From: Armatimonadetes bacterium 55-13
GTDB taxonomy: Bacteria; Armatimonadota; Fimbriimonadia; Fimbriimonadales; Fimbriimonadaceae
Reading direction: 5' to 3'
DNA length: 51,068 nucleotides
Assembly (NCBI GenBank): GCA_001898035.1
Contig: MKRX01000017.1
Location: forward strand, 3,520-54,587
Within the stretch, counting starts at the first letter, position 1; every line of letters starts with the position of its first letter. Shown piece by piece: positions 1 through 51,068 of the stretch. Under the pieces are notes generated by a model. It ran no database searches, was not told where the DNA came from, and was given only the letters and a program-made list of their open reading frames with translations. The translations under genes were made by a program, and so were the position numbers.

Positions 1-688
1 TTGCGCCTCCAGCCTCAACACCAAGGCGGCCGCCGCCGAATTTGATGGTGACGGAAGCGTCATCGGTGACCGGAAGGGCTTTGATGGCCTTCAGGGCTTT
101 CTCCGGGATAACGGCGGTGATGCCGCTGCCAATTCCGGCTTGCTCAAGCTTCTTAACGGCAAGGCGGTGAGTATCGGTGGCAACCAGGGTGAGGGCGTTG
201 CCATCGTAGGTGAAGAGGACACCGGTGAGGATTTGACGGTGGGTGTCCGTAGATACCGCGTAGATGACGGAATCAACGGCCTCGCGCAGGGTTCCCATGG
301 TGAGCGTGAGTTCGCCTTCGCCGCCGTAATTGGGGGGTTCAGGGAAATCAGACGCATCAAGGGTCTGGAGGCGGTATTCCGAGGCGCCCTGCTTGAGGAG
401 CGCTCCGTGGCCGTCCAGCGTATGAAGCTGGATGTCTCCATCGTGCAGCGAACTGACGAGTTGGGAGAGAAGAGACGCCTGGAGGCAGATCGCGCCGGGT
501 TCTTGGACCATGCAGGCGACATTTCGCTCGACCCACATCTCGCCATCGCAACCGAGGACCCTTAGGCCGGCATCGGTGGCTTCGACCTTAAGATACTGAA
601 GGATGTTGACGGAGGTGCGGACACTGGCGGCCTCTGCCGCCTTAGAGACGGCATCGGAAAACTCTTTTCTTGGACTATCGAGCTTCAT
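1..688 (-). CDS. dnaN: DNA polymerase III beta sliding clamp, N-terminal part (runs off the window)
   Basis: Encodes the ring-shaped clamp that tethers replicative polymerase to DNA. Reading from ATG at 686-688 towards position 1 gives 229 residues without a stop, against about 370 for the family, so the C-terminal third lies outside the window. Visible hallmarks are the N-terminal MKLDSPRKEFSDAVSKAAEA helix, the ATDTHRLAVKK segment about residue 175, and the PEKALKAIKAL segment that follows, all typical of beta clamps. The gene sits 75 bases downstream of an ECF sigma/anti-sigma pair on the same strand rather than next to dnaA in the visible sequence. A perfect inverted repeat lies in the gap. 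The frame was read by hand; family recognition is strong. Confidence 0.93.
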   Translation of the reverse strand, partial: MKLDSPRKEFSDAVSKAAEAASVRTSVNILQYLKVEATDAGLRVLGCDGEMWVERNVACMVQEPGAICLQASLLSQLVSSLHDGDIQLHTLDGHGALLKQGASEYRLQTLDASDFPEPPNYGGEGELTLTMGTLREAVDSVIYAVSTDTHRQILTGVLFTYDGNALTLVATDTHRLAVKKLEQAGIGSGITAVIPEKALKAIKALPVTDDASVTIKFGGGRLGVEAGGA

Positions 689-719
689 AGCTATTCGGTG
701 TAAGTGGTCAATCGGGTTT

Positions 720-757
720 GGTAAATGGCAGTTTCGATTTCCGAATTACCATTTACC
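720..757 (-). promoter_or_regulatory. Inverted repeat between anti-sigma gene and dnaN
   Basis: GGTAAATGG (720-728) and CCATTTACC (749-757) are perfect 9-base arms. The 20-base interval holds a shorter TTCG/CGAA inner pairing, so a two-level hairpin is possible. There is no T-run on the minus-strand 3' side, so a classical terminator is unlikely. It lies 31 bases upstream of the dnaN start and could be an operator or a leader structure; the function is inferred only from position. Confidence 0.45.
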
Positions 758-763
758 CGGTTC

Positions 764-1051
764 TTAGCCTTGTAAGGGCAAGTGATATTGAAAATGCGAA
801 GAAGCTGGTACTTGGGGCTCGATTTCTGCGCCTCGAGCGTAGAGCTTCATCAGAATGCGGTGGTAGGACTCCTCGGTAAACTCGGGATCGTCCAGAGTGT
901 GCAACGTGTCTACCGTGCTACGCAGGGTCATCATTTCGCGATCGAGCTCGGGATCGTTGCTCGCGGCGGTATTCATTTCGATTTCAAGTTCGGCGGGCAA
1001 TTCTCGTCCCGCGTACATATCAACTAACTTTTGATATAGTTCGTTTTTCAC
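764..1051 (-). CDS. Probable anti-sigma factor partner of the adjacent ECF sigma factor
   Basis: A 95-residue acidic, mostly helical soluble protein. It starts MKNELYQKLVDMYAGRELPAE and carries a long alpha-helical stretch (EMMTLRSTVDTLHTL). Its start overlaps the end of the sigma factor gene by four bases (ATGA type), so the two are translationally coupled. Small proteins in this position are usually anti-sigma factors. This one has no HxxxCxxC zinc signature and no membrane segment, so it would be an atypical cytoplasmic one. The assignment rests on context; a sequence-based family could not be recognised. Confidence 0.55.
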   Translation of the reverse strand: MKNELYQKLVDMYAGRELPAELEIEMNTAASNDPELDREMMTLRSTVDTLHTLDDPEFTEESYHRILMKLYARGAEIEPQVPASSHFQYHLPLQG

Positions 1052-1617
1052 GACGTCCTCTCTAGGGTTCCACCCAGCTTGTCGCGGAGGGCTCTACGTC
1101 CTCTGTATAGCCTTGATTTAAGCGCAGGAACGCTTATTTTCAAAATCTCCGCCGCTTCACGGGCCGCCATATCCTCTAAATCACAGAGGACCAACGGCTC
1201 TCTATATTCCATCGGCAGATCCGCGAGGGCTTGCTGCACGGTTACCCGCAGAGCAGCTCTTTCCTCCGAACCTGAGTAGTGCGCGTCTGAGGGCAGCTCC
1301 ATGAGTTTGTGCTGCCGCATTTTGTCGATGCATAGGTTCCGGGCAATCCGGAATAACCAGGTCCTAAAGGCGCCGTCGGCACGCAACTCCGCTGAGCGGC
1401 GGAGTACCCGCAGGAACGTCTCTGCAGTCGCGTCTTCCGCATCCGTTCGGTTGCCGAGCATGCGAAACGTGTATCGGAAAATTCTTTCTCCGTACATTTC
1501 ATACAGTCCGCCAAGCGCTTGGGGATCGCCCTGTGAAAGGGCGGTGAGCCAGCGCTTTTCGGCCAGTGAGTCTCGCATTGCGTCATTAGGCATAGAGAAG
1601 ACGAGCGCATTCTTCAA
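1048..1617 (-). CDS. ECF-type RNA polymerase sigma factor (sigma-70 family)
   Basis: A 189-residue protein with region 2 (GGLYEMYGERIFRYTFRMLG, then the DAEDATAETFLRVLR segment and the FRTWLFRIARNLCIDKMR helix, residues about 38-105). Region 4 has a helix-turn-helix (LADLPMEYREPLVLCDLEDMA followed by REAAEILKISVPALKSRLYRGRRALRDKL, residues about 130-180). This two-domain layout without regions 1 and 3 is that of ECF sigma factors. It is first in a minus-strand set with a probable anti-sigma factor and, further on, dnaN. ECF factors direct stress or envelope regulons and often activate their own operon. The regulon cannot be read here. Confidence 0.93.
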   Translation of the reverse strand: MKNALVFSMPNDAMRDSLAEKRWLTALSQGDPQALGGLYEMYGERIFRYTFRMLGNRTDAEDATAETFLRVLRRSAELRADGAFRTWLFRIARNLCIDKMRQHKLMELPSDAHYSGSEERAALRVTVQQALADLPMEYREPLVLCDLEDMAAREAAEILKISVPALKSRLYRGRRALRDKLGGTLERTS

Positions 1618-1704
1618 AAAGATGCGCGGGTAGCTAGTTTAACACCGTAGAGGGTGATTTTGCGCGAATTTCTACCAGGTGTAGGTTCGCTTTGGTAGGG
1701 AAAG

Positions 1705-1729
1705 GGAGCCATGCGTGGTGCATGGCTCC
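1705..1729 (-). terminator. Hairpin downstream of the DUF4397 lipoprotein gene
   Basis: GGAGCCATGC (1705-1714) pairs with GCATGGCTCC (1720-1729) across a 5-base loop, 17 bases past the stop of the minus-strand lipoprotein gene. On the minus strand it is followed by CTTTCCC, a poor U-tract, so termination may be weak. Confidence 0.5.
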
Positions 1730-1745
1730 GGCACATCTCAGCAGA

Positions 1746-2468
1746 TCAATTGATCTTGATGAAAGTGATCTTAGGATCGAGTGGGGCAGAGCCTCCCTCG
1801 ATTCCGCCAACGATGGCGAGATAGATTCCTCCGGCGTCGAAGGTGAAAGTTTGGGTGGCGTACACGCTTTCGGTTCCGGTGCGCCGTGCAACAAAGGTTT
1901 GAGTGGACGCGTCGATGGTGAGCGTTCCTATCGATCCGAAGTCAATATTCTCAACTTTGTATTGAGGATTGTCTCCGGGGTTACGGAGATCGATGTTGGG
2001 GGTATCGAAGCCAGTCGCACGGAGGAAGCCGTGGAGCACATAGATGCGGCTTTTGGTGCCATTGGGGACCGTCAGGTCGATTTCGGGGCTTACAATTCGG
2101 GCTCGCTTGACGGGTTCGGCGCCGTAAGCTTCCAGCCCGACGGTGGTGATGAGATATTCTTTCTCATTGCTGAACGAACCGACAACGGCATCTAGGTCTT
2201 CGGAGCCAGCGTCCTCTCGCACCGAGAGATCGTAGCTATCGGGGTCTTTGTCTTTAAACTTGTCGCTCAGGCCGAGGTAGGGAATGGCCGACGCTTCGAC
2301 GCTGCCATCGATCGAATAGGTGAGCGCCGTGGAATCCGGGGAGGCGTTGACAAAGCGGATTCGGGGCTTGCTTGCGGTTCTCCCGCCGCCTCCACCGCCA
2401 CCGCACGCCGTCAAAGAGGCCGCAAGGAACACACACAGTCCCGCTTTCCACCAAAAGTTCATCTTCAT
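1746..2468 (-). CDS. DUF4397 domain lipoprotein
   Basis: A 240-residue exported protein. The N-terminus MKMNFWWKAGLCVFLAASLTAC is a lipoprotein signal with lipobox LTAC, followed by a flexible glycine run (seven glycines). The mature part begins with the DUF4397 signature RIRFVNASPDSTALTYSIDG. It contains repeated beta-rich modules (SYDLSVRE, RIYVLHGFLRATG, FTFDAGGIYLAIVGG). DUF4397 proteins are cell-surface beta-sandwich proteins of unknown ligand. The gene appears monocistronic, with a hairpin after its stop. The annotation is certain at family level; the biological role is unknown. Confidence 0.85.
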   Translation of the reverse strand: MKMNFWWKAGLCVFLAASLTACGGGGGGGRTASKPRIRFVNASPDSTALTYSIDGSVEASAIPYLGLSDKFKDKDPDSYDLSVREDAGSEDLDAVVGSFSNEKEYLITTVGLEAYGAEPVKRARIVSPEIDLTVPNGTKSRIYVLHGFLRATGFDTPNIDLRNPGDNPQYKVENIDFGSIGTLTIDASTQTFVARRTGTESVYATQTFTFDAGGIYLAIVGGIEGGSAPLDPKITFIKIN

Positions 2469-2481
2469 CCTCGTTTACACC

Positions 2482-2790
2482 TTAGCCTATCCGTGATGCT
2501 ATCCAGCTATCGCGAGTTATACCGAAATGGCGCCATACCGCGTCGCTAAACACTTCGTAGCAGAGAGTACATCCTACCAAACCACGTTCAATTGCCGTAC
2601 GAGAATCGGTTCCGCAATGGGGGCATTGATCGCGAGTTGGTCGTGCGGACTTGAGGGATTGAGTGATTTGACCGAGAGAAGCGCCGGGTATGCGGCGATC
2701 TAAGCAAACTGAGCACAGCGCCTCTTCGACGCCATGCTCAGTCCATTGGAAGGCGGCGGGACGGCCGCAATCTACGCAGGGTTCCTTCAA
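2482..2790 (-). CDS. McsA-like zinc-binding protein without UvrB/C tail
   Basis: Four CxxC pairs are visible (CVDCG, CSVC, CPHCG, CTLCY), and the phrase RGLVGCTLCYEVF is typical of McsA/YacH-type zinc proteins, which help the McsB arginine kinase and Clp protease in stress control. Only 102 residues are present and the C-terminal UvrB/UvrC motif of McsA is absent, so it may be a reduced family member. I place the start at the TTG at 2788-2790, whose TTGA overlaps the ilvE stop. A longer reading from 2865 would overlap ilvE by 79 bases and adds residues without family character. No mcsB or clpC gene is adjacent. Confidence 0.62.
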   Translation of the reverse strand: MKEPCVDCGRPAAFQWTEHGVEEALCSVCLDRRIPGASLGQITQSLKSARPTRDQCPHCGTDSRTAIERGLVGCTLCYEVFSDAVWRHFGITRDSWIASRIG

Positions 2791-3659
2791 AACGGAACGC
2801 CGGTATTTGTGTGCTCCCGGAATCTTCGAATCAAGTCTCGGGTGATCTCTCCGGGCGTTCCACATCCAATCTTACGACCGTCCAATGAGATCATGGGGAT
2901 GACCTCAGCTGCGGTACCGGTGAGGAAGGCTTCATCGGCCGTATAGACGTCCATGGGTGTGAGGAAGGTCTCTTCAACCGTTAAGCCAGCCTGGCGGGCG
3001 AGCATGATGGCGGTGTCTCGAGTGATGCCTTGAAGAATTCCCGAAGATGGGTGGGGGGTTCGAATGACGCCGTTTTGGATGAGGAAGAGGTTATCTCCCG
3101 TGCATTCCGCGATGTAGCCCTGGTGATTAAGCATGAGCCCCTCTCCCGCGCCAGCGCGGTTGGCTTCCTGCTTCGCCAAGATGTTGTTTGCGTACCGTCC
3201 GATGCACTTGACGCGTGGATCCAGGCTATCTGGCGGGATGACGCGGAATGAACAGGTGATGACGTTCAAACCGGTCTCGTACGCTTCGGGTGGGTACAGC
3301 GAAAGCGTATTGACCATGATCATGACGTTTGGAGTGCGGTTAATGGCTTTGGGATCTAAGCCGAGCCCGGTACCTCGCGTTACGTTGAGACGGATGTAGC
3401 CGCTTTCGATGCCTGCTTGTTTGCATACGTCAAGCACGGTGGCACGAAGTTCTTCGAACGACATGTGCATCTCAAATCCTAGATAGGCGATGCCGTGATA
3501 CAGGCGACGTAGATGCTCATCCAGTTTGAACACCTTGTTGTTGTAGATGCGGATTCCTTCGAATAGGCCGTCTCCATACAGGTGTGCGTGGTCTGCGACA
3601 CTGGTCGTTGCCGTTTCGAGCGGCATGACTTCACCGTTGAGCCAAACGAGCTTAGGCAT
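2787..3659 (-). CDS. ilvE: Branched-chain amino acid aminotransferase
   Basis: A class IV PLP-dependent transaminase of 290 residues, interconverting valine, leucine and isoleucine with their 2-keto acids. The N-terminus VWLNGEVMPLETATTSVADHA, the HLYGDGLFEGIR loop, the catalytic lysine (K151 in RVKCIGRYANNILAKQEA) and the GYIAECTGDNLFLI segment with the conserved glutamate fit IlvE. D-amino-acid aminotransferase and aminodeoxychorismate lyase belong to the same fold, but the YANNILAKQEA phrase favours IlvE. The stop overlaps the start of a zinc protein (TTGA), so both are probably cotranscribed. Confidence 0.9.
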   Translation of the reverse strand: MPKLVWLNGEVMPLETATTSVADHAHLYGDGLFEGIRIYNNKVFKLDEHLRRLYHGIAYLGFEMHMSFEELRATVLDVCKQAGIESGYIRLNVTRGTGLGLDPKAINRTPNVMIMVNTLSLYPPEAYETGLNVITCSFRVIPPDSLDPRVKCIGRYANNILAKQEANRAGAGEGLMLNHQGYIAECTGDNLFLIQNGVIRTPHPSSGILQGITRDTAIMLARQAGLTVEETFLTPMDVYTADEAFLTGTAAEVIPMISLDGRKIGCGTPGEITRDLIRRFREHTNTGVPF

Positions 3660-3796
3660 AATCGCATTCTACCGAAGGCAAAATGGACCTCTTAGGGCAC
3701 AGCGGTAGTCAATTTATCCTAGAACACAGCAACTTAATGTCATAATTCCAGGTACACGTACGTCTATTAATTGTTATAGGATTTGGCAAATCAGGG

Positions 3797-5188
3797 ATGA
3801 AAAGGATTTTTCTTGGATTACTTGTTGTTTTTGTAGTTGCGGCCGCTAGCCTCTCGGTGATGGCGGCTCGTTTCGTGCCCACTATTCGGCCCAATACTCA
3901 GATTGGAATGGTTCCGGTTGGGGGACTGACCAAAGAGGAAGCGGCAAAAAAGCTCCGTATTTGGTGGGAGTCGGAGAGAAAGCGCGAACTCAATCTCCGC
4001 TCGGATCAGATTCGAAAGGCGTTGCCCGCAATGACTCCGGGAAAGCTTGGCGTTACTCTTGACGATCAAGCCAGTGTGGCTCAGGCCGAGATTAAGGATT
4101 TTTGGGAAGCTGCGCAAGCCACGGTAACGGGTGGAAACTACGAACCGGTGAAGCTTGATCTCAAGTTTAAGCAGATCGACGCGAGTCTCAAGAGCTTGGA
4201 TGCGTTGGTGCGGGAGTCGATTGGCGAACCGCGCGCCGCACGTGTGACCTACGCGGCGGGTGCGGTCGTGCGAGAGCCAGAGGTTACGACCTTTGAATTA
4301 GACGTCGATAAACTCGGTGACGCTGTCCTGGCCGCATTGGCGGCTAATGGCGATGTGGAAGTTCCGATCAAAGAGGCGCCGAAGCGGGTGCCCGACGACG
4401 AACTAGCGAAGATAGTAGAAGTCGAGAGTGAGTTCTCGACCCGATTTCCTGCCTATCAGACAAGTCGAAACACCAACATTCGGTTGGCGGCAAGTGCGCT
4501 GAACGGTCAGGTTCTTATGCCGGGCGATCAGCTGAGCTTCAATGGCTGCGTTGGCCGCCGAACAGTGGCGGGCGGTTATAAAGAAGCTCCTGTTCTTAAG
4601 AATGGCATGCACGACACCGGAATCGGTGGTGGTATTTGTCAGGTCAGCACGACTCTCTACAATGCCTCGCTCTTCGCGGACCTGAAGATTGTTAAACGCA
4701 ATAACCACTCCATTCCCAGCGTGTATGTACCGGTGGGACGGGATGCGACGGTCGACTACGGGACTCTGGACTTGGTGATTGAAAATAACCAGGATCATCC
4801 GATCGCGGTTTCTTCCACGTTTGAGAACGGAAAGATCACGTTCCGCATCCTTGGTAAGAAGGATGTCAGTCGAGAAGTCAAGATTTTGACGAGTGGCCAC
4901 AAATCTTGGAGTAATGGCGTGAAAACTGTCGTGGACCGAAGTCTGCCGGCGGGGACGACTCGGGTGGTGGAAAAGGGATCTTCCGGGCATTCCATTACGA
5001 CGTATCGAGTGGTGTACGAAAACGGTGTGGAAGTCCGCCGTGAGGTTTTGAATCGCAGCGTGTACCGGGGCTCACCGAGAATCGTCGCAACAAATAACGC
5101 ACCGGCCGCGCCTAAGAAAGCAGAACCTTTGGCAGCGCCAAGCGAACAGCCCGATACCGAGCCGACGATCCCACCGCTGGATAACTAG
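3797..5188 (+). CDS. VanW family protein with G5 domain
   Basis: A 463-residue exported protein starting with a membrane signal (MKRIFLGLLVVFVVAAASLSVMAARF). The middle holds a peptidoglycan-binding-like region (VGGLTKEEAAKKLRIWWES). The VanW core follows at about residues 215-350, with LSFNGCVGRRTVAGGYKEAPV, the GIGGGICQVSTTLYNASLFADL motif, HSIPSVYVPVGRDATVDYG and LVIENNQDHPIAV. Residues about 375-435 (VVEKGSSGHSITTYRVVYENG) look like a G5 domain, and the tail is proline-rich and disordered. VanW proteins act in or near the cell envelope, but the biochemical activity is not established. It converges on and overlaps by four bases the stop of the next gene. Confidence 0.9.
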   Translation: MKRIFLGLLVVFVVAAASLSVMAARFVPTIRPNTQIGMVPVGGLTKEEAAKKLRIWWESERKRELNLRSDQIRKALPAMTPGKLGVTLDDQASVAQAEIKDFWEAAQATVTGGNYEPVKLDLKFKQIDASLKSLDALVRESIGEPRAARVTYAAGAVVREPEVTTFELDVDKLGDAVLAALAANGDVEVPIKEAPKRVPDDELAKIVEVESEFSTRFPAYQTSRNTNIRLAASALNGQVLMPGDQLSFNGCVGRRTVAGGYKEAPVLKNGMHDTGIGGGICQVSTTLYNASLFADLKIVKRNNHSIPSVYVPVGRDATVDYGTLDLVIENNQDHPIAVSSTFENGKITFRILGKKDVSREVKILTSGHKSWSNGVKTVVDRSLPAGTTRVVEKGSSGHSITTYRVVYENGVEVRREVLNRSVYRGSPRIVATNNAPAAPKKAEPLAAPSEQPDTEPTIPPLDN

Positions 5189-7044
5189 CGCACTTTGATC
5201 AGTTGGAACTGATTGCCTTGGACGACCACTTCGCCTAGACCGCTTAAGTCGGCGATCTGCGGAAAAGTGTTCGGGGCGGGAGTCACGATATAGGCAGGCT
5301 TGATCTTTTCAAGGATCGCCTGCCTTTCTTCTTGTGGCGTTCGGTCCAAGAAGATCGCCATAGATTCATTGCGTCGATTTCCGTAGTCTGGCGTCTCGCT
5401 CCAGTGACCGGCATAGGTATAGACGCCCGCAAAGCCGGAGAGGATGGGGTTTAGATCCGGGAGAACGGGCTCACGGAAGGTGACCGGCTGACTATCCGGG
5501 ACAGGTTGAGGCACCCCAGGCATGGCCACCACGATTGTTTTTTGTTCGGACGCATGATGATCGTTGAGGTAGGCAAGGATGCTTTGGACATCTCGCGTCA
5601 GATAGACAGGATGAACGGTAGTGTTAGATACGTTCAGCTTGATCAGTTCAATTTCCCGGAAGAACCATCTTAGTGACGTGCCAGCGACGCAAAGGATAGT
5701 GAGGACGGTAATCAGGTTCCGCTTGGATCTTTCTCGATTCAACGCCACCGCAGAGAGACCGGCGGCCGCGAGAATGGCCCAAGGCACGCTCAGTCCCATG
5801 GTGAGCTTGCGCTCAAAGAGAGAGGGGAAGTAAGGAGCGATTAAGCCCGTTAGAGCCCAGGCGACAACCAGGTTGGCAGCCGGACGGTCTTGGGCGAGCA
5901 GGCAGCAACAAGCAACCGTTGCGACATAAATGAGAAGCCATGCAGGCATGCCCATGGCGTAGCCTTCGAAACCAGGCGCCGGCGCGGTGGCAAACAGCAG
6001 GAGGATCAGGATGGCGCCGATCGCTGCGCCAGTAAGAACCCGCTTGTCTGCCTTGAGGCGGGATTGGAAGAGACTCAAGGCCGCCATTGCGATCATCAGG
6101 GCATATCCGAGAAGGAGAACTTTGAAATTGGCGCTGTAGGTTGGAGTGGCGGCGCGGGCTTGGAAGACGGCGTCTTGCTTGAGGACATGGACAAACCAAA
6201 GGGCGGGAGGAATGGCTCCCGATGCAATCACCAAAGCCCGGATTACCCATTCTTTCGAGATCGCCCTCCTCGTGATTTGCATGCCGAGAAAGGCAATCAT
6301 GGCGAAAGCGATAATCAGGACGTCGTAGCTGTGGATATTCATGAGCGCGGCAAAGGCGAGCGCTCCGGGCAAGACGGGCTTCCAAGAGTTCTTGGCCTCT
6401 AGAAAACTCAGGAAGATGAAGACGATGAGGCACAAGCTCACCATGAAGAGGCCGTTGGTGAGAAGGGAAGGAAGGACAAATCCTTCCGGCTGCCATACGT
6501 CATTGGGAAGACCGGGCACTCCCATGGCAGTGAAGAGCGACTGGAACGGACCGGATGTGGTGAATACTCGTCCGAAGTTCTCCCAGACAAGGAATCCCAA
6601 TCCTCCGCCGACCACAACAATGGCAAGGGCCAGTTTACGAGTGTAGACGTTCGTCACCGTCTTCTGAATCAAGCGGTGAATTAAGACAACGAAAAGCGCT
6701 GAGAAGGCCATCTTGCCGATGGCGGCCGCCAAAGGGATCCCGGTCAACTTCGCGAGTAGGCCCAAGACAAAGAAATAGATGTGGATCGTGAGGCCCGGTT
6801 GCGAGTCTACGGCGAACCGGTTATCCATCAACAGATGCCCATCCATGGCTTGGCGCATCCACGCCGAGTACACCATATGGTCATCCGTATTGAACTGAAA
6901 GCCCAGATATTTGGCGCCAGGGGGAGCAGCAAGGAGCGCGTAAAGACTCGGCAAAATGGAAAGGATCGCCGCGCCGATGGCGAAGGCGATCACATAGGTC
7001 CGCTCAAAATTAGCGGCCGACTCGTTTCTGGGTTGGTCGTTCAA
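5185..7044 (-). CDS. Large polytopic membrane protein, GT-C-like architecture
   Basis: A 619-residue protein with about a dozen hydrophobic segments. It has a first helix (TYVIAFAIGAAILSILPSLYALL), then an extracytoplasmic loop carrying the acidic phrase NTDDHMVYSAWMRQAMDG. The last 130 residues are soluble (IVVAMPGVPQPVPDSQPV and RTPQEERQAILEKIKPAYIVTPA). Many membrane helices, an acidic first loop and a C-terminal soluble domain recall lipid-linked glycosyltransferases of the GT-C fold, but no diagnostic motif was recognised. It stands alone between vanW and the DUF4350 cluster. Function unknown. Confidence 0.7.
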   Translation of the reverse strand: MNDQPRNESAANFERTYVIAFAIGAAILSILPSLYALLAAPPGAKYLGFQFNTDDHMVYSAWMRQAMDGHLLMDNRFAVDSQPGLTIHIYFFVLGLLAKLTGIPLAAAIGKMAFSALFVVLIHRLIQKTVTNVYTRKLALAIVVVGGGLGFLVWENFGRVFTTSGPFQSLFTAMGVPGLPNDVWQPEGFVLPSLLTNGLFMVSLCLIVFIFLSFLEAKNSWKPVLPGALAFAALMNIHSYDVLIIAFAMIAFLGMQITRRAISKEWVIRALVIASGAIPPALWFVHVLKQDAVFQARAATPTYSANFKVLLLGYALMIAMAALSLFQSRLKADKRVLTGAAIGAILILLLFATAPAPGFEGYAMGMPAWLLIYVATVACCCLLAQDRPAANLVVAWALTGLIAPYFPSLFERKLTMGLSVPWAILAAAGLSAVALNRERSKRNLITVLTILCVAGTSLRWFFREIELIKLNVSNTTVHPVYLTRDVQSILAYLNDHHASEQKTIVVAMPGVPQPVPDSQPVTFREPVLPDLNPILSGFAGVYTYAGHWSETPDYGNRRNESMAIFLDRTPQEERQAILEKIKPAYIVTPAPNTFPQIADLSGLGEVVVQGNQFQLIKVR

Positions 7045-7069
7045 CGTCTATGTTGTTCGGCAGAGAAGC

Positions 7070-7441
7070 CTAGTGAGGGATGGGACGCCCCATCGATCTG
7101 TAAATATCCTCAATCCGGGTTTTCCACTCCGTGGCGACGGAATTTTTTGGGTCTGTTTTGAGTGCCTCTCTGAAATAATTGAGGGCGATTTTATACTTCT
7201 TTTTGCGGTCAACCGTATTGGCGTAGGTGTACTGCAATCCGAGGGCGACCGTCGAGTCAACGTAGGCCTTCTTCGCTTTGACATCGCTCTTCTTTTTGAG
7301 ATAGGTCTTTTTGGCAACAGCCTGCTTGCTGAGCAAGAGTTTGATGTTTTTTGCTTCTTGTTCCGGGGTTACGGGCTTGTTATATTGCCCGAAGGCGGGA
7401 ACCATGAGGAGCGCCAAGAGACAAGCGATTAGCCATTTCAT
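7070..7441 (-). CDS. Small exported TPR-like protein
   Basis: The ATG at 7439-7441 gives MKWLIACLLALLMVPAFG, a clean signal peptide. It lies four bases after the stop of the upstream DUF4350 gene, so I prefer it over an upstream in-frame ATG at 7468. The mature protein of about 105 residues is lysine-rich and contains a single TPR-like helix pair (KKYKIALNYFREALKTDPKNSVATEWKTRIEDIYRSMG). It is last in the DUF4129/DUF4350 operon and presumably acts in the periplasm or at the envelope. No specific family was recognised. Confidence 0.75.
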   Translation of the reverse strand: MKWLIACLLALLMVPAFGQYNKPVTPEQEAKNIKLLLSKQAVAKKTYLKKKSDVKAKKAYVDSTVALGLQYTYANTVDRKKKYKIALNYFREALKTDPKNSVATEWKTRIEDIYRSMGRPIPH

Positions 7442-7445
7442 GACT

Positions 7446-8687
7446 TCAGGATAGCCGATTTTGCACAACGGGTAGGCACTCGTCCAGTTTCGTTTCCAGC
7501 TTCGCCAATAGCTCCCGGGCCTCTCGAGAGTTGAGAGGGTAGGTGACTTTTTGTCGTCCGTTTTTCAGCACTTCCACCATGGGCGTGCGGGCTCGATCAA
7601 CCGAATAAAGAAGTTTTGCGAGGTCATCTGGCAGGTAGTGGTCGCGTTCCCGGTCTCCGATTCCGGCAGGAAGCTTATAGGCGCGTCTGATTCGTTGATT
7701 TGCGGCAACATAGGCGGCATCGAGTGCTATGGCCGACGACCTTGATCGGCAATAGACATCGGCGATGGCATCGATGAGTTCTCTCTGGCCCTGTTGAGTC
7801 CGGCGCTCGGTGACGGGCAATCCAAAGCGGACTCCTAAAGTGAGGACGATGACTCCAAAGAGAACGAGGATCTGCATCCAAGCGCCAACCGCCCACGGTC
7901 CAATGACGCCGACAAGAGAAGGCTCAATTGACTCACCTAGGGTCGATTCAACAAAGACAACGCGACCTCCAGGTCTGATAAGGCCCTGAATTAGAGCCAA
8001 GCCGAGTTGAGCATCGTCGGCGCGATCGATAAAACGATTCGTCAGAAAGATTCCATCGGTTACGTTTGCCAAGATGCCTTTCTCGGAACTCGCTAATGTG
8101 ACGATGGCGGCGCCACTGTAGTCGGTTGTCTTCCAGGCAGGAAAAGGGTTGCGGGTCTCCAGAGAAAACGTTGCTCCGTCGTTGCCGAAAGGCGAATCTT
8201 CGTCATCAAATTCGGAGAAGAGGTTGCTGAAGGCAGATTGAGCAACCGTTGACAGATGTGCTTCCAGCTTAAGGGTTGAGGTGGTCGATCTGAGATTGAC
8301 GGGCGCCTTTAGAACTTCCGCGCTACTCGCTCTGAAATCAAGGCGATATGGAAGGGCAAGGATGCGTCCCCCCTGACTCAAGTGTTTTTTGAGTGCAATT
8401 TTGGTCGCCGGAGAGGGCACTCGGTCATCGGAAAAGAAGCTGTCAATTTGATAATACGGGGCAACGACGAGATCGTTGGGATGAAGTTTTGGAACTTCAA
8501 GACGCGTCACTTCCGTGGTCAAACCGTTCTGGATGAGGAGCTCGCGAAACGCCGATAGACCGCTGGGACTGTAAGAGCTAGCAAGAGGGTGCGCTTCGGC
8601 CTCTCGCTGACCGAGGCTCAACAAAGCGGCGGCAAGAACGAGAATTCCCAAAAGGGCAAAAGCAAACTTCGGGATCAGAGACTTCAA
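7446..8687 (-). CDS. DUF4350 domain membrane protein
   Basis: A 413-residue protein with an N-terminal membrane anchor (FAFALLGILVLAAALLSLG). The DUF4350 core follows (SYSPSGLSAFRELLIQNGLTTEVTRL, then DLVVAPYYQID and GRILALPYRLDF). A second membrane helix about residue 270 (WAVGAWMQILVLFGVIVLTLGVRFG) precedes a helical cytoplasmic tail. DUF4350 genes normally sit with DUF4129, DUF58 and a MoxR AAA+ ATPase. Here the DUF4129 gene overlaps it by four bases upstream, but MoxR and DUF58 are missing from the visible cluster. The biochemical role is unknown; an envelope-associated role is inferred. Confidence 0.83.
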   Translation of the reverse strand: MKSLIPKFAFALLGILVLAAALLSLGQREAEAHPLASSYSPSGLSAFRELLIQNGLTTEVTRLEVPKLHPNDLVVAPYYQIDSFFSDDRVPSPATKIALKKHLSQGGRILALPYRLDFRASSAEVLKAPVNLRSTTSTLKLEAHLSTVAQSAFSNLFSEFDDEDSPFGNDGATFSLETRNPFPAWKTTDYSGAAIVTLASSEKGILANVTDGIFLTNRFIDRADDAQLGLALIQGLIRPGGRVVFVESTLGESIEPSLVGVIGPWAVGAWMQILVLFGVIVLTLGVRFGLPVTERRTQQGQRELIDAIADVYCRSRSSAIALDAAYVAANQRIRRAYKLPAGIGDRERDHYLPDDLAKLLYSVDRARTPMVEVLKNGRQKVTYPLNSREARELLAKLETKLDECLPVVQNRLS

Positions 8688-9631
8688 GCTGCATTCTCCT
8701 GGAGGCGATCTCTCACTTCTTGATACCAGACCCTAAAGGATTCGACGTCTTCATTGCCTTGAACATGAAATCCGTACCAGATGCGATCAAAGGCTTTGGT
8801 GGCAGGAGTGAAGTCCAAGCCATTTGGCAATCGTCCGCTGCTTCGAATTCGGCTAAGGTGCTCCCAGTTCGTCTCTCCTCGGATGAAGCGAGCTACACCG
8901 GCCTCGTCAAACTTGAGCAGGCAGGCAAGATAGAGTGCTCGAACGGCCTCTCTGAACTTGCCTTGAAGGGAATACTCGTCGGCAATGGCGAGCCATTCGT
9001 CGAGTGTGCGCTCCGGTTCGTCGTCTTCAAGGACTGCCTTGGCCTTACGGCGTAGCGCCTTTTTCCACTGAAAATGTTTGATGCCGAAATAGCCGAAGAC
9101 GATGATGGCGACGGCCAAGAGACCCCAGACGATGGGAATTAAAATTTGGGAAAAGAGGCCGGGAGATGGCAACGCTGTTCTTGGGGCGTTGATCTCTCGC
9201 TTTGGAATGAGATCCTTGAGCCGTTTTAGAGCTCCATCCAACCAATTGCTCTGCTCTCCTACACCGGAGTCTCGATAGAGTGGCGAGGACTTGATTTGTT
9301 GGACTTGCGTCTTAGCCGAAGAGTCCACTGGGGGTTGAGCCGCTGCCCGGAGAGACACCAGCTCCTTAATTCGATTCATTCCTTCGGTGGAAAAATCATT
9401 GGCAAGGTCATCCACCGCAGTGATGAGTTCTTGGTCCTTTTCAATGTCATCGTAATGACCTTCAAGGGCCTGCAGAACTTGCTCAGGTGAGTGAGTCGTT
9501 TGCAGCTTTTTCTCGATTTCTCGATAATCGGTCGAGAAGCCAAGCGTTGCGAACACCAATAGAAGGCTAAAGCTCGAAGCGATTTTGACGATCTGTTCGC
9601 CAGACATCCGCAGCCAGTGCTTCAATGTCAT
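8684..9631 (-). CDS. DUF4129 domain membrane protein
   Basis: A 315-residue protein. An N-terminal signal (IVKIASSFSLLLVFATLGFS) is followed by a helical extracytoplasmic part, a single membrane span about residue 170 (LIPIVWGLLAVAIIVFGYFG), and the C-terminal DUF4129 domain (EAVRALYLACLLKFDEAGVARFIRGETNWEHL, then FDRIWYGFHVQGNEDVESFRVWYQEV). The start at 9631 has a GGAGGG sequence three bases before it and overlaps the upstream gene by 65 bases; the ATG at 9607 is an alternative. The protein is coupled to DUF4350 through an ATGA overlap. Confidence 0.85.
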   Translation of the reverse strand: MTLKHWLRMSGEQIVKIASSFSLLLVFATLGFSTDYREIEKKLQTTHSPEQVLQALEGHYDDIEKDQELITAVDDLANDFSTEGMNRIKELVSLRAAAQPPVDSSAKTQVQQIKSSPLYRDSGVGEQSNWLDGALKRLKDLIPKREINAPRTALPSPGLFSQILIPIVWGLLAVAIIVFGYFGIKHFQWKKALRRKAKAVLEDDEPERTLDEWLAIADEYSLQGKFREAVRALYLACLLKFDEAGVARFIRGETNWEHLSRIRSSGRLPNGLDFTPATKAFDRIWYGFHVQGNEDVESFRVWYQEVRDRLQENAA

Positions 9632-10610
9632 ATCCCTCCAAGCGAATTCTTCTATCGAAGTAGATTAGGGTGATGGTGGTGGCCCACACCGGGATGATGG
9701 TCCAGACCCACAGGAACAACGGTACCAGGCGAAGCGCCTCAATAAAGAGGCCCCCGTAGGGAATGTTGTCGAAGTAAGTTTCAAAGCGATTCGGGAATCC
9801 GACCAGGGCGAGCATGCCATTGAGTCCACCGGAGACGAGGATCGACAGCAAAAATAGGACCACGTAAAGGCTCCATACATTGCCGTATCCGCCCGGAATC
9901 GCTCCAAACGATCGAAGCAGCTCGGCACTCCGTTTCGCAGCCTGTTTTGGCTTGAGATTCTCGAGAACGGCAATGGGGGGCGCGAGAGCGTGGCGGCTTA
10001 CGATCAACAAGAATAGAAAGCCACCGGCTGCGAATCCGAAGAAGGCTACAAGGGCAACTAGGCCGGCCACGACATTTTCGGAAGAGGTGACCTGATCCAG
10101 GGTAGAGCTGAGTGCGGAGAGGGCCACGGCCAGGATCAAACCGCCGCAGGAGAAGAACATCTCTCGGATATGAACTCGAAGTAAGGTTCCGATGGTGCGT
10201 TTCGCAGCCTTGTAGGCGGCCTCGGCGCTGGGAGTTCGCCCAAGCATGTAATCAGAAACCATTTGGGTGACCAGAGCCGTCGTTGCCGAAACACCTATGA
10301 TGAAGAGAGGGCCGCCTACCAAGAGCGTGAGCCCAATGGCAAACGCCACTTCCGTGAACTGTACGGAGAGGCTGCTAGCGTTCTTTGTCACGAAGAATGC
10401 GGGAACGATGAAGCGCTCAATGAATGCAAATGCGGTGACGACGAAAATGGCTGGGACGACGGTCTGCTTGAGAAAAAGCCAGCCGATTTGTTGGTAAACG
10501 CGGACGGCGGTATCGATCAACTCTGTGGAGCTCATCGGCCTCATTCGGGCACGACGATTCAATCGCGCGGTGCGCTCCTGTATGAAACGATCGATTGGGT
10601 CGGACGTCAC
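9567..10610 (-). CDS. Polytopic membrane protein of the DUF4129/DUF4350 cluster
   Basis: A 347-residue protein with a charged cytoplasmic N-terminus (RFIQERTARLNRRARMRPM). About six membrane spans follow (FLKQTVVPAIFVVTAFAFIERFIVPAFF, AIGLTLLVGGPLFIIGVSA, FFSCGGLILAVALSALS, VVAGLVALVAFFGFAAGGFLFLLIV and two more). The arrangement resembles the glycerophosphoryl-diester-phosphodiesterase-type membrane domain often found beside DUF4129 genes. It is first in the minus-strand cluster and its 3' end overlaps the DUF4129 gene. Function unknown. Confidence 0.75.
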   Translation of the reverse strand: MTSDPIDRFIQERTARLNRRARMRPMSSTELIDTAVRVYQQIGWLFLKQTVVPAIFVVTAFAFIERFIVPAFFVTKNASSLSVQFTEVAFAIGLTLLVGGPLFIIGVSATTALVTQMVSDYMLGRTPSAEAAYKAAKRTIGTLLRVHIREMFFSCGGLILAVALSALSSTLDQVTSSENVVAGLVALVAFFGFAAGGFLFLLIVSRHALAPPIAVLENLKPKQAAKRSAELLRSFGAIPGGYGNVWSLYVVLFLLSILVSGGLNGMLALVGFPNRFETYFDNIPYGGLFIEALRLVPLFLWVWTIIPVWATTITLIYFDRRIRLEGYDIEALAADVWRTDRQNRFEL

Positions 10611-10747
10611 TTGCTCTGAGTGTATCCAAAGACCCGCCGCTGGAACTCCGAATGTTTCGAAGTGGTACCTAGTGTTGGGTTCGCTCGGATTACTTGATGA
10701 GACGGATGACTCGGGCGATAGGATACAGATAAGGATAGAATCGAAGA

Positions 10748-11461
10748 ATGATCGGACTAGCAGCTCTCACCGCGATTGCGGTTACCGCGCAGGGAAGCAC
10801 CAGCATCGACGCTTACTTGCAGAAGAATTTTAGCGATGCGAGCTTCACGGCCCGCGTCAAATTTGCGAATCAAAAAGAACTCGGGAAAATCAACGACGAC
10901 TTTGGGAAGAGCTATCGATTTTCCTACAGCGACCTCAAAGTTAAGGAGCCCTTTAAGGTCCGCGTGGAATCTAATGTCGAAGACACGAAGGTTTTGTACA
11001 TCCTCAATGGCACGCAACTTCTCATCCGCATTCCGCGAGTCAAGATCAACTCCCGACAGGATTTAGCGAAGGCCCCCGGGCGGCGGCAGACGCTGATGGA
11101 TTTTGGACTTCTGACTCCGTCACTCTTCAACAATTTCATGGTGGCGAAGTTCGTTCGAATGGATCGAGCCAGCGGAAACGCCGTCTTCGATATCACCTAT
11201 ATTCCGGCTTTGGACGATACAAGTCGGCATCGGGTGTGGATCGATCCCGAGAAGAAGTACATCACGAAGCGTGAATGGTATGGGCAACGCGGTGGGCAAG
11301 CGGCAACGTTCTTTTACACTAATCCTAAGAACGTTGGCGGAGTCTGGATGCCGACCACGGTCAAGGTTCAGAACAACGACGGGAAATTGGCGGGGGAAAC
11401 CTCCTATGAGGGCTTGAAAGTTAATCAGGGATTGGACGATTCGCTTTTTTCCGTGAAATAG
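10748..11461 (+). CDS. LolA-like outer membrane lipoprotein-sorting protein
   Basis: A 237-residue protein with a short signal-like N-terminus (MIGLAALTAIAVTAQG) and then the all-beta pattern of the LolA/LolB half-barrel. Examples are FTARVKFANQKELG, YRFSYSDLKVKEPFKVRVES, VLYILNGTQLLIRIPRV, AVFDITYIPALDDTSRHRVWIDPEKKYITKREWYGQ and GVWMPTTVKVQNNDGKLAGETSYEGLKVN. The family carries or senses lipids in the periplasm. It is the second-line family (COG2834-like) rather than classical LolA. The next gene begins at the base after its TAG stop, in the same frame. Confidence 0.75.
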   Translation: MIGLAALTAIAVTAQGSTSIDAYLQKNFSDASFTARVKFANQKELGKINDDFGKSYRFSYSDLKVKEPFKVRVESNVEDTKVLYILNGTQLLIRIPRVKINSRQDLAKAPGRRQTLMDFGLLTPSLFNNFMVAKFVRMDRASGNAVFDITYIPALDDTSRHRVWIDPEKKYITKREWYGQRGGQAATFFYTNPKNVGGVWMPTTVKVQNNDGKLAGETSYEGLKVNQGLDDSLFSVK

Positions 11462-12106
11462 TTGAACTCAATTCGTCAGATACGCTTGGGCGCCCGGAAT
11501 CTCGATGAGGTCCGGGCGTTTTACTGTGAGACCCTTGGCTTCCAGCCCTTGGTATGCCATGAACAATCGGTAGCGTTCGAGGTGGGCGATGGAACGGTGG
11601 TGTTCGACTCAAATAAGGAGCAAGGGCAGTATCATTTTGCGTTCAATGTGGAATACGGGCGATTGACTGAACTCTATGCTTTGTTCGCGGCAAGACTCAG
11701 GGTCATTCCTGTCGGGGACGATGCTTTTGCTCGGTTTGACAATTGGAAGGCCCGAGCGTTTTATTTCCTCGATCCGGCGGGCAACATTGTGGAGTTCATC
11801 GAGCGCGCGGAACTTGGTCGTCAGGGGGACCGCCGCGGAATTGTGGGGATTGGGGAAATTGGACTGGCGACGGAGGACGTTTCCACGACTTCCGAGGAGC
11901 TACGCAAATACTTCGGTCTTTCAACCTTCCGAGGTACGTCAAGCTCGGACTTCGAAGCGATCGGAGATGAAAACGCTCTTCTGATTGTGGTCCGAGAGGG
12001 AAGGGTGTGGTTTCCTACAGAAGATGAGAAAGCCTCCCGGGCGTCGGTGGAGTTTACGTGGATTGACCGTTTGGGGCAAGAATTGAAGTTCGCCACGGCC
12101 CAGTGA
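11462..12106 (+). CDS. VOC (glyoxalase/dioxygenase) superfamily protein
   Basis: A 214-residue protein with two vicinal-oxygen-chelate modules. The first is clear (IRQIRLGARNLDEVRAFYCETLGFQPLV, then VAFEVGDGTVVFDSN and ARAFYFLDPAGNIVEFIERAELG). The second begins at GIVGIGEIGLATEDVSTTSEELRKYFGL. The D-P-x-G-N-x-V-E phrase supplies the usual metal-ligand glutamate. The only start near the domain is TTG at 11462, right behind the LolA-like stop and without a visible ribosome binding site, so translation probably depends on re-initiation. The substrate cannot be predicted. Confidence 0.8.
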   Translation: MNSIRQIRLGARNLDEVRAFYCETLGFQPLVCHEQSVAFEVGDGTVVFDSNKEQGQYHFAFNVEYGRLTELYALFAARLRVIPVGDDAFARFDNWKARAFYFLDPAGNIVEFIERAELGRQGDRRGIVGIGEIGLATEDVSTTSEELRKYFGLSTFRGTSSSDFEAIGDENALLIVVREGRVWFPTEDEKASRASVEFTWIDRLGQELKFATAQ

Positions 12107-12126
12107 AGGACCGTGGCAAGCTTGAT

Positions 12127-13053
12127 TTACTGGGCTCGGCGTCGCCGTCGGAGAAGGGCGAGAGCACCCGCGCCAAGGGCCAGCATGGAAGCGGGCTCCG
12201 GAACGGGATTGACGGGGGCAATGCCTGAGACTTGCTGGATCCACGTGGCGCCCAGCGAGATATCGGCATAACCTGACATATGGCCGTAATACCCGTAGTG
12301 GTTTGGATTTCCACTGGGCCAGGCGACGAATGATGTTACGCCGACCTGAAGTTGGGTTCCCATGAAGTCAACGAAGAGGGCTCCACCACTATCTCCGGGG
12401 GCGACGCATCCTTCTAGACTGGTTGGCGATGCCGATGAGCCAAGAGGGCCGAGGCTGTTGGTTGTGCCATCCGGTTTGTCGAAGTCGGTGAGGAGGCCCA
12501 TCAGATCAGACTGCACATCTAGCGCATCGATCACGTTCGTGAAAGCGCGCTTGGTTCCACCGGCTCCGGTGTCTCCGGTCAGGCCGGTACCGGTTCTTCC
12601 GAATCCGACGGAGGTGCCGATCTTGCCCAGTTCATCCGAACCGGCATAGTATCCCGTGGGGGTGACGCCGCCAATGCCGCTGGAGATGTATCCAAGGCAG
12701 AAATCGTAACCACCGGTTCCTACCGTTCCCGACCAGAGAGGATGGTTTTGAATATTTGTGACCGAGTAGTTATTGCCATTGAGGGAGAAAGTTCCAGTAG
12801 AACCGCCTCCACCTCCATCCTTCACGTGAGCGGCAGTGAGAATCCAATTCGATCCGATCAGCGTTGCGGAGCCGAAGGCGCCTCCGATTTGGATCAGGCC
12901 AACGCTGGTGTAGGAGTTTCCGAGGGCCGTGTACTGACTATCCGATACGTCGTCTCGACGGGTGGATGCGTTAGCGAATGGCACGAGGGCAACGACGGCC
13001 GGCACCGTCAGCCAGGTGAGTCTCTTTATCTGCAATGCAAAACCTCCAATCAA
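12127..13053 (-). CDS. PEP-CTERM trypsin-like serine protease
   Basis: A 308-residue exported protease. After the signal (LTWLTVPAVVALVPFANA) come the histidine motif GSNWILTAAHV, a probable aspartate in the TGGYDFCLGYI segment, and the serine motif CVAPGDSGGALF, giving an S1-family triad. The C-terminus VPEPASMLALGAGALALLRRRRRAQ is a PEP-CTERM sorting tail: Pro-Glu-Pro, a membrane helix and an arginine cluster. Such tails are cleaved by exosortase during export to the surface. No exosortase gene is in the window. The gene is monocistronic and convergent with the VOC gene. Confidence 0.9.
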   Translation of the reverse strand: MIGGFALQIKRLTWLTVPAVVALVPFANASTRRDDVSDSQYTALGNSYTSVGLIQIGGAFGSATLIGSNWILTAAHVKDGGGGGSTGTFSLNGNNYSVTNIQNHPLWSGTVGTGGYDFCLGYISSGIGGVTPTGYYAGSDELGKIGTSVGFGRTGTGLTGDTGAGGTKRAFTNVIDALDVQSDLMGLLTDFDKPDGTTNSLGPLGSSASPTSLEGCVAPGDSGGALFVDFMGTQLQVGVTSFVAWPSGNPNHYGYYGHMSGYADISLGATWIQQVSGIAPVNPVPEPASMLALGAGALALLRRRRRAQ

Positions 13054-13116
13054 ACCAATGGTTCAACCTAGTTTACAGGCGAAGTGTGAAATCCTTATTG
13101 TTCCGTTTACCAGGAT

Positions 13117-13668
13117 TTATCTTTTCTTTTTGGTCACGACGATCGTGATATTGGCGTCTTTGCCGGTCTCTTTGGAGATGGACAAGGAGACTTCTGAGCC
13201 ATCTTCTCGCTTGCCGCTCACACCACCCGCTTTGGTTTCGCCGACATCAGCCATGGACGACTTTGCGTCCTTTATCTTTCCTTTGTAGAAGTCTACGATC
13301 GCTTGGGGTTCATCCTTGGACGTAAAGCTGCAGGTGACCGTTCGCTGTTTATCGTCTTCGAAAACGGCTCCGCCCGTCTCGATCTTTTCGCTGCCGGGAT
13401 AGAATGCCAGGCCGAGCTCGGCTTCCGTTATGTTCGTTGAGGCTCCGAAAGTTGACTTATTGCCGTTTTCGTCCTCGACGCTGTAGGTGCCCTGTTTGCC
13501 ATCTCCTTCGAACGTCAATTTGTTTCCCTTATCGTCCGTTACCGTCGTTCGATTACCATCGGTTGAGGTGGAAACGCGGGTTCCGTTTGCATCGACGTAC
13601 GTCGTCTCTCGTGAACCACAGCCGGAAGCAAGCGAACCAGCGATGAAAGCCAACAACAAGTATTTCAT
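13117..13668 (-). CDS. Lipoprotein with beta-repeat mature region
   Basis: A 183-residue protein. MKYLLLAFIAGSLASGC is a lipoprotein signal with lipobox LASGC. The mature part starts with short, polar, glycine/threonine-rich strands (TYVDANGTRVSTSTDGNRTTVTDDKGNKLTFEG) that look like a repeated DxxGN turn. It continues as a compact domain (LGLAFYPGSEKIETGGAVFEDD and IVDFYKGKIKDAK). The second half is reminiscent of small lipoproteins that track PASTA/BON-like envelope stress, but no family was recognised. Confidence 0.72.
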   Translation of the reverse strand: MKYLLLAFIAGSLASGCGSRETTYVDANGTRVSTSTDGNRTTVTDDKGNKLTFEGDGKQGTYSVEDENGNKSTFGASTNITEAELGLAFYPGSEKIETGGAVFEDDKQRTVTCSFTSKDEPQAIVDFYKGKIKDAKSSMADVGETKAGGVSGKREDGSEVSLSISKETGKDANITIVVTKKKR

Positions 13669-13707
13669 GGTCCCGTATTTTACAGGTTTGCTCTGTCGGG
13701 CCAGGGC

Positions 13708-14580
13708 CTAACTATAGGCAGGTTTTGACCCCTTGATGCGGAGTTCGGCGAGGACGATCCCGACGAGGATGAGCCCGGACCCGATGGCGGCAGCGGTAGT
13801 GAAGCTTTCGCCCAGCAACAGCCCAAGAAGACCAGCCCAAACGGGTTCCAGGGCGTAGATGAGCGTAGCTCTCATGGGCGGAACCGTTTTTTGAGCCCAG
13901 TTCATGGCTCCGATCACGACCGCCGTGCCAAGGATTCCCATGGCGAGGACAATGAGGAGCAGGGAAGGGCCGATCGGCGGGATAACCTCACCGTTGAACG
14001 GCATCGCCAAACCCGCGAGGGCGGCGACGGTGGCAATTTGAATGGCCGATATCCGAATAGGGTCCGATGTCGGTGCATATCTGCCGATGAGGATGATCTG
14101 CAATGCGCTGGCCACGGCGCATCCCATGGTCAGCCATTCACCCAGTCCAAGTTGCAGCGTCAACCCATCGCCGGATGCGAGAAGAATAAGGCCGAGGAAG
14201 GAAGTGGTCCCTCCGATCATGGCCATGGCGGTTGGCCTTCGGCGAAAGAGCGTCCATTGGAGTATGGGCACCAAGGGGACATAGGAAGCGGTGATGAACG
14301 CGGATTTGCTACTGGTGGTGTGCTGTAGTCCCAGGGTTTGGAGGGCGTAGGCGGCAAAGACAACGGAGCCAACTCCCAAGCCCGCAAGGAGCTCTGCCGA
14401 GGTGATGGACCGTAACTTCTTTATGAAGCATGTTCCCAAGACAATAGCGGCAACGGCAAACCGGAGCATGACAAAAGCGAACGGGCTGGACTCCTTTAGG
14501 CCAGCTTGAGTCATGGCAAAGGTGCAACCCCAAACGAGCGTGACCAGCACGAGGACCAGATCTGGGAATCTCGACTTCAT
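13708..14580 (-). CDS. DMT/EamA family transporter
   Basis: A 290-residue protein with ten predicted membrane spans in two EamA halves. It starts MKSRFPDLVLVLVTLVWGCTFAMTQAGLK and has the half-typical phrases AAYALQTLGLQHTTSSKSAFITASYVPLVPIL and MRATLIYALEPVWAGLLGLLLGE. These transporters export amino acids or other metabolites. I start it at ATG 14578-14580, which overlaps the TGA of the upstream Lrp/AsnC gene (ATGA), rather than at an upstream position inside that gene. Coupling to an Lrp-type regulator suggests amino acid efflux. Confidence 0.88.
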   Translation of the reverse strand: MKSRFPDLVLVLVTLVWGCTFAMTQAGLKESSPFAFVMLRFAVAAIVLGTCFIKKLRSITSAELLAGLGVGSVVFAAYALQTLGLQHTTSSKSAFITASYVPLVPILQWTLFRRRPTAMAMIGGTTSFLGLILLASGDGLTLQLGLGEWLTMGCAVASALQIILIGRYAPTSDPIRISAIQIATVAALAGLAMPFNGEVIPPIGPSLLLIVLAMGILGTAVVIGAMNWAQKTVPPMRATLIYALEPVWAGLLGLLLGESFTTAAAIGSGLILVGIVLAELRIKGSKPAYS

Positions 14581-15032
14581 TCCGTTGGAGGCGCCCCTTT
14601 GCCTTTGATCGTAATCAGAGCGATGGAACTTACCGTGCGGCTTACCACTGGGATGGAGCGTATGCGGAGTAGAAGCTCTCGCAGGTCTGCCGGCGACGCA
14701 CAATTTACTTTGAGGATGAAGCTGTCTTCACCGTCCACGTCGTGACATTCGACGATTCGCTCATCGGCGAGAACAAACGTCTCGAAGCTATCTGTTTCGT
14801 CAAGTCGTGGGCGTGTGGTGACTCGGATAAAGGCGAGAAGAGGCTTGCCTTCGGCAGAAGGATCGATGTCCGCTTGATACCCCTTGATCACCCCGTTTCT
14901 TTCCATGCGGCGGACACGAGCGAAGACGGCCGGTCCCGTAAGGCCGACCTCTTGGGCGATGGCGGCGTGAGTTGCTCGGCCGTCGGCTTTTAGGCGTACA
15001 AGAATTTCCCGATCAATGCGATCCAATTCCAC
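14577..15032 (-). CDS. Lrp/AsnC family transcriptional regulator
   Basis: A 151-residue protein. The N-terminal winged helix is MELDRIDREILVRLKADGRATHAAIAQEVGLTGPAVFARVRRMERNGVIKGYQADID. The C-terminal RAM ligand-binding domain is KPLLAFIRVTTRPRLDETDSFETFVLADERIVECHDVDGEDSFILKVNC. Lrp/AsnC proteins bind amino acids and control nearby metabolic or transport genes. The overlapping DMT exporter is the obvious target. An inverted repeat (TGCTAA/TTAGCA) 50 bases upstream is a possible operator. Confidence 0.92.
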   Translation of the reverse strand: MELDRIDREILVRLKADGRATHAAIAQEVGLTGPAVFARVRRMERNGVIKGYQADIDPSAEGKPLLAFIRVTTRPRLDETDSFETFVLADERIVECHDVDGEDSFILKVNCASPADLRELLLRIRSIPVVSRTVSSIALITIKGKGAPPTE

Positions 15033-15082
15033 TCGATGATTGTACCGATCGGGCTAAGAGATCATGAGTCGTCATACCCTAT

Positions 15083-15101
15083 TGCTAATGAAGTGTTAGC
15101 A
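15083..15101. promoter_or_regulatory. Inverted repeat upstream of the Lrp/AsnC gene
   Basis: TGCTAA (15083-15088) and TTAGCA (15096-15101) form a 6-base dyad with a 7-base spacer. It lies in the divergent region between the Lrp gene (starting at 15032 on the minus strand) and the metzincin gene (15302 on the plus strand). The length suits a dimeric regulator. Binding by the adjacent Lrp is inference. Confidence 0.35.
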
Positions 15102-15265
15102 GTACGGCTGATCTGGTGAACAGATGAAGTCTAATTCGATGAGGATTCGTAAGCGCTTGACGAGATTGATGAGGAGTGTTTACCAGTAGGAATACGGGTT
15201 AGTTTGTGAAAATCAAATGAACTAATAGGCCTTATACTTATCTCGTTTTATTGGGAGGAGAGTCG

Positions 15266-15298
15266 ATGATGGCGATCTTCCAGACCATCGAGGGTTAA
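15266..15298 (+). CDS. Ten-codon leader ORF ahead of the metzincin gene
   Basis: ATGATGGCG... encodes MMAIFQTIEG and stops at TAA, 15296-15298, three bases before the ATG of the protease. It has a stronger ribosome binding site (GGGAGGAG, 15253-15260) than the protease itself (GAGGG). This is the pattern of a leader that delivers ribosomes to the downstream start by re-initiation. Coding is inferred only from the signal layout; conservation would decide. Confidence 0.4.
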   Translation: MMAIFQTIEG

Positions 15299-15301
15299 TT
15301 T

Positions 15302-16666
15302 ATGAGAGGACTACGTAAACTTCAGTTTTCCGTTGCCACAATCGTTTCGTCAGCACTTATTCCTTGCCTCGTCCTTGCGGACGACCATACGGGCGGTGTG
15401 CCTTTGCTCAGCAGCCGTCCAGACGCACCTTACACTTTTTACTTGAACTTTGCAGGGTTTAACTACACTGGCAACTGGTCCAGTGGAACTCCGGGAAGCA
15501 CCCCAAGCTATTTTGGGGTTTCAAGCACGGGAACGTTTAATTCGACGCAACAGAATCGCATCAAGCAAGTCTGGGCACGGGTGGCCGAGAAGTATGCGCC
15601 GTTCAACGTCAATGTCACTACGATCGATCCGGCCGTGGCGGCGGGGCGAGCGGATACGGACGCGCATCGACAGGCTTATTACGATAGCCAGGCCCGTATG
15701 ATGCATACCGTCATTGGCGGAACAGGCGGCTGGTCTGGCGGTGGTGGTGTTTCGTTCGTCGGTACGACGCAGAATTCCTATTCGACCTCCGGCAATGGGG
15801 GAGCGGGCCTGGGGCGGCATACGAACTGGGTGTTTGCCGCCCAGGCGCCCACCAGCTACCAATTTGTCGCCGAGGCAAGCGCTCATGAAATTGGTCATGG
15901 AATGAAGTTGGACCATCAGAGCGACTTCAATGGTACAGCCAAGATTAATGAGTACAGTTCCAATAACGGCGCGACGGGCAACGGTTCTTACGCGCCGATC
16001 ATGGGCAATTCATACAGTACGCAGCGAGGTACCTGGCGAATTGGGACGGCGGGGGACAATGGAAACCCGGTAAGTCAAAACGACGTTGCCACCTTGCTTA
16101 CGAATAATGGCGTCGGCGGGTTTATCGACGATGGCATTGGGCATGGGTTTGGTACGGCCACCGACTTGCCGTTGACGGGGCTCACGATCAACAACACGTT
16201 AGCCAAGGGTGTCATCGTTCCGTCAAGTTCGGCGAACCCTCAGGCAATGGGCGAAGACAGCTATCTCAGCGACTTTTTCAGATTTCGGACCGAAGGCGGG
16301 CTGGTTTCTATGAAGCTTACAAATGGTAGCCAGTATCTGACGCCTGGAACGGCAGATCCGGGGGCGACTCTGGATAGTGTTCTGAGAGTCTACGATTCTT
16401 CGATGAATCTGGTCGGTATGGCTACGCGAGACGGCTCGACGCTGTTTTCGACATTTAGCATGAATCTTGGTGTTGGCAATTACTTCGCAAAGATTTCAAG
16501 TATCGGCGGATATTCTTCAACGTTCGCGACGCCAGCTTCCTACTACACCATGGGGTCTTACTTCCTTACGGGAAGTGGATTTACTCCGGTACCGGAACCG
16601 GCGACGATGCTTGGATTGGCGTCGGGTCTGGCGTTCTTCTATCGACGGCGACGAAAGCAGAAGTAG
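15302..16666 (+). CDS. PEP-CTERM metzincin-type zinc metalloprotease
   Basis: A 454-residue exported protein with signal LQFSVATIVSSALIPCLVLA. The catalytic site is HEIGHGMKLDH at about residue 198: HExxH plus a third histidine at position 11 of the motif. YAPIMGNSY downstream fits the methionine turn of metzincins. The second half (residues about 290-430) holds a beta domain resembling bacterial pre-peptidase C-terminal domains (DSVLRVYDSSMNLVGMATRDG). The tail VPEPATMLGLASGLAFFYRRRRKQK is PEP-CTERM. It is the second PEP-CTERM protease within 3 kb. A strong terminator follows. Confidence 0.88.
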   Translation: MRGLRKLQFSVATIVSSALIPCLVLADDHTGGVPLLSSRPDAPYTFYLNFAGFNYTGNWSSGTPGSTPSYFGVSSTGTFNSTQQNRIKQVWARVAEKYAPFNVNVTTIDPAVAAGRADTDAHRQAYYDSQARMMHTVIGGTGGWSGGGGVSFVGTTQNSYSTSGNGGAGLGRHTNWVFAAQAPTSYQFVAEASAHEIGHGMKLDHQSDFNGTAKINEYSSNNGATGNGSYAPIMGNSYSTQRGTWRIGTAGDNGNPVSQNDVATLLTNNGVGGFIDDGIGHGFGTATDLPLTGLTINNTLAKGVIVPSSSANPQAMGEDSYLSDFFRFRTEGGLVSMKLTNGSQYLTPGTADPGATLDSVLRVYDSSMNLVGMATRDGSTLFSTFSMNLGVGNYFAKISSIGGYSSTFATPASYYTMGSYFLTGSGFTPVPEPATMLGLASGLAFFYRRRRKQK

Positions 16667-16681
16667 ACGCCTTTTGCTACG

Positions 16682-16718
16682 AAAAAGCCCCTCGCTCATT
16701 TGAAGCGAGGGGCTTTTT
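16682..16718. terminator. Bidirectional intrinsic terminator between metzincin and groEL
   Basis: AAAAAGCCCCTCGCT (16682-16696) pairs perfectly with AGCGAGGGGCTTTTT (16704-16718) over a 7-base loop. The flanking T-run on the plus strand and A-run (T on the minus strand) allow termination of both converging genes. Confidence 0.92.
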
Positions 16719-16728
16719 GTTTTAAGGG

Positions 16729-18351
<1,623 letters not shown>

Positions 18352-18663
18352 TTACTTGCCGGCTCCGGCCAGGGCGCCTTCGAGGACGGCGAGAATGTCG
18401 TCGGCTCGGAGGATGATGTAGTCCTTACCATCGACGCTCACTTCGGTGCCGCTGTACTTGCCGTAAAGCACCACATCACCGACGTTAACGCCGATGGGGG
18501 CGAGTTTGCCGCTGTCCAGGCGCTTGCCCGGACCGGTTGCGATGACAGTGCCTTTCAGGGGCTTTTCTTGCGCCGTGTCCGGAAGGATGATGCCGCCTGC
18601 GGTCTTTTCTTCCTTTGCTGCGGCTTCGACGACGATACGATCGTGCAGTGGTTGCAATGCCAT
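18352..18663 (-). CDS. groS: Co-chaperonin GroES (Hsp10)
   Basis: A 103-residue Gro[47 protein letters not shown] includes the mobile loop that docks onto GroEL, and [35 protein letters not shown] is the second half of the beta barrel. It is first in the groESL operon and is preceded by a CIRCE element about 80 bases upstream, implying HrcA repression released by heat shock. Confidence 0.98.
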
Positions 18664-18742
18664 GTTCGTTCTGTCTCTCCTAGGTTTGATGAGATTCGAA
18701 ATTTTTGAGGGGAGTCTCCCGAATAGGGGCGCTCGCCAATGA

Positions 18743-18769
18743 TTAGCAGTGTACCCCTGAGAGTGCTAA
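18743..18769 (-). promoter_or_regulatory. CIRCE operator (HrcA binding site) for groESL
   Basis: On the minus strand the site reads TTAGCACTC, nine spacer bases, CACTGCTAA. The first arm matches the CIRCE consensus TTAGCACTC exactly. The second differs from GAGTGCTAA at its first and third bases. Position 80 to 106 bases upstream of groES is normal. A possible minus-10 TACACT overlaps the spacer and second arm, as expected for repression by occlusion. Confidence 0.88.
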
Positions 18770-18983
18770 GACAAGGGTGTTGGGGGAAGATCCTAGGACT
18801 TTGAATCGATTGAATTTCCGTGTCGTTATCGAGGCGGCTTTCAGGCCGATCATCTCTTAAGAAAGAGTGCACAGATGACCGTTTTAGATGCTTTTAAGCG
18901 ACTCTTTAGGAGGGTTTGGTTTATTTCTCGAACTTTCCTTTTCTTTTGATTGGCCAAACGATCTCATTTAGGAGCCCTTATTT

Positions 18984-19718
18984 ATGAATCGAAGAAGCGC
19001 GTTCACGCTCATCGAGCTTTTGGTCGTCATAGCAATCATCGCTATTTTGGCAGCAATCCTTTTCCCAGTTTTCGCCCAGGCAAAGCGAGCAGCCAAGACG
19101 ACGGCTACCCTTTCAAGTTTGAAGCAGATTGGTACCGCCAGCATCATGTATTCAGGCGACTATGACGATATGACCGTGCCAGCCGGCGATCCTTGGTGGG
19201 GCGGATATTACACGACGTGGTCCTATCTGCTTTACCCCTACATGAAGAACACGCAGATCATTTGGGACCCAGCGACCGGTATCCCGGGAGATGTGGTCAA
19301 CCTGAATCCATCAAGCAGTAACTACAACGATGTGATCGACAATTGGGCTTACACGAGCATGGCTTGCAACTTCCTTGGCTACAACTACAGCCGAGCTAAC
19401 GATTACGGTCCTCGCAGTCTGACGGCCATTTCAAATCCTTCGTTGCGGGTCGCCTACTCAAACGCGCTTTATGGAGAAGGGAACTGGGGGGTTTGGCACT
19501 TTAACCTCGAATATGTCTGGTACATCACCCAAGATCCGGCAAACGAGCAAGACTTTTGGATTGGGAGCCTTAGGCGCGCGTCTCGCAACCACGGCGATCA
19601 GTACATCATCTCCTATTCGGATGGACACGCTGGCAAGGTGCCTTATGGCAAGTATTCATATCCTCGTAGCGATGACGAGGTGAAGGAATTCTGGGGCAAT
19701 CCGTACGACGTTAACTAA
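18984..19718 (+). CDS. Prepilin-type N-terminal cleavage/methylation domain protein
   Basis: A 244-residue pseudopilin-like protein. [37 protein letters not shown] is a textbook type IV prepilin leader and transmembrane helix, with cleavage expected before the F of FTLIE. The mature part has [22 protein letters not shown], typical of the DUF1559-like prepilins abundant in Planctomycetes and Armatimonadota, and a C-terminal [13 protein letters not shown] loop. It is likely processed by a prepilin peptidase and placed at the cell envelope. A small membrane protein follows seven bases later. AGGAG nine bases before the ATG is the ribosome site. Confidence 0.92.
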
Positions 19719-19725
19719 GGAGCTC

Positions 19726-19914
19726 ATGAAGCAAGGAATCAATCCCATCGGCGCTGGCGTAGCGATCGTTCTGTTGGTTGTCGTTATTGTCATCGCTTAT
19801 TTAAAACTTGGAGGCGGAGGCTCAGTGGCGGACACCCCGCGTCCGAAGGGGCCGCCGGCGCCTATGCCAAGTAAGGACGGAAAGGCGCTTCCGCCACCTC
19901 CGTTTGCGAAATAG
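19726..19914 (+). CDS. Small single-span membrane protein with Pro-rich tail
   Basis: A 62-residue protein. One transmembrane helix (AGVAIVLLVVVIVIAYLKLGGG) is followed by a short proline/lysine-rich tail (RPKGPPAPMPSKDGKALPPPPFAK). It is seven bases behind the prepilin gene, has an AAGGAG upstream and is certainly cotranscribed with it. The tail looks like an extracytoplasmic low-complexity linker. It probably assists or accompanies the pseudopilin, but no family was recognised. Confidence 0.7.
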   Translation: MKQGINPIGAGVAIVLLVVVIVIAYLKLGGGGSVADTPRPKGPPAPMPSKDGKALPPPPFAK

Positions 19915-19973
19915 TCAGGTCGTGATCACGGAAGGAATGGAATAAAGAGCGGTCGCGATGTGTAAGATGAGCC

Positions 19974-20747
19974 GTGACATTTCAAGAATTCACTCAACAA
20001 CAGTGGATATTGGGAATGCTCACGGCTCTTTTCGTTGGCTTTAGCAAGACGGGGATCCCAGGTGCGGGCGTCTTGGTGGTGCCGCTGATGGCGACGGCGT
20101 TTGGTGGTCGCCTCTCTGTTGGCGCTCTCTTGCCGATGCTGATTATGGGAGATTGCTTTGCGATGCTCTGGTATCGAAAGCATGCGAAGCTCGACCATGT
20201 TTGGAAACTGGCGCCTTGGGTGATCGTAGGGATGCTCTTGGGGAGCGTATTGCTGTGGGCACTAGGCGAGCGGCCCGGGAAAGACTTACTGAATCCGATC
20301 ATCGGATGGTTGGTCTTGGCGATGTTGGCGGTGAACTTGGGTCGCCGCTGGTTTGGGGAAAGGTTTGCACCTCACTCGCCCGGCGGGGTGCGAGTCTGCG
20401 GTTCATTGGCTGGGTTTTCTACGACCGTCTCCAATGCCGGCGGACCGGTTATGACGATTTACCTGCAGGGAATGGGACTCGCAAAAGAGCAGATGATGGG
20501 AACCAATGGGTGGTATTTCTTCATATTCAACCTGCTGAAGATTCCAATTTATGTTGTGATCTACTTTCTTGCACCTCAAAATCCTATTTGGACGGGCCAT
20601 ACGCTTCTATTTGATTTGATGGCGTTTCCGGTGATTGCGGTCGGCGCGGTGCTAGGAAGACAATTGCTTCCCCGTATGAATCAAAGGGCCTTCGATTTCA
20701 CCATCTTGTTTCTGGCGGCGGTGGCGGCGATCAAACTGATCGTCTAG
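19974..20747 (+). CDS. TauE/SafE family membrane permease (sulfite exporter type)
   Basis: A 257-residue protein starting at GTG, with about eight membrane spans in two repeats. MLTALFVGFSKTGIPGAGVLVVPLMATAFGG and the second-half counterpart SLAGFSTTVSNAGGPVMTIYLQGMGL carry the family glycine motifs. TauE/SafE proteins move sulfoacetate, sulfite or other organosulfur anions. The substrate here is unknown. The next gene, a GNAT acetyltransferase, starts five bases after the stop and is probably cotranscribed. Confidence 0.9.
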   Translation: MTFQEFTQQQWILGMLTALFVGFSKTGIPGAGVLVVPLMATAFGGRLSVGALLPMLIMGDCFAMLWYRKHAKLDHVWKLAPWVIVGMLLGSVLLWALGERPGKDLLNPIIGWLVLAMLAVNLGRRWFGERFAPHSPGGVRVCGSLAGFSTTVSNAGGPVMTIYLQGMGLAKEQMMGTNGWYFFIFNLLKIPIYVVIYFLAPQNPIWTGHTLLFDLMAFPVIAVGAVLGRQLLPRMNQRAFDFTILFLAAVAAIKLIV

Positions 20748-20752
20748 GCGAG

Positions 20753-21184
20753 ATGATTACCTCTTTCAAAGAATACGAAATCGACGATCGTCCGAGTCGA
20801 ATCGATATCGACCAGGTTCATGCATGGCTCACGACTTCCTATTGGAGTCCGGGGATAACCTTGGAACGGGTGCGGAGGGCCTTCAAGAACACGGCTTTGG
20901 TGGTGGGAGTTTATCGTGGATCTACCCAAGTTGGGGTTCTCCGCGTTATCTCGGATAAGACGACCTTTGCGTGGATTGCCGACGTGTGGGTGGATGAAGG
21001 CGCACGGGGGCAGGGCATTGCTCGCGCCATGGTTCGGTTCGCGCAGGGGCATCCAGACTATCAGGGGCTACGCCGGTGGGTTCTTGCGACACAAGACGCG
21101 CAAGGCGTTTACCGTGAGTGCGGTTTCGAACTGGTGGAGAATCCAGAACGTTGGATGATTTTTCGCCCGGAACCTTCGCTTTAA
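20753..21184 (+). CDS. GNAT family N-acetyltransferase
   Basis: A 143-residue GNAT. The central acetyl-CoA-binding motif A is visible as IADVWVDEGARGQGIARAMVRFAQGHP, with the Q/RxxGxG/A loop. LRRWVLATQDAQGVYRECGFEL is the C-terminal motif B. The beginning EYEIDDRPSRIDIDQVHAWLTTSYWSPGI matches GNATs annotated as general acetyltransferases in this size class. The substrate is unknown. Its stop overlaps by four bases the stop of the convergent alkyltransferase-like gene. Confidence 0.9.
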   Translation: MITSFKEYEIDDRPSRIDIDQVHAWLTTSYWSPGITLERVRRAFKNTALVVGVYRGSTQVGVLRVISDKTTFAWIADVWVDEGARGQGIARAMVRFAQGHPDYQGLRRWVLATQDAQGVYRECGFELVENPERWMIFRPEPSL

Positions 21185-21480
21185 GGGGTGTAGAGACAGA
21201 CAGCTAAATCAACCTGTCCGTCTTTGACGGGTACGCCTTCGGCGGCGAGGTGTTCAAGCTGGAGTTTTTCCAGGCTCGGATCTCGCTTCCACACCGGGCA
21301 GCGACCATCTTTCCCAACGACCCTCCACCAGGGAATATCTTGAGGACAATTGGCCATCCATCTCCCCACAAGGAGTCCTGAAACGGGATTTGTAAGGGCT
21401 TTGCCGAGATCACCATACGTGGTGCAAGAGCCTTTGGGGATTGTCCGCACCATCGTCCATAACTCGTCCAGGAGTGACAC
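21181..21480 (-). CDS. Alkyltransferase-like (ATL) DNA damage recognition protein
   Basis: A 99-residue protein homologous to the C-terminal DNA-binding domain of O6-alkylguanine-DNA methyltransferase. It has LWTMVRTIPKGSCTTYGDLGKAL, LVGRWMANCPQDIPWWRVVGKDGRCP and the C-terminal SLEKLQLEHLAAEGVPVKDGQVDL. In true methyltransferases the active site reads PCHRV. Here it reads PWWRV, with tryptophan in place of the reactive cysteine, as in ATL proteins. ATLs flip alkylated guanine and flag it to nucleotide excision repair. It does not transfer the alkyl group itself (inference from family). Confidence 0.88.
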   Translation of the reverse strand: MSLLDELWTMVRTIPKGSCTTYGDLGKALTNPVSGLLVGRWMANCPQDIPWWRVVGKDGRCPVWKRDPSLEKLQLEHLAAEGVPVKDGQVDLAVCLYTP

Positions 21481-21509
21481 ACGTCTATTCTGACTCTTTG
21501 GGAATAGAG

Positions 21510-21542
21510 AAGGGGGTTGGAACCGTTTCGTCCAACCCCCTT
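21510..21542 (-). terminator. Intrinsic terminator downstream of sepF
   Basis: AAGGGGGTTGGA (21510-21521) and TCCAACCCCCTT (21531-21542) form a 12-base stem with a 9-base loop. It lies 20 bases past the sepF stop on the minus strand. On the plus strand it is followed by TGATTATT. Confidence 0.8.
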
Positions 21543-21562
21543 TGATTATTGTTTGAGCGATT

Positions 21563-21982
21563 TTAGTTCTTGGCCGCCGTCATGCGAGGCGTGGCGGGCG
21601 CAACCTCGACATAAGCGTTAGCAGGAACCACGAGAAAGATGTTCTCACCGATTTCTTCCCAAGTACCTTCTTGGGCATAGTTGACACCGCACATGAAGTC
21701 CACGATCTTCTGTCGCATGGCGGGCTCGGTCGAAGCCAGGTTCAGAATCTGTTGCTCCCCGGATTTGAGACCATTTGCGGCGGCCATGGCGTCTTCGAAT
21801 GAGACGATTTGGCGGCGTACCGTGATGGTGTAGCGAGCAGCAGACTTGAGCGTAAACGCTTTGTGTTCAGGGGAGGAGGAAGTCATCTCTTCCTCAAACT
21901 CCTCATCCTCATCGTGACGAGTCAACAATCCCGCAAGGCGGGAAAATAAACCAGGCTTTTCCTGGAGAACCATCTCTTCCAT
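21563..21982 (-). CDS. sepF: Cell division protein SepF
   Basis: A 139-residue protein with the SepF layout. It has an N-terminal membrane-binding amphipathic helix (MVLQEKPGLFSRLAGLLT), an acidic linker (DEDEEFEEE), and the core beta/alpha domain (YTITVRRQIVSFEDAMAAANGLKSGEQQILNLASTEPAMRQKIVDFMCGVNYAQEGTWEEIGENIFLVVP). SepF links FtsZ to the membrane. I use the ATG at 21980-21982 because CGGAGG sits eight bases before it; the ATG at 21988 is only two bases from that ribosome site. The gene follows yggS, the common yggS-sepF order. Confidence 0.88.
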   Translation of the reverse strand: MEEMVLQEKPGLFSRLAGLLTRHDEDEEFEEEMTSSSPEHKAFTLKSAARYTITVRRQIVSFEDAMAAANGLKSGEQQILNLASTEPAMRQKIVDFMCGVNYAQEGTWEEIGENIFLVVPANAYVEVAPATPRMTAAKN

Positions 21983-21996
21983 GATCATTTCCTCCG

Positions 21997-22647
21997 TTAG
22001 GTTCGTGAGCCGAAGATCGCGCTTCCAACTCTGATGTGGGTGGCTCCTTCCTGGATCGCCACATCAAAGTCCTGACTCATGCCCATACTCAGACCTTTCA
22101 AATCCTTTTCGTTGGCGAGGTTTTTGAGAACTCGGAAATACTTTCTCGAAGTCTCAGGATCCTCTTCAACCGGACCGATGGTCATAAGTCCGCATAAACG
22201 AACCTGGGGATAGTGTAGGACGACTTCAATGAGTTCGTCAACCTCATCCGTCGAAATACCTGCTTTTTGCGTCTCTTTAGCAATATTTACTTCTATGAAG
22301 CCATCGATTTGCCGTTCTGCCTTCGCAATTTCTTTAAGCTGGCTCTCGCTCTCCAGGGTGTGAATGACTTCAAAGAGTTGGGCGACTTTCTTGGCTTTAT
22401 TGGACTGGAGGTTGCCAATGAAGTGCCATACGATATCTCCAGGAAGAGCTTCAATCTTCGGCTGGGCCTCTTGGAGACGACTTTCTCCGAAGTGGCGATG
22501 TCCTGCGTCGTAAGCTTCACGGATCGCGTCGATAGGGAATGTTTTCGAGACAGCAATGAGAGTTATCTCGTTAGGGTCTCGTTGAACGGTTTCGGCGGCG
22601 CGGTCAATCTGGGATTGGATGAGGGCGATGTTCTTTGCGATGGACAT
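21997..22647 (-). CDS. yggS: YggS/PROSC family PLP-homeostasis protein
   Basis: A protein of about 217 residues, close to the family length, with fold type III PLP binding: NEITLIAVSKTFPIDAIREAYDAG (catalytic lysine K35), FGESRLQEAQPKIEAL, DIVWHFIGNLQSNKAKKV, FIEVNIAKETQKAGIS, LCGLMTIGP and LSMGMSQDFDVAIQEGATHIRVGSAIFG. The family keeps free PLP low and has no known catalytic role. The start MSIAKN at 22647 has GAGGGC just before it. An ATG at 22656 is possible. sepF follows 14 bases later. Confidence 0.9.
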   Translation of the reverse strand: MSIAKNIALIQSQIDRAAETVQRDPNEITLIAVSKTFPIDAIREAYDAGHRHFGESRLQEAQPKIEALPGDIVWHFIGNLQSNKAKKVAQLFEVIHTLESESQLKEIAKAERQIDGFIEVNIAKETQKAGISTDEVDELIEVVLHYPQVRLCGLMTIGPVEEDPETSRKYFRVLKNLANEKDLKGLSMGMSQDFDVAIQEGATHIRVGSAIFGSRT

Positions 22648-22673
22648 CGCCCTCATTATGATTTGTGACGGGG

Positions 22674-23102
22674 TTAGTCGAGAAGCGGCGGTCCGATCTT
22701 GCCGTTCATCCGAGCCCAGCAATAGTAGGCCAACGCACCGTTGATGGCTAGTTGGACGATGGATGCTGCATTGAAGGACAGCAGAGATAGCACGACGCCG
22801 ATCAGGCTGAGAATCATAACAATCATGAATCCCGAGCGAATACTTTGCATCATTTTAACGCCGCCATAGATCCGAACTGCGCTTATCAGTGCCGTTAGCA
22901 ATCCAATCACGACGAGCATTCCTCCGGCACCGGCAGCGACGACGGCGCCACCTGTTTCTCGAGCCTGTGTTGCTCCAGCTACGCCGGCAGCTCCCAAGAT
23001 GCCCCCACCAAGGACGATCAAGAGTCCTCCGATGGCAGCACAGACGGAGAAGACAATGACAAGTATTCCGATGACCTTATCAGTTGGATAAGTGTTATCC
23101 AT
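22674..23102 (-). CDS. Small polytopic membrane protein
   Basis: A 142-residue protein with four hydrophobic segments (IGILVIVFSVCAAIGGLLIVLGGGIL, GGMLVVIGLLTALISAVRIYGG, SGFMIVMILSLIGVVLSLL, IVQLAINGALAYYCWARM). Gly-Ala-rich helices separate a short charged middle loop. Similar proteins occur as accessory membrane proteins with no known function. It begins 26 bases upstream of yggS on the same strand and may be part of the yggS-sepF operon. Confidence 0.75.
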   Translation of the reverse strand: MDNTYPTDKVIGILVIVFSVCAAIGGLLIVLGGGILGAAGVAGATQARETGGAVVAAGAGGMLVVIGLLTALISAVRIYGGVKMMQSIRSGFMIVMILSLIGVVLSLLSFNAASIVQLAINGALAYYCWARMNGKIGPPLLD

Positions 23103-23186
23103 TTTTACAAGACGCCTCCTTACATCCTTAACCCATGTTAAGAATTACAAATCCCTCGATCGCAGTTCGATCAAGGACAATACGTG

Positions 23187-23495
23187 TTATAGCTGATTTC
23201 TGATTCTTAAGAGTTGCAGCACATAGAGAGTCGCATAAGCAATAAATGCGATCCAGGTTCCCTGTTCCGCGCTGTGCGGATGGCGTTTTCGGACGTATTC
23301 GAGAGCAAGGACGGGGAGGACGAGAAATATGGCTTTGCCGAACACAAAGTGCCATGGGCCCTGACCGGCAAGCCAGGCGAAAAGGGGATTGCCTTCGCCG
23401 AAGCCTCGTCCAAACAGCATCACGGTCGTCACGAGATCGAACAGCCCGAGGGTGACCAGGCATAGCGTGCTGAGATGGACTTTGCTGTTAAGCAT
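23187..23495 (-). CDS. DUF5658-like small membrane protein
   Basis: MLNSKVHLSTLCLVTLGLFDLVTTVMLFGRGFGEGNPLFAWL, then GPWHFVFGKAIFLVLPVLALEYVRKRHP and WIAFIAYATLYVLQLLRIRNQL: three membrane spans and the D-x-x-T and G-N-P-L phrases of DUF5658. The ATG at 23493-23495 lies four bases after the upp stop, so I choose it over a start inside upp. It is 102 residues long. The role is unknown. Cotranscription with upp is likely. Confidence 0.72.
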   Translation of the reverse strand: MLNSKVHLSTLCLVTLGLFDLVTTVMLFGRGFGEGNPLFAWLAGQGPWHFVFGKAIFLVLPVLALEYVRKRHPHSAEQGTWIAFIAYATLYVLQLLRIRNQL

Positions 23496-23499
23496 TGAG

Positions 23500-24120
23500 T
23501 TAGAAGGTGCCGTACAGACGGTCGCCGAAATCACCTAAGCCGGGGACAATATACGCTTTGGGATTGAGTCCTTCATCATAGCCCGCCGTGTAGATGTCGA
23601 TACCCGGATGGACTTCTTCCAGTTTTTGGACGCCCTCGGGGGCCGCGACGATCGATACCATGGCGAGCTTTTTCGCCCCGTGTTCTTTGAGCAGAGATAT
23701 CGCATGTGCAGCCGATCCGCCGGTGGCGAGCATTGGGTCTAGACACAAGGTGAACCGGTTTGATAGCTCAGGGAATTTGGAGTAATAGATTCGCGCGATG
23801 GCAGTCTCTTCGTCACGTTCAAGCCCGATGTAACCGACGGCGACATCGGGGAAGAGTTGGACCACTGGTTCCAGCATTCCCAGGCCAGCCCGGAGGACAG
23901 GAACCGCGGCGAGTCCTTCGGAAAGCGATTGGCCGGTGGTCACTTTGATTGGCGTTTCGATCTCGAGCGGTCGGGTGGCAAGACATCGGGTCGCTTCGAT
24001 CACCAGCATGGTAGTCAAGGTTTCACACAGATCACGAAAGACGGCAGGGGGCGTCGATTTCTCTCGAAGATGAGTCAAGACGTGTTGCGCCAAGGGGTGA
24101 TCAACGACGTGAAGCGGCAT
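23500..24120 (-). CDS. upp: Uracil phosphoribosyltransferase
   Basis: A 206-residue pyrimidine salvage enzyme converting uracil and PRPP into UMP. VVDHPLAQHVLTHLREKSTPPAVFRDL is the characteristic N-terminus. VPVLRAGLGMLEPVVQLFP and CLDPMLATGGSAAHAI form the PRPP-binding loop, and IYTAGYDEGLNPKAYIVPGLGDFGDRLYGTF is the uracil-binding C-terminal motif. Length and motifs are complete. It is divergent from glmU. Confidence 0.97.
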   Translation of the reverse strand: MPLHVVDHPLAQHVLTHLREKSTPPAVFRDLCETLTTMLVIEATRCLATRPLEIETPIKVTTGQSLSEGLAAVPVLRAGLGMLEPVVQLFPDVAVGYIGLERDEETAIARIYYSKFPELSNRFTLCLDPMLATGGSAAHAISLLKEHGAKKLAMVSIVAAPEGVQKLEEVHPGIDIYTAGYDEGLNPKAYIVPGLGDFGDRLYGTF

Positions 24121-24243
24121 GCTTGCTATATTTCCTCAAAAAACGAATTTCTGGCGTCCCTTGCCCCGGAAGGTCCAAAAAGGGCAAAATCTTAACCTCC
24201 CAACGCCCCGGCTCACTGGCAGGCGGCCCTTGGGCCCTTAACA

Positions 24244-25626
24244 ATGTCGAATCGTCAAGCAGCCGGAGTGATCCTTGCCGCCGGGAAAGGAACGCGCATG
24301 AAGTCGGACCTTCCCAAGGGGCTCCACGAGGTTTGTGGTTTACCCATGGTGGAGATTGTTGGGCGAGCCATGCGCGAGGCGGGCATTTCGCCGATCGTGG
24401 TTGTGATCGGCCACGGTGGCGAGAAGGTGCAATCGCGATTGGGAGATGGATATCTTTACGCTTGGCAGACGGAACAGCACGGTACCGGACATGCGATGCA
24501 GATGGCGGCGCCCTTGCTAAAGGATCATGTGGGCCCCGTGGTCGTTGCACCGGGAGACACGCCGTTAGTGTCATCGGCCACATTCTCCGAACTGATTTCG
24601 CAATTTGAAGACGGACAGCAGTGCCTTGTTGCCTCATCAGTTGTCGGCGAGCCTCGTGGTTATGGGCGAATCGTTCGAGAGGCCGGGGTCTTGAAAGGAA
24701 TTGTCGAGGAGAAGGACGCGAGCCCGGATCAGCGATCGATTGGCGAAGTCAATTCAGCGATTTACTGCTTTGATGCCCCTTCGCTTCTGGCGGAATTACC
24801 CAAACTGAAGAACGACAATGCTCAAGGCGAGTATTACTTGACCGACGTTGTCGCCACCTTTGCGGCCAACGGGAAGGCGAACGCGCACATTTTTGACGAC
24901 TCCGACATTTTGGTTGGGGTGAACGATCGTTGGCAGCTTGCGATGGCCGATAAGAAGCTTCGCCAACGTACTCTTCGCCGCCATGCGGAGGCAGGGGTCA
25001 CCATCATGGACCCAGATACCACCTATTTGGGTCTGGAAGTTGAGATAGGAAACGACACCGTCCTGGAGCCGAATACCATGATCGTGGGGAAGACCGTCGT
25101 TGGCGCAGGCTGCCGACTTGGCCCGTTTACACGAATTGAGGACAGCGAAATCGGCGATCGGGTTAATATCTATGTCAGCTACATCAAAGAGGCAAAGATT
25201 CACGACGAAGTGAAGATTGGACCCTATGCCCACATTCGCCCGGGCTCTGAGCTCTATCCGGGCGTGAAGATTGGCAACTTCGTGGAAACCAAGAACGCGA
25301 TCTTGGAGGAAGAGGTCAAAGTCAGTCATCTCAGCTACATTGGGGATGCCCATGTGGGTGAGAACACTAATATCGGTGCGGGAACGATTACCTGCAACTA
25401 CGACGGCTTCAGCAAGAGCCGCACCGAGATTGGAAAAGACGTTTTTATCGGTTCAAACAATACGCTCGTCGCTCCTGTAAAGGTGGGCGATGGGGCAATT
25501 ACAGCGGCGGGAAGCGTGGTAACGAGCGGCGAGTATCCGTCGGATGCATTAGTGGTTGGAAGGGCGCGGACCGAGGTTAAGGAACAATGGGCAGCACAGT
25601 GGCGGAACAAGAAGAAAAGTCAGTAG
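24244..25626 (+). CDS. glmU: Bifunctional GlmU: UDP-GlcNAc pyrophosphorylase / GlcN-1-P acetyltransferase
   Basis: A 460-residue protein making UDP-N-acetylglucosamine for cell wall synthesis. The N-terminal uridyltransferase domain has GVILAAGKGTRMKSDLPKGLHEVCG, then EQHGTGHAMQMAAPLL, VVVAPGDTPL and the RIVREAGVLKGIVEEKDA loop. The C-terminal half is a left-handed parallel beta helix (YVSYIKEAKIHDEVKIGPYAHIRPG, GNFVETKN, SYIGDAHVGENTNIGAGTITCNYDG). There is no clear ribosome binding site in front of the ATG. It is followed by prs, an overlapping or closely spaced downstream gene. Confidence 0.96.
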   Translation: MSNRQAAGVILAAGKGTRMKSDLPKGLHEVCGLPMVEIVGRAMREAGISPIVVVIGHGGEKVQSRLGDGYLYAWQTEQHGTGHAMQMAAPLLKDHVGPVVVAPGDTPLVSSATFSELISQFEDGQQCLVASSVVGEPRGYGRIVREAGVLKGIVEEKDASPDQRSIGEVNSAIYCFDAPSLLAELPKLKNDNAQGEYYLTDVVATFAANGKANAHIFDDSDILVGVNDRWQLAMADKKLRQRTLRRHAEAGVTIMDPDTTYLGLEVEIGNDTVLEPNTMIVGKTVVGAGCRLGPFTRIEDSEIGDRVNIYVSYIKEAKIHDEVKIGPYAHIRPGSELYPGVKIGNFVETKNAILEEEVKVSHLSYIGDAHVGENTNIGAGTITCNYDGFSKSRTEIGKDVFIGSNNTLVAPVKVGDGAITAAGSVVTSGEYPSDALVVGRARTEVKEQWAAQWRNKKKSQ

Positions 25627-26591
25627 GGCGACGGAATTTAAAGGGCATGAAGCTCTTCGCAGGTAACGCTAACGTTGCCTTGGGCAAACGCATTTCCGAG
25701 TACCTGGGAATCGAGCTTGGGCAGATGACGACCAGTCGTTTTGCGGACGGCGAGATCCAGGTCAAGATTGAAGAAAGCGCACGTGGAAACGACGTGTTTA
25801 TCCTTCAACCGACCTGCGCTCCAACTAATGACAACCTGATGGAGCTTATGATCATGCTGGATGCCTTTCGCCGAGCTTCGGCCAGCAAGATCACGGTCGT
25901 GATGCCTTATTACGGCTATGCGCGACAAGATAAGAAGATCAAACCTCGCGAACCGATTACCGCTCGTTTAGTTGCCGACATGTTGACGATGGCGGGCGCT
26001 CAGCGCATTTTGGCAATCGACCTCCATGCGGATCAGATTCAAGGATTCTTTAATTGTCCGGTCGATCATCTTTACGGTGGTCCCATCATCGGCGAATATT
26101 TGGTTAAGAGCGGCTACCGGGGACGCGACGATGTGGTGATTGTCAGTCCGGATGTGGCGGGAGTCGGACGTGCAAAGGCTTTGGCGGAGATGCTTCAGAC
26201 TTCGTTTGTGGTCATAGCCAAACGACGCCCTCGCCCCAATCAGGTGGAGGTCGTGGAGATTGTTGGCGAATACAAGGACAAGATTTGTATTTTTATCGAC
26301 GACATGATTGATACAGGGGGCTCGATCATCAGTGGGGCCAACGCGCTTTTGGAACGGGGAGCTAAATCGGTCATTGCTACCTGCACCCATCCGGTTTTCA
26401 GTCGGGAGGCAACTCAGAAGTTGCAGGAAAGCGCGATTTCGGAAGTGATCTGTCTGGATACGATTCCGATTTGTGAGGAAAAGCGAGTACCCAAGCTGAC
26501 GATCCTGGAGTCCGCTCCCCTGATCAGCGAGGCGATCGCTCGAATTCACATGAACCAGTCGGTGAGTTCGCTATTCCATGACTGGCGATAA
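25587..26591 (+). CDS. prs: Ribose-phosphate pyrophosphokinase (PRPP synthetase)
   Basis: The core MKLFAGNANVALGKRISEYLG begins at 25647. PYYGYARQDKKIKPREPITARLVADM, AIDLHADQIQGFFNCPVDHLYGGPII, VIVSPDVAGVGRAK and CIFIDDMIDTGGSII are PRPP synthetase signatures. The protein makes PRPP from ribose 5-phosphate and ATP for nucleotide, histidine and tryptophan synthesis. I give the start at 25587, which has a GAGG/AAGG ribosome site and overlaps glmU by 40 bases. It adds 20 residues (MGSTVAEQEEKSVGRRNLKG). The ATG at 25647 is the conventional start and equally possible. Confidence 0.94.
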   Translation: MGSTVAEQEEKSVGRRNLKGMKLFAGNANVALGKRISEYLGIELGQMTTSRFADGEIQVKIEESARGNDVFILQPTCAPTNDNLMELMIMLDAFRRASASKITVVMPYYGYARQDKKIKPREPITARLVADMLTMAGAQRILAIDLHADQIQGFFNCPVDHLYGGPIIGEYLVKSGYRGRDDVVIVSPDVAGVGRAKALAEMLQTSFVVIAKRRPRPNQVEVVEIVGEYKDKICIFIDDMIDTGGSIISGANALLERGAKSVIATCTHPVFSREATQKLQESAISEVICLDTIPICEEKRVPKLTILESAPLISEAIARIHMNQSVSSLFHDWR

Positions 26592-27024
26592 GGATTCTGA
26601 ATCGTTGGTGTGGTCTATTCGTCCTTACAGGCAAGCGCCCGGCAAACGGTGGGTGATCTTGTTGGTGGCTCTCATGGCCATGGTTCTGGGGGCAGTGGTG
26701 TACGGTAAGCCATTGCTAGGAGCGATAGGTTTTGCTATTATCCTCGGGTCGACGATGGAATTTTGGCTGGGAACTTCTTATCGCCTTGACGCAAAAGGAG
26801 CGACTTCTCGGACCGGGTTATCCGTCTCCAGTATCGAGTGGGGAGATGTGAAGAGGGTCGTCGTCGAGAGAAATTCTTTGAAATTATCGCCGTTAGCCGA
26901 TGCTTCGAGCCGCCTCGACAATTTTCGTGGCGTGTTTTTGAAGGTCGACGACTCGAATCGGGAGCAAGTTCTCGACGCCGTTCGTAGTTTTGGTGGAAGC
27001 AATGTTCGAATTTTGGAAGGATGA
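26578..27024 (+). CDS. Membrane protein with PH-like domain, first of the DUF6754 operon
   Basis: A 148-residue protein with two membrane spans (WVILLVALMAMVLGAVVYG and LLGAIGFAIILGSTMEFWLG) after a short polar N-terminus. A cytoplasmic beta-rich segment follows (SYRLDAKGATSRTGLSVSSIEWGDVKRVVVERNSLKLSP) that resembles bacterial PH-like domains. The ending EQVLDAVRSFGGS is typical of that group. Its start overlaps prs by 14 bases. It opens a tightly coupled row of six genes, so it is likely a structural or recruiting part of a membrane complex. Confidence 0.65.
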   Translation: MTGDKDSESLVWSIRPYRQAPGKRWVILLVALMAMVLGAVVYGKPLLGAIGFAIILGSTMEFWLGTSYRLDAKGATSRTGLSVSSIEWGDVKRVVVERNSLKLSPLADASSRLDNFRGVFLKVDDSNREQVLDAVRSFGGSNVRILEG

Positions 27025-27316
27025 CCTTACCGAAGAAGAAGAGGACGCTCTCATCGAAAAGGCGGCGCTTGAGATTGAGAAGCGTAAGCTTGAGGTTCCA
27101 GCAGTTCTGATGTTGGAGTCTCATAAGCCGTTGGCTTTTGTGGGCAGTCAGACCGCCATCGCGTTTGCTCCCTTTCTCGCTCCTTTCGTGGGATTCGATT
27201 TTATTAATAACTACAGTCGGTTGTTCTCCAAGCGTGAAAACGTGGAGAAGCTACTGGTTCGAATTGAAAATGGCCGGAAGGATCCGGCCAGGGTGGAGGA
27301 ACCTAATGCTGAGTGA
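27002..27316 (+). CDS. Small membrane-associated protein of the DUF6754 operon
   Basis: A 104-residue protein starting at ATG 27002. It is charged and helical at first (FEFWKDDLTEEEEDALIEKAALEIEKRKLE). One hydrophobic stretch follows (KPLAFVGSQTAIAFAPFLAPFVGFDF), then a basic helical C-terminus (RLFSKRENVEKLLVRIENGRKDPARVEEP). It overlaps the previous gene by 23 bases and the following DUF6754 gene by 11 bases, so these three genes are translationally linked. No known family was recognised. Confidence 0.68.
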   Translation: MFEFWKDDLTEEEEDALIEKAALEIEKRKLEVPAVLMLESHKPLAFVGSQTAIAFAPFLAPFVGFDFINNYSRLFSKRENVEKLLVRIENGRKDPARVEEPNAE

Positions 27317-28277
27317 AATCTCTTCGTGGCGGGGTGCGCAATACCTCGACTCGGGGTGGCTCGGTCCGGCCTTCGTTGTTATGCTGACGGCGTTCATTTT
27401 GGTGAACATTCGTCGAGCGGGCAAGGGGAAGGATCTGTACATTCGCCGAATTGCCGGTTTGAATGCCATCGACGAGGCCGTGGGGCGCGCTACGGAGATG
27501 GGGCGGCCGGTACTGATGGTGCCGGGCTTGAGCGACACCGTCAACGCGATCGTCGTTCAGGCGCTCAACATCTTTTCGTATGTCAGCCGGATTGCGGCTC
27601 GCTTCTCAAATCCGATTCTGATCTGCTGCTATAGCGCTGCGATCTATACGGTTGGCCAAGAAGTGATTCGCGACGTTTACCAACAGGAGGGCGCCGGAGA
27701 CAAATACGATGCAGACTCGGTTCGGTTCATTTCCGACCGTCAGTTCGCGTTTGCGGCGGGCGTTTCCGGTTTGATTCTGCGCGAAAAGGCTGCCGCGACG
27801 TTCTTCATGGGCGAGTTCTACGCGGAGTCTCTGATTTTCGCCGAGACCGCGAACTCGATTGGCGCGATCCAGATCGCCAGTTCTACGGAAGCAACGCAAA
27901 CGCCGTTCTTCATCGCAGCCTGTGACTATGTTCTCATTGGGGACGAGTTCTATGCGGCGAGCGCCTATCTGACCCGGCAGCCCGTTTTGGTGGGAAGCCT
28001 GGTTGGGCAGGACTGGTGCAAAGTAGCGATTGCCGCCACTTTCGTTCTTGGCGCTCTGATGAACTCAATTCAGCTTGGTCCATTCCACCACAAGGAGGTT
28101 TCGGAACAGCGGGTGGATACTGTAGTCCAGCCATTGGAACAGCCGCGATTGATGAAGGTTTCCGACACTTTTATGTATCAGCTTTTCAATCCACAAGAGG
28201 ACAAGGAGCTTAAAATCGATCGACCTCAGAAACCAGGGGCCGCGACTCCGACAGCCGGTGAAGGTGGGGGCGAATGA
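27306..28277 (+). CDS. DUF6754 domain membrane protein
   Basis: A 323-residue protein, started at ATG 27306, with an N-terminal anchor (WLGPAFVVMLTAFILVNIRRAGKGKDLYIRRIAGLNAIDEAVGRATEMGRPVLMVPG). The core is soluble-looking and conserved (NPILICCYSAAIYTVGQEVIRDVYQQEGAGDKY, FISDRQFAFAAGVSGLILREKAAATFFMGEFYAESLIFAETANSIGAIQIASS). A second span (VLVGSLVGQDWCKVAIAATFVLGALMNSIQLG) precedes a disordered tail. DUF6754 is a family without known activity in deep-branching bacteria. It overlaps the genes on both sides. Confidence 0.8.
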   Translation: MLSEISSWRGAQYLDSGWLGPAFVVMLTAFILVNIRRAGKGKDLYIRRIAGLNAIDEAVGRATEMGRPVLMVPGLSDTVNAIVVQALNIFSYVSRIAARFSNPILICCYSAAIYTVGQEVIRDVYQQEGAGDKYDADSVRFISDRQFAFAAGVSGLILREKAAATFFMGEFYAESLIFAETANSIGAIQIASSTEATQTPFFIAACDYVLIGDEFYAASAYLTRQPVLVGSLVGQDWCKVAIAATFVLGALMNSIQLGPFHHKEVSEQRVDTVVQPLEQPRLMKVSDTFMYQLFNPQEDKELKIDRPQKPGAATPTAGEGGGE

Positions 28278-29185
28278 ACCTATTCCTTCAAGCCCAGCCG
28301 CAATATAATCTCTGGAACGCACCCAGTGGAACAGGTGAACTCTTTCTTAAGATGTTCATCGGTCTGGTCATTGGCATCGGCCTAATTTTCGCCTTTATGG
28401 CGGCCCCAACCCAGATGCGACGTCCAATCGTCGCGGCGTTCACATTCTTGGCGGGCCTTTTCTACGTCGTCTTATACTTCTGGCCAAGCCCGGTAAATCG
28501 TGGCCCAAGCGATTTGCCCCGCGACTTTGTTGAATCCGTTTCTTTTACTTTAGAAGACGCGGTCAACGTGGTTGTTCCCATCACGAACATCCTTTCGGCA
28601 TTTTTGCTTGGCTTGGGCATTTACTCACTTTTCCGCATTCACTTCCGCAAGGTGGTTCACGCTCAGAAGGATTGGGGTTTTAGCGTTGTGCTCTTAGTGA
28701 GCATGTTCCTCATGATCGTCTTCGGCTACTGGGACTGGTTGACGACGCGGGGGCCGAATGAGATCTTGATGGAAAACCAGGCGAACTGGGGATTTGCTAA
28801 TTACGGGCGAGACCTTTTGTTCAACGGTTTGCTTCAGCAGATGGATGCGGGCATGTTCTCCATCATCGCCTTCTTTATCCTTTCGGCGGCTTATCGTGCA
28901 TTCCGCGTGCGATCTGTCGAGGCGACGATTTTGCTGATTACGGCTTTGATCATGATGCTTAGTCTGATGGGTGCGGTGACGTACTTCGTCGATTCAAAGG
29001 TCTTGGGCGATCCGGCTCCCAATAGCATGCTGTATAACTTCACGCTGACCTCTGTGGCATCTTGGATTAAGGACACGTTCCAGACTTCCAGTTTGCGAGG
29101 CATTGACTTTGGCGTCGGTATTGGCGCTTTGGCAATGGGCCTTCGCCTTTGGCTCAGCCTTGAGAAGCAGGGAGGATCTAACTAA
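28274..29185 (+). CDS. Polytopic membrane protein of the DUF6754 operon
   Basis: A 303-residue protein with about eight spans (MFIGLVIGIGLIFAFMAAPTQM, IVAAFTFLAGLFYVVLYFWPSP, VVPITNILSAFLLGLGIYSLF, WGFSVVLLVSMFLMIVFGYW and more). Its ATG overlaps the stop of the DUF6754 gene (ATGA), and its stop codon shares bases with the next start. The loop NVGVPI-like region carries many aromatic residues. No family was identified. The spacing argues that it is a subunit of one complex with its neighbours. Confidence 0.75.
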   Translation: MNLFLQAQPQYNLWNAPSGTGELFLKMFIGLVIGIGLIFAFMAAPTQMRRPIVAAFTFLAGLFYVVLYFWPSPVNRGPSDLPRDFVESVSFTLEDAVNVVVPITNILSAFLLGLGIYSLFRIHFRKVVHAQKDWGFSVVLLVSMFLMIVFGYWDWLTTRGPNEILMENQANWGFANYGRDLLFNGLLQQMDAGMFSIIAFFILSAAYRAFRVRSVEATILLITALIMMLSLMGAVTYFVDSKVLGDPAPNSMLYNFTLTSVASWIKDTFQTSSLRGIDFGVGIGALAMGLRLWLSLEKQGGSN

Positions 29186-30174
29186 TGGCGCAGGTTGAAA
29201 CTGGCGGCAAGACGCTCGGCGAAAAGATGCAGTCGCTGAGCAAGAACATGCTCTACCTGGTCTTGGTGGCGGTGATCTCGATTCCTTTGCTCTTCATGAA
29301 GGGATGCCAAGTTCCCGGGAAGCCGGAAGAGCCGACGATCGAGTTGTTCTATCGTCTGATGACGATTCCAGAGGGAAGCACGGTTTTGCTGTCTTCCGAC
29401 TGGACGAACTCAACCCGAGGCGAAAGCGCGGGACAGTTTGAGGCCTTGATGCGCATTTTGATGCGACGCAACGTCAAAGTCTGTATCTTCACTTCGGCTG
29501 ATCCGCAAGCTCCCCAAGTCGCTCGCGATGAAATGCTTGTTCTCAATGCAGAACGAGTCAAGGAAGGGGAAAAGCCTTACGAGCAGTGGAACGACTATCT
29601 CGTTCTGGGGTACTTCCCGAACGCTGAAGGGACGTTGAACGCGATTCGTGCAAACGTTCGAAAGGCGTTTGCCGGTCGAAAGAAGCTTCCGCCCGGTGAA
29701 ACCAACCCACGAGATGTCTTTGAATCTCCGGTTCTGCAGAACATTCAGAAGGTTGAAGACTTTTCGATGGTCGTCGTTGTGACGGCTTCCAAGACGTCGA
29801 ACATTACTCTTGAACGGCTTTCGGACAAGATTTCCGCGCAAGGGAAGCTGGCGATGATGGTGACGGGAGTTATGGGGCCTGAGACCCAGGTTTACTACTC
29901 GTCTGGTCAGTTGAGTGGCCTTTCGAAGGGCCTTAAAGGCGTCTTTGAACTGGAGCAAATGATGGAGAAGGGGTTGAACTATCCCAGCTTCGATGAGGCT
30001 CCTATCCGATACGAGAAATACAAAGATAAGCCGCTACAGGGATTTCCTGGGAAAACCAATGCGGGTAAAGGCACCGCGTACTATCCAACTTTGCACTTTG
30101 CGTTGGGACTACTGATCGTGGCGGTTATCGTTGGAAACATCGGTATGGCGCTTAGCCGAAGGAGGGCCGCCTAA
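29185..30174 (+). CDS. Bitopic protein with large central soluble domain, DUF6754 operon
   Basis: A 329-residue protein with an N-terminal span (NMLYLVLVAVISIPLLFMKGCQVPG), a soluble domain of about 240 residues, and a C-terminal span (LHFALGLLIVAVIVGNIGMALSRRRAA). The soluble domain reads like an alpha/beta fold (GSTVLLSSDWTNSTRGESAGQFEALMRILMRRNVKVCIFTSADPQAPQVARDEML, then VLGYFPNAEGTLNAIRANVRKAF and VVVVTASKTSNITLERL). It would face outward, given both anchors. Family unknown; overlapping stop/start on both sides. Confidence 0.75.
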   Translation: MAQVETGGKTLGEKMQSLSKNMLYLVLVAVISIPLLFMKGCQVPGKPEEPTIELFYRLMTIPEGSTVLLSSDWTNSTRGESAGQFEALMRILMRRNVKVCIFTSADPQAPQVARDEMLVLNAERVKEGEKPYEQWNDYLVLGYFPNAEGTLNAIRANVRKAFAGRKKLPPGETNPRDVFESPVLQNIQKVEDFSMVVVVTASKTSNITLERLSDKISAQGKLAMMVTGVMGPETQVYYSSGQLSGLSKGLKGVFELEQMMEKGLNYPSFDEAPIRYEKYKDKPLQGFPGKTNAGKGTAYYPTLHFALGLLIVAVIVGNIGMALSRRRAA

Positions 30175-30911
30175 TGTCATTCGCACTCATTAAGCTAGCC
30201 GCCGGTGCGATTGGCACCATTGGTCTATACACCGTTCTGTATCGAGAGAATAAGTTCTATCGATTCTTTGAGCATGTGTTTCTTGGCTTGGCCGTTGGCT
30301 ACACCTGCGTTGCCTTGTGGACGGAAACGCTCTATGACACTTGGTGGACCAAGATGGCGGGTTCGACACCCGAAGGAACTGATCCTGGGACCCCTGGATA
30401 TTGGATCTGGATGACGCTTCTGCCCATCGGATTCATGGGCTACTTTGTGTTTAGCAAGAAGCACAACTGGATGAGCCGAATTCCAATTGGCATCATCTTG
30501 GGCTTGTGGTCTGGTCAGCAGATCCAGGTTTGGTGGAACCGATATGGTCCGCAGATCGCTTCTTCGATGAAGCCGATTTTGCCGACGACGATGGAATCGT
30601 TCATTAAGCCAGCGACGTCAAGTTTGCCGCCGGAGGAAGTTGCTCGCATCAATTCGCAGGTCTATCCTTCCCAGGCGATTACGAACTTGATCTTCGTATT
30701 TACTTTGTTGAGCGTTTTGAGCTACTTCCTCTTTAGCGTCAATACGAAGAACAAGGTGATGACGGTTCTGACAACCAGCGGACGCTGGTTGCTCATGATC
30801 GGCTTTGGCGCGATCTTTGGATCGACGGTCATGATGCGCTTCTCGTTGCTGATCGACCGCATGTACTTCATCTGGATTGAGTTCCTGAAGCAGGGCTTGT
30901 TCCACGGGTAG
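30174..30911 (+). CDS. Polytopic membrane protein closing the DUF6754 operon
   Basis: A 245-residue protein with six or more spans (FALIKLAAGAIGTIGLYTVLY, YRFFEHVFLGLAVGYTCVALWTETLYDTWW, GYWIWMTLLPIGFMGYFVFSKKHNWMSRIPIGIILGLWSGQQ, ITNLIFVFTLLSVLSYFLFSV). The ATG is inside the preceding stop region (TAATG). Aromatic residues are frequent at interfaces. No family was recognised. Seventeen bases separate its end from recO. Confidence 0.75.
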   Translation: MSFALIKLAAGAIGTIGLYTVLYRENKFYRFFEHVFLGLAVGYTCVALWTETLYDTWWTKMAGSTPEGTDPGTPGYWIWMTLLPIGFMGYFVFSKKHNWMSRIPIGIILGLWSGQQIQVWWNRYGPQIASSMKPILPTTMESFIKPATSSLPPEEVARINSQVYPSQAITNLIFVFTLLSVLSYFLFSVNTKNKVMTVLTTSGRWLLMIGFGAIFGSTVMMRFSLLIDRMYFIWIEFLKQGLFHG

Positions 30912-30927
30912 TGGATAGGTTCGCTCG

Positions 30928-31671
30928 ATGAGCGAGATCACGGTATCGGCGATCGTTCTCCGTCGGAAAGATTCCGGGGAGAGCGATCGCCGTCTTACTT
31001 TGCTGACCCGAGAATTGGGGAAGTTCGATGTCGTTGCAAAGGGTGCGAAGAAGGGCGGTTCCCGGCTCTCGGGTTCTTCAGATCCCTTGGTGGCCGCCCG
31101 GATGACCTTAGCGAAGGGCAAAGTAAACCGCTTTGTGACGCAGTCTCAGCCCATTGCGTCCTTTCGGAATATTCGGACCGATTTCGATCGTTTGAGCGCA
31201 GCCCTCGCTCTCGTAGAACTGTATGCAGCGATCGTGCCGTTTGAGGAGCCGTTTGAAGAGGCATTCGACCTTCTTCTTGCTTCGTTAGAGGCGCTGGACG
31301 GGCATCCCAAGGCGGTGGTGGCGGCAGTCTGGGCGGAGCTGCGGTTGCTCGATATTTCTGGTTACTTACCGCCGTTCGATACTTGTCTATCAGACGGAGA
31401 AGGTATTCGGGAAGCGGAGCCCTGGCTTTCTCCGCGCGCGGGCGGCTACGTGAATGCGGCGGATGCGATTCGGTACGTGGATCGATTTCAGACTCGGGCG
31501 GAAGTTCTGGTTGGATTGGCGCGAACAGCTGAATTGGACTCTCCACCCATGAATTTGAAGTTTGCGGACGAGTGTTTGGCAGCTCTGTTGCCTTTCTGGC
31601 GGCATATCGCGGAGATGGCACTTCCCGCGAATGAAAGCTATGTGGGCGAGGTTCGTCACGCGCACCTGTAG
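30928..31671 (+). CDS. recO: DNA repair protein RecO
   Basis: A 247-residue recombination mediator that loads RecA with RecR and RecF. The N-terminal OB fold is EITVSAIVLRRKDSGESDRRLTLLTRELGKFDVVAKGAKKGGSRLSGSSDPLVAARMTLAKGKVNRFVTQSQPI, followed by a helical domain (LALVELYAAIVPFEEPFEEAFDLLLASLEALDG). The zinc cysteines found in many RecO proteins (CxxC pairs) are absent; only one cysteine (FDTCLSDG) remains. The gene is right behind the DUF6754 operon and may be transcribed with it. Confidence 0.9.
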   Translation: MSEITVSAIVLRRKDSGESDRRLTLLTRELGKFDVVAKGAKKGGSRLSGSSDPLVAARMTLAKGKVNRFVTQSQPIASFRNIRTDFDRLSAALALVELYAAIVPFEEPFEEAFDLLLASLEALDGHPKAVVAAVWAELRLLDISGYLPPFDTCLSDGEGIREAEPWLSPRAGGYVNAADAIRYVDRFQTRAEVLVGLARTAELDSPPMNLKFADECLAALLPFWRHIAEMALPANESYVGEVRHAHL

Positions 31672-31718
31672 GGAACGGTTATCGTTCGGTTAACCTATAC
31701 GAGTACAATTGGTTCGCT

Positions 31719-33314
31719 ATGCGATGGAACTTCACGGTCCCGCTTCTTGCGGCGCTCTTGTTGGTGGGCGGCTGCGGAAAAGGAAACTTTTCTGAGTCCG
31801 CTAATAAGGGTAAGGAAAACGTTTTCCGCTATTCGATCGTCGTTAAGCCGACTTCTCTTGATCCGGCAAAGGTTCAAGACGGCGACACGATCGACTTGAT
31901 TCAGCAGGTGTTTGAGGGATTGACCGCATGGAGCGAGGAAAACAAGCCCGTGCCGAACCTGGCGGAAAGCTGGGACATCAGCCCAGACGGCACCACTTAC
32001 ACTTTCCACCTGAAAAAGAATGTGAAGTTCCACAGTGGAAGGGAAGTGAAGGCGGAAGACTTTAAATATTCGATCGAAAGAGCCTGCGACCCGAAGCTTC
32101 AATCGGCGACGGCACTGACTTATCTCGACGACATTATCGGGGTTAAGGATATGGTGGCGGGTAAGGCGAACGAAGTCTCCGGCGTAAAGGTCGTCGATGA
32201 TTACACGCTGGAAATCAAGATCGACAAGCCACGCGCTTACTTCCTTGGGAAGCTAACCTATCCGGTCTGCTTTGCCGTCGATAAGGACTTGGCAAAGAAG
32301 GGCGAGGAGATTACGACCGTGGATGCGATGAAGTCTGGAACTGGTCCTTACATTCCAGAAAGCTATCAGAACGAACAGCTTTTTGTTTTGGCAGCTAACA
32401 AGTCATACCACGGGGGCGCTCCCGCCATCGATAAGATTGAGCGTCCAGTTATCGTCGATGCACCTACGCGCATCGCGAAGTTCAAGAGCGGAGATATCGA
32501 TCTTACGCAACTGGAGCGTCAGGATATCGAGGCGGTCAAGAACGATCCTAAGTTGAAGGATGAGTTGAAATACTATGCCCGTCCGGCGATTTGGTACGTA
32601 GCCTTTAATCTCAAGATGGTGCCCGCTTTCGCATCCAAGGATGTGCGAAAGGCGATCGCGATGGCGATTAACAAGGAGCGCATCGTCAATGATCTGTTGG
32701 GTGGCGTCAATCAAGTAGCCAACGGCATTTTGCCTCCTGGCGTAGATGGCGCACGCCCCGATCTTAAGGGCATCCCTTACGATCCCTCGGCCGCCAAGAA
32801 ACTCTTGGAGACCGCTGGCCAGTACGGAAAGATTCCTGCGATCGATATGTATTTCCGCGCGGAGCGCCCCGACATTCGGATCGTGGTTGAAGCTGTCCAA
32901 GCAGACCTGAAGCAGAAGCTGGGAATTACGGTCAATGCGAAGCCCCTTCAGTGGTCGGCATACCTTGATCGACACAACAAGAAGGAGTTGCCGTTCTTCC
33001 ACATGCGTTGGGGGGCCGACTACCTGGACCCGCAAAACTTCTTGAGTTTGATGCTTGCCACCGATGGCGCCGAGAATAAGACGTACTACAGTAATCCGTC
33101 TTTCGACGCATTATGCGCGGCGGCCGACATTGAACAGGACCACGACAAGCGTATGCAGATGTATGCTAAGGCAGAAGATATCGCCTTGGATGATGTCGCT
33201 TGGATTCCGATTTACTATCAGCGAGATGCGGAGTTGGTGAGTCCAAGAATCAAGGGGATGCGAGAGTCGCTGTTTGGTCACCTGCCTCACACGAAAGTCA
33301 GCCTCTCTCAATAG
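31719..33314 (+). CDS. ABC transporter substrate-binding lipoprotein, peptide/oligopeptide type
   Basis: A 531-residue family 5 solute-binding protein. MRWNFTVPLLAALLLVGGC is a lipoprotein signal with lipobox VGGC. The mature core has VFRYSIVVKPTSLDPAKVQDGDTIDLIQQVFEGLTAWSEENKPVPNLAESWDISPDGTTYTFHLKKNVKFHSGREVKAEDFKYSIERACDP, the standard OppA/DppA start. VRKAIAMAINKERIVNDLLGG and the C-terminal AKAEDIALDDVAWIPIYYQRDAELVSPRIKG follow. No permease or ATPase gene of the same system is adjacent. A TACAAT minus-10-like sequence lies 10 to 15 bases before the ATG. Confidence 0.94.
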   Translation: MRWNFTVPLLAALLLVGGCGKGNFSESANKGKENVFRYSIVVKPTSLDPAKVQDGDTIDLIQQVFEGLTAWSEENKPVPNLAESWDISPDGTTYTFHLKKNVKFHSGREVKAEDFKYSIERACDPKLQSATALTYLDDIIGVKDMVAGKANEVSGVKVVDDYTLEIKIDKPRAYFLGKLTYPVCFAVDKDLAKKGEEITTVDAMKSGTGPYIPESYQNEQLFVLAANKSYHGGAPAIDKIERPVIVDAPTRIAKFKSGDIDLTQLERQDIEAVKNDPKLKDELKYYARPAIWYVAFNLKMVPAFASKDVRKAIAMAINKERIVNDLLGGVNQVANGILPPGVDGARPDLKGIPYDPSAAKKLLETAGQYGKIPAIDMYFRAERPDIRIVVEAVQADLKQKLGITVNAKPLQWSAYLDRHNKKELPFFHMRWGADYLDPQNFLSLMLATDGAENKTYYSNPSFDALCAAADIEQDHDKRMQMYAKAEDIALDDVAWIPIYYQRDAELVSPRIKGMRESLFGHLPHTKVSLSQ

Positions 33315-33344
33315 AAAACTCAAGGATCGACGTTGATCCGATCG

Positions 33345-33378
33345 CCGCTATTCCTTCGCTCAGCCGAAGGAATAGCGG
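33345..33378 (+). promoter_or_regulatory. Strong hairpin just upstream of the AraC gene
   Basis: CCGCTATTCCTTCG (33345-33358) and CGAAGGAATAGCGG (33365-33378) are perfect 14-base arms around a 6-base loop. The structure ends 8 bases before the proposed ATG. It may stop transcription of the binding-protein gene, but lacks a T-run, or act as a translation-control structure for the AraC gene. Confidence 0.55.
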
Positions 33379-33386
33379 GAAGCGCG

Positions 33387-34625
33387 ATGAATACAACATT
33401 GACACCGGACGCTCGATTTGTATCGCTTCCGTTCAGAAGACCGGAAGCGGGGCCCATTTGGATAGGTCAGGATGGGACCGGTATTCCTTTTTGCGGATTG
33501 CCTGGCTGGCAAAGTAACGGGGGAGACTATCGCGGACACCCGGCCAGAGGGCTTCCTTTTTCCTTGGAAATTCCACTGGAGGAAATTGAGGGTGCGCTGA
33601 AGCGAATTGAGATTTTTGGCGTCTTTGCTCTGTACGCCGATGGCGAACGTGAAGCTCCCGGCACCTTTGGCGCCACTCTGCAAATCCTAGATGAGCGTGA
33701 AGTCGCTTTTCGCTTGGATTTGATCAACGGTCGCCATTATGGCGATTGCGACCTCTCTAAACCGGTAAACCGTTCTAATGGGGACGGCAGCAGCATCCAG
33801 ACCGTTGGCTCGGCAAGGGTGGGCGATGTGGAATATAGGGTTGACCGACTGACGGTAGATCTGCCCACGCTGGCCGAACCACGGAGCCTTCTATTTAAGG
33901 ATCTAGGAAGCGCAGCTTCGTTCATTCTTTTTGACGTCGTTATTGACGTCGAGCGACCAGCGGGCTGTCCTTTTCATAGTAAGAGTGGACTGATTCCGCT
34001 GGGCGAAGTTGCGTCAATCGTGCGGGTTGGAGATCGTCGACGGTTTCAAAGGGCCCTTGACCAACTGACGGCCGGCATTTTGGCATCGCAGGACTTGGAC
34101 GAGGGTAGAGGTCAGGCATTGACGTTCCTTGCCGTCGTTACAACGGGAATGCTGGAATCTGGAGGCACTCGTGAACTGCACAGGATTCAACTTGAGGCGG
34201 CTCGACGTTTTGATCAACTTCAAACAAAGGAAGATGTGGCGGAGGAAGCCCGTGAGCTATGCGAAAGGACCGCGGAGTCGCTGTTCATTTGTCAAGACAG
34301 TCCCTCTGCTCATTTGGTGGACCGTGCCCTTGCGATCGTCGAGCGGAATTTCGCGAAAGACCTTACGGATGCGATCGTGGCCGATCAGTTAGGACTGAGC
34401 ACTTCTCATTTTCGATTCTTGTTCAAGCAGGCTACGGGCAATCCGTTTCATAAGTATTTGGTTGCCGTTCGCTTAGAGAAAGCAAAGCAAATGCTAATGG
34501 AAAACGAGATGCCGGTTTCACAGGTAGCGGCGGCGGTCGGTTTTACGGGTCTCTCTCACTTTAGCCGAGCATTCACTCAACGATTCTCAGCCAGTCCCAC
34601 GAGTATTCGACGGACTTCTGGTTAG
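33387..34625 (+). CDS. AraC family transcriptional regulator
   Basis: A protein of about 412 residues started at ATG 33387. The first 300 residues form an unrecognised sensor region (RFVSLPFRRPEAGPIWIGQDGTGIPFCGLPGW, YRVDRLTVDLPTLAEPRSLLF). The C-terminal HTH_18 domain is unmistakable (VDRALAIVERNFAKDLTDAIVADQLGLSTSHFRFLFKQATGNPFHKYLVAVRLEKAKQMLMENEMPVSQVAAAVGFTGLSHFSRAFTQRFSASPTSIRR). The upstream TTG at 33333 would translate through the hairpin and is unlikely. It follows the peptide-binding protein and may regulate it or the downstream ATPase. Confidence 0.87.
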   Translation: MNTTLTPDARFVSLPFRRPEAGPIWIGQDGTGIPFCGLPGWQSNGGDYRGHPARGLPFSLEIPLEEIEGALKRIEIFGVFALYADGEREAPGTFGATLQILDEREVAFRLDLINGRHYGDCDLSKPVNRSNGDGSSIQTVGSARVGDVEYRVDRLTVDLPTLAEPRSLLFKDLGSAASFILFDVVIDVERPAGCPFHSKSGLIPLGEVASIVRVGDRRRFQRALDQLTAGILASQDLDEGRGQALTFLAVVTTGMLESGGTRELHRIQLEAARRFDQLQTKEDVAEEARELCERTAESLFICQDSPSAHLVDRALAIVERNFAKDLTDAIVADQLGLSTSHFRFLFKQATGNPFHKYLVAVRLEKAKQMLMENEMPVSQVAAAVGFTGLSHFSRAFTQRFSASPTSIRRTSG

Positions 34626-34642
34626 GCAGATATACTTGGCCG

Positions 34643-35380
34643 ATGATCTCGGTTCAGAACCTATCGCACCGTTTTGACGAGAGGCCGGTTCTGACGGACA
34701 TCTCGATTGAGGTGGGCGAAGGAGAGATTCTGGCCGTCATGGGGAGTTCTGGTGGCGGGAAGACAACCCTCCTGCGCTGCATTGCGGGATTGCTCGTTCC
34801 CACCAGCGGGACGGTCGAAGTCGATGGCCTAAACGTTCACCGACAGACGGAAGAAGCCAGGCATCGGATGGGAATGGTTTTTCAGTCAGCAGCCCTTTTT
34901 GACTATATGAACGTTGAAGAGAACGTCTGGTTTGGGGTTCGGCGATGGTCGAAGGCGAGTCGGTCGGATCAGATCGATTTGGTTCAACGGACTTTGAAGA
35001 CGGTCGGTCTGGAGGGAGCGGAGAAGTTGATGCCCGCCGAATTGAGCGGGGGTATGAAGAAGCGAGTGGGAATTGCCCGCGCGTTGGCTCTTCAACCAAA
35101 AGTGATTCTTTTCGATGAACCTACGACTGGACTCGATCCGGTTACGACTTACACGATTGACCGTCTGATCGTCGATGTTCGGGATCAGTTTGGAGTGACC
35201 GCTCTTTTAGTAAGTCACGATGTGAGCAGCGTCTTTCGAGTCGCCGACCGGATTGCGTTCTTGGACAAGGGCAGCTTAGTGTTTGAGGGAGATTCGGGCG
35301 CGTTCAAGACTTCTCGCATCGATTCGATTCAGGAGCTCGTGCAAAAGTCCCAAGCCACAGAGTTCTTCATTTCCCATTGA
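34643..35380 (+). CDS. ABC transporter ATP-binding protein, MlaF/Mkl type
   Basis: A 245-residue ATPase. Walker A GSSGGGKTT, Q-loop and the diagnostic FQSAALFDYMNVEENV phrase (typical of the MlaF/Mkl lipid-transport ATPases), signature LSGGMKKRVGIARALALQPKVILFDEPTTGLDP, and H-loop VSHD are present. MlaF works with an MlaE permease and MCE proteins to move phospholipids between membranes. None of these partners is adjacent. Only 17 bases separate it from the AraC gene. Confidence 0.88.
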   Translation: MISVQNLSHRFDERPVLTDISIEVGEGEILAVMGSSGGGKTTLLRCIAGLLVPTSGTVEVDGLNVHRQTEEARHRMGMVFQSAALFDYMNVEENVWFGVRRWSKASRSDQIDLVQRTLKTVGLEGAEKLMPAELSGGMKKRVGIARALALQPKVILFDEPTTGLDPVTTYTIDRLIVDVRDQFGVTALLVSHDVSSVFRVADRIAFLDKGSLVFEGDSGAFKTSRIDSIQELVQKSQATEFFISH

Positions 35381-35439
35381 ACAATCGTTCTGGCGTTTCG
35401 TTTCTTCCTCCTGACTCTCCCATTTGAGGAAGACCAACG

Positions 35440-35907
35440 ATGAAGAATGTTTTGAAACTTATTGTGACGGCAGCAATCGCCACAACTTTGGCGGGGGCCG
35501 TGATGGCTCAGCAAGCTGGTCCTACGAACGGCGGTTTGACGAACGGCCAGGGCCAAAATCCCGGAAAGGACGGCGCAAAGCGTGGCGGCACCATGAAGAT
35601 CGGTAAGGAAGTTCTTGCGAAAGTTCAACCTGCGTTGAATGACGAACAGAAGAAGCAGATTTCCGATCTGGATAAGAAGACGATGGAGTCTATGAAGAGC
35701 CTGCGCGAAAAGGCAAAGGGTGGCGATAAGACTCAACTCCGCAACGACCTCAAGAAGATCACCACCGATTACCGCGAGAGCCTGTTGAAGATTTTGACTC
35801 CGGCTCAGCAGGAGAGCTTCAAAAAGCTTTATAAGGAAGCGGTCGCAAAGAACCGTAAGGATGGCAAGGGCGGAAAGAAAGGCGGCCTCAATAAGGGCGG
35901 CAACTAA
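35440..35907 (+). CDS. Exported Spy/CpxP-like helical protein
   Basis: A 155-residue protein with a signal peptide (KNVLKLIVTAAIATTLAGAVMA). A Gly/Asn-rich linker follows, and then two long charged helices (KVQPALNDEQKKQISDLDKKTMESMKSLREKAKGG and LRNDLKKITTDYRESLLKILTPAQQESFKKLYKEAVAK). The LTPAQQESFKKLY phrase is an LTxxQ-like motif of Spy/CpxP periplasmic chaperones. The tail is Lys/Gly-rich. It is a monocistronic unit followed by an intrinsic terminator. The chaperone role is inferred. Confidence 0.75.
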   Translation: MKNVLKLIVTAAIATTLAGAVMAQQAGPTNGGLTNGQGQNPGKDGAKRGGTMKIGKEVLAKVQPALNDEQKKQISDLDKKTMESMKSLREKAKGGDKTQLRNDLKKITTDYRESLLKILTPAQQESFKKLYKEAVAKNRKDGKGGKKGGLNKGGN

Positions 35908-35942
35908 CAGCTTCTAGACCAACCATTAACACTCGATGAATT

Positions 35943-35980
35943 CGCCGGCTGGAGTAGGGCAAGCTCCGCCGGCGCTTTTT
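35943..35980 (+). terminator. Intrinsic terminator after the Spy-like gene
   Basis: CGCCGGC (35943-35949) with GGAG, and CTCC followed by GCCGGCG (35964-35974), form an 11-base stem with one bulged T and a 9-base loop, followed by CTTTTTG. Confidence 0.9.
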
Positions 35981-35982
35981 GT

Positions 35983-36513
35983 TTAATAAAGGCGAATGAG
36001 CAGGCCCCACTCGGGAGATTCATCGGGATCGTCGCAGATGCGGTCGGCAATGACTTCTGCTCCGAAGCGCTGATAGAGCCGGTGGGCGGCTTCGAAGCGT
36101 TTATCGCTCCAAATCTCCATCGTCCGTTTGCCCGCCGACTTAGCCTCACCCGTTACGGTTCGCATGAGGGCCTGGCCGATTCCTGCTTTTCTGGCTTCAG
36201 GATGGACGTAGAGCCTTTCCAAGGAGCAATCAGTTCCTCCTATTCTTCTTTGATTTTCATGCTCAACGATCTGCCCGACTTCTCCGGTCAAGGGTCGAAA
36301 GAGATGCAGCCCTACGGTGGCTAGTACAACGTTGTTTTGCTCCGCTACCCAGAATCGATGCCCCGCATCAAAGTAGTGCGACTGAAGATCGTACAGATCG
36401 GCATGATAATCTTCCGCATCCCATGAGAAGCCGTATTCGTCGTAAACGGCCTTGACCACGCGAACGGCCTGGGGAGCATCGGCCTGGGTCGCAAGTCGTA
36501 TTAGGAATGACAT
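35983..36513 (-). CDS. GNAT family N-acetyltransferase
   Basis: A 176-residue GNAT. FLIRLATQADAPQAVRVVKAVYDEYGFSW is the usual N-terminal motif C/D region. RLYVHPEARKAGIGQALMRTVTGEAKSAGKRTMEIWSDKRFEAAHRLYQRFGAEVI contains the acetyl-CoA loop RKAGIG and the C-terminal motif B. The substrate is unknown. It is the last chromosomal protein gene before the tRNA-associated island and is divergent from the tRNA. Confidence 0.9.
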   Translation of the reverse strand: MSFLIRLATQADAPQAVRVVKAVYDEYGFSWDAEDYHADLYDLQSHYFDAGHRFWVAEQNNVVLATVGLHLFRPLTGEVGQIVEHENQRRIGGTDCSLERLYVHPEARKAGIGQALMRTVTGEAKSAGKRTMEIWSDKRFEAAHRLYQRFGAEVIADRICDDPDESPEWGLLIRLY

Positions 36514-36538
36514 GTTTTGAGTTTACTTGCGTCGGGTG

Positions 36539-36567
36539 TTGAATCCGGCGTGAGGTCGGGGTATATT
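36539..36567 (+). promoter_or_regulatory. Sigma-70 type promoter of tRNA-Lys
   Basis: TTGAAT (36539-36544), a 17-base spacer and TATATT (36562-36567) give a good consensus promoter. Transcription would start a few bases before the tRNA at 36580. Confidence 0.75.
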
Positions 36568-36579
36568 ATTGATCCGCAG

Positions 36580-37917
<1,338 letters not shown>

Positions 37918-37940
37918 ATCGTCTGACGTCCTCCTTGTTT

Positions 37941-38150
37941 TTAGTGGCTCGCCGTGCGAGCTGACTCTTCCATCCATTCATCAATGGAGCGCTTAATGAC
38001 TCTGATCTCCCGACCACTGGGGTATGCCCGCCAAGCGCCTGAGCGAACGAGCTTCCGGGCTTTTGCGTGGCCGATTCCGGCGTAGGTCTTGGCCTCATTC
38101 ATAGTAAGACTTCCGCGTTGCTCAATGGGAATATGTCGTGCCCGTGCCAT
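37941..38150 (-). CDS. Excisionase-like helix-turn-helix protein
   Basis: A 69-residue protein from ATG 38148-38150. GSLTMNEAKTYAGIGHAKARKLVRSGAWRAYPSGREIRVIKRSIDEWMEESA is a MerR/Xis-type winged helix (HTH_17). The gene ends 23 bases before the integrase, on the same strand, the normal position of a recombination directionality factor. It likely controls excision. A longer upstream reading would cross the operator region and is not supported. Confidence 0.82.
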   Translation of the reverse strand: MARARHIPIEQRGSLTMNEAKTYAGIGHAKARKLVRSGAWRAYPSGREIRVIKRSIDEWMEESARTASH

Positions 38151-38239
38151 AGGGCAACGGTAACGCGGGACTAGCCCACGTTTGTGGCTTGGTCCTCGAA
38201 ATTCAGGGAACCATGAATCGCTAGCAAAGAGGATACCTC

Positions 38240-38264
38240 TTGTCGCACTGTTATGGTGTGACAA
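38240..38264. promoter_or_regulatory. Candidate operator 1 of the XRE regulator
   Basis: TTGTCGCAC, 7 bases, GTGTGACAA is an imperfect palindrome (8 of 9 positions pair) between the divergent xis and XRE genes. It contains CGCACTGTTATGGTGTG, which recurs in inverted orientation behind the XRE gene with 15 of 17 matches. Confidence 0.6.
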
Positions 38265-38282
38265 AGTGACCCACGCTCGATT

Positions 38283-38555
38283 GTGCCTAAGAAGTCTCTT
38301 GCAAAGTCGCCGGATGGCGCAAATTACGAAAAGGTAGCGGTGTTGGTGCGCGAGAAACGCGAGGCAAGGAAGCTCAGTCAAGACAATCTCTCCCTGCACC
38401 TTGGCGAAAGCCGAACCTTTATCCAGAAGGTTGAGTATATGCAGCGTCGTATGGACGTTGTGGAGTTCTTCCGCTTTGCGAAGGCACTTTCCCTTGACCC
38501 TAAAGAACTGTATGGCGAGTTAGTCAACCGATTTGAGGAAGCAGAGAAGAACTAA
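38283..38555 (+). CDS. XRE/Cro-CI family transcriptional regulator
   Basis: A 90-residue protein starting at GTG 38283. The helix-turn-helix is VAVLVREKREARKLSQDNLSLHLGESRTFIQKVEYMQRRMDVVEFFRFAKALSLDPKELYGELV, with the standard XRE pattern. It is divergent from the excisionase/integrase pair and is flanked by a repeated 17-base motif that probably is its own operator. It should control recombination and cargo gene expression, like the repressor of a prophage or integrative element. Confidence 0.9.
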   Translation: MPKKSLAKSPDGANYEKVAVLVREKREARKLSQDNLSLHLGESRTFIQKVEYMQRRMDVVEFFRFAKALSLDPKELYGELVNRFEEAEKN

Positions 38556-38570
38556 CGGTCAGTTTTCAAT

Positions 38571-38587
38571 AACACCATAACGGTGCG
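38571..38587. promoter_or_regulatory. Candidate operator 2, upstream of the PQQ-like gene
   Basis: The reverse complement reads CGCACCGTTATGGTGTT, matching operator 1 at 15 of 17 positions. It lies where the minus-35 box would be of a TATACT minus-10 at 38596-38601. The ATG of the propeller gene follows ten bases after that box, so the mRNA may be leaderless. Confidence 0.6.
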
Positions 38588-38610
38588 AATCGGGATATAC
38601 TCTCGACGTT

Positions 38611-39633
38611 ATGCTGTTTGCAGCACTCGCGATCCTCTCGGCCTCTCAGGCTATTTCAATGCGAACCGTGTGGTTCAAAACGGTGCCTTCGACGGGCGAT
38701 TCCTGCATCGCCCTTACGGACTCGAAGGTGTACGCATTGGGACGGAGCGGAACAGCCCTTGCCATCGACATCGTAACCGGTCGAACTCTTGCTACGCGAT
38801 ATTTGGGCAAACTTACGCCAGCCATCGGAACATCAAACACCGAGGGGGTGTTCGCCGTAGTCGATAGCCAGCTTTGTCGGTTACGTAATACCGATCTCAC
38901 GATTGAGTGGAGATCGCCAGGCAAAATTGACTTTCCCGAAATCGGTGTGGCCGTTACACCCGGCCCGGATGGCACCGTGGCGGTGAAGCGGCTTCGAGGC
39001 GTCTCGTTCTTCTCGGCAACAGATGGGAAGAGTGTAGGAAAGCAGTGGGCGGCTGGATTTGGCAGCCCTGCTTCTTCTCCCCTCTACACAGAAGGTGGCG
39101 TCCTGTTCATGTCGGGAGCGATGGCCCTTGTAGACCACAAGAAAGATAAAGCAATCTGGACCGCCAAAGTTGGGCAAGCCACCATGTCTGAGACTCCCCA
39201 TATTGAGCGCGACTCAATATATGCAGTTACGAAGGAGGGCTTGAGCAAGGTTGACCTAGCCACCGGCACTATTCGTTGGAATGTAAAAGGTTGTGGCAGC
39301 GTAAGCCCGGTGGTGGGTGAGGTGGTTGTCACCAATGGCGGCGGGTTGAGTGGCTACAGCACAACGGACGGCAAGAAATTGTGGACGGTGCCCCAACTTG
39401 CCACGCTCTCGAATGCGCTCAAGGTTGGTAGCGACATGGTGGCTGTGATGTACTACCGAGGTAGATCGGTACGCGTAGGTGTGTTTAGTGCCATCGACGG
39501 CGAATTACTCCAAGAGTCCGGGCACCTCGCTCAATACTCTTTAACTGGGGTATCTCGCTTGTTCCTTAGCAAGCAAGGCACCATCATCGGAAACTACCGG
39601 ACTACTGCCTTTTGCCTGGCTTCGGGCTCCTAG
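38611..39633 (+). CDS. PQQ-like / WD40-type beta-propeller protein, exported
   Basis: A 340-residue protein with a weak signal (LFAALAILSASQAIS). Repeated blades follow (DSKVYALGRSGTALAIDIVTGRTLATRYLG, DLTIEWRSPGKIDF, KKDKAIWTAKVGQATMSETPHIERDSIYAVTKEGLSKVDLATGTIRWNVKG, TTDGKKLWTVPQLATLSNALKVG). The W-A-x-x-V-G-Q-x-type strands match the BamB/PQQ-propeller repeat. It has no enzyme residues visible. It is island cargo, transcribed from a promoter overlapped by operator 2. The 3' end overlaps the next convergent gene by 32 bases. Confidence 0.8.
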   Translation: MLFAALAILSASQAISMRTVWFKTVPSTGDSCIALTDSKVYALGRSGTALAIDIVTGRTLATRYLGKLTPAIGTSNTEGVFAVVDSQLCRLRNTDLTIEWRSPGKIDFPEIGVAVTPGPDGTVAVKRLRGVSFFSATDGKSVGKQWAAGFGSPASSPLYTEGGVLFMSGAMALVDHKKDKAIWTAKVGQATMSETPHIERDSIYAVTKEGLSKVDLATGTIRWNVKGCGSVSPVVGEVVVTNGGGLSGYSTTDGKKLWTVPQLATLSNALKVGSDMVAVMYYRGRSVRVGVFSAIDGELLQESGHLAQYSLTGVSRLFLSKQGTIIGNYRTTAFCLASGS

Positions 39634-40105
39634 TCCTTTGTGCCTTTCCTAGATTTCTTGACGGCTCCACCAAGCCTATAGCCTGCTTGGGGACAGCAGC
39701 TATTAGCCTGAACCCTTGAACCCAAACCTGCCAGATCAGCGCTCGTCCCTTATCTCCCACAAAGAGGGAAAGGAGCAAAGACCAGATAGCGAGGCTAATA
39801 AGCGGGCCAAGGAGCGACAGTGCTCCGAGATATAGGCTGTGCAGTAGGGCGGCACAAAGCGGCAGAACCACCATCTGCACCAGACCATGGCCAAGAAAAA
39901 GGCCAACGGCTACGGTCAGGAAGCGGAGATTAAGAGAGGATGCTGCCCGAGTGAGCTTGCGGCTCCCACACGTGGTACAGGCGTTAGCCCTGAGGGGGCT
40001 TTCATGTCCATCTGGACAAAACCGCTTTCCGTGAGAGCAGCCGCAGGAGCCGCAGTACACCGTCCCCTTTGCCCACGGGCGTTTGCAATGAAGGCAGAGG
40101 ATCAT
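39602..40105 (-). CDS. Zinc-ribbon membrane protein
   Basis: A 167-residue protein. The N-terminal zinc ribbon has MILCLHCKRPWAKGTVYCGSCG and FCPDGHESPLRANACTTCG, that is, several CxxC pairs. Two or three membrane spans follow (LTVAVGLFLGHGLVQMVVLPLCAALLHSLYLGALSLLGPLISLAIWSLLLSLFVG), then a basic tail. Its start overlaps the stop of the replication-relaxation gene by four bases, so the two are coupled and it may belong to the mobilisation module. Function unknown. Confidence 0.72.
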   Translation of the reverse strand: MILCLHCKRPWAKGTVYCGSCGCSHGKRFCPDGHESPLRANACTTCGSRKLTRAASSLNLRFLTVAVGLFLGHGLVQMVVLPLCAALLHSLYLGALSLLGPLISLAIWSLLLSLFVGDKGRALIWQVWVQGFRLIAAVPKQAIGLVEPSRNLGKAQRTRSPKPGKRQ

Positions 40106-40812
40106 CGCAGTACCTCCGCAAGCGAGGTGGCTTGCTTGACTTCAGATTCGGTCGTGACGAAGACCGGAAATCGAAGGCTCTTGGGCAGGGCAGCTAGAAG
40201 GTGGCGTTTGCGCAAATGGCCCGTGGCCGAAACGAGGAGCGTAAATGCCTCAGCCGGATAGGTTTGGGCAAACAACCCTCGATCCAGGTAGGCGCTGTAG
40301 GAACTGAGCTTGGCTATGAAGCGGGGAAGCGAGGTATTCCCCCGATCAACCTCAACGAAGATGTAGAGACCGTCAATCAGAGCGAGGCCATCCGGCCTAA
40401 AGTCTTCCACCCGGCTCCGGCTTCCGATGCGCACTTCATAGGTGTGCCGAATTTGCGGTTCAGCCCACCAAGCTTCGAGCCCGAGCCGAAGCAGTGTGCA
40501 TCGAAGATTCACTGTAGCTAGCGCGTGGTCGATGAAGCGCGGAGTGAAGGAGCGGGCGACAAGCAGTCTCGCTATTCGGCTATCGAGAACTGACATAGCC
40601 CCTTTCGCAACGACATATAGGTGCTCCTTGGACACGATGAATGGAGACGGTTGCACCTGCCGGATAAGGCCTGCGCGTTGGAGCTTCACTAGCCGGGCAC
40701 TCGCACGAGAGGCCGAGGGGAAGTAGCCAAGGGAAGTGATTTGGACCCTGGTCATAAGGTGGTGGAGAGCCAGGTCGTTAAGGAGCAGACGGTCCCGTTC
40801 CATCAGTTGCAT
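40102..40812 (-). CDS. Replication-relaxation family protein
   Basis: A 236-residue protein. DRLLLNDLALHHLMTRVQITSLGYFPSASRASARLVKLQRAGLIRQVQ is a winged-helix N-terminus. EDFRPDGLALIDGLYIFVEVDRGNTSLPRFIAKLSSYSAYLDRGLFAQTYP shows the conserved D-G and E-V-D-R-G-T-type residues of PF13814-like proteins, which are DNA-relaxing or mobilisation-initiation proteins of mobile elements. The start at 40812 is favoured by GGGAGGTG five bases ahead. It overlaps the end of the TraD-like ATPase. Confidence 0.82.
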   Translation of the reverse strand: MQLMERDRLLLNDLALHHLMTRVQITSLGYFPSASRASARLVKLQRAGLIRQVQPSPFIVSKEHLYVVAKGAMSVLDSRIARLLVARSFTPRFIDHALATVNLRCTLLRLGLEAWWAEPQIRHTYEVRIGSRSRVEDFRPDGLALIDGLYIFVEVDRGNTSLPRFIAKLSSYSAYLDRGLFAQTYPAEAFTLLVSATGHLRKRHLLAALPKSLRFPVFVTTESEVKQATSLAEVLR

Positions 40813-42197
40813 GCCCCACCTCCCAAGTCCCACGGACGGCGTAGCGATTGAAGGGAAGCGGAACCTTGCCGATCAGCCTCTACCTGAAGCAAGACCTTAG
40901 CAATCGGGGTACCGGTATCGCGCAGCACTTCCTCGCGGTAGGCCAAGATGGCGGTCTGATCCGTGTGTTTTCGTGACAAGGTACAGCGAACGAGTTGGGA
41001 TTCGCCTGCCCGTGGCATCAATAACAGCTCCCCTGGTTGCAGACTAGTTAATCGCGCCACTGTAAAGCCCTCTGGCAACTCCCACATGAGTTCCTTGGCG
41101 TCCTGATAGCCGCAGCAGAAAAGGCCCTGGAGGCCTACGTTGTTGCGAATCACCGCCTTTAGGCGCGGTGGTATTTGGGCAAGGTTTTGATGAGATAGCA
41201 CCAGGGAAAATTTAAAACGGCGCCCTTCGGCAATCAGGCTCTCGAAGGTCTCGGAGGCCATGTTCTCGAACTCATCGACGTAAAGCCTGACCGGATTGCG
41301 TTTCTCCTCTGGCACATTGACCCGCGCCAACATCGTCCGGGAGATCGCGGACACCAGGAGACTTCCGAGCATTCGCCCGGTGCGATGTAGCTCATCTACC
41401 GCAAGCGATATGAGCAGGACAGAACCCTTGGTTTCGAGGATTCGCTCTAGGTTGAGGTTCTGGTCTGCGCCTAGAATCGCCCGCATCCCCTTCGTTGCGA
41501 AGAGGGGCGTCAGCTTGTTGAGTACTGGCAGCGCCCAGGCAAGTTGCTTCTCCTCCGAAAGTGCCTGATATCGCTCGAAAAAACTTGAAACGGCCGGATC
41601 GTCCGAGGCTTCAAGGAGTTTCGTGAGGAAGGCCATATCGAACAAGAGGCGTTCGATATCCGTTACCGGGTGGTTCGTGGCGGCGAGGAGCAGGAATGCG
41701 TTGCGCATCACCTCGTCGATCTGCACACCCCATGAATCCGCTTCGGTACGGACCACATCTAGTAGGTGCAATGCCCGCACGAAAGGCTCTCCATCTCCGG
41801 CTAAGGGGTTGAAACCAGCCACATACTCCTTCTCTCTCAGATCGAGCAAGGCCACGCGCCCGGAATGCACGTCTTTGGCTTCACAGAGCGACAAGGTTCG
41901 CTCTACCAGGTCACCGCGAAGATCCAGTACGACAATGCTTTGCCCCGCATCCAGGTCTTGCTCGATGAGGTTCATGATGAAGTTGGTCTTGCCGCTTCCT
42001 GTGCTGCCGAGGAAGTAGGCATGCCGGGCGAGGTCAGTTTGTTGCAACCGGACAGGCTCCCCCAGCGTGTTGTCTTCAAGCGAGGTTGCAATGACGTGTC
42101 GATCAGGTTTGGCCGGTGGTTTAGGTCTAGAGGATTTAAGAAAAAGATCGCAAAGCCAGATGATGAGTCCCTCAAAGAGGCAGAGCAGGCGTTCCAT
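40803..42197 (-). CDS. TraD/VirD4-like coupling ATPase (conjugative DNA transfer type)
   Basis: A protein of about 464 residues from ATG 42195-42197. It has a short N-terminal hydrophobic anchor (LLCLFEGLIIWLCDLFL), Walker A GSTGSGKT (64-71), and the Walker B-like phrase RLYVDEFEN. It also has a C-terminal motor-domain tail (LKAVIRNNVGLQGLFCCGYQDAKELMWELPEGF). The order matches type IV coupling proteins/HerA-like ATPases that pump DNA. It overlaps the replication-relaxation gene. No VirB channel genes are present in the window, so it may mobilise the element with a helper. Confidence 0.85.
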   Translation of the reverse strand: MERLLCLFEGLIIWLCDLFLKSSRPKPPAKPDRHVIATSLEDNTLGEPVRLQQTDLARHAYFLGSTGSGKTNFIMNLIEQDLDAGQSIVVLDLRGDLVERTLSLCEAKDVHSGRVALLDLREKEYVAGFNPLAGDGEPFVRALHLLDVVRTEADSWGVQIDEVMRNAFLLLAATNHPVTDIERLLFDMAFLTKLLEASDDPAVSSFFERYQALSEEKQLAWALPVLNKLTPLFATKGMRAILGADQNLNLERILETKGSVLLISLAVDELHRTGRMLGSLLVSAISRTMLARVNVPEEKRNPVRLYVDEFENMASETFESLIAEGRRFKFSLVLSHQNLAQIPPRLKAVIRNNVGLQGLFCCGYQDAKELMWELPEGFTVARLTSLQPGELLLMPRAGESQLVRCTLSRKHTDQTAILAYREEVLRDTGTPIAKVLLQVEADRQGSASLQSLRRPWDLGGGACN

Positions 42198-42220
42198 GCC
42201 GCCTATGCTCCGAGGCAAAC

Positions 42221-43324
42221 ATGGCGATTTCTAAAGCACAGCCTGATTCTTCAGGGAAAGGTGAATTCGCCTTCTGTGCGGCCTTAAGGGAGGCAATCCG
42301 CACCGAGTTCGGTTCGAGCAAAGCCTTTGCCGGACACGTCGGCATCTCCGAAAGCCGCACTTCCCAAATTCTGAGCGGCGCGGAGATCACTACCGCTCCT
42401 ACCCTGGAATATCTGTTATCGGCCTTCCCGAACGTAGCCACGCAGGCCAGGATTCAGGAAGCATGGGTCCGCTCTTATGCTCCCTCGCCCGTGGAGAAGA
42501 CGGAGAGGCATGAGACCTCAGACTTTGCCGAACGGTTCTTGGCTTCAATTCCCGGTCTCATGGCACAGGGAAGGACCAGGCCGGCACTTAGAACTGTCGA
42601 GGAATTGGCTGGGCGAGTCCAGGATCGTGCATTGTGGTTCCGGCTAGCTCAAACCGCCGCCGAACTCGCTCTAGTGCTTGATATGCCGTACAAGGCACGC
42701 AGTTGGGGCGAGAAGCTCCTTTCGGAGGCTAAGCGCACCCAAGATCTTACATGGGTAGCAAAAAGCCTCTACGTCGCCATGACGGTCTCGCGAGCAAGCG
42801 AGTGTTCTAGCCCAACCGAAATGGTGAGACGTTTCGAAGATTTCCAGGGCTTCATTGCGAGTTGGAGCCCGGTCTCCGCTGATAGCCGAACAGTCCGCGC
42901 TGATCTAAAAGGCGCATATATCCGAGACCGGGCTCTAACCGTGCTCGCCCTCCACGGGTGCAAATACGGAGATAAGGTGGCCTTGGAAGATGTCACTTCC
43001 CATCTGGACCAGTTTATTGATCCAGGTATGCACCCGATCGGGCGAGCGATCTTCCTAGAGGTAAGCGGACGGCTTCACCTTGCCCTAGGGAATGTCACCA
43101 CCGCCGAAGACCGATGGGAAGAGTCACAGGTTCTACGAGGACATATGAGCCTTATGCAGGAACTCAAAGCCAATATTCTCTGTGGACAGTTGCTTGTAGC
43201 GAAGGGAAACGCTGAGGGAGCGAAACTTCATCTAGTTGCAAGCCTAGACAAAGCTTACAATCTGGATGATCTGCACCATGCCCGAAGCATCGAAGTGCTT
43301 CTAACGCAGATCGCCAAGGGATAG
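42221..43324 (+). CDS. HTH regulator with TPR-like sensor
   Basis: A 367-residue protein. The N-terminal XRE-like helix-turn-helix is FCAALREAIRTEFGSSKAFAGHVGISESRTSQILSGAEITTAPTLEYLLSAFPN. The rest is helical and repetitive (ERFLASIPGLMAQGRTRPALRTVEELAGRVQDRALWFRLAQTAAELALVLDMPYKARSWGEKLLSEAKR), like TPR-type sensor domains of stress and element regulators. It is divergent from the TraD-like gene with only 23 bases between the starts. GAGG five bases before the ATG is the ribosome site. It probably senses a peptide or signal and controls the mobility genes. Confidence 0.82.
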   Translation: MAISKAQPDSSGKGEFAFCAALREAIRTEFGSSKAFAGHVGISESRTSQILSGAEITTAPTLEYLLSAFPNVATQARIQEAWVRSYAPSPVEKTERHETSDFAERFLASIPGLMAQGRTRPALRTVEELAGRVQDRALWFRLAQTAAELALVLDMPYKARSWGEKLLSEAKRTQDLTWVAKSLYVAMTVSRASECSSPTEMVRRFEDFQGFIASWSPVSADSRTVRADLKGAYIRDRALTVLALHGCKYGDKVALEDVTSHLDQFIDPGMHPIGRAIFLEVSGRLHLALGNVTTAEDRWEESQVLRGHMSLMQELKANILCGQLLVAKGNAEGAKLHLVASLDKAYNLDDLHHARSIEVLLTQIAKG

Positions 43325-43799
43325 CGATTCAATTACCTGGTCTTGAACGTCCTCACTTCAAGAATGGCGCTCTCTACGCCTCTGTAGCAAGTAATTCTGC
43401 CTGATTTATGGGCATTATAAGAATCCGAGAGTCTTCGGAAGCTTTTGTAGGCGCTGGATCGTCCGCAAGGTAGGCATGCTTCACGCAGTTTGTTTTTTGT
43501 AGTGTTGGCGGAGCCTTATTCGAAGTAGAGACACCGAACAGTAAACCTAAGGCTTTCGCATTGAAAGCCAATCACGAAGGTTTTGCTCACTCAGTGTCCG
43601 TGAAAAGGAAAATCGGAGCAGGCGTGTAACCAGCTCCGTGCGACAGGGACCCGAGACCACACCCGTTCCCTTGGAAAGTAGCGGAGTGTACAGCCTGGGT
43701 CCCGTTGACATTAAACCATCTGCGAGCAGGTTTTTGGGGGAGTGTCAAGCGGGAAGCGGTCAGGTTTAAGGACTCTGTCTCCATGCCTATGGAGAAGCC
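43325..43799. other. 475-base gap between HTH-TPR gene and CHAP gene
   Basis: I see no convincing gene. A 65-codon minus-strand frame (43374-43571) lacks family features and a ribosome site. Two 7-base arms, GGGACCC (43646-43652) and GGGTCCC (43697-43703), could close a 44-base loop, which leaves room for an untranslated leader or small RNA. A perfect 7-base hairpin sits over the CHAP ribosome binding site. Confidence 0.4.
43778..43795 (+). promoter_or_regulatory. Hairpin over the ribosome binding site of the CHAP gene
   Basis: TCTCCAT (43778-43784) pairs with ATGGAGA (43789-43795) over GCCT. The GGAG of the second arm (43791-43794) is the ribosome site five bases before the ATG at 43800. 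The pairing would hide it, suggesting translational control. Confidence 0.45.
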
Positions 43800-45041
43800 A
43801 TGCGGACATCCCAAGTCCAGTTCGTCGTTGCGGTGCTACTTGCCCTCGCGTTCCTCCTTCTGCCAGGCACTGCCCTTGCTTACGAATCCGCCCAAAACGA
43901 CCCTTATCGCAACCTGAATCGCTCTTTCTACACAAGTAGCAACCGCTTCTATCCAACGTTTAGAGGCGAATGCACGTGGTACAGCAATGGAAGGGCGCAG
44001 GAGGCCGGGTGGGATCCAGGCTTTTACGGAGATGCCGGCTTATGGTGGGAGCGGGTTCCCAACTACAGTCGCAAAGATCAAACCCCCGCTGTGGGTTCCA
44101 TCATGTGTCTTTCCGGGCACGTAACCTACGTAGTGCAAGTCATTGATGCAAATACCTGGGTAGTTGACGAATACAATCAGTACCCCGCGTATGGTCATCA
44201 GTGGAGCAGGGAGACTGTTAGACGCGTGGCTGGAAGCTCAAACCTAGTCAAGCTGGAACTGGCCAAGACGGCTGTGACTCTTAAGGGGTTCATCCACCCG
44301 CCAGTTCATCCTAACGGTGTCTTTAAGCCTGAAGACTCAAGCAGTGTCTTCCTCATCCAAAATGGAGTGCGTCAGGCTTTTAACTCCTGGGATTCTTTCC
44401 TCGACTACTTCTACGGATCACCCCCGCCAATTACGACCGTCACGAGCGCGCAAATCTACGAGCGCACGAGTTGGCGCCCTCCCGTGCCTCACCTTGTGAT
44501 GCAAAACAGCGACGGTACGATCTGGTGGATTCGTGAGACCGCCGATCCCTACCCGATTGGACGTTGGGTGTGCCGGGCTTTCAACACGGCGGCGGCTTAT
44601 GAAGGGATGGATTTCCTATGGACAGACTGGAGGCATGTGAACTACTTTGTCTCGTGGAAGTACCCACGTCTCAGCGACATTCCATTTGCAGAGCCCGTCG
44701 GAATCATCACCGACGGTCCATTTGTAAACCGCAACGCCGACGGCAGCTACAGTGGTGGTTTTCGTCTAAGGAATCTCTCGATTGCAGGCAATTTCGCTTC
44801 CGCAACCATCCGGGTTGTGAGGAGCGATGGTGCTTGGTACGACTTTCCGTGGTCACCGGGATTCAACCTCGGGAAGAACCAAGAGTATGTGTGGTGGAGT
44901 ACGCGCCGCCTCCCGCCTGGATCTTATCGCATCAAAGTTGTGTATTCGTACTACAGCTTTGGGCGCAACTTTCAGTTCTTCGCTCCCGGTGCCGGCTTAT
45001 ACCCATATCCGGATAGCTTAGGACAGTTCGTCGTGAACTAA
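43800..45041 (+). CDS. Secreted CHAP-domain peptidoglycan hydrolase
   Basis: A 413-residue exported protein. The signal peptide (VQFVVAVLLALAFLLLPGTALAYES) is followed by a CHAP domain: FRGECTWYSNGRAQEAGWDPGFYGDAGLWW with catalytic Cys58, PAVGSIMCLSGHVTYVVQVI with catalytic His107, and the GVFKP-type linker. The C-terminal half (residues about 185-413) has Trp/Tyr-rich strands that may bind the wall or a partner. In conjugative or phage-derived elements, CHAP enzymes open peptidoglycan for transfer or lysis. The gene is alone, with a hairpin at its ribosome site and after its stop. Confidence 0.85.
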   Translation: MRTSQVQFVVAVLLALAFLLLPGTALAYESAQNDPYRNLNRSFYTSSNRFYPTFRGECTWYSNGRAQEAGWDPGFYGDAGLWWERVPNYSRKDQTPAVGSIMCLSGHVTYVVQVIDANTWVVDEYNQYPAYGHQWSRETVRRVAGSSNLVKLELAKTAVTLKGFIHPPVHPNGVFKPEDSSSVFLIQNGVRQAFNSWDSFLDYFYGSPPPITTVTSAQIYERTSWRPPVPHLVMQNSDGTIWWIRETADPYPIGRWVCRAFNTAAAYEGMDFLWTDWRHVNYFVSWKYPRLSDIPFAEPVGIITDGPFVNRNADGSYSGGFRLRNLSIAGNFASATIRVVRSDGAWYDFPWSPGFNLGKNQEYVWWSTRRLPPGSYRIKVVYSYYSFGRNFQFFAPGAGLYPYPDSLGQFVVN

Positions 45042-45058
45042 AGGGACAACTCTGAAAA

Positions 45059-45088
45059 GCTGGGGTGATAGCTGGCTAGCACCCCAGC
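45059..45088 (+). terminator. Terminator-like hairpin after the CHAP gene
   Basis: GCTGGGGT (45059-45066) and ACCCCAGC (45081-45088) form a perfect 8-base stem, with a 14-base loop containing a further short pairing, 18 bases after the CHAP stop. The following CCCGTTTC is a weak U-tract. Confidence 0.55.
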
Positions 45089-45199
45089 CCCGTTTCTCCT
45101 CCGACCTACCGATCTTCATAGCGATCCGCTTCCCGCTTGCTTTGACCTTGTATTAGAAGCTGATTTTGTCTGTTGAAGCTCTGCTTTCTCCAGCCATTC

Positions 45200-45517
45200 C
45201 TATTCTTGGAACCATGGTCCCGGCCGTTCTTTCCTATCTGAGCCCGAGAAGTCCACTGGGTAGGCTGTTCCCGCATAGGTCACAGGTTGGCCATCTTCCT
45301 CAGTAGTGCAGACGACGAACCGATGGCCGTTGCTGGAGTAGTGGTAGGTGTCGTAGAAACCGTGGCGAGCACTGCTGTATGCAGCGCCTATTCGTTCCCC
45401 AAGGGAGCGAAATTCACCCCGCATGTGCTTCCGTATGGCTTCTTCGATCTCCTTCCGGCTCACCAAGTCAGGCAACGGATCGTAGACAATCACGCCGCCC
45501 AAGTCGATATTGTTCAT
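45200..45517 (-). CDS. Small uncharacterised protein of the island
   Basis: A 105-residue protein from ATG 45515-45517 (MNNIDLGGVIVYDPLPDLVSRKEIEEAIRKHMRGEFRSLGERIGAAYSSARHGFYDTYHYSSNGHRFVVCTTEEDG). It has one compact alpha/beta core and a short polar tail. A ribosome-like GGGAGAGGC precedes this start, so I prefer it over a frame opening at 45604. No known family. It is convergent with the CHAP gene and divergent from the JAB operon. Confidence 0.55.
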   Translation of the reverse strand: MNNIDLGGVIVYDPLPDLVSRKEIEEAIRKHMRGEFRSLGERIGAAYSSARHGFYDTYHYSSNGHRFVVCTTEEDGQPVTYAGTAYPVDFSGSDRKERPGPWFQE

Positions 45518-45884
45518 GGCCTCTCCCTGCCGCAAGACGGCGGATGTTTTTATCACCGTGCGAGTAAAGAAGCGCTCGGTCTTCAGAGCCCGCTGGTAAT
45601 TCACGAAAACCTGAAGAACTCCTCGGAATAGCAGCTAAGTTTGCTGTTGCTGTTTGCTGCACCACAAAGGTTGGCCAGCCTTCCCAGATAAGAGCATCAG
45701 AACTGGCTTTTAGCACAAAGAAGCAATATCAGGAAATTGGGCCTAGTAAGCGAACATGCCAGACAGGTGTGCATGTATAATCGTTCCTGTTGATGTCGTA
45801 CGATCTTCGTTCTCTTGGCTTAATAATTCACCACGGAGTGCAGTAACTAAGAGTTCTCATCTTACGATCAGCCCTGGTGATCCG
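45518..45884. other. Intergenic region upstream of the JAB-E2-E1-TIR operon
   Basis: The 367 bases hold no confident gene. TATAAT at 45776-45781, with TG immediately before it, is the best minus-10 candidate for the operon. A matching minus-35 is not clear. The reading frame continues upstream of the JAB start to 45756, but the residues there do not look like protein of the family. Confidence 0.4.
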
Positions 45885-46853
45885 ATGTCTAAGCCTAAAA
45901 TCTGCGTATTTGAATCAGAAGTCCACGCGATTGGCGGTGAGGCCTTGCGCCATCCCCGGTCAGAAACCGGAGGGGACCTCTATGGCCTTTTCACACATGG
46001 CGGGATGCCTGTTGTCTGGCTTGCTTCGGGGCCAGGGCCAAATAGCAGCGGTCACGGTACCGAGTTCAGTCAGGATCCCATGTTTATAACTCACTGGCAG
46101 CGTGTGCTTAATCAGCGGTTCGCAATCCAATACATAGGCTCTTGGCATTCTCACCACGTTCTTGGTCTGAAGCACCCCAGCGGCGGGGATGTTGACTCGG
46201 TGAGGAAATATGCCAAAAAGCATGGCCGATCAAAAACCTTAGAACTCCTGGTGAATTTCGATTCGGAGCGGTCTCCTCTGATCCCGTTTCTGCGAGCTTT
46301 CTTTTACGGCAACGCGGAGACCGGGCACTACGAGCAAGTAGATATTGAGTCGATTCGTGGTGTGAGCCCGTTACGGACATTGCTCGGAAGCGAGGAACAC
46401 GCTTTCTCGGCAGGTTTAGCCATTACCGACACTCGAGCGAGGCTGGTGCCCTCAACGGCAGTGATCCAACCGGAGCGGACTTATGTGCCATCCCCTATAG
46501 AGGGGCAGGTGAAGCATGAAACCATAGAAGCGCTTCTTGTGCAGCTAGGTATTGACGAGATCGAGCTATTAGGTTCGCGGGACGGTCAGCATATGATCCA
46601 GATTCCCATTCGAGGCGGGAGCCTAACGATGGTACTAAGCGTCGATCAAGGTTTGTCCCTGCTGGGTGGCCGCTTTGACTCCGCTGACGGAGCCGCTGGC
46701 GATCTTTTCAAACTGTTTATTGAAGACAGACAGATCGTCCTTCCAATGAAGCTGAACTCTGCAATAGAACTTTCACGACTGGTTTCAGCAGCATCCTCTT
46801 TCATCCAGAGAGTTGCAAACGGTAAGAGCAGGACATGGGGGTGGCGAAGATGA
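45885..46853 (+). CDS. JAB/JAMM-domain metalloprotease (deubiquitinase-like)
   Basis: A 322-residue protein from ATG 45885. The catalytic zinc site is visible: ETGGDLYG with Glu27, and SWHSHHVLGLKHPSGGD with His88, His90, Ser99 and Asp102. This is a JAMM motif with an eight-residue H-to-S spacing. The fold of residues 1-140 is the MPN/JAB domain. Residues about 185-322 form a second domain with beta strands (MIQIPIRGGSLTMVLSVDQ) and a final helix (AIELSRLVSAASSFIQRVA), unassigned. In bacterial ubiquitin-like operons JAB enzymes process or remove the modifier. The end overlaps the E2 start (ATGA). Confidence 0.9.
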   Translation: MSKPKICVFESEVHAIGGEALRHPRSETGGDLYGLFTHGGMPVVWLASGPGPNSSGHGTEFSQDPMFITHWQRVLNQRFAIQYIGSWHSHHVLGLKHPSGGDVDSVRKYAKKHGRSKTLELLVNFDSERSPLIPFLRAFFYGNAETGHYEQVDIESIRGVSPLRTLLGSEEHAFSAGLAITDTRARLVPSTAVIQPERTYVPSPIEGQVKHETIEALLVQLGIDEIELLGSRDGQHMIQIPIRGGSLTMVLSVDQGLSLLGGRFDSADGAAGDLFKLFIEDRQIVLPMKLNSAIELSRLVSAASSFIQRVANGKSRTWGWRR

Positions 46854-47308
46854 GTGCCTGGAGAACTGATCAGAGAATGCGATTAGCTGCCGAGGCTGAA
46901 GTGCTTAAAACGGAACTGCCCCACTTTACGTGGTATGACGAGGCATCGGCTACAAATGCCACCATTCGCGGAGAGCATACAACTACGGCAGGAAACACAT
47001 ATAGGTTGTGCCTCCATGTGACTTCGAATTTCCCGAATTCCCTGCCTGGTTTGTATGTTACATCGCCCTGTCCTTTAGTTGGTTATGGTGGAAAGACAAT
47101 CCAAAGTTACGGCACCTCTCATACGATGCACGTTTGGAAGCCTGATTGGGACAACTATGCGAAGCTGTGTCATTGGAAGGAGGAGTTCTGGTCGCCTTCA
47201 AACACATTGCTTAGTGTTTTGATGAAGGGAATGCTGTGGCTTGAGGCGTTTGAAGTGCATTGCAAAACCGGAAAGTCGATTGACGAGTATTCACTGAATT
47301 TTAGATAG
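46850..47308 (+). CDS. E2-like ubiquitin-conjugating fold protein
   Basis: A 152-residue protein from the ATG of the ATGA overlap with JAB. The probable catalytic cysteine is Cys107 in YAKLCHWKEEFWSPSNTLLSVLMKGMLWLEAFEVHCKTGKSI, and SYGTSHTMHVW precedes it. The following W-S-P-S-x-T-L-x-x-V-L-x-K-x-x-L-W-L-E pattern is characteristic of prokaryotic E2-like proteins. The first half supplies the beta meander (YRLCLHVTSNFPNSLPGLYVTSP). It should accept a modifier from the E1-like protein encoded next. There is no E3-like gene in the window. Confidence 0.87.
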   Translation: MSAWRTDQRMRLAAEAEVLKTELPHFTWYDEASATNATIRGEHTTTAGNTYRLCLHVTSNFPNSLPGLYVTSPCPLVGYGGKTIQSYGTSHTMHVWKPDWDNYAKLCHWKEEFWSPSNTLLSVLMKGMLWLEAFEVHCKTGKSIDEYSLNFR

Positions 47309-47319
47309 GAGAAACAGAT

Positions 47320-47502
47320 ATGAGCGATCAGAATCAGAACGATGTTCAGAAGTGGATGGAGGAAGTGGCTACGCAAGGAGCGACGAAGAACAAGCTTATC
47401 TTCGACAAGAAAACGAAGCGACTCATCTCTGTCCCTGCAACCGATCCTAGAGCCGACGATTGCTTGGAGTTTACTGCTCAAGAGGCAACGCGTTTCGCAT
47501 AG
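47320..47502 (+). CDS. 60-residue protein between E2 and E1 genes
   Basis: MSDQNQNDVQKWMEEVATQGATKNKLIFDKKTKRLISVPATDPRADDCLEFTAQEATRFA. A good ribosome site (TAGGAG) lies upstream of the ATG at 47320. The gene lies 11 bases after E2 and nine bases before the E1 ATG. An acidic helix is followed by two short strands. There is no C-terminal Gly-Gly and the length is below the roughly 75 residues of a ubiquitin fold, so it is not a recognisable modifier. It might be a short, processed or partner protein. Its place in the operon argues that it is needed. Confidence 0.72.
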   Translation: MSDQNQNDVQKWMEEVATQGATKNKLIFDKKTKRLISVPATDPRADDCLEFTAQEATRFA

Positions 47503-47511
47503 TATGGTGTG

Positions 47512-48726
47512 ATGGTCCCACTACTTATTTTATCGTCTGACTTGAAAGAGTGCTCTTCGGAGGGACCATTACGCACATCACTGGTGGCCCAAGATGATGG
47601 CGATGCCTATATTGACCAAAGGCTTATTGCATCGAGTAAGGCTGGATCGGTCGCACGTACGTGCCAGGTGTTGCATGATGGCGATACATCAGCTGACGAG
47701 GACTGTTTTGTGGTGTTAGCCAAGGATTCGAAAACAGCTCATCTTCACATTGATGGATTGCAGCAAGAATGTGAGATCGAGTTTGTTGACTTAAAAGATG
47801 AGTTGCACAGCCGAATAGTAGGTCTTTACGAAACTGAAGTTCTAACAGAGAAGCATGTACTTGTCGTGGGCTTGGGCTCAGGTGGAAGTCCTATAGCCTT
47901 GGAACTTGCTAAAGCCGGCGTTGGAAAGTTCACCCTGATCGACGCTGATCGGCTTGAGGTGCATAACGTTGTCCGACACCACTCTGGCTTATCTGATCTC
48001 GGACGCTTTAAGACCAAAGCGGTCCGTGAGGCCATTCTGGAAAAGAACCCATTTGCAGACGTCAAAACTTTCGAACGGAAATGTGAATGGGAATGGAGCG
48101 ATGAGCTAAGAGCGATTATCGCTAACGTTGACTTGGTTTTTTGCTGCACCGATAACAGACCTAGCCGTCTCTTGCTGAACCAGCTTTGCTTTGAACAGCG
48201 ACGCATATGCATCTACGGTGGAGCCTTCCGCCGAGCCTACGGAGGTCAGGCTTTACGAGTGTATCCGGGCGAGACGATTTGCTACCAATGTTTTATTGAC
48301 CAGATGCCAGATGCGGCGGCAGATCAGGAAATTGCAAACGCCGATCAAGCGGAGGCCATCGCATATGCTGATCGCCCGGTAGCAATCGAACCCGGTTTAT
48401 CAAATGACATTGCACCAATCTCCACAATGTGCGTGAAGCTGGGAATCCTTGAGCTGCTCAAAGGATCTGCGACAAGTTTCCAGAACCTCTACGATGACCT
48501 CACGGCTCCTTGGTATCAGTGGTTGAACCGACGGGAAGTCGGAACGGATTATGAGGAATTGCCTCCCCTTGATACCGATCCAGAGGCCCCTCGGATATTG
48601 GGATGGTATGGAGTGGCGATTGAACGGAACCCTGCTTGTCCGGTTTGCGGCGACTTTATCGGATCACTGGCAGCGTCACACGGTATTTCTGTTGAGAATC
48701 TGGATACCGCGAGGTTTGGACAATGA
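47512..48726 (+). CDS. E1/ThiF-like ubiquitin-activating protein
   Basis: A 404-residue protein. The adenylation domain starts near residue 110, with VLVVGLGSGGSPIALELAKAG (G120, G122, G125), LIDADRLEVHNVVRHHSGLSDLG (D144, D146, R155) and FKTKAVREAI. CYQC (257-260) and CPVC (376-379) form a zinc site. The first 105 residues are an extra domain not assigned. The fold activates a C-terminus with ATP. GTG 47509 and ATG 47512 are adjacent starts; I use ATG. The end overlaps the ThsB-like gene by four bases. Confidence 0.9.
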   Translation: MVPLLILSSDLKECSSEGPLRTSLVAQDDGDAYIDQRLIASSKAGSVARTCQVLHDGDTSADEDCFVVLAKDSKTAHLHIDGLQQECEIEFVDLKDELHSRIVGLYETEVLTEKHVLVVGLGSGGSPIALELAKAGVGKFTLIDADRLEVHNVVRHHSGLSDLGRFKTKAVREAILEKNPFADVKTFERKCEWEWSDELRAIIANVDLVFCCTDNRPSRLLLNQLCFEQRRICIYGGAFRRAYGGQALRVYPGETICYQCFIDQMPDAAADQEIANADQAEAIAYADRPVAIEPGLSNDIAPISTMCVKLGILELLKGSATSFQNLYDDLTAPWYQWLNRREVGTDYEELPPLDTDPEAPRILGWYGVAIERNPACPVCGDFIGSLAASHGISVENLDTARFGQ

Positions 48727-49211
48727 GAAGAGCCTTCTTCAGTTTTCATTATCAGCGAGATATATTTCGGGCAAACCAAGTGCGAAATAGCTGGGTTTGT
48801 CCCCCAGAGAGGGAATATCAGGCATCGTGGGACGGAAGCCTTTGGGAAGAAGCAGTTACGAAGGGTGATGACGCGATTAAGAGCTTGATTGATAGTGGCC
48901 TGGCGAATACATCAGTGACAGTAGTTCTAATTGGCCAGGAAACATACCTGCGCAAGTATGTTCACTATGAGATTGCTCGATCTTTTCAAGATTCTAAGGG
49001 GCTTGTTGGAGTCTACATCCATAATTTGAACTGTCCTGTTGAGGGAACTTGTATTCGCGGTGAGAATCCACTGGATAACTGGGCTGTAACCAAAAACAAT
49101 GTAAGCGTCAAATTGAGTTCAACGTTCAAAACTTACGACTACGTAGAGGATGATGGATACAATAACCTTGGAGCCTGGATTGAAGAGGCCGCTCGGATAG
49201 CTGGACGTTGA
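48723..49211 (+). CDS. ThsB-like (MTH538/DUF1863) TIR-domain protein
   Basis: A 162-residue protein. RRAFFSFHYQRDIFRANQVRNSWV is the typical start of MTH538-type TIR proteins, the ThsB group of Thoeris. VTVVLIGQETYLRKYVHYEIARSFQDSKGLVGVYIHNLNC is the central strand and helix with the conserved glutamate (HYEI). ThsB proteins sense phage and make a cyclic ADP-ribose-like signal. ATGA overlap with the E1 gene makes coupled translation certain. The partner ThsA is not in the window; a membrane protein follows instead. Confidence 0.87.
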   Translation: MRRAFFSFHYQRDIFRANQVRNSWVCPPEREYQASWDGSLWEEAVTKGDDAIKSLIDSGLANTSVTVVLIGQETYLRKYVHYEIARSFQDSKGLVGVYIHNLNCPVEGTCIRGENPLDNWAVTKNNVSVKLSSTFKTYDYVEDDGYNNLGAWIEEAARIAGR

Positions 49212-49212
49212 A

Positions 49213-49710
49213 GTGATGAACGACGTTTCGCCCGAAAAACCACATCTACTCAAGCACCTTGAGTTTGTTCAACTGACCATCATCAGGTTAGCAGCCAATT
49301 CGTTTATTGTGAAAGGTTGGTCTGTAACCCTTGTTGCCGCAATTCTCGCATTTACGGGAAAGGATAGTACACCGGCTGCTGCCTGGTTTGCTTTGCTGCC
49401 TGCGCTAATGTTCTGGGGACTAGATGCATACTATCTACGGATTGAGCGCCTATACAGAAACTTGTACGATAAAGTCAGACAAACCAGAGGGTCGCCAGAC
49501 TCCGAGGTGGATTTTTCTTTGGATGTAAGTTCTTTGTCTAACCAAGAAACTCCCTGGATTGGTGTGGCGTTCAGTAAAACCCTTTTTCCTTTTTACATTA
49601 GTCTTATTGCGGTTATTGTCGTGGTTGCTGTTCTCGGGCAGCAGTTCCAAAGATCAATAGGCGAGTCGCCACAAGCAGCCGTATCAGCTGGCCAGAAAGG
49701 AACGCCATAG
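49213..49710 (+). CDS. Three-span membrane protein, probable effector of the TIR module
   Basis: A 165-residue protein, one base after the ThsB-like stop. LEFVQLTIIRLAANSFIVKGWSVTLVAAILAFTG and AWFALLPALMFWGLDAYYLRIERLYRNLYDKV form two membrane helices with conserved G-W and D-A-Y-Y-L phrases. The third span is FPFYISLIAVIVVVAVLG. Small multi-span proteins next to TIR or nucleotide-signal enzymes are often SLATT-like effectors that damage the membrane. Family assignment is uncertain; position and topology drive the call. Confidence 0.78.
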   Translation: MMNDVSPEKPHLLKHLEFVQLTIIRLAANSFIVKGWSVTLVAAILAFTGKDSTPAAAWFALLPALMFWGLDAYYLRIERLYRNLYDKVRQTRGSPDSEVDFSLDVSSLSNQETPWIGVAFSKTLFPFYISLIAVIVVVAVLGQQFQRSIGESPQAAVSAGQKGTP

Positions 49711-49713
49711 GCA

Positions 49714-50235
49714 ATGGCTTTTCTTACTTACGATAAACTGCGAGAAATTGCAGTCAGCGATTCGGCAAGATTCGCCCAAAAGTCTATTGACTTGTCCGAG
49801 GTTAAGTCAACGGTGTTTCTATCGCATAGTCATAAAGACACTGAGATAGTGTCAGCGGTAGAGGCATTCTTGAATGACTTGAACCTCCTGGCCTATATTG
49901 ATTGGAAAGATGCCACGATGCCCGAAACGACAAGCCCGGACACAGCAAGGGCTCTGCGGATATTGATTGAGAAGAGTAGTAAGTTCCTCTTGCTTGCAAC
50001 GGAGAATTCCCTGAAATCTGCGTGGGTTCCATGGGAACTGGGCGTAGCCGATGGGGTCAAAGGCTTGAGCAATGTTGCAGTGTTACCTGTTTCCAAGAAC
50101 GACAGAACGTTTCCCAACAATGAGTACATGGCAATGTATCCCCGCGTAGAACAGGCCAGAGGCGGCGAATGGTTTGTGTATCCAGCGGGCCAAGACTCTA
50201 ATGGTGTACAGTTTGCCGCATGGCTAATTCTGTAG
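49714..50235 (+). CDS. TIR-domain protein (TIR_2 type)
   Basis: A 173-residue protein, three bases after the membrane gene. STVFLSHSHKDTEIVSAVEAFLNDLNLLAYIDWKDATMPE is the start of a TIR domain, and SKFLLLATENSLKSAWVPWELGVADGVKGLSNVAVLPV contains the catalytic-type glutamate (Glu108 in WELG). Bacterial TIR enzymes cleave NAD+ or make nucleotide signals. It is a different TIR group from the ThsB-like protein two genes upstream. The last gene of the operon; convergent with the recombinase remnant. Confidence 0.88.
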   Translation: MAFLTYDKLREIAVSDSARFAQKSIDLSEVKSTVFLSHSHKDTEIVSAVEAFLNDLNLLAYIDWKDATMPETTSPDTARALRILIEKSSKFLLLATENSLKSAWVPWELGVADGVKGLSNVAVLPVSKNDRTFPNNEYMAMYPRVEQARGGEWFVYPAGQDSNGVQFAAWLIL

Positions 50236-50263
50236 TGGTTGATTGGCTCCCTCATAGGCCTTC

Positions 50264-50994
50264 TTAGGTGAGACCGTTAGGCTCATCTCCGTGGCTCACC
50301 CAGGTTCTGATGTCGTCCCTGAATCTCCGCCAAACGGAACTGTCCGGTCCAGATTGCCCATCGCTAATCTGTTCGGGGCCGCTCCGGGAAGGTTCGAACG
50401 TGCGTATTCGGTCAAGGACTGGATGTGGCTTGATTTCGAGGTTTCCCAGAGTGAGAACGTAGGACTCAGCGAGGAGGCTTGATAAGTACCGTTTGACGTG
50501 CACATCATCAGTGGTGGTGAAGCGATCGTAGGCTGTCGGCGCTTCACTAAGTCGAGTTTCAGCTTCTAACCGGCGAGTTTCATATTCAAGGTCGGCCTTT
50601 TCTTGGACTGCCTCTATGGTCGCGATCTGAGCTTTGTAGTGGAGCTTCCGGTCTTGGAACTCCTCTGACGATAGCTCGCCGTGTTCTCGCATCTCAAATA
50701 CGGCCGCGAGATGACTTCTGAGGCGGGAGAGCTCGCTACTTTGGGTCGAGTCAATACCTGCAACCCTATCTGGCAATTCTCCACAATGACGTTCAAGGCC
50801 CTTGGCTGTCCACTCGGCTAACTCCGGGGTCAACCGGCAGCGGAACCAGAGATCGGCAATCTGGCGATCAATGTAGTCTTCTGAGACCGAGTGACGGATA
50901 CACCCGCGCCTACCGGTGCAGTGGTAATAGATGTACGCGACGGTTCGGCCCGTCTTCTTGTAGTGCTTGATCTTCTCCTCAGCGGTGATGAGAC
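50264..50994 (-). pseudogene. C-terminal remnant of a large serine recombinase
   Basis: Reading upwards from the stop, the frame is open to the IS-like boundary near 50995. ITAEEKIKHYKKTGRTVAYIYYHCTGRRGC is the recombinase zinc-ribbon region. A coiled coil follows (SSELSRLRSHLAAVFEMREHGELSSEEFQDRKLHYKAQIATIEAVQEKADLEYETRRLEAETRL), then the usual C-terminal tail. The N-terminal serine catalytic domain and most of the first zinc cysteines are absent from the window. In-frame stop TAA (53-55 of the last hundred bases) lies inside the IS. It looks disrupted rather than simply cut by the window edge. Confidence 0.75.
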
Positions 50995-51068
50995 TGAGCT
51001 GCCCCCCATTATGAGGATCGTTTGAAATAGTAGAGTCTCCAGTTAAGGAGACTTATGAAGAAATCCAG
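50995..51068 (+). mobile_element. Probable left end of an IS3-family insertion sequence
   Basis: TGAGCTGCCCCCC (50995-51007) looks like an IS3-family terminal repeat (TGA start, C-run). AGTCTCC (51034-51040) and GGAGACT (51047-51053) form a perfect 7-base hairpin that holds AAGGAG (51045-51050). This is the ribosome site for ATG at 51055, which begins MKKS, the usual start of an IS3 OrfA. The element interrupts the recombinase frame. Only the left 74 bases are visible, so the family is inference. Confidence 0.5.
51055..51068 (+). CDS. Start of a plus-strand gene, probably IS3 transposase OrfA (partial)
   Basis: ATG AAG AAA TCC, preceded by AAGGAG four bases away. Encodes MKKS and then leaves the window. 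The IS3 OrfA interpretation rests on the upstream signature and this start only. Confidence 0.45.

Follow-up and report, generated by a model that had tools for sequence, protein, structure and literature searches.

A 60-residue protein encoded between bacterial E2 and E1 genes belongs to an unnamed family and is most likely the small subunit of a split Cap2-like conjugation cassette

The open reading frame at positions 47320 to 47502 of a 51,068-nucleotide stretch of DNA from Armatimonadetes bacterium 55-13 (the window, meaning the whole stretch analysed) is a genuine gene, and its product belongs to an unnamed protein family. Most likely it represents a new family of small subunits belonging to a split Cap2-like conjugation cassette, in which JAB, E2, small protein and E1 are encoded together. 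The small protein is probably an obligate, noncatalytic subunit of one bacterial E1 family and not the protein that becomes conjugated. The parts of the operon are as follows.

45885 to 46853, forward strand: JAB/JAMM peptidase with a C-terminal extension of ~150 aa (PADLOC JAB, E 5e-8)
46850 to 47308, forward strand: E2 (UBC-like), with an ATGA overlap with the JAB stop (Pfam UQ_con at only E 0.019)
47307 to 47311, forward strand: AGGAG, the Shine-Dalgarno sequence of the small gene, read in the sequence
47320 to 47502, forward strand: the small gene, putative subunit, ATG start, 60 aa
47509 to 48726, forward strand: E1-like adenylating enzyme (ThiF, E 8e-39), starting 6 nt past the small stop
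48723 to 49211, forward strand: ThsB-like TIR protein (Pfam ThsB_TIR, 6e-23; PADLOC PDC-M50B, 1.5e-58, and ThsB, 1.7e-58)
49213 to 49710, forward strand: small integral membrane protein (PADLOC PDC-M50A, 9e-47)
49714 to 50235, forward strand: second TIR-domain protein (Pfam TIR_2, 7e-9; PADLOC ThsB-type, 2e-45)

The longest JAB frame opens at 45756, and the ATG at 45885 (MSKPK...) is the likelier start. The JAMM metal and catalytic residues are present, as read in the sequence (ETGGDLYG...WHSHH...PSGGD). The E2 and E1 labels of the original prediction are sound. The E2 has its catalytic cysteine, Cys107, in ...AKLCHW with SHTMH ahead of it; among 25 homologs this cysteine is invariant (25/25), and the SH.MH, W and G positions vary little or not at all. 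The E2 homologs matched no NCBIfam or PADLOC model at the thresholds used. The E1 carries an N-terminal "wing" of ~100 aa, then the ThiF/MoeB adenylation domain, with a Zn site at C258/C261/C377/C380. The G.G..G, D.D.R, N..R and CxxC/CxxC motifs are conserved in the E1 family, which marks it as an adenylating enzyme of the ThiF/MoeB type. The start of the ThsB-like TIR gene overlaps the E1 stop by ATGA and so belongs to the same operon. Upstream of JAB, window positions 43800 to 45041 encode a CHAP-domain (peptidoglycan amidase-like) protein (Pfam E 1.5e-10). At the other end, a reverse-strand frame at 50264 to 51068 resembles the C-terminal region of large serine recombinases and runs off the contig end, which fits a mobile element.

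The small gene begins 11 nt past the E2 stop, and the claim that it is a well-translated gene of 60 residues between E2 and E1 is borne out by its strong AGGAG ribosome-binding site, by a homolog under coding constraint and by an HMM-defined family. The homolog, from a member of the Desulfococcaceae (L027, the nearest relative), shares about 64–65% identity, with differences by codon position of 23/9/42, mostly third, and a pN/pS of 0.25; the E1 and E2 genes behave alike. The window protein scores E 1e-21 with the family HMM. Alignments of 25–26 members show a conserved core, [KQ]LxYDxxT...V and [IVF]TxEDxxxF. Models from Pfam, NCBIfam, PADLOC and PHROGs gave nothing beyond chance with the window protein, and the family has no sequence match in the PDB; a match of a single member to Pfam DUF768 was weak (E 0.027) and was discarded. 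No second convincing copy of the small protein was found in the window's genome.

The sister loci came from two sources. A tblastn search of plasmids led to a JAB-E2-E1 locus on a plasmid of Bradyrhizobium barranii, with a JAB 34% identical to that of the window and an E1 48% identical over 310 residues. The plasmid E1 is 483 aa long vs 405 aa in the window, and its residues 1–60 align end to end with the window small protein at 30% identity (pairwise E 5e-6). A two-sequence profile built from the window and Bradyrhizobium E1s was then run over one-per-species GTDB genomes and gave 26 loci, of which 25 were analysed after L052, only a fragment, was dropped. Together with the plasmid this makes 26 sister JAB-E2-E1 loci. 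A small homolog lies between E2 and E1 in every sister locus that is complete there; the exception is L041, where the contig begins inside the gene region and the locus is cut at the edge. With the family HMM, a member stands beside E1 at E 1e-18 or better in each fetched sister locus except L041 and L056, the latter a later find and a further standalone member with a weaker match (E 5e-9). The absence of conservation in sister loci would have counted against the gene; conservation beside E1 is what was found.

Only JAB, E2, the small protein and E1 are common to the window and the sister loci, and the family of the small protein is specific to the cassette. The family HMM found no extra copy in the fetched loci besides one in L032, where a degenerate second copy (5047–5470) lies ahead of the fused one. 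The wider distribution is sparse. Single-sequence scans of genome contigs and viral contigs with the window E1 gave no matches, and the two-sequence E1 profile found no viral relatives. Within the window's own phylum (291 genomes) there was no other close relative, the window's own match having E 6e-280 and the next E 2e-30 over part of E1. Samples of 385–395 genomes from the phylum or class of three relatives held at most one further member each. With so few further members found, the system appears to be rare and has probably spread horizontally. No such small protein is encoded at L025 or L026, two further E1 loci where an E2-like gene stands separately. A genome of the same family has a different operon (L004, 391–2343) consisting of a 66-aa ORF, two E2-like genes, a short E1 and JAB, and the second of its E2-like genes is apparently joined to a Phd/YefM-like stretch. 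Its 66-aa ORF, which has an internal Gly-Gly, looks similar by eye and was rejected as a family member at a family HMM E of 0.24.

The small protein is found in two arrangements. It is standalone in 12 loci (the window, L027, L029, L030, L031, L039, L044, L045, L046, L048, L049 and L051) and fused to the N terminus of E1 in 14 (L024, L028, L032–L038, L040, L042, L043, L047 and L050); these counts include the window and the plasmid, and L056 brings the standalone members to 13. In the fused members only 1–10 linker residues separate the small protein from the first E1 wing strand. Each of the 12 standalone members examined has a purine-rich ribosome-binding site ahead of it. In the standalone loci measured, E1 starts −13 to +75 nt from the small stop, the two genes overlapping or almost touching in most of them, with a 4-nt ATGA overlap in L030, L031 and L051.

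In the window the small and E1 ORFs share a frame and only the TAG at 47500–47502 and two codons separate them, exactly where sister E1s are fused. On these grounds a nonsense mutation might have broken a single E1 gene into the two ORFs, or readthrough of the TAG at 47500 might join them. Such a reading is highly improbable given the relatives. The L027 locus is also split, with three in-frame TAA codons between the ORFs and a new ribosome-binding site, and in most other standalone loci the two genes lie in different frames, so the split is genuine. The window E1 also has its own GTG/ATG start, matching the starts of other standalone E1s. A nonsense-broken E1 was rejected on this evidence.

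A maximum-likelihood tree of the E1 adenylation domain requires at least three changes between the fused and separate states, forced by well-supported branches. One of the three fusion changes involves L032, a damaged locus in which JAB was not detected and E2 is truncated. The L028 locus is intact, with JAB, E2 and a fused small-E1 gene, and has a HerA-like gene downstream and no CD-NTase that could be found. L051 shows the reverse, a separate small gene together with a CD-NTase, so that the fusion state is independent of the type of cargo. Repeated fusion of neighbouring genes is classic evidence of joint function, and the repeated joining of the small and E1 genes indicates that their products work together. 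The alternative that had been offered to a modifier, a cofactor of E1 or E2, is thus supported by a family that is always beside E1 and repeatedly fused to it. In L050 (5794–8103) the E1 ORF continues into the CD-NTase, an apparent small-E1-CD-NTase fusion; it may be a frameshift or an assembly error, the E1 zinc region being out of register.

The known system closest to this cassette is the type II CBASS with its Cap2 enzyme. A structural model of an E1 homolog matched MoeB/ThiF at Z 26–27 over the adenylation domain, and in a Foldseek search Cap2 (7to3) and Atg7 matched over more of its length, the Cap2 match extending across 436 alignment columns. In Cap2, the E2 is followed by a linking wing domain like the Atg7 N-terminal domain and then by the adenylation domain, with the E2 tucked under the wing (PMC12355090). 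Type II CBASS likewise keeps JAB, E2 and E1 together with a wing ahead of the adenylation domain, and CBASS genes occur in 13 of the sister loci. The E2 catalytic cysteine of Cap2 has its counterpart in the invariant cysteine here, and the window JAB, with its JAMM residues, resembles Cap3. There are also differences. Cap2 is a single E2-E1 polypeptide, whereas the sister loci examined have separate genes and add a putative subunit of ~60 aa, either encoded between the two or joined to the E1. Cap2 also has an E1 catalytic cysteine in the crossover region, whereas no cysteine column is conserved between C261 and C377 among 27 sequences of this family. The small protein was considered as the source of the missing E1 cysteine and rejected, as its family has no conserved cysteine. 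Unlike type II CBASS, the window operon has no CD-NTase among its genes.

Other systems share parts of this arrangement. Atg7 with Atg3/Atg10 is alike in combining a wing or N-terminal domain with a MoeB-like adenylation domain and in having the E2 encoded separately, but Atg7 has a crossover-loop cysteine and activates the beta-grasp proteins Atg8 and Atg12; to our knowledge it has no small subunit of this kind. Bil systems (BilABCD) also bring E1, E2 and JAB together in a single defence operon. Their modifier, BilA, consists of two beta-grasp domains and their E1 has a catalytic cysteine (PMC11354881); the window system has neither. The Bub system (BubABCD, Citrobacter) is another case of bacterial E1/E2-type conjugation genes, and the BubCD structures were among the Foldseek matches of the E1 model. 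By comparison with these structures, the overall match is poor (TM about 0.37–0.40, rmsd about 18 Å), and the E2 here differs in keeping an invariant cysteine. In the available portion of the survey by Iyer et al. (2006), classes 6a–6e are E1, E2 and JAB neighbourhoods, several of them without a recognised ubiquitin-like gene (PMC1779556). They differ from the present cassette in that, according to the same portion, E2 and E1 are fused in 6a–6c and a ubiquitin-like gene is present in 6d and 6e; none of these operon classes is described there with a 60-aa protein between the E2 and E1 genes (PMC1779556).

The idea of a modifier started from the view that an E1 and an E2 have no use without one, which is wrong for the nearest known relatives. 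In type II CBASS, Cap2 conjugates the CD-NTase via the CD-NTase's own C terminus (PMC10097602; PMC12355090), and Cap3, a JAB peptidase, removes the conjugates that Cap2 makes (PMC11153139). The CBASS relatives of the window system have the same cargo at hand, and with the CD-NTase itself as the expected substrate a ubiquitin-like modifier is not needed in this lineage. The window operon has no ubiquitin-like protein, including none of the two-domain BilA type. Searches of the window genome gave a single clear ThiS/MoaD-type match, on another contig, and none to Prok_Ub.

The small protein ends in ...EATRFA with no Gly-Gly, as had been described. A search of the homologs for the conserved C terminus expected of a modifier found none common to the 13 standalone members, which end in R (four), A, S and G (two each), Q, L and D and share neither a C-terminal residue nor a diGly of the ubiquitin-like kind. 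After the core F, the tails read A, SA, LYQ, GACAGWIL, AGRKGGNS, SATGGIR, RGGLG, GR, SS, SAVLNAR, GGARVR and ARG; the L048 protein is without the core F and ends VGGTTD. Ten of the 13 have G, A or S directly after the conserved aromatic, and a variable tail of 0–8 residues follows. The sequences at the fusion junctions (FGV, FAV, FSV, FGLKP, YMNLC) are not conserved across lineages. The single-chain AlphaFold model of the L042 fusion has a helix at 4–18, strands at 25–30 and 35–40 and a helix at 53–57, with a pLDDT of 56–71 there and an overall mean of 77, and the window protein modelled alone has the same order of elements (pLDDT 64, pTM 0.37). With modest confidence, given these low scores, the predicted fold is a helix, a beta-hairpin and a helix and not a beta-grasp. 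The family has no Pfam or PDB sequence match that would relate it to ubiquitin-like proteins. The VIA-align matches cover mostly residues 173–471 of the fused E1 and are uninformative on the fold of the small domain.

A modifier of another kind was weighed against these results, in which JAB would cut the small protein, a tag without a beta-grasp, after F-[G/A/S], removing either its short tail or the fused E1, and E1 and E2 would then attach it to targets. The core that ends in F-[G/A/S] with a variable tail after it would suit trimming by JAB, and every complete locus has a JAB. The window and L027 proteins end in Ala, which is permitted for Cap2 cargo (PMC10097602), in FtsH-ternary systems JAB has been proposed to release a ubiquitin-like protein lodged in a fusion (PMC7159879), and the small protein is the only one of its size common to all loci. 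Even so, this seems unlikely. The small protein is repeatedly fused to E1 via its own C terminus, including in the intact L028 locus that has no CD-NTase, neither the junction nor a C-terminal residue is conserved, a beta-grasp is not predicted, and the CBASS relatives already have a cargo in the CD-NTase. The shortened or unrecognised modifier of the original prediction is left mostly unsupported on the same grounds. A tag of 60 residues, not a beta-grasp and unrelated to ubiquitin, that is carried in cis on its own E1 in several lineages and freed by JAB, is rather less likely again. If true, CBASS, HerA/WD40 and TIR defence operons would have a self-contained conjugation system in common.

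The genes that follow the cassette differ among the loci. CBASS genes follow E1 in 13 sister loci (L024, L033–L038, L040, L042, L043, L047, L050 and L051), where a CD-NTase is followed by a Cap4-SAVED or TIR-SAVED effector, so that these loci combine CD-NTase, Cap effector, E1, E2 and JAB. SMODS (Pfam) was found in L042 (E 8e-27; PADLOC cyclase, 2e-94) and L051 (E 6e-20), together with a Cap4-SAVED or TIR-SAVED effector, and the L033 effector is Cap4-SAVED (Pfam); the remaining CBASS loci were assigned by the size and position of the downstream genes and by matching C-terminal sequence. The CD-NTases after E1 in L024, L034–L038, L042, L043 and L051 end mostly in FG-[A/Q/V], with FEVK in L051. 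For Cap2 systems the CD-NTase end is reported as Gly/Ala, whereas the relatives' CD-NTases end in A, Q, V or K and not strictly in G or A. The last residue of these CD-NTases may need trimming. Elsewhere in the window's genome, a different contig (L060, 6441–7881) carries the sole CD-NTase, overlapping the next gene, a SLATT-like membrane protein, with no E1 nearby.

A second type of locus is found in a planctomycete/Lentisphaerota group. In L028–L032, L041, L045 and L048 the genes downstream of the cassette encode a HerA-like ATPase of ~930 aa, a pair of short proteins and a WD40-like protein. JAB, E2, small protein and E1 with HerA/WD40 genes make up a candidate defence operon without a CD-NTase.

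The E1s of the non-CBASS loci carry a recurring motif, D-x3-[F/Y/W], near the end of the C-terminal tail in 10 of 14 loci vs 1.4 expected from shuffles, a count that is inflated by the relatedness of the loci and whose control, the CBASS E2 tails, also exceeds its own shuffles. The loci are the window (48672–48726), L027, L029, L030, L032, L039, L041, L044, L045 and L046; the motif is absent in 12 CBASS loci. In the window, the E1 tail ENLDTARFGQ echoes the AQEATRFA end of the small protein, and by this resemblance the two may possibly represent a shared docking motif. The tails also bear on the idea that the small protein regulates E1, with its TxEDxxxF[G/A] end mimicking a cargo tail and filling the adenylation or docking site until displaced by cargo or a phage signal. 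Such a role would agree with the similar motif in E1's own tail and with the FG-[A/Q/V] ends of most CD-NTases in the CBASS relatives. It is improbable, however, because the motif is short and in part an ordinary helix-capping box, its counts carry the kinship and control effects noted above, and permanent fusion to E1 argues for a constitutive part.

A constitutive subunit of E1 is therefore the preferred assignment. It draws on the observed family, position, fusions, coupling with E1 and missing E1 cysteine. By gene order and in the fusions, the small protein occupies the stretch between E2 and the wing. From this position, it probably bridges the separate E2 to the E1 wing, as the covalent E2-wing linkage does in Cap2. 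The small protein would pack against the wing and hold the separately encoded E2 there, replacing the covalent connection of Cap2. No segment related to it was found in solved Cap2 structures, so the bridge role is a positional one. With E1 lacking a conserved catalytic cysteine, the acyl-adenylate would pass straight to the E2 cysteine. The cargo to be conjugated would be a sensor or effector encoded by the operon itself: in the CBASS relatives the CD-NTase, and in the window operon, where TIR and membrane genes follow E1, another protein. JAB would reverse the conjugation, as Cap3 does.

The supposed paradox of an E1/E2 pair without a modifier is thereby removed, and the cassette is defined as a split Cap2 relative whose putative third subunit has so far no name. 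The occurrence of the four-gene cassette in CBASS, HerA/WD40-type and TIR/membrane operons suggests that conjugation of cargo other than ubiquitin probably extends beyond CD-NTases. The non-CBASS loci offer direct places to seek a second cargo.
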